DNA from: a virus
IMG/VR virus record: IMGVR_UViG_3300017720_000047
Span: 1-28,189 of that record
Length of the DNA: 28,189 bases
Direction: 5' to 3' (one strand)
Below are positions 1 to 28,189 of the stretch, one piece after another; position 1 is the first letter of the stretch; the number at the start of each line of letters is the position of its first letter. A program made the translations under genes and the position numbers. The notes under the pieces were generated by a model. That model was not told the origin of the DNA. It did not search any database and saw only the letters and a program-made list of their open reading frames with translations.

Positions 1-408
1 TATTCATATATTAAAGCAATTGCTGAAGAACTTAGAGGATTGGCTTGTGAATCAAACGTCCCTATCGTATCTGCCACGCAGACCACTCGTTCTGGTTATG
101 GTAGCTCTGATGTTGACATTACTGACACTTCGGAGTCCTTTGGTCTCCCTGCTACTGCTGATCTTATGTTTGCCCTTATTAGCACTGAGGAACTTGAACA
201 ACTTGGTCAGATAATGGTGAAGCAGTTGAAGAATCGATATAATGATCCGACTATCTTCAAGAGATTTATTGTCGGAATTGATCGTGCCAAGATGCGACTA
301 TATGATTGTGAGCAAAAGGCACAGGACGATATTCTTGACAGTGGGCAGGAAGAAGAGTATAATGACGAAGATAAATCAAAAAAATCTTTTGAGGGGTTTA
401 AGTTTTAA
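1..408 (+). CDS. 41: DNA helicase gp41 (T4-like), 3' part only
   Basis: C-terminal 135 residues of a DnaB/RecA-fold replicative helicase, which unwinds DNA ahead of the fork and works with the gp61 primase (encoded at 7784). The frame is open from base 1, so the gene starts upstream of the window. The text VPIVSATQTTRSGYGSSDVD followed by ESFGLPATADLMFAL matches the RecA-core strand carrying the sensor glutamine and the region after it in T4-type gp41. The tail is acidic and Lys-rich and ends GFKF. The TAA stop overlaps the next ATG (TAATG), so translation is probably coupled to mazG. Family assignment rests on these motifs and on the gene neighbourhood. Confidence 0.85.
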   Translation, partial: YSYIKAIAEELRGLACESNVPIVSATQTTRSGYGSSDVDITDTSESFGLPATADLMFALISTEELEQLGQIMVKQLKNRYNDPTIFKRFIVGIDRAKMRLYDCEQKAQDDILDSGQEEEYNDEDKSKKSFEGFKF

Positions 409-812
409 TGACTGTTGACACTAAAAAGTATCTTGAATTTGTAAAGGGAGTCACCAGTGCTCCTAGTTTGGATCCCAAAATTCTTGAGGCACGTTTGAGA
501 GAACTTGATGCCAATGACTGCAATGTCACTCAACTCATGACTGCCGCACTTGGTTTGACTGCAGAATCTGGTGAGTTCACCGAAGTTGTAAAGAAAATCT
601 TCCTGCAAGGTAAACCTTATAATGAAGAAAATGTCTTCCACATGAAACGTGAGCTAGGTGACATTTGTTGGTATCTGGCACAGGCATGTATGGCACTTGA
701 TACTACCTTTGATGAAGTAATTGAGATGAATGTTGAAAAACTTGAGTCTAGATATCCTGGTGGTAGTTTTGATGTTCATCATTCAGAAAATCGTAAGGAG
801 GGAGACTTATGA
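408..812 (+). CDS. mazG: MazG-like nucleotide pyrophosphohydrolase
   Basis: 134-aa all-alpha NTP pyrophosphohydrolase of the MazG type. The metal-binding signature is visible as E53-x-x-E56 and E82-x-x-D85 (AESGEF and KRELGD), followed by the helix with N108 and K111. It is a single-domain protein, unlike the two-domain bacterial MazG. Cyanophage MazG was first proposed to lower ppGpp; work on a cyanophage homologue instead reported activity on deoxynucleotides such as dGTP and dCTP, which fits a role in recycling host DNA. It overlaps the gp41 stop (TAATG) and the next ORF (ATGA), placing it in the replication operon. Confidence 0.9.
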   Translation: MTVDTKKYLEFVKGVTSAPSLDPKILEARLRELDANDCNVTQLMTAALGLTAESGEFTEVVKKIFLQGKPYNEENVFHMKRELGDICWYLAQACMALDTTFDEVIEMNVEKLESRYPGGSFDVHHSENRKEGDL

Positions 813-952
813 CTAAAAAAGAATTTGTAAATAGTAAAGGTGAAACTTGGGAGTATGAAGAAACTGAAGAGATGCGTAAGGCAGTAGAAAGACTGCATCA
901 AACTATTCGTGAACTTGAAAAAAAAGCACCTGATTATGGAGTTGGAAAATGA
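809..952 (+). CDS. 47-aa hypothetical protein
   Basis: Small ORF starting MTKKEFVNSKGETW. It begins inside the mazG stop (ATGA), with GTAAGGAGGGAG just upstream as a strong Shine-Dalgarno, and ends in an ATGA overlap with the next gene. It is highly charged and probably helical (EETEEMRKAVERLHQTIREL reads as a short amphipathic helix). No family recognised. The ribosome binding site and the double stop/start coupling are the reasons for calling it. Confidence 0.7.
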   Translation: MTKKEFVNSKGETWEYEETEEMRKAVERLHQTIRELEKKAPDYGVGK

Positions 953-1161
953 AACTATTAACACTTGAAGATTATCAAAAAGCAGGAGAAACTTTCTGGC
1001 CTAAGTATTGGTATATTGCCAGAGAACTTGGTGAAGGTGCAAAAGCAGAAGATATCTTGAGAGTTATGGAAGCTGTCGGTGGTGTTGCTCTTAAGTTTGC
1101 ACTGGACGAAAAAGAAGGTCCGTTTGGATTTAATAAAAAGGAAGAAGACACTAATGAATGA
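949..1161 (+). CDS. 70-aa hypothetical protein
   Basis: Starts MKLLTLEDYQKAGETFWPKY and is coupled to the preceding ORF through ATGA. The composition is that of a small soluble helical protein with an acidic Lys/Glu C-terminus (FNKKEEDTNE). No domain recognised. It sits in a chain of overlapping small genes after mazG and before a tRNA. The stop overlaps the start of the next gene by eight bases. Confidence 0.65.
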   Translation: MKLLTLEDYQKAGETFWPKYWYIARELGEGAKAEDILRVMEAVGGVALKFALDEKEGPFGFNKKEEDTNE

Positions 1162-1390
1162 GCATCCTGAAATTTCTGAATATGAATGGATCGATGATTG
1201 TTTCCGTGTATGGGAAACACGATTCGGTTTATGGTCAAGTGAAACCAAACAAGGTCGTCAAATGCTTACTGGTCCCACAAGAGATTCGGTTGTCATTATG
1301 ACACGATGGCATCTCAAATGTGAACAAGAAGGAACTCTCCATTTATATACTAGAGTTGTCGGAAATGCTTTTGTCGGAGGCAAACTCTGA
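1154..1390 (+). CDS. 78-aa hypothetical protein
   Basis: The start is set at ATG 1154 (MNEHPEISEYEWIDDC) because the preceding bases GAAGAAGACA give a purine-rich ribosome binding site and the start overlaps the upstream stop; the frame is open further upstream but that part only shadows the 949-1161 gene. It contains two cysteines and several tryptophans (WIDDCFRVWETRFGLW). No family recognised. It is the last gene before tRNA-Thr, with seven bases between. Confidence 0.6.
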   Translation: MNEHPEISEYEWIDDCFRVWETRFGLWSSETKQGRQMLTGPTRDSVVIMTRWHLKCEQEGTLHLYTRVVGNAFVGGKL

Positions 1391-1397
1391 CTTTTTT

Positions 1398-1471
1398 GCC
1401 AACTTAGCTCAGCTGGATAGAGCAGGGTTTTTGTAAAGCTCAGGTCAACGGTTCAAGTCCGTTAGTTGGCT
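1398..1471 (+). tRNA. tRNA-Thr (anticodon UGU)
   Basis: Full cloverleaf. The 7-bp acceptor stem GCCAACT/AGTTGGC is perfect, the D stem is GCTC/GAGC, the anticodon stem is GGGTT/AGCTC (one G-U and one U-G pair) with loop TTTGTAA, and the T arm is AACGG-TTCAAGT-CCGTT. Anticodon TGT reads ACA. The discriminator base is T and CCA is not encoded. It lies at the junction between the helicase/mazG cluster and the AT-rich 446-aa gene. Confidence 0.95.
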
Positions 1472-1478
1472 TATAGGG

Positions 1479-1486
1479 GATAAATA
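1479..1486 (+). promoter_or_regulatory. Late-promoter-like octamer GATAAATA
   Basis: Matches the T4-type late promoter TATAAATA at seven of eight bases. It ends only nine bases before ATG 1496, so a transcript would be almost leaderless. That makes it a weak candidate compared with the perfect copies elsewhere in the window. Confidence 0.3.
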
Positions 1487-1495
1487 AAAATAAAA

Positions 1496-2836
1496 ATGAA
1501 TTTTGGGGAAGAGGTTTATAGAATAGTTACATCATTTAGAGAATTTGATGTCACAGTAAAAGCAGCTACTTCTAGAAGTACAACCTTTATTGTAAAAGGT
1601 CCTGATAGAGCTTCCATGCAGAAAAAAGTTGAAGACTCTTTCACAAAATCAAAAATTCCAAATAATAAGATAACCAGAGAAAAGGTTGGAGCGTCTTCTT
1701 TTCCTGCCACTGTTGTAAATTTAACTAATGATAAAATTATTATACTTTATAAACCTGTTAGAAAAGGTGCAGATAGAGGAGCTCTTCAAACTAGAAATGT
1801 CGAATCAGCGCAGTGTTTATATGCAGCATTAGCATTCAGATCATTGAAAAGAAAAATAAAAGTTGAAGATGTATCCGTAAGTAATTTTGAAAAGTGTAAA
1901 AGTTTTATTGATGTTGATGCAAAATTTGAGGATATGATTAACATCTCCGAAGATTGGATTAATTCATCTATTCAAGGAGCTAATGAATTATATTCTAATG
2001 TTGACAAAAATGTTAATTGGATATTTCATAGAGGTAGTAGAAAAGTTTCAATAATAGAATCTAAATTAAAAGAACTTAATAGAAAAGAAAAATTATTCAG
2101 CAATATTAATAAATGGAGTCCTGCTGATTTTTATCTTGTGTCAAATACAATGTCAGAATCTGATTGGAAAATGATACAAGATGCTCCTACCATTAAAGGA
2201 CTTAATCAGTTAATGGTTAATATGATCAATGATAAAAAATTAATCGGTGTTTCTTTGAAAAAAATTGCAAAAGGTGCTAAACCATTCAAGTATTATAATA
2301 TGACTAAAGATAGAAATGCCGGTGATATTCAGTATGCAGGGACTATTATTTTCAAAAAACCAGATAATCCTTTAAGTGCCATGGATACTTTTACTATTTG
2401 GAAACCTGGTGGAAGATTTGAAATTCAGTGGAGATCTGATTCTGGAGGACCTTCCGGATGGAAAGGTGAGATTCAAGGAACGGCAGCAAATCAAGGGAAA
2501 ATATCATTTGGACCTTTGAATAAAATGCTAAAATCTTTTGGACTTTCTGAGATACCAAATTATACAAATAGTCCTCAATTAGAAGATATTAGTTTGATGG
2601 AAGAAATATATGATGATATACAAAAGATACAACCAATGAATTTAACAAAAGAAGAATTTGTTGCACAGGTTAAAAATAAGGATGCTAAATGGAGATTTGC
2701 AAAGTATACTGGAGTTAAATTTGCAAAGATACTTGAGTCGCAATCCAGAAAAATACAAAATAAAATAGTGCAAGAGATGTATTTCTATGCTAATTCTCAG
2801 TCACCAAACTCCGGGCCCTATGGTAAAATAGAATAA
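1496..2836 (+). CDS. 446-aa protein of unknown function
   Basis: Not recognised. No signal peptide or membrane segment is seen. Visible landmarks: N-terminus MNFGEEVYRIVTSFREFDV, a tryptophan-containing motif KWSPADFYLVS near residue 205, a second half with KPGGRFEIQWRSDSGG, and a Gln/Asn-rich C-terminus ending SGPYGKIE. Codon use is AT-heavy (Arg almost only AGA, many ATA and TTA), unlike the CGT/CTT-rich replication and metabolic genes nearby, which suggests later acquisition. It lies just after tRNA-Thr with no clear Shine-Dalgarno and is coupled to the next gene by TAATG. It could be a nuclease-like or virion protein, but nothing seen proves either. Confidence 0.75.
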   Translation: MNFGEEVYRIVTSFREFDVTVKAATSRSTTFIVKGPDRASMQKKVEDSFTKSKIPNNKITREKVGASSFPATVVNLTNDKIIILYKPVRKGADRGALQTRNVESAQCLYAALAFRSLKRKIKVEDVSVSNFEKCKSFIDVDAKFEDMINISEDWINSSIQGANELYSNVDKNVNWIFHRGSRKVSIIESKLKELNRKEKLFSNINKWSPADFYLVSNTMSESDWKMIQDAPTIKGLNQLMVNMINDKKLIGVSLKKIAKGAKPFKYYNMTKDRNAGDIQYAGTIIFKKPDNPLSAMDTFTIWKPGGRFEIQWRSDSGGPSGWKGEIQGTAANQGKISFGPLNKMLKSFGLSEIPNYTNSPQLEDISLMEEIYDDIQKIQPMNLTKEEFVAQVKNKDAKWRFAKYTGVKFAKILESQSRKIQNKIVQEMYFYANSQSPNSGPYGKIE

Positions 2837-3066
2837 TGAACTTACAAATAATTGAATTGATAAATTCTTTTCAACCAAATTCTAAAAGTTTAAGAGAAAA
2901 ATATGATCAGTTTATTGCATACGTTTATATTACCTTAAGTAAAAAAATTGCTAGTTCTAAGACACAAAAAGCAAAAGATAAATATAAGCATATGCGTCAG
3001 GGTGTGCTAGAATACATTGTATCTCATAAACGTCAGGTAATAAAAGAATTAAGTAAAAGGAAGTGA
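2836..3066 (+). CDS. 76-aa basic hypothetical protein
   Basis: Starts MNLQIIELINSFQPN at a TAATG overlap with the 446-aa gene and ends in a TGATG overlap with the nucleotidyltransferase gene. It is Lys/Arg-rich, probably all helical (KIASSKTQKAKDKYKHM), and shares the AT-rich, AGA-biased codon style of its upstream partner, so the two probably travel together. No family recognised. The basic charge would suit nucleic acid binding, but that is only an inference. Confidence 0.65.
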   Translation: MNLQIIELINSFQPNSKSLREKYDQFIAYVYITLSKKIASSKTQKAKDKYKHMRQGVLEYIVSHKRQVIKELSKRK

Positions 3067-4223
3067 TGAAGAATTTTTTTCAATTTTTATCTGAGTCAAC
3101 TGCAGTCCAGCAGGCAAAAAGAATGGGACTGGTTGGTGATGGACATGGTGGATGGTATGACAAGAAGGGTGAGTTTGTAGCAAAAACTGAGAAAGGACAA
3201 CTTAAGTTTTATAATAAAAGGCAACGTGTTGGTAAGCAAGATCCACCAAACACTGATACTGAGAAAAGATTATCTCAGGCAACTTCAAGTAGTGAAATTC
3301 AAGAACCACAAGGTCCGCCTGAAGTTGAAAAAACAAAAGGAACTTTGACCGTTGCTTTTGGTAGGTTCAATCCTCCTACCACAGGACATGAAAAACTTTT
3401 AGATACAGTTGCATCAAGTTCTGATGAGGGTGATTATATTATTGTTCCATCACGCAGTCAGGATAAGAAAAAAAATCCCTTAGATCCTGATACTAAGGTT
3501 GAGATTATGAAACAAATGTATCCTGGTCATAGTGGAAAAATTGTAAATGATCCTGGTAACAGAACAATTTTTGATGTCTTGAAAAAAGCACACACTGATG
3601 GATATGCCGGAGTTCGTATTCTTGGTGGTGCCGATAGAGTAAAAGAATTTGAAAAACTAGCAAATGATTATAATGGTAGACTTTATAACTTTGATAATGT
3701 AGAAGTTCTTTCTGCAGGAGATAGAGATCCTGATTCCGAAGGAACTGAAGGAATGTCTGCATCAAAACAAAGAAAGGCAGCTGCCGAAGGTGACTATTCC
3801 TCTTTCAGAAAAGGTGTTCCGACATCTATGAACGATAAACAGACAAAACAATTATACAATACTCTCCGTGATGCAATGGGTATTAAAGAAGGTTGGAGTC
3901 TTTGGCAAATTGCACCAAAGTTTGATTGGAGAAATCTTCGTGAAAATTTTGTAAGGAAAAATATTTACAAAGTTGGTGATCTTGTAGAAAATCTCAACAC
4001 TGGTTTAGTCGGTAAGATTATCCGTAGAGGAACTAACTATCTTATTTGTGTTACCGAAGACGATATTATGTTTAAATCTTGGATTAAAGATGTGACTGAT
4101 GTATCTGGTGTTCCTGCAAATCAAAGAGGAGTTGGAACTGATGCTCTTCGTAAGTATGCAGAGACTATGGTAAAGGGTTCTAGTTGGGGTAGGCAATTCA
4201 TAAATAAATATAAGAAAAAGTAA
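3066..4223 (+). CDS. Cytidylyltransferase-fold nucleotidyltransferase with capsid-targeting-like N-terminus
   Basis: 385 aa. Residues about 93-250 form a HxGH-superfamily nucleotidyltransferase domain: TVAFGRFNPPTTGHEKL carries the TxGH-type signature (T105-T106-G107-H108), and SASKQR (231-236) matches the SxSxxR motif. Related domains transfer adenylyl or cytidylyl groups, as in NMN adenylyltransferase; the substrate is not determined here. The N-terminus MKNFFQFLSE-S resembles T4 capsid-targeting sequences (MKTYQEFIAE-A in IPIII and Alt) with an L-x-E site like those cut by the gp21 prohead protease. A C-terminal region of about 85 residues (KVGDLVENLNTGLVGKI) looks like a small beta-barrel. 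The ATG is chosen over GTG 3063 for the TGATG coupling. Confidence 0.75.
   Translation: MKNFFQFLSESTAVQQAKRMGLVGDGHGGWYDKKGEFVAKTEKGQLKFYNKRQRVGKQDPPNTDTEKRLSQATSSSEIQEPQGPPEVEKTKGTLTVAFGRFNPPTTGHEKLLDTVASSSDEGDYIIVPSRSQDKKKNPLDPDTKVEIMKQMYPGHSGKIVNDPGNRTIFDVLKKAHTDGYAGVRILGGADRVKEFEKLANDYNGRLYNFDNVEVLSAGDRDPDSEGTEGMSASKQRKAAAEGDYSSFRKGVPTSMNDKQTKQLYNTLRDAMGIKEGWSLWQIAPKFDWRNLRENFVRKNIYKVGDLVENLNTGLVGKIIRRGTNYLICVTEDDIMFKSWIKDVTDVSGVPANQRGVGTDALRKYAETMVKGSSWGRQFINKYKKK
4203..4210 (+). promoter_or_regulatory. Late-promoter-like octamer AATAAATA
   Basis: Seven of eight match to TATAAATA, lying in the last codons of the nucleotidyltransferase gene and ending 29 bases before ATG 4240. The spacing resembles the perfect late promoters at 6251, 12324 and 27130. 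The sequence is A/T-rich and codes for Lys/Tyr/Asn, so a chance match is possible. Confidence 0.3.
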
Positions 4224-4239
4224 AAGTATTTGTCTTCAG

Positions 4240-5655
4240 ATGGATAAACCTGCACAACAGGCACCTGGTGCTAATGATAAAGTAAGAAAGGCTGCTAGAC
4301 AGTTGGCATATGATGTTCGATATAAAGTAAAAGGTCAGTTCAAGGACGGGCAAAAAACTGATCCTGCCTCATTAAAGCGTGCATACATGCAGCAGTTGGG
4401 TAAGTCTCCTGCTCCTGGTCCTGTTAAGGCACTTGCCAAAAAGATGCTCATTGGTGAAGAGTATGATTTCGTTAATCTTGATGGTGCTGCCAGTGATGCT
4501 ATTCTAAGTGTCTTTGAAAAAATATTTGAGGCAGCAGAGGGATCTAAGTATACTGTAAGGGTTAAAGATAAGAAGACTGGTAAGTCTTACCTCAGAAAAG
4601 CAGATCGTGCTAAGATTGCAGAACTGAGAAAGAATCCTAATATTTCTTCTGTGGAAATTGCCGGTAAGAGTTCCGGAGAACCTGATACTTACGACAAGAC
4701 TGGTAAGGGAAAGAAAGCTGCTAAAGATTATGATGGTGATGGAAAAGTAGAAAGTGGTTCCAAGGAACATGCCGGTGCAGTACATAACGCCATACAACGT
4801 AAGAAGGGTGGGAAACCAGACGGACAAGATACTAGAACTGAAGAGTTTATTGTTGCCGAGGGTGAAGAGAAAGAAAAGAAACTTGATGTAATGAAGGGTA
4901 AGAATAAGGTTGTTGTGAATCCACCAATGAATGAGCAACAATCTACGATGGATAAACCTAAGACTGGTCCTTCACCAGAAGAAAAGAGGCAACTTGATAA
5001 TAAGAAAAAGATGCTTCAGAAAAAAATGATGATGCAAAGGCAGGCAATGCAAATGCAAAGACAGGGAAGATTGCCTTTGAATTATAGTGAAGAGAATGAA
5101 GGTTCCAAATCTAAAGAATCAAAGGAGACTCTAGATCCTAGAGGAAACTATGCTATGATGAATATGATTAAGAATAAGTTGAGAGTGAGAGGACTCAAGA
5201 TGTCTTATGATATGGAAGGTGAAATGGTTGATGAGAAGTATCAGGGGATGTATCAGTCTCCTGCTTCTACTTATAATAGGTTAAAGAGTAGTGACGAAAA
5301 GGCACGCATGTCCCCTGGTCGTCGTGCGATGGCAAAGTCTGATGAATTAGAAAAGTCTGAACCTGGTTCTAAGAGAGCAAAGGCACAAAAGAAAGCAGCA
5401 GGTCAAATGGCACGTAATTTTCAGTCTGCTCGTATGACTAAAGAGGAAACTGAAGATTCTCTGAGAGATCGTCGCATGGAACGTGGTGGTGTTGATGGAA
5501 ACACCAGATATGATAGACCTGCTAGAAATGTAGCAACCGGTCCAGTTGATAAAAAGAAAGCAGAAGAATCCAGAAAAAGAGCAATGGATGCCGTAAGAGC
5601 ATCTATTACTGCTAAGTATGGCAAAGGTGCCATTATGGATACTAAGAAAAAATAA
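4240..5655 (+). CDS. 471-aa Lys-rich protein, probable virion or prohead component
   Basis: Highly charged and low in hydrophobic residues. The N-terminal 75 residues (VRKAARQLAYDVRYKVKGQF, then GPVKALAKKMLIGEEY) form a conserved-looking basic helical segment. Near residue 165 the sequence DYDGDGKVESGSKEH resembles an EF-hand or dockerin-like calcium loop lacking the usual position-12 acid. A Met/Gln-rich stretch (MMMQRQAMQMQRQG) lies around 260-280 and the C-terminus is Lys/Arg-rich. I associate this style with cyanomyovirus structural proteins, but no catalytic motif is visible. No clear Shine-Dalgarno precedes ATG 4240. The stop TAA overlaps the next start (TAATG). Confidence 0.7.
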   Translation: MDKPAQQAPGANDKVRKAARQLAYDVRYKVKGQFKDGQKTDPASLKRAYMQQLGKSPAPGPVKALAKKMLIGEEYDFVNLDGAASDAILSVFEKIFEAAEGSKYTVRVKDKKTGKSYLRKADRAKIAELRKNPNISSVEIAGKSSGEPDTYDKTGKGKKAAKDYDGDGKVESGSKEHAGAVHNAIQRKKGGKPDGQDTRTEEFIVAEGEEKEKKLDVMKGKNKVVVNPPMNEQQSTMDKPKTGPSPEEKRQLDNKKKMLQKKMMMQRQAMQMQRQGRLPLNYSEENEGSKSKESKETLDPRGNYAMMNMIKNKLRVRGLKMSYDMEGEMVDEKYQGMYQSPASTYNRLKSSDEKARMSPGRRAMAKSDELEKSEPGSKRAKAQKKAAGQMARNFQSARMTKEETEDSLRDRRMERGGVDGNTRYDRPARNVATGPVDKKKAEESRKRAMDAVRASITAKYGKGAIMDTKKK

Positions 5656-6011
5656 TGCCTGCTGTATCAAAAGCACAGCAGAGATTTATGGGTATGGTGT
5701 ATGCCACCAAAAAAGGTGACATGCCCAACCCATCTCCTGAAGTTGCTGCAGCAGCTGCATCCATGAAAAAGAAAGATGCAAAAGATTTTGCATCAACTAA
5801 GCATAAAGGTCTTCCTGAAAAGAAAGTAGCAAAGGAAGAAACTAAGTATGATAGATATGATAGAGAGAAGAAAAAATTTGAGAAGGCAGATAAAAGAATG
5901 AAGTTTGGCAAATTTTATGCCAAGGCAAAAGAGGCAAGAGATCGTCTTCGTCCAGGTGAAGTAAAGAAATGGGACAAAGAAAAGGGAAGATTCGTATCAA
6001 ATAAAGAGTGA
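5655..6011 (+). CDS. DUF3008-family basic protein
   Basis: 118 aa. The N-terminal half, with MPAVSKAQQRFMGMVYATKK, PSPEVAAAAASM, then KDFASTKHKGLPEKK, is the DUF3008 pattern found in phages and bacteria, of unknown function. The C-terminal half is an extension rich in Lys, Arg and Tyr (KYDRYDREKKKFEKADKRM). Coupled by TAATG to the Lys-rich protein before it, which suggests co-production in fixed proportion. The basic composition fits DNA or acidic-protein binding inside the capsid, but that is inference. Confidence 0.75.
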   Translation: MPAVSKAQQRFMGMVYATKKGDMPNPSPEVAAAAASMKKKDAKDFASTKHKGLPEKKVAKEETKYDRYDREKKKFEKADKRMKFGKFYAKAKEARDRLRPGEVKKWDKEKGRFVSNKE

Positions 6012-6044
6012 ATAGCTATATAGTGTAGATGTTGGTATCAAACT

Positions 6045-6248
6045 ATGTTAGCATTTTTACTCCCACTTGCCTCAAAAATTATTAAAGATGCAGTTGCCAA
6101 GATTCCGGAGAATGAAGAACTTGGTGAGAAGATGGTTGAGATCTGTCTTGTTATTCTTTCTAAGGCAGTTAAGTTAACTAAAACTGAAATGGACGATCAA
6201 TTGCTTGAAGTAGTGGCAAAGGCAATTAAAACCAGAGAAGAGGAATAA
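6045..6248 (+). CDS. 67-aa hypothetical protein
   Basis: Starts MLAFLLPLASKIIKDAVAKI with a short hydrophobic start (residues 2-9) that then becomes an amphipathic helix, and ends acidic (KTREEE). It is 33 bases from the DUF3008 gene, with no obvious Shine-Dalgarno (TTGGTATCAAACT upstream). The segment is too short for a confident membrane span. No family recognised. The late promoter at 6251 starts right after its stop. Confidence 0.6.
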   Translation: MLAFLLPLASKIIKDAVAKIPENEELGEKMVEICLVILSKAVKLTKTEMDDQLLEVVAKAIKTREEE

Positions 6249-6250
6249 AT

Positions 6251-6258
6251 TATAAATA
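6251..6258 (+). promoter_or_regulatory. T4-type late promoter TATAAATA
   Basis: Exact match to the T4 late promoter core recognised by the gp55 sigma factor. It lies directly after the stop of the 67-aa gene and ends 30 bases before ATG 6289, leaving room for a short leader with AAGGA. It implies late expression of the 6289 gene. Confidence 0.75.
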
Positions 6259-6288
6259 TCTGTATAAAGAATTATAGGGTAAGGAAAC

Positions 6289-6798
6289 ATGTCTCTTTGG
6301 GGCAATAAAGATGCCGTCTATTCTGACGGAACAATTGCAATTAGTGGTGTAACTGTAACTGGAACCGGAACAACTTTTAATACAGCAGGATTAATTAGTG
6401 CTGGTGATGTACTCACTGTAGGCACTGGTTCTACTCAAGGTGAAGCAGTTATTGCTAGTGTAACTAATGGAACTACTCTAGTTTTAGAAGCAGGTCCAAG
6501 CACATTAGATACTGGTACGATTTCTGGTGCAGCATATGTAATCAGTCAGAGACCTATATCCACAATTTTTGACACTAATTATGACGCTGCAGAAATTTAT
6601 GGTGTAGATACTACCGAACAAAGTGTTGCAAATGCTGCTTCAGGTGAGGCACGTCAATATGCACCTGCTCATGCCGGTTGGGTTGGTATCACGACATATG
6701 TTGATAATCACGGAAATCTGAGAGTAAAAACTGAAACTCTTGTTGCGGGAAGCACAATTACTGGTGATGCGGAAGATACTAAGTTCCCAGATAGCTAA
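6289..6798 (+). CDS. Probable virion structural protein (Gly/Thr-rich beta protein)
   Basis: 169 aa starting MSLWGNKDAVYSDGTIAISG. It is dominated by short Gly/Thr/Ser/Val beta-strand sequences (VTVTGTGTTFNTAG, LTVGTGSTQGEAV) in the first 90 residues, like head- or tail-decoration folds, then a helix region and YAPAHAGWVGITTYVDNHGN near the C-terminus. It has an AAGGAAAC ribosome binding site seven bases before ATG and a perfect late promoter upstream, as expected for a structural gene. I recall similar MSLWGNKD proteins as common in cyanomyoviruses, but the exact virion position is unknown. Confidence 0.7.
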   Translation: MSLWGNKDAVYSDGTIAISGVTVTGTGTTFNTAGLISAGDVLTVGTGSTQGEAVIASVTNGTTLVLEAGPSTLDTGTISGAAYVISQRPISTIFDTNYDAAEIYGVDTTEQSVANAASGEARQYAPAHAGWVGITTYVDNHGNLRVKTETLVAGSTITGDAEDTKFPDS

Positions 6799-6814
6799 TA
6801 AAATGAGATAAGAT

Positions 6815-7186
6815 ATGAGATTTGATGAATTGAACGAGGGTAATTATCTACTCTTTGCTATAAAATTTTATGATAATCCTCAGGCAGTAACCAAGGATGA
6901 TTTTGAGGACGATTTAAAACGTATCAAATATATCAAAAGGTTACTGAAAAGATATAAAAATTCTGGGCAATTAAAAACACATCTCATACTTAATCATTTA
7001 ACGGTTCTGTTCAACGTCTTCAGTGACGCTGCAGTGCCGTTATTGTTTTACAATATGGAACGTGAACTTTGGCCATGTATAAAAAGTTTTCTAATATTTT
7101 TGGATCGTATTCCAGAATATCCGAAGACAAAAATATCTGATATTGAAGAAGATTACTATTGTTTAGCACAACTAAGGGCACTCTAA
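6815..7186 (+). CDS. 123-aa hypothetical protein
   Basis: Starts MRFDELNEGNYLLFAIKFYD and is a helix-rich, probably soluble protein with a Lys/Tyr-rich centre (KRIKYIKRLLKRYKNSG) and several hydrophobic helices (HLTVLFNVFSDAAVPLLFYN). It lies 16 bases after the probable virion protein, so it may share its late promoter. The stop overlaps the following ATG (TAATG). I cannot name a family with confidence. Confidence 0.65.
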   Translation: MRFDELNEGNYLLFAIKFYDNPQAVTKDDFEDDLKRIKYIKRLLKRYKNSGQLKTHLILNHLTVLFNVFSDAAVPLLFYNMERELWPCIKSFLIFLDRIPEYPKTKISDIEEDYYCLAQLRAL

Positions 7187-7377
7187 TGAATATAGATAAA
7201 ATTCTAAATATTATTAGAAATCTTAATGAAGAGGGAATCCCAACAAATAATGCTAGTGGTGGTGCAATAGCAGGATTGCCCCCCGATGAACCTCCTGTGA
7301 AGAAAAAAAGAAAACAAACTCCTGTAGGAAGATATGGTTCGAGAAGAATGTGGATACAGAATTTAAAAAATGGATAA
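7186..7377 (+). CDS. 63-aa hypothetical protein
   Basis: The start is placed at ATG 7186 (MNIDKILNIIRNLNEEG) because it forms a TAATG overlap with the gene before; the frame extends 27 bases upstream without a better start. The middle is NNASGGAIAGLPPDEPPVKK, a Gly/Pro-rich linker, followed by a strongly basic stretch and the ending RRMWIQNLKNG. It overlaps the next gene by eight bases. No known function. Confidence 0.6.
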   Translation: MNIDKILNIIRNLNEEGIPTNNASGGAIAGLPPDEPPVKKKRKQTPVGRYGSRRMWIQNLKNG

Positions 7378-7771
7378 CGATAACGATAACAGTAGTAATA
7401 ATGTTAATTCGGCAATCTTAGAAAGACTAGAACGTGTGGTTGAGTCTTTGCAGGATAACTCTGTAAAGATGGGACAACTGCTTGCTGTTCATAATGAAAA
7501 ATTAGAGAAACAAGATAGAATTGATGCAGTTCTATTTGAAAAAGTAGAAAGTGTTCATCGTGAAGTCAATAGAAGAGCAGATGAAATAAAAAAAGGATGT
7601 GAAAGAGATATAAGAAAAATTGATGAACGTCTTCGTATTATGGAAAAGAAGATGTGGACTATTGCCGGTTCCCTAATTGTGATATCATTTATAGTTAGTA
7701 TGCCAGGTCAAAAACTGCTACAAAACTTCTTGACTCCACAGGCACAGCAGGTTATAATGGAAAGACAGTAG
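7370..7771 (+). CDS. Coiled-coil protein with C-terminal membrane anchor (XhlA/holin-accessory-like)
   Basis: 133 aa. An Asp/Asn-rich N-terminus (MDNDNDNSSNN) is followed by a long charged coiled coil (about 15-94, with heptad-like IDAVLFEKVESVHREVNRRA), then one hydrophobic span at 95-111 (MWTIAGSLIVISFIVSM). This layout resembles XhlA-type haemolysin/holin-accessory proteins, which help phage lysis or membrane functions. It lies directly before the primase gene, not beside the lysin at 13919, so the lysis role is unproven. No lipobox is seen. Confidence 0.6.
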   Translation: MDNDNDNSSNNVNSAILERLERVVESLQDNSVKMGQLLAVHNEKLEKQDRIDAVLFEKVESVHREVNRRADEIKKGCERDIRKIDERLRIMEKKMWTIAGSLIVISFIVSMPGQKLLQNFLTPQAQQVIMERQ

Positions 7772-7783
7772 AAGTCTCTTGTA

Positions 7784-8755
7784 ATGGATCTGGTTGACTC
7801 CAAGTATATTGGTCTAATATCATCACGTCTCCAGAAATTTAAAAAAGTAAAAAATAATCTTTATAATTTCAGGTGTCCTATCTGTGGAGACTCACAGAAG
7901 AATAAAAACAAGACAAGGGGATATCTTTACCAGGTCAAGAATAATACTAACTTCAAGTGCCATAATTGTGGTGCCAGTATGTCATTGAATAATTTTATCA
8001 AGACTCTTGACGGCACATTGCACAAGCAATATACAATGGAAAAATTTAAGGAGGGGCACACAGGTAAAAATTTTGTTGTTGAAGAACCAAAGTTAGAGTT
8101 TAAAAAACCAGTATTTAAAAAATCAATTAATCTTCCAAAGGCATCTTCAAATCCTGTTGCCAAACGATATCTTGAGAATAGAAAAATTAATCCTGATAAG
8201 TTTTATTATGCTGACAGATTTAAATCGTGGACAAATACACAGAAAAAAACATTTGACACTATAGGTAGGGATGAACCTAGAATTGTCATACCAATGTATG
8301 ATGAAACAAAAAATTTAATAGGATTTCAGGGAAGAGCACTAGATAAATCTCCTAATAAATATATCACCATTATGATTCAGGACGAGGCACCAAAAGCATA
8401 TGGAATTGAAACAATTGACAAAACCTCTACCGTCTATATTACAGAAGGTCCTTTTGACTCGACATTCATACGCAACTCGATTGCTATGTGCGGAGCTGAT
8501 GCTGATGTGCATAGTTGGGGGATTAGCAATCCTGTTTGGGTTTATGATAACGAACCCAGGAACAGAGAGATTGTCGAACGAATCTCTAGAACAATCGATA
8601 GTGGCGACTCCGTAATTATTTGGCCGACAAATATAACGGAGAAAGATATCAATGATATGATTCTTGCTGGACATGAAGTTATGTCCATGTTAAAATCAAA
8701 TACATATCAAGGCTTAGAAGCAAAAATTAAATTTAACAATTGGAAAAAAATATGA
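7784..8755 (+). CDS. 61: DNA primase gp61
   Basis: 323-aa T4-type primase that makes RNA primers on the lagging strand with the gp41 helicase. An N-terminal zinc ribbon is complete: C31-P-I-C34 and C59-H-N-C62. A TOPRIM-type catalytic region follows, with YITEGPFDSTFI giving the conserved Glu and VWVYDNEPRN the Asp-x-Glu-like acidic pair. Usual T4 gp61 length is similar (about 340). The stop TGA overlaps the nrdA ATG (ATGA). Confidence comes from the combination of ribbon, TOPRIM text and neighbours. Confidence 0.9.
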   Translation: MDLVDSKYIGLISSRLQKFKKVKNNLYNFRCPICGDSQKNKNKTRGYLYQVKNNTNFKCHNCGASMSLNNFIKTLDGTLHKQYTMEKFKEGHTGKNFVVEEPKLEFKKPVFKKSINLPKASSNPVAKRYLENRKINPDKFYYADRFKSWTNTQKKTFDTIGRDEPRIVIPMYDETKNLIGFQGRALDKSPNKYITIMIQDEAPKAYGIETIDKTSTVYITEGPFDSTFIRNSIAMCGADADVHSWGISNPVWVYDNEPRNREIVERISRTIDSGDSVIIWPTNITEKDINDMILAGHEVMSMLKSNTYQGLEAKIKFNNWKKI

Positions 8756-11049
8756 CCAACGGCACAAAAGTAGTCAAGAGAAACGGCACAACAGAACCTC
8801 TTGATTTGAATAAACTTCATAAGATGGTTGATGAGGCATGTAAGGATCTTGCCGGAGTTTCTGCAAGTCAGGTTGAAATTCAATCTGGTATTCAGTTTTA
8901 TGATGGTGTTTCTACAGAAGAAATTCAAGAGATTCTGATTCGATCGGCAAGTGATCTTATTGATCTGGATCATCCCAATTATCAATTTGTTGCTGCACGT
9001 CTGCTTTTGTTTGCCCTTCGTAAGCAATTGTATGGACGTATGCATCAAGCACCGACTGTTAAAAATCATGTGAATGATTGTATCAAAAAAGGTGTCTATG
9101 ATGCCGAAATTATGAATCTGTATGATGCTGAAGAATTTGATAAACTTCAATCTTTCATAGATCATGACCGTGATTATTTGTTTACATATGCCGGATTACG
9201 GCAAGTTGTGGATAAATATCTTGTACAGGATAGGAGCACTGGAGCACTCTATGAAACTCCACAGTTCATGTACTTGCTGATTGCAGCAACCATTTTTTCC
9301 AAATATCCTAAGGACACAAGGTTGGATTATGTCAAAAGATACTACGACGCAATCTCCAAACACAAAATCAACATTCCCACACCTATCATGGCAGGAGTGC
9401 GAACTCCACTTCGACAATATGCTAGCTGTGTTCTTGTTGATGTTGATGACTCCCTCGATAGCATCTTTAGCTCTGATATGGCTATTGGCAGATACGTTGC
9501 ACAAAGGGCGGGCATCGGTATCAACGCAGGCAGAATCCGTGGCGTCAACAGTAAAATCAGAGGCGGAGAAGTTCAACACACAGGTGTTGTACCTTTCCTT
9601 AAAAAGTTTGAATCAACTGTCCGCTGCTGTACACAGAATGGAATTCGTGGTGGGTCAGCGACTGTCCACTTCCCAATCTGGCACCAAGAAATAGAAGATA
9701 TTATTGTTCTTAAGAACAATAAAGGCACAGAAGATAACAGGGTAAGAAAACTTGATTACTCCATCCAGATTTCAAAACTTTTCTATGAGCGTTTCATCCA
9801 GAATGGAGAAATTAGCTTATTCTCACCGCATGACGTACCAGGTCTCAATGATGCTTTTGGTACTGATTCATTTGACTCTCTCTATGTGGGTTATGAACAG
9901 GATGAGTCTGTTCCAAGAAAGACTATCAGAGCACAAGAACTTTTTCTGGACATCTTGAAAGAAAGAGCAGAAACTGGTAGACTGTACATCATGAATATTG
10001 ATCACTGTAACAGTCATTCATCTTTCCTTGATAAAGTTGAGATGAGTAATTTGTGTCAAGAGATCACTCTTCCTACCAAACCACTGAACCACATTGACGA
10101 TGAATCTGGGGAAATTGCTCTCTGTATCCTTTCTGCTATTAATATTGGTAAAATTAGGGGCACTGAGGATCTTGAAAGCCTCTGTGATCTTGCTGTTAGG
10201 AGTCTTGATGAACTTATTGATTTTCAAGGATACCCCATCAGAGCAGCAGAAACTGCCACAAAGGCAAGGAGATCCCTTGGTATTGGTTACATTGGACTAG
10301 CACACTATCTTGCTAAGCACGGGGTGTCCTATAATGATTCTGAGGCATGGAAACTTGTGCATGATCTCACTGAGGCATTTCAATATTATCTTATTCGTGC
10401 TACAGTAGATCTTGCCAAGGAGAAAGGTGCCTGTGAATATAGTTACAGAACAAAGTATGGAAGTGGAATTCTTCCCATTGATACATATAAGAGTGATGTC
10501 GATGAGATAGTCCCAAATGAGCTTCACTATGATTGGGAGAATCTTAGAGACGACGTTATTCTATACGGAATACGGAACTCAACACTGTCGGCACAAATGC
10601 CTTCAGAGAGCAGTTCCGTTGTGTCAAATGCCACGAATGGAATCGAACCACCTAGAGCGTACTTGTCCACTAAAAAGAGCAAGAAGGGAACCCTTAAACA
10701 GGTTGTTCCACAATACACAACTCTTAAAAACAATTATACGCTTCTTTGGGATATGGAGTCCAATAATGGTTATATTAATATTGTTGCTGTAATGCAAAAA
10801 TTCTTTGACCAGGCAATTTCTGGAAACTGGAGTTACAATCCACAACAATATGAGAACAATGAAGTTCCTGTTTCAGTGATGGCACAGGATCTACTTAAAA
10901 CATATAAGTATGGATGGAAGACTTCTTATTATCAGAACACATATGATAATAAGAATGATGAACTTGAGGAAACAAAGTCCGAATTAGAAAGTTTAATTAG
11001 TCAATTAGAAACCGCCGAGGAGGAAGACTGTGAGTCTTGTAAAATTTAA
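8752..11049 (+). CDS. nrdA: Ribonucleoside-diphosphate reductase, large subunit (class Ia)
   Basis: 765 aa. Reduces ribonucleoside diphosphates to deoxy forms with NrdB. An N-terminal ATP-cone (KVVKRNGTTEPLDLNKLH, about residues 5-95) is present, so dATP/ATP regulation is possible. Catalytic residues are visible: C226 (YASC), N433/C435/E437 in NLCQE and C458 (ALCIL), plus the radical-transfer tyrosines in SYYQNTYD and a C-terminal redox pair C760-E-S-C763, which uses CxxC where E. coli has a wider spacing. Start ATG 8752 is preferred over TTG 8740 because it gives an ATGA overlap with the primase gene. It overlaps nrdB by 20 bases. Confidence 0.97.
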   Translation: MTNGTKVVKRNGTTEPLDLNKLHKMVDEACKDLAGVSASQVEIQSGIQFYDGVSTEEIQEILIRSASDLIDLDHPNYQFVAARLLLFALRKQLYGRMHQAPTVKNHVNDCIKKGVYDAEIMNLYDAEEFDKLQSFIDHDRDYLFTYAGLRQVVDKYLVQDRSTGALYETPQFMYLLIAATIFSKYPKDTRLDYVKRYYDAISKHKINIPTPIMAGVRTPLRQYASCVLVDVDDSLDSIFSSDMAIGRYVAQRAGIGINAGRIRGVNSKIRGGEVQHTGVVPFLKKFESTVRCCTQNGIRGGSATVHFPIWHQEIEDIIVLKNNKGTEDNRVRKLDYSIQISKLFYERFIQNGEISLFSPHDVPGLNDAFGTDSFDSLYVGYEQDESVPRKTIRAQELFLDILKERAETGRLYIMNIDHCNSHSSFLDKVEMSNLCQEITLPTKPLNHIDDESGEIALCILSAINIGKIRGTEDLESLCDLAVRSLDELIDFQGYPIRAAETATKARRSLGIGYIGLAHYLAKHGVSYNDSEAWKLVHDLTEAFQYYLIRATVDLAKEKGACEYSYRTKYGSGILPIDTYKSDVDEIVPNELHYDWENLRDDVILYGIRNSTLSAQMPSESSSVVSNATNGIEPPRAYLSTKKSKKGTLKQVVPQYTTLKNNYTLLWDMESNNGYINIVAVMQKFFDQAISGNWSYNPQQYENNEVPVSVMAQDLLKTYKYGWKTSYYQNTYDNKNDELEETKSELESLISQLETAEEEDCESCKI

Positions 11050-12220
11050 AACAGATTCTGTGGACAACAAAAATACACCGGTCACTGAAATGACCGTCTT
11101 TAATTCTGAACAGGTTGATAGAAAAAAGCAACCAATGTTTTTTGGAAAACCTTTGGGTATTCAAAGGTATGACTCTTATAAGTATCCGGTTTTTGATAAA
11201 CTGACTACTCAACAACTTGGATACTTCTGGAGACCTGAAGAAGTTTCATTACAAAAAGATCGTGCAGACTATCAGACACTACGACCTGAACAAAAGCACA
11301 TTTTTACCAGCAATCTTAAATATCAGATTATGCTGGATTCTGTACAAGGGCGTGGTCCTGGGATGGCTTTTATCCCTTACTGTTCACTACCTGAATTAGA
11401 AGCATGTATGGAAGTCTGGGGATTCATGGAAATGATCCACAGTCGTTCATATACATATCTCATTAAGAATGTTTATTCGGATCCTTCAGAAGTATTTGAT
11501 ACTATTCTAAATGATGATCGTATTCTTGAACGTGCCACTAGTGTGACTGAGGCATATAATGACTTCATTAATTCTGCACATCATTATGACAGTAGTAATG
11601 ATTGGAAGTACGCATTAGAAGAAGTTACCTATGCACAAGAATCAAGATATGAACTCAAACGCAAACTCTATAGAGCAATTGCAAACGTTAATATTCTTGA
11701 AGGTATTCGCTTTTATGTCAGTTTCGCTTGTAGTTTTGCATTTGGCGAACTCAAACTTATGGAGGGAAGTGCAAAAATCATCTCCTTAATTGCAAGAGAT
11801 GAAAATCAGCACTTGGTAATTACTCAGAACATTCTAAATAAGTGGAGAAACGGTGACGACCCAGATATGCAAAAAATTGCCAAGGAGGAAGAACCTTGGT
11901 TAATTCGCACATTTGAAAATGCAGTGAATCAAGAAAAACTTTGGGCAGAGTATTTGTTTAAAGATGGTTCTATGATTGGTTTAAATGATAAACTATTGCA
12001 GCAATATGTTGAATGGATTGCCAACCGTCGAATGAAGACAATTGGATTAAAACCGATCTATGACATTGCCGCAAAGAATAATCCACTTCCTTGGACAGAG
12101 CACTGGATATCTTCAAAAGGTCTTCAGGTTGCCCCACAAGAAACCGAAGTCGAGTCCTACATTGTTGGAGGAATTAAACAAGATGTCAAAGGAGATACCT
12201 TCGCAGGATTTAGTCTCTGA
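11030..12220 (+). CDS. nrdB: Ribonucleoside-diphosphate reductase, small subunit
   Basis: 396-aa R2 protein that holds the diiron centre and tyrosyl radical. D103, E134, H137 and Y141 (MEMIHSRSY) line up with E. coli D84, E115, H118 and Y122 at a constant offset of 19; later ligands lie in FAFGE and ARDENQH. The start is GTG 11030, supported by a strong AGGAGG 9-14 bases upstream inside nrdA; it overlaps the nrdA 3' end, so expression is probably coupled. The C-terminus (SYIVGGIKQDVKGDTFAGF) is the R1-docking tail. Its last 38 bases overlap the next small ORF. Confidence 0.97.
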   Translation: MSLVKFKTDSVDNKNTPVTEMTVFNSEQVDRKKQPMFFGKPLGIQRYDSYKYPVFDKLTTQQLGYFWRPEEVSLQKDRADYQTLRPEQKHIFTSNLKYQIMLDSVQGRGPGMAFIPYCSLPELEACMEVWGFMEMIHSRSYTYLIKNVYSDPSEVFDTILNDDRILERATSVTEAYNDFINSAHHYDSSNDWKYALEEVTYAQESRYELKRKLYRAIANVNILEGIRFYVSFACSFAFGELKLMEGSAKIISLIARDENQHLVITQNILNKWRNGDDPDMQKIAKEEEPWLIRTFENAVNQEKLWAEYLFKDGSMIGLNDKLLQQYVEWIANRRMKTIGLKPIYDIAAKNNPLPWTEHWISSKGLQVAPQETEVESYIVGGIKQDVKGDTFAGFSL

Positions 12221-12311
12221 TAGTATGAGAGCATATAGAGAGGCAGCATTATCTGATTCCTATATGTTCGGTGAATATGATGGATATCAAGCATACAAGG
12301 GGGACGAGTAG
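12183..12311 (+). CDS. 42-aa hypothetical protein overlapping nrdB
   Basis: Starts MSKEIPSQDLVSDSMRAYR inside the end of nrdB in another frame. ATG 12183 is preferred over ATG 12225 because GGAGGA lies about 11 bases upstream, whereas 12225 has no site at proper spacing. It is acidic with several Tyr/Asp residues (GEYDGYQAYKGDE). Its stop codon lies in the loop of the terminator hairpin. No function known. T4-type phages often carry a small redox gene after nrdB, but no CxxC is present here. Confidence 0.6.
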   Translation: MSKEIPSQDLVSDSMRAYREAALSDSYMFGEYDGYQAYKGDE

Positions 12312-12324
12312 TCCCTCTTTTTTT
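12301..12324 (+). terminator. Rho-independent terminator after the nrd operon
   Basis: Stem GGGAC (12301-12305) pairs with GTCCC (12311-12315), loop GAGTA, followed by TC and seven T. It closes the primase-nrdAB transcript and directly abuts the late promoter for the next gene. Confidence 0.8.
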
Positions 12325-12331
12325 ATAAATA
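12324..12331 (+). promoter_or_regulatory. T4-type late promoter TATAAATA
   Basis: Exact late-promoter octamer starting in the T-run of the preceding terminator and ending 27 bases before ATG 12359. Terminator-then-late-promoter order isolates the next gene as its own late unit. Confidence 0.8.
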
Positions 12332-12358
12332 TTTTCATATGGATACAGAATAAGAAAA

Positions 12359-13204
12359 ATGTCCTTGTCTCAAAAACAATTCTCCGAATTTAAAAAAGTT
12401 TGTGAAGAATTTAATCAGGTAGAAGAAGTTATTGAAGAAGAACTCGTACATGAGATCTGCGATGAACTAGTTGAAGAATTAGTTACAGAAGGATATTCTG
12501 AAGAAGATGCTATCGTCATTGTTGAAGATGCTGCCAATGATTACATTGACGAAGCAAAAGTAACTTTTGGTAGTGACACTGCTCCTATGAGAAAGTCTGG
12601 TGCTCCTGTAGGCGCCAGAAGAAGATTTGCAATGAGAAAGGCAGGAGAAGCTCTTAAAGGTGCTGCCAGTAAAGCAGGAACTGCTGCTAAAGGTGCAATG
12701 GCAAAGGCAAAGAGTAAAGCAGCAGGTGCTGCTGTTGATGCTTCTCTTGCTGCTAGTTCTGCCAAGAAAGCAGTATCTGGTGCTGCCAGCACAGTAAAGA
12801 GTGCTCCTGGAAAGGCAGCAAAAGCAGCAGCGAGAGGCACTGAAAGAGTAGAGAAGAAGGTCAAGAGTGGTATCAAGGGAATGATTGGTAGAGCAGCAAA
12901 GAAAGTTGCTTCCAAGGCAGCTGGTGTTGCTAAGAGAATGAGTGAAGATGTAGAGGTACTCAAGGCAACTGGTAAGTTCTCTGAGAAGGAAATTGCTGCC
13001 ATAGAAGAGGCAATGAGTTCTTATGATCGTAATCGTAAGAGAGCGGCACAGAGAGCAGCAGACAGAAATGCTGCCAGATCTGCTGGTAAGACTGGTGTAG
13101 TTCCTGGAGTTGGTTATGTATCTCCTAGAAAGGAGAGAGAAACATATGTTGATTCTGCAGGCACTACTAGACATAAGTCTGGGGCAAAGATGCCAAAGGA
13201 CTGA
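12359..13204 (+). CDS. 281-aa Ala/Lys-rich histone-H1-like late protein
   Basis: Two-part protein. The first 65 residues are strongly acidic and helical (EEVIEEELVHEICDELVEEL). From about residue 78 it becomes Ala/Lys/Gly-rich and basic with histone-H1-like repeats (AASKAGTAAKGAMAKAKSK), ending in an Arg-rich tail (RNRKRAAQRAADRNAAR). No enzyme motif. It is expressed alone from a late promoter between two terminators, so it is probably a virion-associated or prohead-core protein that meets DNA; the acidic head might mask the basic tail until maturation. That role is inferred from composition and late control only. The long antisense frame is a composition artefact. Confidence 0.75.
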   Translation: MSLSQKQFSEFKKVCEEFNQVEEVIEEELVHEICDELVEELVTEGYSEEDAIVIVEDAANDYIDEAKVTFGSDTAPMRKSGAPVGARRRFAMRKAGEALKGAASKAGTAAKGAMAKAKSKAAGAAVDASLAASSAKKAVSGAASTVKSAPGKAAKAAARGTERVEKKVKSGIKGMIGRAAKKVASKAAGVAKRMSEDVEVLKATGKFSEKEIAAIEEAMSSYDRNRKRAAQRAADRNAARSAGKTGVVPGVGYVSPRKERETYVDSAGTTRHKSGAKMPKD

Positions 13205-13214
13205 CATAATTCTT

Positions 13215-13242
13215 GAGAGGGCTTGACACCCTCTCTTTTTTT
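13215..13242 (+). terminator. Strong Rho-independent terminator
   Basis: GAGAGGG (13215-13221) pairs with CCCTCTC (13229-13235), loop CTTGACA, then seven T. It ends the single-gene late unit of the histone-like protein. Confidence 0.9.
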
Positions 13243-13299
13243 GTCTAGAATATCTTTGTTAGGGTTGATGGATATATAATAAGAGCTTGAATAACATGA

Positions 13300-13752
13300 A
13301 TGGATTCATATGAAAACCCATGGATATATTTGGAGAGACCTTTTACTGGGGACGATGTTCGGGACTTTTTTGGTTTTGTGTATCTCATTACCAATAAGTC
13401 GAACAAACGACAGTACATTGGGAGAAAGTATTTTTGGTCTTTTAGAAAACCTCCTGGAAAGAAAAGAAAAGTAAAACAAGAATCAGATTGGAAAAAGTAT
13501 TATGGTTCTTGTCCTGAATTAAAAGACGATATCAAAAAATATGGAAAAGAGAACTTCAGTAGAGAAATATTGAGTCTACATAAAACAAAGGGAACTTGTA
13601 ATTATGAAGAGACTAAACAATTATTTTTAAATAATGTTTTATCTGAATCTCTTGACAATGGTGCCCCAGCGTACTATAATAGCAATATTCTTGGACGCTA
13701 CATGCGAAAAGACTATGGTAACTTTAGAGGACACTCTGCAGAAAGTACATGA
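13300..13752 (+). CDS. GIY-YIG-like endonuclease
   Basis: 150 aa. The GIY-YIG pair is readable as GFVYLI (25-30) and QYIGRK (38-43), with the following conserved Arg R42, then a basic segment (KPPGKKRKVKQ) and YEETKQLF, whose Glu (E103 or E104) fits the catalytic acid. Such nucleases include T4 Seg homing endonucleases and repair or host-DNA-cutting enzymes. This copy is freestanding, lies right after a terminator and overlaps the next gene by 38 bases. Homing or host-DNA degradation are both possible; the sequence does not choose. Confidence 0.8.
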   Translation: MDSYENPWIYLERPFTGDDVRDFFGFVYLITNKSNKRQYIGRKYFWSFRKPPGKKRKVKQESDWKKYYGSCPELKDDIKKYGKENFSREILSLHKTKGTCNYEETKQLFLNNVLSESLDNGAPAYYNSNILGRYMRKDYGNFRGHSAEST

Positions 13753-13915
13753 ATGGACAGTTGATAGACTGCACGTTCTCTGTGATAGTGAGACTGATGA
13801 CGTGTTAAAATCAGTTGAAGATGCACATTCCCTTAGAATGGAGTTTGATGAATGGTTAGATCCGGATGTCAAAGACCATGAAATTTTTTCACTAGAATAT
13901 CTTGGAGAAGATTGA
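13715..13915 (+). CDS. 66-aa acidic hypothetical protein
   Basis: Start placed at ATG 13715 (MVTLEDTLQKVHEWTVDRL), inside the end of the GIY-YIG gene; the upstream part of this frame only shadows that gene. It is strongly acidic (Asp/Glu about one quarter of residues), probably helical, ending SLEYLGED. Very small acidic phage proteins are sometimes inhibitors or DNA mimics, but there is no direct evidence here. The next gene starts three bases after the stop. Confidence 0.6.
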   Translation: MVTLEDTLQKVHEWTVDRLHVLCDSETDDVLKSVEDAHSLRMEFDEWLDPDVKDHEIFSLEYLGED

Positions 13916-13918
13916 TTT

Positions 13919-14314
13919 ATGTTAGAACTTCTTGCCGCACTTACACTTGTTGATTACAAAAATTTGGCAATGGTAGTTCAGGTAGAAGCACATCCAAACT
14001 CTGCTGATGAATATTGTGTAGCTGCTTCTGTTTTGAATCGTGTTTTGTCTGATAGATTTCCGAATACTATTTCTGGAGTAGTATTTGCTCCGGGACAATA
14101 TCAAGGATTTGATTTTAATTCATACATAGTTCCAGATCCTAGATTAATCAACAAACTAAGTTCTCCAAATGGTAATAACAGTATTGCCTATTGGTCAAGA
14201 GTTCTAAATGGAAGAACAGATTTTAAAGGACAATCTATGTTGGGATATCGAATACCATCCGAAGATCCCATGTGTCACCCCAAAGGAAACTTCTATCACT
14301 ATCACTGGCAATGA
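13919..14314 (+). CDS. SleB-like cell-wall hydrolase (endolysin candidate)
   Basis: 131 aa. Matches the Hydrolase_2/SleB pattern: a catalytic Glu in QVEAH (E23), then AASVLNRVLSDRFPNTISGV and a QYQGF-type segment, ending GNFYHYHWQ. This family cleaves peptidoglycan, so it is the best endolysin candidate in the window. No clear signal peptide (MLELLAALTLVDYKN is hydrophobic but lacks a basic start), so a holin would be needed for export; a two-span membrane protein lies at 15455. The end overlaps the next ATG (ATGA). Confidence 0.75.
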   Translation: MLELLAALTLVDYKNLAMVVQVEAHPNSADEYCVAASVLNRVLSDRFPNTISGVVFAPGQYQGFDFNSYIVPDPRLINKLSSPNGNNSIAYWSRVLNGRTDFKGQSMLGYRIPSEDPMCHPKGNFYHYHWQ

Positions 14315-14757
14315 TTATTCAAAAACTTAAAGAATCAATGGGTATTTTTAGAAGAAAACAAGCAACTAGTATCAATTGGCCTGATGTTATCGATAAAAAA
14401 GATATTGAGTGTGCCATCGATAAAAATATAGTTGACTGTGCAGGTGAGGCATTTAAACAAGATGCACTGAATTATTATACGGGAACTCCGGCACCTGTAT
14501 ATCTTAAAGATGATGAATGGTTTGGACCAGCACCACCAAGAACACAAAAACAAATTGATTATATGGAACAAGAAATTAAAATGAAACGTCAAGAGTTTGA
14601 AAATAATTTTTTCGTTGAATCGGAAGATATTCATCAAAAAATGTATGAAATTGCAACTCAAAATCATGATGTAACTTTAGATTATGATTATTCTGGAGGT
14701 TCAGAAAATTTTCATTCAGGACCTGGTGGTTGGAATTCGGGAAATGGAAGGGGGTAG
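14311..14757 (+). CDS. 148-aa hypothetical protein
   Basis: Start taken at ATG 14311 from the ATGA overlap with the hydrolase gene (MIIQKLKESMGIFRRKQAT); ATG 14338 is an alternative. Soluble and polar: Cys-containing EDCAID-like region, a segment with Pro and aromatic residues (YLKDDEWFGPAPPRTQKQID), a coiled part rich in Glu/Lys/Gln, and a Gly/Ser-rich tail (GPGGWNSGNGRG). No family recognised. Its position between lysin and metallopeptidase suggests a late or lysis-stage role, but this is inference. Confidence 0.65.
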   Translation: MIIQKLKESMGIFRRKQATSINWPDVIDKKDIECAIDKNIVDCAGEAFKQDALNYYTGTPAPVYLKDDEWFGPAPPRTQKQIDYMEQEIKMKRQEFENNFFVESEDIHQKMYEIATQNHDVTLDYDYSGGSENFHSGPGGWNSGNGRG

Positions 14758-14762
14758 TTTGT

Positions 14763-15434
14763 ATGAAAAAAATTATTGCGTCCCTGGTTGCTGCGGCAGC
14801 GGTTGCCCTACCTGTCCATTCAGACCCTCTCCAAGAAAATGAATATAATACTCATCATTCTATGGGGTGTATGTTACTAAAGGAATGTGCAGATGGAGTC
14901 AAACAAGTTACTAATCTTTTGGATATTTCTAGTGAGTATTCCAATACTGACGATTTTTATCCTGTTGCTAATGAATTCAACAATATGCTTGTCTCTCTTA
15001 GGCAAGTCGGAGTTGGGGTGTTTTTAGCAGACTCCAAGTATTTTCCTGTTGGTCATCGTGGTGTTTATCATACGGTGGGAAATAATTTCTTTTTAAATCG
15101 AGAATACATGGATCGTCCTAATATTCTTATGCAAGTGATGCGACATGAAGGATGGCACGCCGCACAGGATTGTATGGCAGGAACTATTGATAATAGTCTT
15201 ATTGCTATCATCAAACCTGAAGAAGATGTGCCTATGATTTGGCGTGTATTGGCAGAAAGAACATATCCCGAACATGCAGTTCCTTGGGAAGCAGAAGCAG
15301 GTTGGGCAGGACGCACTGAGGGTATGACTAAAGATGCACTTGCTGCCTGTGCAAAGGGAAAGATGTGGGAAGTTTATGAACCAACACCACTGACTCGAAA
15401 GTACCTTATTGACGAGGGTTATATTACTAAATAA
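14763..15434 (+). CDS. Secreted HExxH metallopeptidase-like protein
   Basis: 223 aa. Start at ATG 14763 because GGAAGGGGG lies just upstream and it gives a clean signal peptide (MKKIIASLVAAAAVALPVHS, cut near residue 20). The mature part carries RHEGWHAAQDC: H128-E129-x-x-H132 is the zinc-protease motif, with cysteines nearby (C36, C42, C137), and a later Glu-rich helix (WEAEAGWAGR) could give the third ligand. A periplasmic zinc protease could process host envelope or phage proteins. The family is not identified; loss of activity cannot be excluded. Confidence 0.75.
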   Translation: MKKIIASLVAAAAVALPVHSDPLQENEYNTHHSMGCMLLKECADGVKQVTNLLDISSEYSNTDDFYPVANEFNNMLVSLRQVGVGVFLADSKYFPVGHRGVYHTVGNNFFLNREYMDRPNILMQVMRHEGWHAAQDCMAGTIDNSLIAIIKPEEDVPMIWRVLAERTYPEHAVPWEAEAGWAGRTEGMTKDALAACAKGKMWEVYEPTPLTRKYLIDEGYITK

Positions 15435-15454
15435 TTCTGCCTTACTCTCTACAT

Positions 15455-15757
15455 ATGGCTGATACTAAACCAGCAGTAGAGAAGGCAGACGATGATGATA
15501 AATCTGAAGTTCTTGGTAATTTGGTGAAAGTCGTAGTGCTTATTTGGTCTGCCTCTCTTCTCACATTCAGTTACGTTCGACTTCCAAATGGTCAAAAGAT
15601 TTTAGATTTTGATCCAACATTTATTGCATCTGTATTTTCTGGATCTTTAGCTGCGTTCGGACTTTCTCCTGCTAAAAATGGTGGTAATGGTAAACCAAAT
15701 AATACTTCTAAGAAAGAAGAATTACCGGTAGTATCTGCTATCGAACCCAAAAAGTAA
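15455..15757 (+). CDS. Two-span membrane protein, holin candidate
   Basis: 100 aa with a charged N-terminus (MADTKPAVEKADDDD), two hydrophobic segments at about 22-41 and 54-72, and a polar Lys-rich C-terminus. Size and topology fit a class II holin. It lies after the cell-wall hydrolase (13919) and the secreted peptidase. No sequence family can be named by eye, so holin is an inference from topology and context; another small inner-membrane protein remains possible. Confidence 0.6.
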   Translation: MADTKPAVEKADDDDKSEVLGNLVKVVVLIWSASLLTFSYVRLPNGQKILDFDPTFIASVFSGSLAAFGLSPAKNGGNGKPNNTSKKEELPVVSAIEPKK

Positions 15758-15760
15758 GCA

Positions 15761-16390
15761 ATGTCTTGGACTCCTGATCACATGAAAGACCAAAAAATAG
15801 AAACACCTACATCAACTAAGAATCCATTTAAGTGGGTTCTTCTTGGTGTGGGTGGTTTGGTTGCAATTGCACATATTGGTGCTCTTGGTCATTTGATGAA
15901 GATGACTGAAAAATATGCTGATCGTCCACAATATCCTGCAATTAATCTTCCTACCGGGCAGTACTCTTCTTATGATGTAAAAGTTGGGAAAGATGGATAT
16001 GAAGTTAGATATAATGCTAATGATCCCAAGGTATTAGTTACTGAAAAGAATTTAGATCTAGAAAGTCATAAAAAAGGATTTTTTGGTGGAACTCAGAGTG
16101 TAGATAAAACTGAGTCTACCCGAAAAGAATATACAATGTTTAATGAATCAAATGGAGGACCAGACTCTGAGGGAAAGTTGACTGCCGAAAAGTTAGCGTG
16201 TATCAAGTCGGAAGGTTCTGGAGAGTCAACCGGTGCGATCGTGGGAGCTAGTATGACTGGTGGTCTTGCTCCAGTGTTGAGTGGTATACCTTATATTGGA
16301 TGGTTAGCTGCCGGTTGGGCAACTATGTTAGGTTCTAAAGTTGGAGGTGATCTTGGTGGAGAGGTCGCAAAATCTGTCAGTGGTTGCTAA
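15761..16390 (+). CDS. Membrane protein with glycine-rich hydrophobic C-terminus
   Basis: 209 aa. One membrane span at about 24-46 (FKWVLLGVGGLVAIAHIGAL), a charged middle (YDVKVGKDGYEVRYNAND), and a Gly/Ala-rich hydrophobic C-terminal 50 residues (IVGASMTGGLAPVLSG then AAGWATMLGSKVGGDLGG) reminiscent of glycine-zipper or pore-forming proteins, ending in Cys. It starts four bases after the holin-candidate gene, so the two are probably co-expressed. No family named. A spanin-like or structural role would be guesses. Confidence 0.6.
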   Translation: MSWTPDHMKDQKIETPTSTKNPFKWVLLGVGGLVAIAHIGALGHLMKMTEKYADRPQYPAINLPTGQYSSYDVKVGKDGYEVRYNANDPKVLVTEKNLDLESHKKGFFGGTQSVDKTESTRKEYTMFNESNGGPDSEGKLTAEKLACIKSEGSGESTGAIVGASMTGGLAPVLSGIPYIGWLAAGWATMLGSKVGGDLGGEVAKSVSGC

Positions 16391-16405
16391 CAAATAGGAA
16401 GTTAT

Positions 16406-16427
16406 ATCTAGTAAAAAGTAACTAGAT
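16406..16427 (+). promoter_or_regulatory. Inverted repeat upstream of petE
   Basis: ATCTAGT (16406-16412) pairs with ACTAGAT (16421-16427) across eight A-rich bases, in the 58-base gap before petE. No T-run follows, so it is not a standard terminator; it could be an operator or RNA hairpin in the leader. Confidence 0.4.
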
Positions 16428-16448
16428 AGTGTAGTCGAGTTAACGAAT

Positions 16449-16772
16449 ATGAAGTTCTTTTTTGCACTTCTCGCTACATTATTTCTTGCTGCTCCGGCAT
16501 GGGCAGTCGATGTAACCATGGGATCTGGGGGTAATCTTGTATTTGATCCTGCCGAAGTAACTATTAACGTCGGTGAATCAGTTCATTTTGTAAATGGTAT
16601 GCTTCCTCCACATAATGTTATTGTTGAAGGTCGTCCCGATTTAGGTCACGAATCCCTGGCAATGTTACCTGGTGAAGAGTTTGATATTGCATTTTCTGAT
16701 CCTGGTGACTATACTTATTGGTGTGCCCCTCATAAAGGTGCGGGCATGATTGGAACAGTACACGTTAATTGA
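16449..16772 (+). CDS. petE: Plastocyanin
   Basis: 107 aa. Signal peptide MKFFFALLATLFLAAPAWA with cleavage before VDV sends it to the thylakoid lumen. Type-1 copper ligands are all present: H55 (PPHN), C92, H95 and M100 in CAPHKGAGM. It carries electrons from cytochrome b6f to photosystem I (or to a terminal oxidase). The mature protein is short for plastocyanin (about 88 residues). It leads an operon with ferredoxin and PTOX, as seen in many cyanomyoviruses. Separated from the upstream membrane gene by a hairpin-containing gap. Confidence 0.95.
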   Translation: MKFFFALLATLFLAAPAWAVDVTMGSGGNLVFDPAEVTINVGESVHFVNGMLPPHNVIVEGRPDLGHESLAMLPGEEFDIAFSDPGDYTYWCAPHKGAGMIGTVHVN

Positions 16773-16780
16773 GGTAATAA

Positions 16781-17074
16781 ATGGATTATACAATTACATG
16801 GAAATCATCTGACGGCACAGAAACCACTTTTCAATGTGCGGATGATCAATATCTTTTAGAAGCTGCCGAAGATGCTGATATTGATGCACCGTCTTCATGC
16901 AAGGCAGGTGCTTGTTCTACATGTGCCGGTAAACTTGAAAGTGGAACGGTGGATCAGGAGGAGCAATCTTTTCTTGATGATGATCAAATAGAAGAGGGAT
17001 TTATCTTAACATGTGTATCATATCCAACAAGTGATTGTGTAGTGTTGGCAGAACAGGAGGAACATCTTTACTGA
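16781..17074 (+). CDS. petF: [2Fe-2S] plant-type ferredoxin
   Basis: 97 aa. The cluster ligands are C40, C45, C48 (CKAGACSTC) and C78 (LTCVSYP), the standard plant-type pattern. Accepts electrons from photosystem I and gives them to NADP reductase, nitrogen or thioredoxin enzymes, or phage-supplied bilin reductases in some cyanophages; no bilin reductase is seen in this window. Strongly acidic, as usual. GAGG ribosome binding site eight bases upstream, nine bases after petE. Confidence 0.95.
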
Positions 17075-17084
17075 GGTAATTAAA

Positions 17085-17588
17085 ATGAAAAGTTTTAATT
17101 CAATTATTTTAGATATCACTGTTTCAATTATAGATTTTCTTTATAAAGGAAGAGACTTTCAACGTTTTTGGGTTCTTGAAGAAATAGCAAGAGCTCCTTA
17201 TTTTGCATTTTTAAGTGTCTTACATTTAAGAGAATCTCTAGGATTACGTGGACCAGAACACATCTATCTAATGGAGGAACATTTTGCTCAAACACTTAAC
17301 GAGACAGAACATCTGGAGTATATGGAATCTAGGGGTGGCAATTCTTATTGGGTGGATCGTTTTTTTGCCCGACACCTTGTACTTATCTACTATTGGGTCA
17401 ACGTGGTTTATTATTGGGTGGATCCTCGCTCTGCTTACCATCTCTCCTATGAAGTAGAGATTCATGCAGCAGAAACATATGGAAAATATTTGGCACTCAA
17501 TGGTCATGATGACAAGATCCTTGAGATCTTAAATGATGAACTTGAGCATTCAAGAGAACTACATAAAGCAATGGAAATTATTAAATGA
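17085..17588 (+). CDS. ptox: Plastoquinol terminal oxidase (PTOX, alternative-oxidase family)
   Basis: 167-aa diiron oxidase that moves electrons from plastoquinol to oxygen at the thylakoid membrane. Ligand motifs visible: LEEIARAPYF (E32/E33), NETEHLEYM (E73, H76), EVEIHAAETY (E123-H127 region) and NDELEHS (E152, H155). Interfacial hydrophobic helices (HLVLIYYWVNVVYYWV) fit membrane attachment. Would relieve over-reduction and support proton pumping while carbon fixation is diverted. It starts after a GAGG site, ten bases after petF, and its stop overlaps gnd (ATGA). Confidence 0.9.
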   Translation: MKSFNSIILDITVSIIDFLYKGRDFQRFWVLEEIARAPYFAFLSVLHLRESLGLRGPEHIYLMEEHFAQTLNETEHLEYMESRGGNSYWVDRFFARHLVLIYYWVNVVYYWVDPRSAYHLSYEVEIHAAETYGKYLALNGHDDKILEILNDELEHSRELHKAMEIIK

Positions 17589-18622
17589 AAGTAGGAATTA
17601 TAGGACTTGGTAGAATGGGTGAGGGCATGTCTCGCCGCATGATGAAAGCAGGTATTGAAACTTGGGGATATAGGAGAAACTATGAAAAAGCTCAAGAAGC
17701 ATATGAAAAGGGTTATGTCAGTGGAGTTGCCACTTCTTTGGAAAACCTTGTTCAAGTAGTTCATAATCAGGAAGGTATTATTGGTAAAGCACCAGGTATC
17801 TTTCAACTTGTTATTCCAGCAGAATTAGTAGAGGACACACTTAATGAGTTACTACCATTACTTGGCGACGGGGATATTATTATTGACCATGGCAATAGCA
17901 ACTTTAAAGATTCTCGACGGAGAGCAGAAAGGTTGGAAAAGTTGGGCATCCAATATATTGACTGTGGTACTAGTGGTGGAGTTTACGGTTTGGAGCGTGG
18001 ATACTGTCTTATGGTTGGTGGTGCAAGTGGCGCAGTATCTGTCTGTGCCCCCATTTTCAGGGCACTGGCACCTGGCATTGCCTCTGCACCCCGCACTGAC
18101 CCTTACACAAACGCAACATCTGCTGAGTATGGTTGGTTACACTGTGGTGGACCAGGTGCAGGCCATTTTGTAAAAATGGTTCATAATGGAGTTGAATATG
18201 GAATCATGCAAGCGTATGCCGAAGGGTTTAATATTCTCCATCATGGTGATCTTGGTTCCAAATATGTTAAGGAAGGGGATGCTGAGATTGCTCCGATGGA
18301 AAACCCGGCAGATTATCAATATGATATTGATGTTGTTGAGGTGGCTGAGCTTTGGCGTCGCGGTTCTGTTGTTGGCAGTTGGTTACTTGATCTTACCGCT
18401 GATGTATTACGGCACGATAATCACCTTAGCAAATTCGATGGAGGAGTATCAGATAGTGGTGAAGGTCGTTGGACTCTTCACGCTGCTGTGGATCTCGGTG
18501 TACCAACCCCTGTTATATCTGCTGCCCTATTTGAAAGATTCAATTCAAGGAGACTTGGAGAATTTGGAAATAAAATCTTAAACGGAATGCGATATATGTT
18601 TGGAGGTCACAATGTCCGATAA
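17585..18622 (+). CDS. gnd: 6-phosphogluconate dehydrogenase, decarboxylating
   Basis: 345 aa. Oxidises 6-phosphogluconate to ribulose 5-phosphate with NAD(P)H and CO2. N-terminal Rossmann GLGRMG (7-12) and YRRN after beta-2 suggest NADP use; substrate motifs CGTSGGVYGLERG and GPGAGHFVKMVHNGVEYG carry the catalytic Lys and Asn. The length fits the short, GntZ-like Gnd class rather than the 470-residue dimeric form. Coupled to PTOX by ATGA and followed by micro-ORFs before zwf, so both oxidative pentose phosphate enzymes share an operon. Confidence 0.95.
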   Translation: MKVGIIGLGRMGEGMSRRMMKAGIETWGYRRNYEKAQEAYEKGYVSGVATSLENLVQVVHNQEGIIGKAPGIFQLVIPAELVEDTLNELLPLLGDGDIIIDHGNSNFKDSRRRAERLEKLGIQYIDCGTSGGVYGLERGYCLMVGGASGAVSVCAPIFRALAPGIASAPRTDPYTNATSAEYGWLHCGGPGAGHFVKMVHNGVEYGIMQAYAEGFNILHHGDLGSKYVKEGDAEIAPMENPADYQYDIDVVEVAELWRRGSVVGSWLLDLTADVLRHDNHLSKFDGGVSDSGEGRWTLHAAVDLGVPTPVISAALFERFNSRRLGEFGNKILNGMRYMFGGHNVR

Positions 18623-18698
18623 AATCTATTGGATCTGCCGCAAATGTGGTGGTAAAGGATGTCAACACTGTAATAAAGGTTGGGAAAATGTTTGGTGA
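18612..18698 (+). CDS. 28-aa CxxC-CxxC mini zinc-ribbon peptide
   Basis: Micro-ORF MSDKIYWICRKCGGKGC...W overlapping the end of gnd by eleven bases, with GGAGG four to eight bases upstream of ATG as a strong Shine-Dalgarno. It contains two CxxC pairs (CRKC and CQHC) with Gly around them, like half of a DnaJ-type zinc finger, and ends NVW. It overlaps the next ORF by eleven bases. The cysteine pattern and ribosome site argue that it is translated. Function unknown. Confidence 0.6.
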   Translation: MSDKIYWICRKCGGKGCQHCNKGWENVW

Positions 18699-18816
18699 AG
18701 CACTTAAATGGTTGGCCATCCCGTTTGTATTATCCACTATATATTTCGGGTTACGAAAAGGTGAAAATGTCTATTATGAATCCGACAAATACGATGGAAA
18801 TGGAACAGCACATTAG
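18688..18816 (+). CDS. 42-aa single-span membrane protein
   Basis: MFGEALKWLAIPFVLSTIYF begins a hydrophobic segment (about 7-21), followed by a basic turn (LRKGEN) and a polar tail rich in Tyr and Asp ending GNGTAH. It overlaps the zinc-ribbon peptide and the start of zwf. Topology predicts N-out or a small inner/thylakoid membrane anchor. Evidence is the hydrophobic profile and tight packing; Shine-Dalgarno is weak (TGGGAAA). Confidence 0.6.
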   Translation: MFGEALKWLAIPFVLSTIYFGLRKGENVYYESDKYDGNGTAH

Positions 18817-20140
18817 TAAACGCATAGTTATATTTGGAGCGGCAGGAGATCTTTGTAAAAGAAAACTTATTCCTTCACTCTATGAGTTATGGAAAAAAAA
18901 TTTACTTCCTGAAGGATTATTGATCGTTGGTTCTTCTCGCAGAGAAATTTCTAGAGATGAATGGTTACGTCATTTAGGTGAATACCCACAAGATTTTTGC
19001 CATTGGTTGGATTTTGTATCTTGTGATTTGGAATGTGAAGAAAGTCTAATGAAATTGCATGATCAGAGTGCTGACACCACATATTTCTTATCTGTACCAC
19101 CAAATACTTATGCTAGTGCAATCACTCACCTTAAGTCAGCAGGATTTTTAGATGACCCAGAAAGATCGCGTGTGGTTATTGAAAAACCCTTTGGGTACGA
19201 TTATGAATCTGCTGATAATTTACAGTCAGTGGTGGAGCGACATTTACGCGAGAAACAAGTCTATCGCATTGATCATTATCTCGGTAAAGATACTGTTAAT
19301 AATATCCTTGCCACTCGTTTTAGCAATACATTACTTGAACCACTCTGGAACCGGCAGTACATAGAAGAGGTTCAGATCTATGCGACAGAAACAATTGGTT
19401 GTGAAGGTCGTTCACAATACTATGATGGTTCTGGTGTTGTCAGAGATATGCTTCAGAACCATATGCTTCAGGTTCTGGCATTAATTGCCATGGAAGCACC
19501 ATGTAAAATGAATGCCACTGAGATCCGTAGAGAGAAGACGAAGGTACTTGCGGCAACTAAACTAGGACATAAAGTTATTTTTGGTCAATATGAATCTTAT
19601 AAATCTGAAGACGGTGTTGATTCTTTCAGTGACACTGCTACCTATATTGCTGGTGATTTATATATCGATAACTGGCGTTGGGAGGGAGTTCCTTTTCACT
19701 TCATGAGTGGAAAGAAAATGCCATATCAATGTGTCGAAGTTGTCGTCAAACTTAAGGCACCACCTCAACAATTGTTTGATGGACATGAATATAATGATCG
19801 TATCGTAATGCGTCTTCAACCACATCCACACTTTGATATCAGAATTGATATGAAGGCACCGGGATTCAAAAATGATGTGGAGACAGCAACTCTGACTCAT
19901 CGTTATCCTGATTGGTTAGGTGTTGATGGTTATGAAAAACTTTTATTTGATGCTCTTCATAACGATCAATCTCATTTTGTTCATTCCGAAGAGGTTTTAG
20001 AATCTTGGAGAATTGTTGATGATTTATTGTGTGTGGGTGATAAGTGTCCTATCAGGACAGCACCATACATTTATCATGAAGGGCAATGGGGTCCAGTACA
20101 TAAAACAAACTTCATAACAAATTGGGATTATCCGGCATGA
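18767..20140 (+). CDS. zwf: Glucose-6-phosphate 1-dehydrogenase
   Basis: 457 aa. First step of the oxidative pentose phosphate pathway, making NADPH. Coenzyme motif GAAGDLCKRKL (24-34), conserved EKPFGYDYESA, and catalytic RIDHYLGKD (167-175) with the general-base His further on. Start ATG 18767 is preferred (MSIMNPTNTMEMEQH) for the AAGGTG site just upstream; ATG 18794 and 18800 are alternatives, and the earlier frame shadows the 18688 ORF. Somewhat shorter than host Zwf (about 500). Host OpcA is not seen. Ends with ATGA overlap. Confidence 0.95.
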   Translation: MSIMNPTNTMEMEQHISKRIVIFGAAGDLCKRKLIPSLYELWKKNLLPEGLLIVGSSRREISRDEWLRHLGEYPQDFCHWLDFVSCDLECEESLMKLHDQSADTTYFLSVPPNTYASAITHLKSAGFLDDPERSRVVIEKPFGYDYESADNLQSVVERHLREKQVYRIDHYLGKDTVNNILATRFSNTLLEPLWNRQYIEEVQIYATETIGCEGRSQYYDGSGVVRDMLQNHMLQVLALIAMEAPCKMNATEIRREKTKVLAATKLGHKVIFGQYESYKSEDGVDSFSDTATYIAGDLYIDNWRWEGVPFHFMSGKKMPYQCVEVVVKLKAPPQQLFDGHEYNDRIVMRLQPHPHFDIRIDMKAPGFKNDVETATLTHRYPDWLGVDGYEKLLFDALHNDQSHFVHSEEVLESWRIVDDLLCVGDKCPIRTAPYIYHEGQWGPVHKTNFITNWDYPA

Positions 20141-20220
20141 CATTATTGTTTGTAGTAACTTTTATTACAGTACTAATTGCTGGAATGCAGTTAACATGGC
20201 CAGGTAGATACCGAGGATAA
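20137..20220 (+). CDS. 27-aa membrane micro-protein
   Basis: MTLLFVVTFITVLIAGM then QLTWPGRYRG: one hydrophobic span followed by a short basic tail. Starts in an ATGA overlap with the zwf stop. The size and layout resemble tiny thylakoid-complex subunits (for example the b6f or photosystem low-mass subunits), but no sequence match can be claimed. No clear Shine-Dalgarno; coupling to zwf is the main argument for translation. Confidence 0.5.
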   Translation: MTLLFVVTFITVLIAGMQLTWPGRYRG

Positions 20221-20221
20221 C

Positions 20222-20380
20222 ATGCACTATGTACAGTTATTCGTAAGACATACAATGGAAAATCCTTTGGCATTAGGGTTTATGTCCTTTTGCCTTGTGT
20301 TTGTTCCTATCATAGGAATTTGGGCTATACATAATTATGGTTGGGAACACTGGGAACCATTCACCAAAAGTCACAAATGA
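20222..20380 (+). CDS. 52-aa single-span membrane protein
   Basis: MHYVQLFVRHTMENPLALG leads into a span (about 17-36, FMSFCLVFVPIIGIWAI) and ends with an aromatic His/Trp tail (HNYGWEHWEPFTK). It starts one base after the 27-aa ORF, with CCGAGGA as a possible ribosome binding site, and its stop overlaps the next ATG (ATGA). No family recognised. His/Trp after the membrane boundary suggest an interface or cofactor contact, which is speculation. Confidence 0.55.
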   Translation: MHYVQLFVRHTMENPLALGFMSFCLVFVPIIGIWAIHNYGWEHWEPFTKSHK

Positions 20381-20532
20381 AAGATGACGAAAAGAGAGAA
20401 TTTTATAAATCCCTCAGGGAAAGAATCAAACAACTTAGAATGGAACACTTGTTTGAAGAACCATGTCCTCTTTATGAACCAGACTGGGATGATGAAGAAG
20501 AACCTGATAATTTCATAGGTGAGAACATATGA
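20377..20532 (+). CDS. 51-aa acidic soluble protein
   Basis: Start ATG 20377 from the ATGA overlap (MKDDEKREFYKSLRERIKQL). The N-terminal half is a charged helix; the C-terminal half is very acidic (EPDWDDEEEPDN). The longer frame from TTG 20341 only shadows the 52-aa gene. Coupled by ATGA to the next ORF. No known function. Confidence 0.6.
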   Translation: MKDDEKREFYKSLRERIKQLRMEHLFEEPCPLYEPDWDDEEEPDNFIGENI

Positions 20533-20741
20533 ACTATCAATTAACACTACTACTATGCTTTACACCACTTGTCGTTATCTACATAGTGTTAAAAATTGCA
20601 GTTTGGATTTCTGCCGTAAATGCTGAATCGGATTATGTCAGAAAAGAACCTTTACGGAAACGAGGACCCTACCTGGAAAACCCGTATGCAGACGTTGATG
20701 AGGAGGAAGAGGAATATGGAGACAGCACAGATTATCGATAA
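20529..20741 (+). CDS. 70-aa single-span membrane protein with acidic tail
   Basis: MNYQLTLLLCFTPLVVIYIV is a strong span extending to about residue 30, followed by basic YVRKEPLRKRGPY and an acidic tail DVDEEEEEYGDSTDY. GGTGAGAA just upstream gives a site, and the start forms an ATGA overlap. The basic-then-acidic cytoplasmic tail looks like a docking segment. It overlaps the next ORF by 26 bases. No family recognised. Confidence 0.65.
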   Translation: MNYQLTLLLCFTPLVVIYIVLKIAVWISAVNAESDYVRKEPLRKRGPYLENPYADVDEEEEEYGDSTDYR

Positions 20742-20865
20742 TGCTTTATATGAGTATTATTCTGAGAAGGGACTGGATGTTCCACATTGGAAGTGTAAAA
20801 AAAATCCTGATTGGTGGACGGAATATTTAATTTCTTTGGGATTAGATCCGAATAATAAATTATGA
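20716..20865 (+). CDS. 49-aa hypothetical protein
   Basis: Start ATG 20716 (METAQIIDNALYEYYSEKG), preceded by the strong site AGGAGGAAGAGGA, which codes for the acidic tail of the previous protein in another frame. The product is a small helical protein with GLDVPHWKCKKNPDWWTEYL, a Trp-rich end. The stop overlaps the next ATG (ATGA-type). Not recognised, but ribosome site and coupling support it. Confidence 0.65.
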   Translation: METAQIIDNALYEYYSEKGLDVPHWKCKKNPDWWTEYLISLGLDPNNKL

Positions 20866-21083
20866 ATTTAATTCTTAGATCTCATGAAAATATAAATGAC
20901 CCTGTTTGGAGTGTAATAATTTCTATAATTATACTTTTAATGGGAGTTGCATATATTATCGTCTATATATTGAGTATAGATGATAAAGAAGACCATGGGA
21001 GCAATGACACCCCCAAGTCGGAAGAGTTGTTACAACTTCCGAGTAGTGGAGATCAACAGAGTTCTGGACGGGGACACGATTGA
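20862..21083 (+). CDS. 73-aa single-span membrane protein
   Basis: MNLILRSHENINDPVW then a span at about 16-38 (SVIISIIILLMGVAYIIVYI) and a polar Ser/Asp tail ending SSGRGHD. It starts at an ATGA overlap with the 49-aa gene. Its last 100 bases overlap the nuclease gene in another frame, so the Ser-rich tail may be partly a by-product of that overlap. No function known. Confidence 0.55.
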   Translation: MNLILRSHENINDPVWSVIISIIILLMGVAYIIVYILSIDDKEDHGSNDTPKSEELLQLPSSGDQQSSGRGHD

Positions 21084-21456
21084 TGTTACTATCGATCTTG
21101 GATTTGACCTTTACAAGAAAGAGAGAGTTAGAATTGCAGGAGTGGATACTCCAGAGAAGAGGACCAGAGATCTTGAGGAAAAGAAACTTGGAATTGACGC
21201 AACGAACTGGCTCAAAGAAAAATTGGAGGGTGCTATATCTGGTGATGATGAGTTGTCTGTTAGGACTGAACTTGTTGGTGGCGTCGGCAAGTATGGTCGT
21301 CTTCTTGGCTGGCTTTACATCGGGGACGAGGAGTTGTCCCTCAATGAACAAATGATCACCGAAGGATATGCCTGGGCATATGATGGTGGAACAAAACAGA
21401 AAGATTTTGAAGAACTACGTGAAATTCGTAGATCATATGGAACTTTAACGGAGTAA
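20980..21456 (+). CDS. Staphylococcal-nuclease-fold nuclease
   Basis: 158 aa. The SNase domain starts near residue 18: VLDGDTIDVTIDL, then RVRIAGVDTPE (R51, E59 as the catalytic Arg and Glu), and KYGRLLGWLY with the second Arg, ending in the usual ITEGYAWAY. All active-site residues are present, so it probably cuts DNA or RNA. No signal peptide, so it acts in the cytoplasm, for example on host DNA. Starts at 20980, 20995 or 21004 are possible; the first 17 residues lie outside the domain and overlap the previous gene. Confidence 0.85.
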   Translation: MIKKTMGAMTPPSRKSCYNFRVVEINRVLDGDTIDVTIDLGFDLYKKERVRIAGVDTPEKRTRDLEEKKLGIDATNWLKEKLEGAISGDDELSVRTELVGGVGKYGRLLGWLYIGDEELSLNEQMITEGYAWAYDGGTKQKDFEELREIRRSYGTLTE

Positions 21457-21460
21457 AACA

Positions 21461-21712
21461 ATGCAAAAAGTAATCAATGTTCTCGCAGTTTTATCATTTG
21501 TTGGTGTGGCAGGTATCATCGGTGGTGGTACATATGTTTACACTCAACGTGATACACTGATTGAAAATGCAAAAGAAAAAATTGCATCGGCAGCAACAGA
21601 AGCAATTGCAGGAGCACTTCCTGGTATGCTAGAATCTGCCATGCCTGAACTTCCTGGCACAACTGGTGGTGCAATTCCAGGAGCAACAGGAGGAGGTATT
21701 CCTGGTTTCTGA
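21461..21712 (+). CDS. 83-aa membrane protein with Gly/Pro-rich tail
   Basis: N-terminal signal/anchor (MQKVINVLAVLSFVGVAGII, about 4-27), a helix with small residues (IASAATEAIAGALPGMLESA), and a tail of PGTTGGAIPGATGGGIPGF collagen-like repeats. GGAG ribosome binding site lies eight bases before ATG. The stop TGA overlaps the following start (TGATG), so it forms a pair with the proline-rich protein after it. No function known; the topology suggests an envelope or thylakoid location. Confidence 0.7.
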   Translation: MQKVINVLAVLSFVGVAGIIGGGTYVYTQRDTLIENAKEKIASAATEAIAGALPGMLESAMPELPGTTGGAIPGATGGGIPGF

Positions 21713-22491
21713 TGCCGATCCCTGATATTAGAATTAATATAGGGGATATTGGTATTAGAGAAATTTATATTCCCCGCAGTTTGACATCTGAGTCACCTTT
21801 AGCAGTACCAATATATCCCCCGGTAACAACAGAGATAGGAACTCCTATTGTCAATATTCCTGGATGTGTTGAAACGCATACAGATAGTGATAGAAATACT
21901 AATTTAAAAAATGAGGATGATAAAGGCACAATGACTCTGTGTGATGCAGGGACACCAAGTTATTATCCGATAGATTATGATGCAAATAAGATTAAATTAG
22001 AGCAAGAGGCACCACCTCCACCTGCATATAAACCACCACCGAAACCTGAAGTTCCAGAGGCACCGGCACCTAGAGTTCCTAAGACAGAGGCACCCATGCC
22101 TGAGTGTCCAACTAGAGCACAGCAATTAAAAGATCCTGTCGGAAAAATTGTAGAAGGAAATAAAAAATTAGTCGCATATGAAATGGTCGGGAAAGAATGT
22201 CTTCCCGTATTTGAGGATTTATCCATTCCCGATCAGATTATTCAGAACATACCATCACCAGGTATGGTGATTACTACTGCTTCAATTGCTGTGGTAGCGA
22301 CGAGTTCTGCACTGCTCGCAAAACCTATTGCTGATCTTTTGTTAAGAGTGGTGAAACCGACTGTGAAGAAGGTGATAAAGAAGATTGCTGCCTTACGGGG
22401 TAAGAAGACCCTGCAGGAATCTGTTTTTGAGAGGAGGCAGGAGCAGAAGGTGCGGAATCACGCGATCCGGAAACTGAAGGGGAAGGAATAG
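21712..22491 (+). CDS. 259-aa proline-rich membrane protein
   Basis: N-terminal beta-like repeats (IPDIRINIGDIGIREIYIPR, then PLAVPIYPPVTTEIGTPIVN), Cys-containing loop, a Pro-rich linker at about 99-130 (PPPPAYKPPPKPEVPEAPAP), and a hydrophobic segment near 185-210 (VITTASIAVVATSSALLAKP) followed by a strongly basic C-terminus. The layout recalls TonB-like or tail-anchored envelope proteins, but no family can be named. The last 167 bases overlap the antisense 3' end of the minus-strand gene at 22325, and both ends look like genuine protein. Confidence 0.7.
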   Translation: MPIPDIRINIGDIGIREIYIPRSLTSESPLAVPIYPPVTTEIGTPIVNIPGCVETHTDSDRNTNLKNEDDKGTMTLCDAGTPSYYPIDYDANKIKLEQEAPPPPAYKPPPKPEVPEAPAPRVPKTEAPMPECPTRAQQLKDPVGKIVEGNKKLVAYEMVGKECLPVFEDLSIPDQIIQNIPSPGMVITTASIAVVATSSALLAKPIADLLLRVVKPTVKKVIKKIAALRGKKTLQESVFERRQEQKVRNHAIRKLKGKE

Positions 22492-23260
22492 AATGAACGT
22501 GTGGTGCAATAGCATTCTTATTCATCACTATCACATCGGCACATACTCTCGCATATGGGCTCTTGGGATGAAAACGAATTCCTTTTTGTAATAATTCCCC
22601 ACAATTCTTGAGTCTGGCTAATTCAAAGTCTAATCTTTTATTGGCAAGCATCTGACCTTGTAGTGCAATCTGAGTTTCTGCTGCTTGTTTACATCTTTCT
22701 TGTAATCCACCATCGAGTGGTATGGAAAGTGTTGCAGATAAACCAATACTTGTACTACTGTTTCTTGTCATTCCGGTTCTGACTGGTTTCTGCCAGAGTT
22801 GTGAACCTGGATTATCAGGAACACCATCACCTTGCATTTCCATGACAGTAATTGTCATGTCTGCACCATCTTCATATGCTCTTACAGTTTCACCATCAGC
22901 ATTTGTATAAGTTCTATTATCATAATGATCTTCCCAAGGCCAGTTCTTGACATTTTTTTGTACTTCTACCATGCGACCTTCAAAGTCTCTAGCATCATAT
23001 TGAGGTTCCATGTAGAAAGTTTCAAATGGATCCTTATCATTTTTTGCATGAGTAATATACGGAGTGAAATTGGCAGTTGGACCTTGACAACTGATTCCAT
23101 TTCCGTATGTGTTAGTGATATATGGGCCTTGTAAAACCTGGATGGCTTGGTTGGTCACCGAGCCTGAACTATTAGCGATTGGATTTGCTGTTGCACTCAC
23201 ACCCCCTACATCTGCCGCCAGTGTGGCAGGGACAGTCGCAAGATTTGTTAGACATAAGAT
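22325..23260 (-). CDS. Exported protein with conserved cysteine loop; ATC start proposed
   Basis: About 311 aa: signal-like LCLTNLATVPATLA then ADVGGVSATANPIANSSGSV, GISCQGPTANFTPY, a domain ending SIGLSATLSIPLDGGLQERC, helix LANKRLDFELARLKNCGELL, RFHPKSPYARVC and a Ser/Pro tail. I recall similar proteins in cyanomyoviruses, of unknown function. No ATG, GTG or TTG exists in frame between 23551 and the signal region. The stop TAA of the upstream gene is followed as TAATC, so ATC at 23260 sits where the phage usually has TAATG. The frame upstream to ATG 23551 runs antiphase through the 23260-23730 gene and is rejected. Confidence 0.65.
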   Translation of the reverse strand: MLCLTNLATVPATLAADVGGVSATANPIANSSGSVTNQAIQVLQGPYITNTYGNGISCQGPTANFTPYITHAKNDKDPFETFYMEPQYDARDFEGRMVEVQKNVKNWPWEDHYDNRTYTNADGETVRAYEDGADMTITVMEMQGDGVPDNPGSQLWQKPVRTGMTRNSSTSIGLSATLSIPLDGGLQERCKQAAETQIALQGQMLANKRLDFELARLKNCGELLQKGIRFHPKSPYARVCADVIVMNKNAIAPHVHSIPSPSVSGSRDSAPSAPASSQKQIPAGSSYPVRQQSSLSPSSQSVSPLLTKDQQ

Positions 23261-23730
23261 TACTGGGTAAAGATACTTGTAGTGTCGGTTACGCTGATAA
23301 CTTCCGTTGTTCTTTGAATCACAGTCTGGTTTGTTATACCAGGACCTTGATAGGTCGTCGTGAACTGAAATGATTTTCCGGGATCTGTTATTGTGAAGTT
23401 TGAATTGTTGAAGTTCAATCCAGTTGCGGAACTTGTAACTGTTCCTTCTATTCCTCCCATGGGAGTCACCACCACATTGTTGGTTGTCGTTGGAGGCAGA
23501 AGTGCTGCTCCGTTGTTGGAAACATTTGTTCCAGATACTGTATATTGCCATCCTGTAGCATAGTCTATGGAGTTGATTGTCTCAGTTTGTTTTGAAGTCG
23601 TTTCAGTGTGGCTGGTCATGGATCCCTGAGTAAAGTTGGGAACCACGGGTACGGAATAAGCAGGTTGTACTAATCCGTGAATAACCCCAAGAATCAATCC
23701 GAGACCGATTGCTTCTTGTAGTTTTGTCAT
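23260..23730 (-). CDS. Exported protein, paralogue of the 23730 gene
   Basis: 156 aa. N-terminal hydrophobic export segment (IGLGLILGVIHGLVQPAYS), then a Thr/Ser/Asn-rich beta protein. Its text GWQYTVSGTNVSNNG and FQFTTTYQGPG parallels SQYSISGSNVNTT and FSFSASYIQGD of its neighbour, suggesting an old duplication. It is coupled by TAATG to the 23730 gene and by TAATC to the 22325 gene. Not recognised as a named family; a surface or virion role is possible. Confidence 0.7.
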   Translation of the reverse strand: MTKLQEAIGLGLILGVIHGLVQPAYSVPVVPNFTQGSMTSHTETTSKQTETINSIDYATGWQYTVSGTNVSNNGAALLPPTTTNNVVVTPMGGIEGTVTSSATGLNFNNSNFTITDPGKSFQFTTTYQGPGITNQTVIQRTTEVISVTDTTSIFTQ

Positions 23731-24227
23731 TAATCTATCACCGTGATCTCACTTACAAATTGTCCTATCGCACTTGTACCAGCTCCGCCAGCAGTCATTG
23801 TAATACCACCGTCTGTTGCAATAGTACCTGCTAAGGTGTCTTTTGTTCCAGCAGCATAAGAAACTTGACTGGAGAAGTTGCCGACTGCACCTACTGAAGC
23901 AGCTGAAGTTGGAACTGCATCACCTTGTATATATGAAGCACTGAAAGAGAATGCTTCACCATCAGTTGCTTGTGTCGCAGAAATGTTGCTAGGACTATAG
24001 ATTCCACTAGATAAAGTTCCAGTGGTGATAGTTCCGGCAGTTGTGCCATCTGTAGTATTTACATTAGACCCTGATATACTGTACTGAGAACCCAGTCGAG
24101 TCGCAGTGGTTCTTGCAGTATCTACGGTAAGTTGGACACTAGATGACATTTTATGAACTAATCCGCCAGCATTTGCTGCACCTGCGGTCATCAATATCAT
24201 ACCAAAAGCAATAAATGCCTTTCTCAT
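23730..24227 (-). CDS. Exported Gly/Thr/Ala-rich beta protein
   Basis: 165 aa. Good signal peptide (MRKAFIAFGMILMTAGAANA, cut before GGLVHKM). The mature part is Thr/Ser/Gly/Ala-rich with likely beta strands (SQYSISGSNVNTT, AFSFSASYIQGD), like surface or secreted proteins. First gene of the minus-strand operon. No Shine-Dalgarno is seen before ATG; an ACTAAATA late-promoter-like element lies about 31 bases upstream. Function unknown. Confidence 0.75.
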   Translation of the reverse strand: MRKAFIAFGMILMTAGAANAGGLVHKMSSSVQLTVDTARTTATRLGSQYSISGSNVNTTDGTTAGTITTGTLSSGIYSPSNISATQATDGEAFSFSASYIQGDAVPTSAASVGAVGNFSSQVSYAAGTKDTLAGTIATDGGITMTAGGAGTSAIGQFVSEITVID

Positions 24228-24257
24228 CGGTATAGTTTTTTGAAGAGGATGTGGAAT

Positions 24258-24265
24258 TATTTAGT
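24258..24265 (-). promoter_or_regulatory. Late-promoter-like ACTAAATA (minus strand)
   Basis: On the minus strand this reads ACTAAATA, six of eight bases to TATAAATA and identical in its last six (TAAATA). It ends 30 bases before the minus-strand ATG 24227, at the same spacing as the plus-strand late promoters. Confidence 0.4.
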
Positions 24266-24276
24266 TTTATAAAATG

Positions 24277-24284
24277 TCTAAATA
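24277..24284 (+). promoter_or_regulatory. Late-promoter-like TCTAAATA
   Basis: CTAAATA-type element ending 34 bases before ATG 24319, divergent from the minus-strand copy 11 bases away. A symmetrical pair of late elements in this small gap suits divergent late transcription. Confidence 0.4.
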
Positions 24285-24318
24285 GTGCGAATCATGTAAT
24301 TAGAACTTTATTACTATC

Positions 24319-24555
24319 ATGACTGAACAACAACAACATCTTGCAAATCTTTTGGAACAGAGAGATGCACTGAGAAGTGATCTTGAAAAACTTCAAGAAA
24401 CGACCGGAAATAGAAGAGAATTATTTTTTAAAGTACAAGGTGCTATCGAATATTTGACACAAATTGGAGTAGAACTTCCAGAACCTGAACCCGAAGCAGA
24501 AGTGGCAGAAACGGAAGTGGTAGAAGAATCTGCTCCAAAAAAGAAAAAGGGTTGA
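24319..24555 (+). CDS. 78-aa coiled-coil protein with acidic repeat
   Basis: MTEQQQHLANLLEQRDALRS starts a coiled coil (to about 45), followed by an acidic Pro/Glu/Val repeat (PEPEPEAEVAETEVVEE) and a Lys cluster (KKKKG). No transmembrane segment. It has no clear Shine-Dalgarno. Its stop codon lies in the -35 box of the strong sigma-70 promoter for tRNA-Arg. Cyanomyoviruses seem to have similar small proteins, but function is unknown. Confidence 0.65.
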   Translation: MTEQQQHLANLLEQRDALRSDLEKLQETTGNRRELFFKVQGAIEYLTQIGVELPEPEPEAEVAETEVVEESAPKKKKG

Positions 24556-24580
24556 CTCCCTGACCTGGATACCCTATAAT
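24552..24580 (+). promoter_or_regulatory. Sigma-70 promoter TTGACT-N17-TATAAT
   Basis: -35 TTGACT (24552-24557), exact 17-base spacer and perfect -10 TATAAT (24575-24580). This is a host-type early promoter, firing about base 24587, and drives the tRNA-Arg and structured RNA region. Its -35 box overlaps the stop codon of the preceding gene. Confidence 0.85.
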
Positions 24581-24589
24581 AACTGAGTT

Positions 24590-24635
24590 GAGAGGCAAAC
24601 ACGATAAGAGGAACGGCAGACTGTTCCCGCCTCTC
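24590..24635 (+). promoter_or_regulatory. Structured leader of tRNA-Arg transcript
   Basis: GAGAGGC (24590-24596) pairs with GCCTCTC (24629-24635), and inside it GGAAC (24610-24614) pairs with GTTCC (24623-24627). The hairpin begins within about three bases of the predicted transcription start, so it would protect the 5' end or present the tRNA for cutting. Confidence 0.55.
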
Positions 24636-24639
24636 ACAT

Positions 24640-24713
24640 GACTCAGTAGCTCAGCTGGATAGAGCAACTGCCTTCTAAGCAGTCGGTCGTAGGTTCAAAT
24701 CCTACCTGAGTCG
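24640..24713 (+). tRNA. tRNA-Arg (anticodon UCU)
   Basis: Complete cloverleaf: acceptor GACTCAG/CTGAGTC, D stem GCTC/GAGC, anticodon stem ACTGC/GCAGT with loop CTTCTAA, T stem GTAGG/CCTAC. Anticodon TCT reads AGA, the favoured Arg codon in the AT-rich genes here. Discriminator G, no encoded CCA. It has its own sigma-70 promoter. Confidence 0.95.
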
Positions 24714-24714
24714 T

Positions 24715-24734
24715 TGGGAATCGACGGATTCCCA
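24715..24734 (+). promoter_or_regulatory. 8-bp hairpin just after tRNA-Arg
   Basis: TGGGAATC (24715-24722) pairs perfectly with GATTCCCA (24727-24734), loop GACG, starting two bases after the tRNA. No T-run follows, so it is more likely a processing or 3'-protection element than a terminator. Confidence 0.5.
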
Positions 24735-24773
24735 TAGGGTGTGACAGAACAACGCTTGTGGAGGCACGGCGTA

Positions 24774-24848
24774 ATGTATAATAGGACAGGGGTGGTGCCC
24801 GCTGTGTTCGCACAGAACTCTTACCAGGAGGTCCGAAAGTCTGAGTGA
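24774..24848 (+). CDS. 24-aa peptide ORF with strong ribosome binding site
   Basis: MYNRTGVVPAVFAQNSYQEV and four more residues, starting at ATG 24774 with GGAGG exactly nine bases upstream. It lies within the structured RNA candidate; the coding frame runs from the left arm of the outer stem to just before the right arm. Too short for any family call. The precise Shine-Dalgarno spacing is the only support; it could be a leader peptide rather than a gene. Confidence 0.45.
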   Translation: MYNRTGVVPAVFAQNSYQEVRKSE

Positions 24849-24856
24849 CCTATTAT
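24778..24856 (+). ncRNA. Compact structured RNA candidate with UUCG hairpin
   Basis: Outer stem ATAATAGG (24778-24785) pairs perfectly with CCTATTAT (24849-24856). Inside it, CTGTG-TTCG-CACAG (24802-24815) is a 5-bp hairpin with a UUCG tetraloop, and AGGTC/GACCT (24829-24833/24847-24851) and ACTC/GAGT (24817-24820/24843-24846) are alternative inner pairings. The region is GC-richer than the flanks. It resembles none of the RNA families I can recall (glutamine or other riboswitch, tmRNA, RNase P). Downstream pairs ATCAC/GTGAT (24855-24868) and GAAGG/CCTTC (24880-24900) may belong to it. Confidence 0.45.
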
Positions 24857-24943
24857 CACATCAGTGATTCCCACTCGGTGAAGGTATAATGTATTCCTTC
24901 CGCCCACCACAACACAACCATGGGTAGACATCTCCCCAAAATT

Positions 24944-24967
24944 GCAGGTTGGTTCACCTGCTCTTTT
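24944..24967 (+). terminator. Terminator before talC
   Basis: GCAGGT (24944-24949) pairs with ACCTGC (24956-24961), loop TGGTTC, then TCTTTT. Ends the tRNA-Arg/structured RNA transcript 17 bases before the talC ATG; talC would then need its own promoter or read-through. Confidence 0.7.
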
Positions 24968-24983
24968 CCATATTTTTATTAAA

Positions 24984-25628
24984 ATGAAAATTTTTCTGGA
25001 TACTGCTGATACTGACGTAATTAAAAAACATTTTGAAACCGGATTAATTGATGGTATCACCACCAATCCTACTCTGATTATGAAGAGTGGTAAAAATCCT
25101 GATGATGTATATCAAGAACTGAAAGATCTTGGAGTTAATGATCTGAGTATGGAAGTTGTTGGTACTGCAGATGAAATGATTAAAGAGGGACTCAGACTTC
25201 GGGAAAAGTTTGGTTTCTGTACGACTGTTAAAGTACCAATGACCAAAGATGGTCTTGCTGCTTGTCGAGAACTATCATATCAAAATATTCGAGTCAATGT
25301 AACTCTGATTTTCTCTGCCGCACAAGCAGTTCTTGCTGCTCGAGCCGGTGCATATTATGTGTCCCCTTTTGTGGGACGACTTGATGATCAGTCTGTTGCA
25401 GGACTTGAAGTGATACGTTCTATTTCTGAACTGTATCGCATTCATGGATGTCCGACTCAGGTTCTTTCTGCTTCTATCCGAAGTGTACAAAGAGCAGTGA
25501 GGTCATGGTATAATGGAGCACAAGTGGTAACCATGCCACCAAAAGTCTTTGAAGATATGTACAATCATATTCTTACAGATAAAGGATTGGAAATCTTTGA
25601 CAAAGACTGGCAATCTGTTGTACAATAG
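24984..25628 (+). CDS. talC: TalC-type transaldolase
   Basis: 214-aa small transaldolase (fructose-6-phosphate-aldolase-like fold). Active-site residues: D6, N28 (GITTNPT) and the Schiff-base lysine K83 in TTVKVPMT. Together with the phage Zwf and Gnd it completes a route to pentose phosphate; cyanophage TalC is known to work in place of the host's larger TalB. Start ATG 24984 gives MKIFLDTADTD; no Shine-Dalgarno is seen. The stop TAG is part of a small terminator before tRNA-Gly. Confidence 0.95.
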   Translation: MKIFLDTADTDVIKKHFETGLIDGITTNPTLIMKSGKNPDDVYQELKDLGVNDLSMEVVGTADEMIKEGLRLREKFGFCTTVKVPMTKDGLAACRELSYQNIRVNVTLIFSAAQAVLAARAGAYYVSPFVGRLDDQSVAGLEVIRSISELYRIHGCPTQVLSASIRSVQRAVRSWYNGAQVVTMPPKVFEDMYNHILTDKGLEIFDKDWQSVVQ

Positions 25629-25641
25629 GCATCTGCCTTTT
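25627..25641 (+). terminator. Small terminator at end of talC
   Basis: AGGC (25627-25630) pairs with GCCT (25635-25638), loop ATCT, then TTTT counting the last stem base. Stem is only four pairs, so efficiency is doubtful. Confidence 0.45.
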
Positions 25642-25643
25642 CT

Positions 25644-25714
25644 GCGAGTGTGGTGTAGCGGTAACATCCCATCCTTCCAAGTTGGTGTCACGAGTTCGAT
25701 CCTCGTCACTCGCT
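25644..25714 (+). tRNA. tRNA-Gly (anticodon UCC)
   Basis: Acceptor GCGAGTG/CACTCGC, T stem ACGAG/CTCGT with TTCGATC loop, anticodon loop CTTCCAA reading GGA. The anticodon stem CCATC/GTTGG has a T-T mismatch; the D stem uses G-U pairing. Discriminator T; CCA not encoded. Three bases after the talC terminator. Confidence 0.85.
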
Positions 25715-25740
25715 TTCGGATTGCCGAATAATCCGAATTT
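25715..25740 (+). terminator. Hairpin after tRNA-Gly
   Basis: TTCGGATT (25715-25722) pairs with AATCCGAA (25730-25737), then TTT. An 8-bp stem directly after the discriminator base; the T-run is short, so it may mainly serve 3'-end processing. Confidence 0.5.
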
Positions 25741-25748
25741 ATACCTAG

Positions 25749-25756
25749 TATAAATA
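25749..25756 (+). promoter_or_regulatory. T4-type late promoter TATAAATA
   Basis: Exact octamer, 105 bases before ATG 25862. The resulting leader contains two hairpins: GGGAC/GTCCC (25795-25811) and TGCGG/CCGCA (25820-25838), then an AGAGG ribosome site. Long structured leader suggests mRNA stability or control. Confidence 0.75.
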
Positions 25757-25861
25757 ATACACCTTTTGTCAAATTGTATCAAAAGGCAACAAACGGGACA
25801 AGTCGAGTCCCTATTCATCTGCGGGTAATCACTCCGCAAGTAACTAAAGAGGTTTTAAAAA

Positions 25862-26227
25862 ATGATCAAATCTGTATTCGCAGCAACTGCTGCTCTGTCT
25901 ATGTCCGCAGGCGCTGCCCTTGCAGGTCCCTACGTCAACGTGGAAACCAATGCTGGTTGGACGGGAGATGACTACACCGGGGCAACTACAGACATTCACG
26001 TTGGCTATGAGGGCACTGTTGGTGCTACTGGATATTACGTCCAAGCGGGTCCTGCCGTGATTGCTGTGGATGGTGTCGAGACCGAAACTCAGTTCTCTGG
26101 TAAAGCAGGAGTTGGCGTGCCCGTTACCGATGCTCTCGGAGTCTATGGTGAGGTTTCCTTCTTGACTGCCGATGACGAGGATGACTTTGGTCTGGGTGGT
26201 AAACTGGGTGTGAAGTATTCCTTCTGA
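25862..26227 (+). CDS. Small outer-membrane beta-barrel (porin-like) protein
   Basis: 121 aa. Signal peptide MIKSVFAATAALSMSAGAALA, cut before GPYVNVETNAG. The mature part alternates hydrophobic and polar residues (TDIHVGYEG, YYVQAGPAVIAVDG, FSGKAGVGVPV) and ends with KLGVKYSF, whose terminal aromatic fits outer-membrane insertion. GC-richer and more codon-regular than its neighbours, suggesting host origin or strong expression. Role in phage infection unknown; could alter the host surface. Followed by a perfect sigma-70 promoter and terminator. Confidence 0.75.
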   Translation: MIKSVFAATAALSMSAGAALAGPYVNVETNAGWTGDDYTGATTDIHVGYEGTVGATGYYVQAGPAVIAVDGVETETQFSGKAGVGVPVTDALGVYGEVSFLTADDEDDFGLGGKLGVKYSF

Positions 26228-26228
26228 G

Positions 26229-26257
26229 TTTACAACTAAACATCTAGGTGTTATAAT
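26229..26257 (+). promoter_or_regulatory. Sigma-70 promoter TTTACA-N17-TATAAT
   Basis: -35 TTTACA (26229-26234), 17-base spacer and perfect -10 TATAAT (26252-26257), starting just after the porin-like gene. The predicted start near 26264 lies inside the hairpin of the next terminator, so new transcripts lack the left arm. Confidence 0.75.
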
Positions 26258-26282
26258 GGGGTGCGACGGCACCCCCTTTTTT
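26258..26282 (+). terminator. Rho-independent terminator of porin-like gene
   Basis: GGGGTGC (26258-26264) pairs with GCACCCC (26269-26275), loop GACG, then C and six T. Very strong. It begins at the base after the -10 box of the promoter at 26229. Confidence 0.9.
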
Positions 26283-26465
26283 ATGCGTTACCTTTTTCAC
26301 CCTCTCACTGTCCTAAACTTAACGATCTGTGGATCTCTTGGGGTGATTGAATTTGTCCACACTAAAGCACATCACACATTGGAACAGGATGTTCACAGTC
26401 ACGTCAGTCAAGCACTGAAAAAGAATCCAGAGTTAGCACGAGAAGCTTGTTGGGAGTTAGAATAA
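26283..26465 (+). CDS. 60-aa membrane protein
   Basis: Start ATG 26283 (MRYLFHPLTVLNLTICGSLG), just after the terminator T-run; the ATG 26256 version would read through the hairpin and is rejected. One hydrophobic segment (about 8-24) then a polar His-rich helix (KAHHTLEQDVHSHVSQALKK). No Shine-Dalgarno is seen; the transcript from the 26229 promoter would have a leader of about 19 bases. Ends in TAATG. Confidence 0.6.
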   Translation: MRYLFHPLTVLNLTICGSLGVIEFVHTKAHHTLEQDVHSHVSQALKKNPELAREACWELE

Positions 26466-26626
26466 TGAAAAAACAATATAAAGAAACTGCAGAATGTAAG
26501 AATCTCTATGATATGATTCTTGAGTTACATAAACGTATCGATGATCTTGAGTCTAATAATTCGGCAATGATTCGTCTTCTTGGGAACATAGATACTAAGT
26601 TAGGAAACCTTTCTAATGAAGATTAA
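26465..26626 (+). CDS. 53-aa coiled-coil protein
   Basis: MKKQYKETAECKNLYDMILE with heptad spacing (LHKRIDDLESNNSAMIRLL) typical of a short coiled coil, ending NLSNED. Starts at a TAATG overlap with the 60-aa gene and overlaps the next gene by eleven bases. No family recognised; translation is supported by coupling on both sides. Confidence 0.6.
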   Translation: MKKQYKETAECKNLYDMILELHKRIDDLESNNSAMIRLLGNIDTKLGNLSNED

Positions 26627-26792
26627 TCTCTGGTATTCAAAGAGTATGCAGCAGTGGCGTTGGACTCTATCTGAAGAGTTCAAAAATGGTATCACAAAAC
26701 TAGAACAACATTCTGGTCAAAGAATCTATCTACGTGATGCCATGGAAGATGTTGCTGATACCGTTGAATACATTCTTGATAAGAAAAAATGA
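26616..26792 (+). CDS. 58-aa hypothetical protein
   Basis: MKINLWYSKSMQQWRWTLSE, a Trp-rich start, then a helical region (ITKLEQHSGQRIYLRDAMED). GGAAACC lies about ten bases upstream. It overlaps the coiled-coil gene and ends with an ATGA overlap. Soluble, no family recognised. Confidence 0.6.
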   Translation: MKINLWYSKSMQQWRWTLSEEFKNGITKLEQHSGQRIYLRDAMEDVADTVEYILDKKK

Positions 26793-26992
26793 ATCCATTG
26801 TCTCAATATAAAGAAGGTGGACTTCCAGTTGAACAAACTAATCTTCTGAGATTAATTAGTGAACTGGAAGGTTCTTCTCAATTATGTAAATGGATGGGAT
26901 TTATAGATGACATGGAAACCCTTGACAAAATAAAAAGGAAGTATTATACTATGTACTTCAAACTCAAAAAAGAACAACGCATTCCTCAGTAG
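26789..26992 (+). CDS. 67-aa hypothetical protein whose end overlaps tRNA-Asn
   Basis: MNPLSQYKEGGLPVEQTNLL, a helical protein (RLISELEGSSQLCKWMGFID) with a Lys-rich end (KIKRKYYTMYFKLKKEQ). Its last ten bases, including the stop TAG, are the 5' acceptor strand of tRNA-Asn, so the tRNA must be cut out of this message. Coupled to the 58-aa gene by ATGA. No family recognised. Confidence 0.6.
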   Translation: MNPLSQYKEGGLPVEQTNLLRLISELEGSSQLCKWMGFIDDMETLDKIKRKYYTMYFKLKKEQRIPQ

Positions 26993-27054
26993 CTCAGCGG
27001 CAGAGCCGACGACTGTTAATCGTCTGGTCGTAGGTTCAAATCCTACCTGGGGAG
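26983..27054 (+). tRNA. tRNA-Asn (anticodon GUU)
   Basis: Acceptor TCCTCAG/CTGGGGA (one T-G pair), D stem GCTC/GAGC, anticodon stem GACGA/TCGTC with loop CTGTTAA, T stem GTAGG/CCTAC. Anticodon GTT reads AAC/AAT. Its 5' end overlaps the stop of the 26789 gene. Three bases separate it from tRNA-Val. Confidence 0.93.
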
Positions 27055-27057
27055 TTT

Positions 27058-27129
27058 GGGAGATTAGCTCAGAGGTAGAGCAACTCGTTTACACCGAGTG
27101 GGTCACTGGTTCGATCCCGGTATCTCCCA
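27058..27129 (+). tRNA. tRNA-Val (anticodon UAC)
   Basis: Acceptor GGGAGAT/ATCTCCC, D stem GCTC/GAGC, anticodon stem ACTCG/CGAGT with loop TTTACAC, T stem ACTGG/CCGGT. Anticodon TAC reads GTA. Discriminator A. A late promoter begins at the next base. Confidence 0.95.
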
Positions 27130-27137
27130 TATAAATA
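27130..27137 (+). promoter_or_regulatory. T4-type late promoter TATAAATA
   Basis: Exact octamer beginning one base after the tRNA-Val discriminator and ending 30 bases before ATG 27168, the same geometry as at 6251. Confidence 0.75.
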
Positions 27138-27167
27138 AGTGAAAACTGACGAAGTAATCACTATACA

Positions 27168-27425
27168 ATGGATAATATCCGAGTAAGATGTCGTTCCTGT
27201 GGAAAGGAAATAGAGGGACACCTTAATAAAACTGTTTCTTGTGGTTGTCCAAATATGACGACCATTCGTGGAGATAAGATTTCTGCTGTTGACTTATCTC
27301 TTGTTATGATGTTAAACTCTAAGCAACCAAAGACTAAAAAAAGTGTCTTGTCACAGGAAGATATCCTTTGGCAGGAGCAAAGAAGGCAACGCAAAGTTCG
27401 TAAGTTGGACTTTGAAGTTCGGTGA
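27168..27425 (+). CDS. 85-aa zinc-ribbon-like protein
   Basis: MDNIRVRCRSCGKEIEGHLN then TVSCGCPNMTTIRG: CRSC plus CGC give a likely four-Cys or three-Cys metal site at about 8-28. The C-terminal half is basic (QRRQRKVRKLDFEVR). Such phage proteins may bind nucleic acid or a polymerase, but nothing specific is seen. Probably late, from the promoter at 27130. The end overlaps the next gene at its GTG start. Confidence 0.65.
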   Translation: MDNIRVRCRSCGKEIEGHLNKTVSCGCPNMTTIRGDKISAVDLSLVMMLNSKQPKTKKSVLSQEDILWQEQRRQRKVRKLDFEVR

Positions 27426-27643
27426 AAAAACTTTGGGAAATTTGGAAGTACTCATTAGGAAGTTTCAGTGACACAAAAACAGAAAATTATGATGATTGGG
27501 TTGCTATCGTTCGCACCTGTATATTTGTTAGTTACATGGTCACTAATATTTTTATTGTATCTGGAGTCATAAGACACTGGAACAATTCGTCAGAGAATGA
27601 ACACACACTTGACAACAGTGTAGCAGATTGCTACATTAAATAG
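27422..27643 (+). CDS. 73-aa membrane protein (GTG start)
   Basis: Starts GTG 27422 (MKKLWEIWKYSLGSFSDTK) in a four-base overlap with the previous stop. One hydrophobic span at about 27-48 (VAIVRTCIFVSYMVTNIFIV) and a polar tail ending DNSVADCYIK. A promoter-like element and palindrome lie inside its 3' end. No family recognised. Confidence 0.6.
   Translation: MKKLWEIWKYSLGSFSDTKTENYDDWVAIVRTCIFVSYMVTNIFIVSGVIRHWNNSSENEHTLDNSVADCYIK
27609..27637 (+). promoter_or_regulatory. Possible sigma-70 promoter containing a palindrome
   Basis: TTGACA (27609-27614), 17-base spacer, then TACATT (27632-27637), a weak -10. TGTAGCA-GAT-TGCTACA (27619-27635) is a perfect 7-bp inverted repeat in the spacer and could be an operator. 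Lies in the end of the 27422 gene, 31 bases before ATG 27669. Confidence 0.4.
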
Positions 27644-27668
27644 TATTGTAGACAATCTTTCTACCATT

Positions 27669-27824
27669 ATGCATCCCGACGACTTACAGAACTGGAAAAT
27701 TATTAAGGAAAAATTTGAGGAAAACGGCACAACAGACAACTTCTACTATAAAAGAGCTTGTGCTATTGTAAGAGGAGAACCTGATCCCATGGATAATTTG
27801 AAGAATGTCTCACAGGATGGATGA
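27669..27824 (+). CDS. 51-aa hypothetical protein
   Basis: MHPDDLQNWKIIKEKFEENG, a small helical protein (TTDNFYYKRACAIVRG). It starts 25 bases after the previous gene and overlaps the next ORF by 20 bases. No clear ribosome binding site. Composition and position support a real gene, but function is unknown. Confidence 0.6.
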   Translation: MHPDDLQNWKIIKEKFEENGTTDNFYYKRACAIVRGEPDPMDNLKNVSQDG

Positions 27825-27987
27825 AATAAAACCAGAGCACTACGTCACAGAAAAACAGTGCCAGGAAATGATCGATAAAGCTATTGACAAACATAATAAA
27901 ACTGCTACAATTATAAGTGCCATCCTCGGATGTATCCTCCTTGGATTTTACTCTCATGGAGTTTTAGCCTTGGTAGGTCGCACATGA
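27805..27987 (+). CDS. 60-aa tail-anchored membrane protein
   Basis: MSHRMDEIKPEHYVTEKQCQ then a helix, and a hydrophobic span at about 36-56 (IISAILGCILLGFYSHGVLA) close to the C-terminus ending VGRT. Either ATG 27805 or 27817 could be the start; AATTTGAAGA before 27805 is a modest site. The layout resembles small holins or anchors, but the sequence alone does not decide. Confidence 0.6.
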   Translation: MSHRMDEIKPEHYVTEKQCQEMIDKAIDKHNKTATIISAILGCILLGFYSHGVLALVGRT

Positions 27988-28009
27988 TGGCTGCGGTAAC
28001 TTCCTTTGG

Positions 28010-28045
28010 TAGGTTCAGAGTTAGCGGCGATAGGAACCTATTTTT
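28010..28045 (+). terminator. Terminator before tRNA-Pro
   Basis: TAGGTTC (28010-28016) pairs with GAACCTA (28034-28040) across a 17-base loop, followed by five T. The loop is long, so strength is moderate. tRNA-Pro begins right after. Confidence 0.5.
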
Positions 28046-28119
28046 CGGGACGTAGCTCAGTTTGGTAGAGCACTCGCTTTGGGAGCGAGTGGCCGTAGGT
28101 TCAAATCCTATCATCCCGA
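28046..28119 (+). tRNA. tRNA-Pro (anticodon UGG)
   Basis: Acceptor CGGGACG/CATCCCG with one C-A mismatch at the sixth pair, D stem GCTC/GAGC, anticodon stem CTCGC/GCGAG with loop TTTGGGA reading CCA, T stem GTAGG/CCTAT with one G-U. Discriminator A. The remaining 70 bases after it show no gene I can support. Confidence 0.92.
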
Positions 28120-28189
28120 TTGTGTTTGTATCAAGATGTTACACTCGTTAGAAAATATTTTGTTTCTATATACAATTATACCTGCATAA

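Follow-up and report, generated by a model that had tools for sequence, protein, structure and literature searches.

manA RNA (RF01745) is regarded in print as a riboswitch candidate or cis-regulatory element (PMC2864571, PMC9964418 and PMC10665884, in the parts available to us), and Rfam gives it the type Cis-reg. In the available part of the 2010 paper it appears among riboswitch candidates, with two gammaproteobacterial members, and is assigned to potential 5′ UTRs of several kinds of gene (mannose/fructose, nucleotide, ibpA and photosynthesis) (PMC2864571). In the partial texts covered by our literature search no ligand was found reported for manA. The CMCompare paper, in the portion available, cites Rfam to the effect that manA is 'often adjacent to tRNAs'. 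In S-CREM1 manA is located at 10215-10429, between tRNA-Leu and tRNA-Asn, and the authors call it a cis-regulatory element in the accessible text (PMC9964418). Two further systems are relevant. GOLLD and ROOL are the closest in kind, being phage RNAs often found near tRNA islands (PMC12286853, available part). The T4 gene 32 pseudoknot operator is a structured 5′ leader of gp32, through which the protein represses its own mRNA (PMC3014915, available part).

The manA RNA described here shares with RF01745, as far as the available description goes (PMC2864571), its helices, conserved letters, cyanophage host range and tRNA neighborhood. It differs in starting exactly at the 3′ end of a tRNA, and our data lean towards a discrete RNA rather than the cis-regulatory type given by Rfam. 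The principle of the arrangement is like that of S-CREM1, although there a tRNA follows manA directly, whereas here a 73-nt spacer is followed by talC. Like the T4 operator manA stands before gp32 in many viral contigs, but it is ~190 nt in length with many helices, and precedes tRNAs too.

manA RNA between tRNA-Arg and talC

The window (i.e. the whole stretch of DNA that was analyzed) is a viral record, 28,189 bases in length, with T4-like cyanophage content, including tRNAs, talC and a ribonucleotide reductase subunit. An Rfam search identifies manA RNA at 24715-24910 on the plus strand, matched over the full length of the model (1-192 of 192, not truncated) scoring 102.9 bits where the gathering threshold is 55.2 (E 6.6e-26). 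The RF01745 search found one copy in the record. The curated gathering score is passed, the model is matched in full and there are compensatory changes among the element's own relatives, so that it is a further member of the known manA family. The original prediction, which placed a structured RNA at 24774-24967 and proposed an Rfam search as a check, was correct in that a covarying phage RNA is present (in both alignments below), and the check did find a family. It was wrong in stating that no RNA family is matched, and the RF01745 match rules out a new family within the interval. The interval itself was displaced; the true start lies 59 nt earlier, and the true end, near 24910, 57 nt earlier. 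A real, known RNA had been given a wrong boundary and structure.

The RNA lies in a unit that begins with a sigma-70-type promoter (TTGACT-17-TATAAT, 24552-24580, plus strand). This had been predicted as perfect and is indeed present, but it is near-perfect (11/12, one of ten sites in the window that score 11 or 12), and what comes first after it is tRNA-Arg. The interval between promoter and tRNA contains a leader hairpin (24589-24636, plus strand) formed by 8 bp of TGAGAGGC/GCCTCTCA with an inner GGAAC/GTTCC stem. A similar promoter and leader precede tRNA-Arg in L112-L118. We note that the leader hairpin is strong, and that those leaders have a counterpart with altered inner letters. tRNA-Arg (TCT; plus strand) extends over 24639-24714 by ARAGORN and 24640-24713 by the Rfam tRNA model (72.4 bits). 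The manA RNA starts at its 3′ end, with a gap of 0 nt by the former and 1 nt by the latter.

On the other side, talC (24984-25628, plus strand) encodes a transaldolase of 214 aa (PHROG 440, E 3.1e-90). In the spacer there is a hairpin GCAGGU-UGGUUC-ACCUGC with a short U run (24944-24961, plus strand) that could be a weak terminator or a separate module; the hairpin of the predicted terminator therefore exists, but is weak and terminator-like. Its loop pattern is found in 24 loci (several being copies of one contig) that include L118, L264, L288, L310, L322 and L355. We observe that this UGGUUC hairpin recurs both 3′ of manA in the window clade and at loci of the slot-mate RNA described below, like a third small module.

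The Rfam structure was assessed on two alignments, A4 with 54 sequences (53 distinct; MAFFT) and A5 with 13 tRNA-abutting sequences (12 distinct). On A4 76.5% of cells pair and 38 of the 52 pairs are changed on both sides; the covariation is 0.344, compared with 0.141 on shuffling and 0.07-0.15 when the structure is slid. On A5 90.1% of cells pair (38-50% when slid), and 28 of the 52 pairs are changed on both sides, a value reached in 0 of 500 shuffles. The 5′-terminal hairpin P1 (24715-24734, plus strand) is paired in 100% of cells in the 12 distinct tRNA-abutting sequences, with four of its six pairs changed on both sides. The closing helix, GGGUG at 24737-24741 with CGCCC at 24901-24905 (plus strand), is paired in 100% of cells over the 53 distinct sequences, with changes on both sides in three of five pairs. 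Helices that pair less well on A4 are P1 (51.0% of cells), two small ones, helix 9 (54.8%) and helix 10 (33.3%), and the multiloop helix at columns 75-81 (46.9%). The low pairing of some helices in A4 is probably due in part to MAFFT misalignment of variable parts.

The loop UGGU (24793-24796, plus strand) is one half of a loop-loop contact with the loop ACCA (24823-24826, plus strand), paired in 99.5% of cells. This agrees with the pseudoknot expected for manA, and one pair is changed on both sides in three related sequences (L197-L199, which carry UGAU/AUCA); the change is effectively one event in one lineage. It nevertheless strengthens the contact, which is perhaps the one marked 'pseudoknot?' in the figure of the 2010 paper (PMC2864571, available part). 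Two other ideas were rejected on A4. A tRNA-like or tmRNA-like 3′ end would use the ACCA after the closing helix, which is present in the window and not general, and the letters of a kink-turn are not retained in the window clade.

The element had been predicted to consist of a perfect 8-bp outer stem, 24778-24785 (AUAAUAGG) with 24849-24856 (CCUAUUAU), enclosing a UUCG hairpin. The hairpin is there, with a 5-bp stem at 24802-24815, and is a real but variable hairpin of the manA family, where relatives carry other loops. The 8-bp stem is perfect in its letters and occurs in the minimum-energy fold, but it is not part of the manA structure. Over the 54 relatives 51.4% of its cells pair, slightly above column shuffles (mean 47.8, 1/500 as high) and within the range of slid versions (22-55%, up to 55.2%). 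Its covariation, which was to have supported it, is 0.055, under that of the best slide (0.105). In the 13 tRNA-abutting relatives 67.6% pair, with 22/500 shuffles as high and all slides lower (20-52%); two pairs are changed on both sides, and the covariation is 0.080 compared with 0.161 for one slide. The stem also clashes with the covarying Rfam pairs 24784-24787/24831-24834 and 24841-24847/24872-24878. Since slid controls on the 54 sequences equal or exceed it and it conflicts with two covarying helices, it was rejected as the structure of the element, and a new RNA built upon it seems to us exceedingly improbable. Single-sequence folding energy was dropped as evidence, being no better than shuffled for 24774-24967 (z -0.80, 39/200 shuffles as good) and giving z -1.63 for the corrected interval 24715-24910 (11/200 as good).

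Ends and neighbors of manA RNAs

For comparison manA RNAs were collected from 110 viral-contig stretches found with a 3′-end pattern, from which a profile was made that gave 118 hits in 192 records, copies of the same contig included. The profile does not hit the pattern stretches L025, L027 and L092, which were regarded as false; they were left out of the profile seed, as were the doubtful L068 and also L001, which duplicates the window. There is no recognizable P1 or GGG motif in the hits in L101, L037, L029, L115, L112 and L116, the last three of which, outside the count that follows, abut tRNA-Arg. Hits cut at the 5′ end and those with <45 nt upstream were removed, and removal of duplicates then reduced 96 copies to 79 distinct ones. 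These include the window, and near-identical copies remain; the copies are related, so that counts made on them are not of independent events.

In 71 of the 79 copies there is a sigma-70-like promoter whose -10 box finishes 4-7 nt upstream of P1. In seven others tRNA-Arg is at 0 nt upstream, and in the remaining one the -10 is good but the -35 weak. Thus 78 of the 79 P1 hairpins stand where transcription start or tRNA maturation would make them the 5′ terminus of an RNA. Of 15,800 positions drawn at random from these loci, 509 (3.2%) pass the same promoter test; it was loosened once, accepting TATAAA as -10, and the control uses the loosened rule. The first, stricter rule gave 47 promoter, 7 tRNA and 25 other. 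TATAAATA, which we take to be the T4-type late motif, is read in 24 of the 71 promoter-type copies. A tRNA ending ≤10 nt upstream is found in 7/79 copies, where 0.09 are expected. Neither this 5′-end rule nor transcript data for manA were found in print in our literature search, within the partial texts that it covered.

Downstream of manA nine of the 79 copies have a tRNA start within 10 nt, where 0.07 are expected; for a distance of 80 nt the number is 12, where 0.49 are expected. A first downstream frame passed our rule for 66 copies. By Pfam these comprise 35 gp32, five transaldolase, five pyrimidine-dimer glycosylase, four ThyX, two PurS and two mannose-6-phosphate isomerase; PHROGs gives 36 single-strand binding proteins. 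Where there is a first frame and no tRNA, manA lies 16-50 nt before the frame in 43 of 58 copies. A terminator was recognized after 6/79 copies. As a separate observation, in L107, L110 and L099 an intrinsic terminator after manA is followed by promoter-like letters before the next gene; in L107 and L110 it reads ACCUCC-AUCUA-GGGGGU then U8. A tree of 54 manA RNAs has 50 inner branches, 15 of them unresolved. On it the label of what lies downstream needs no fewer than 19 changes, gp32-or-not seven and tRNA-or-not eight, as raw counts; a script, supplemented by hand, assigned the labels, among which 'other' pools mixed cases.

Each of 14 full phage records selected for having manA contains one copy; one of them, metaG-MbCM1, is from a metagenome. 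In three (RB11-B, S-CREM1 and ACG-2014f) manA is flush between two tRNAs, and in S-SSM7 it lies between a promoter and tRNA-Gly. The next gene is gp32 in P-HM2, the sole such case by annotation, and purS (annotated purL) in P-SSM2. In P-SSM3 and P-SSM4 manA has pstS on one side and small frames on the other. It follows gp23 in P-HM1, P-RSM4, S-SSM5 and metaG-MbCM1 (annotated gp24 in the last) and ferredoxin in P-SSM7, and it precedes an opposite-strand frame in P-TIM68. We note that in S-CREM1 wcaG RNA is near tRNA-Met and manA. RF01745 gave no match in eight other full phage records, so that manA seems dispensable, although a search without a match does not by itself prove absence. Among the records searched with RF01745 two copies occur only in L012, a 4.8-kb contig with manA at 117-314 and 3637-3835, one before a gp32-like and one upstream of a ThyX-like frame; this speaks for cis action there. 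A scan of genome contigs with the manA 3′ motif gave 23 stretches, and the profile one strong match (L238) and some weak ones. L238:1-63 is a partial manA 3′ end at the edge of a gammaproteobacterial MAG contig, which may be a wrongly binned cyanophage contig.

A second RNA in the same slot

The talC of L118 is 96% identical to that of the window over 187 residues, and the locus has an equivalent promoter, leader hairpin, tRNA-Arg, spacer hairpin and talC, with a different RNA of ~200 nt (L118:4729-4932) in between. We term this the slot-mate RNA. Rfam gives no match to the copy in L118 at E up to 5 (Rfam 15, 4227 families), and no overlapping Rfam family was found at gathering scores in nine loci or at E up to 10 in four loci; nothing on it was found in the partial texts of our literature search. 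By contrast, GOLLD is often >800 nt, and GOLLD and ROOL form cages (PMC12286853, available part). Matches to the slot-mate, mostly partial, occur in 20 phage records (blastn, E up to 0.1), and its 3′-domain pattern in at least 120 viral contigs. Besides L118 it is located in S-SM2, Syn1, MA10, S-N03, S-TIM5, S-TIM54, S-CAM9, S-T4 and S-8S55.

The slot-mate is closely associated with tRNAs. In 87 distinct copies with 260 nt on both sides there is a tRNA on both sides in 73, upstream only in three, downstream only in 10 and on neither side in one. Its P1 begins 1-3 nt after the tRNA in the 56 copies with a recognized P1-type start. In its nine full records it is present as one copy each, abutting a tRNA upstream in 9/9 and downstream in 5/9. 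We also observe wcaG RNA, a listed cis-regulator, a few kb from the slot-mate in tRNA-rich stretches (L266:1866-1963 and L167:6719-6816).

The slot-mate has two alternative 5′ domains and one 3′ domain. For the P1 type (alignment A7, 38 sequences) 99.1% of cells are paired, compared with 32-48% when slid, and 14 of 32 pairs are changed on both sides (0/500 shuffles as high). The structure used was that of RNAalifold, in which one helix (columns 23-29/80-86) was set by eye in place of a short hairpin and a lone pair was removed before counting. The second type (A8, 18 similar sequences) has 98.4% of cells paired (29-51% slid) and 6 of 42 pairs changed on both sides, with 17/500 shuffles as high, so that its support is thinner. 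L288, L310 and L363 were excluded from both alignments. The second type has a loop-loop contact AACCA/UGGUU that shows no compensatory change; it resembles the ACCA/UGGU contact of manA. From these alignments the slot-mate is a candidate new RNA family, and such a family in the manA slot is apparently undescribed.

manA and the slot-mate were not found together in any of 29 full phage records searched with RF01745 and the models R1 and R2; 14 have manA only, nine the slot-mate only and six neither. Of these records 14 had been chosen for manA, seven for the slot-mate and eight by accession number; the eight chosen for neither RNA include two with the slot-mate and none with manA. Part of these searches used stricter filters with loss of weak matches, and in the others an empty result does not prove absence, though manA was found in all 14 of its records. 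In addition, the manA profile has no match in the 120 slot-mate stretches listed and the slot-mate motif is absent from manA loci L001-L111; as both sets are fragments, this is weak.

The loci of talC were compared in the same manner. In the best 80 of 591 (74-99% identical) manA is found somewhere in the locus DNA of eight, the slot-mate motif in six and both in none; the RF01745 search took in 50 of the 80, the other 30 being examined through the locus stretches alone. In 73 loci talC is preceded by at least 400 nt of sequence, which contains manA in six of them; five of the 66 first frames after manA are transaldolase. manA directly before talC is thus not a rule, and the suggestion that the RNA is a leader controlling talC is weakly supported. 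A leader found by rule at this position is ruled out by the 6/73 loci and the different RNA in L118. The order in L128 and L129 is tRNA-Arg, manA, then tRNA-Asn, with talC ~1.8 kb on. talC is the first frame after manA in L024, and lies 0.4-1.1 kb beyond it in P-SSM3, P-SSM4 and P-TIM68 with other frames between. The slot-mate is near talC in S-TIM5, S-TIM54, S-CAM9 and S-8S55, and also in L163, L169, L170 and L174, where tRNA-Leu is between. The talC neighborhood therefore recurs, but without one fixed RNA directly before talC.

Discrete RNA or leader

Judged from sequence and comparison, we lean towards manA in the window being a discrete phage non-coding RNA, made with a phage tRNA and acting in trans, over a switch dedicated to talC. 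The promoter at 24552-24580 would give a single transcript of tRNA-Arg, manA and, by read-through, talC. The 3′ ends of tRNAs are matured by an enzyme of RNase Z type. Such maturation of tRNA-Arg would cut at 24714/24715, leaving P1 as the extreme 5′ end, just as transcription start is expected to do for most of the other manA copies examined. The RNA so released would fold into the Rfam structure with its loop-loop contact, in agreement with the comparative data. Where, as in some relatives, a tRNA follows immediately, RNase P would free the 3′ end, while in the window that end would be left to the hairpin at 24944-24961, to trimming or to read-through. The folded RNA would then act on a host or phage partner. 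The presence of a second RNA in the L118 slot fits a slot that serves an excised RNA and not a downstream gene. The arrangement suggests a class of phage RNA that may be cut out by the tRNA-processing machinery, and we infer that manA and the slot-mate act in trans with interchangeable function.

The published and Rfam view, that manA is a cis-acting 5′ UTR element (a riboswitch or protein-binding leader) for the gene that follows, here talC, we consider unlikely, if still a serious contender. It accounts for the position of manA 16-50 nt before a frame in 43/58 copies, as is expected of a 5′ UTR element, and for the different genes behind the two copies of L012. But the genes that follow have no common pathway (gp32, ThyX, pyrimidine-dimer glycosylase, PurS, talC, tRNAs and small frames), and in the three phages with flush tRNAs it is a tRNA that starts at the 3′ end of manA, not a coding frame; such copies, together with the changing labels on the tree, tell against a fixed target. 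A single copy in 14/14 records also speaks against it, as does S-SCSM1, a phage with a mannose-6-phosphate isomerase gene that is reported, in the available text, with PhotoRC-II and wcaG as its two RNAs. The recurrence of gp32 in 35/66 first frames, with a terminator recognized after only 6/79 copies, is in its favor, and cis action may hold for copies before gp32 and similar genes. For the window itself it can draw on talC following in the window clade and L024 (and within ~1.1 kb in P-SSM3, P-SSM4 and P-TIM68), and on the weak hairpin being all that stands between manA and talC. The placement of P1 at a predicted 5′ end in 71/79 copies and at a tRNA end in 7/79 would also suit a 5′-terminal stabilizer, or an autogenous gp32-binding operator like that of T4 gene 32, since gp32 heads the list of first frames in the viral contigs. 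Such a role is improbable; gp32 is the next annotated gene in P-HM2 only of the 14 full records, and copies between tRNAs protect no mRNA.

Extending the discrete, trans-acting reading to the marine T4-like cyanophages, we tentatively propose, with somewhat less assurance than for the window, that their tRNA arrays hold an RNA slot with manA and the slot-mate as alternatives, usually in one copy. These RNAs would act in trans with 5′ (and often 3′) ends cut by tRNA enzymes, and manA would have been misfiled as a riboswitch candidate. As manA fits flush with promoter starts and tRNA ends, its 5′ end can be predicted sharply and put to the test, and the evidence from its neighborhood calls the accepted mechanism into question. 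The slot-mate, present in nine of the 29 full records (seven of them chosen for it), points to where phage RNAs made with tRNAs may be sought.
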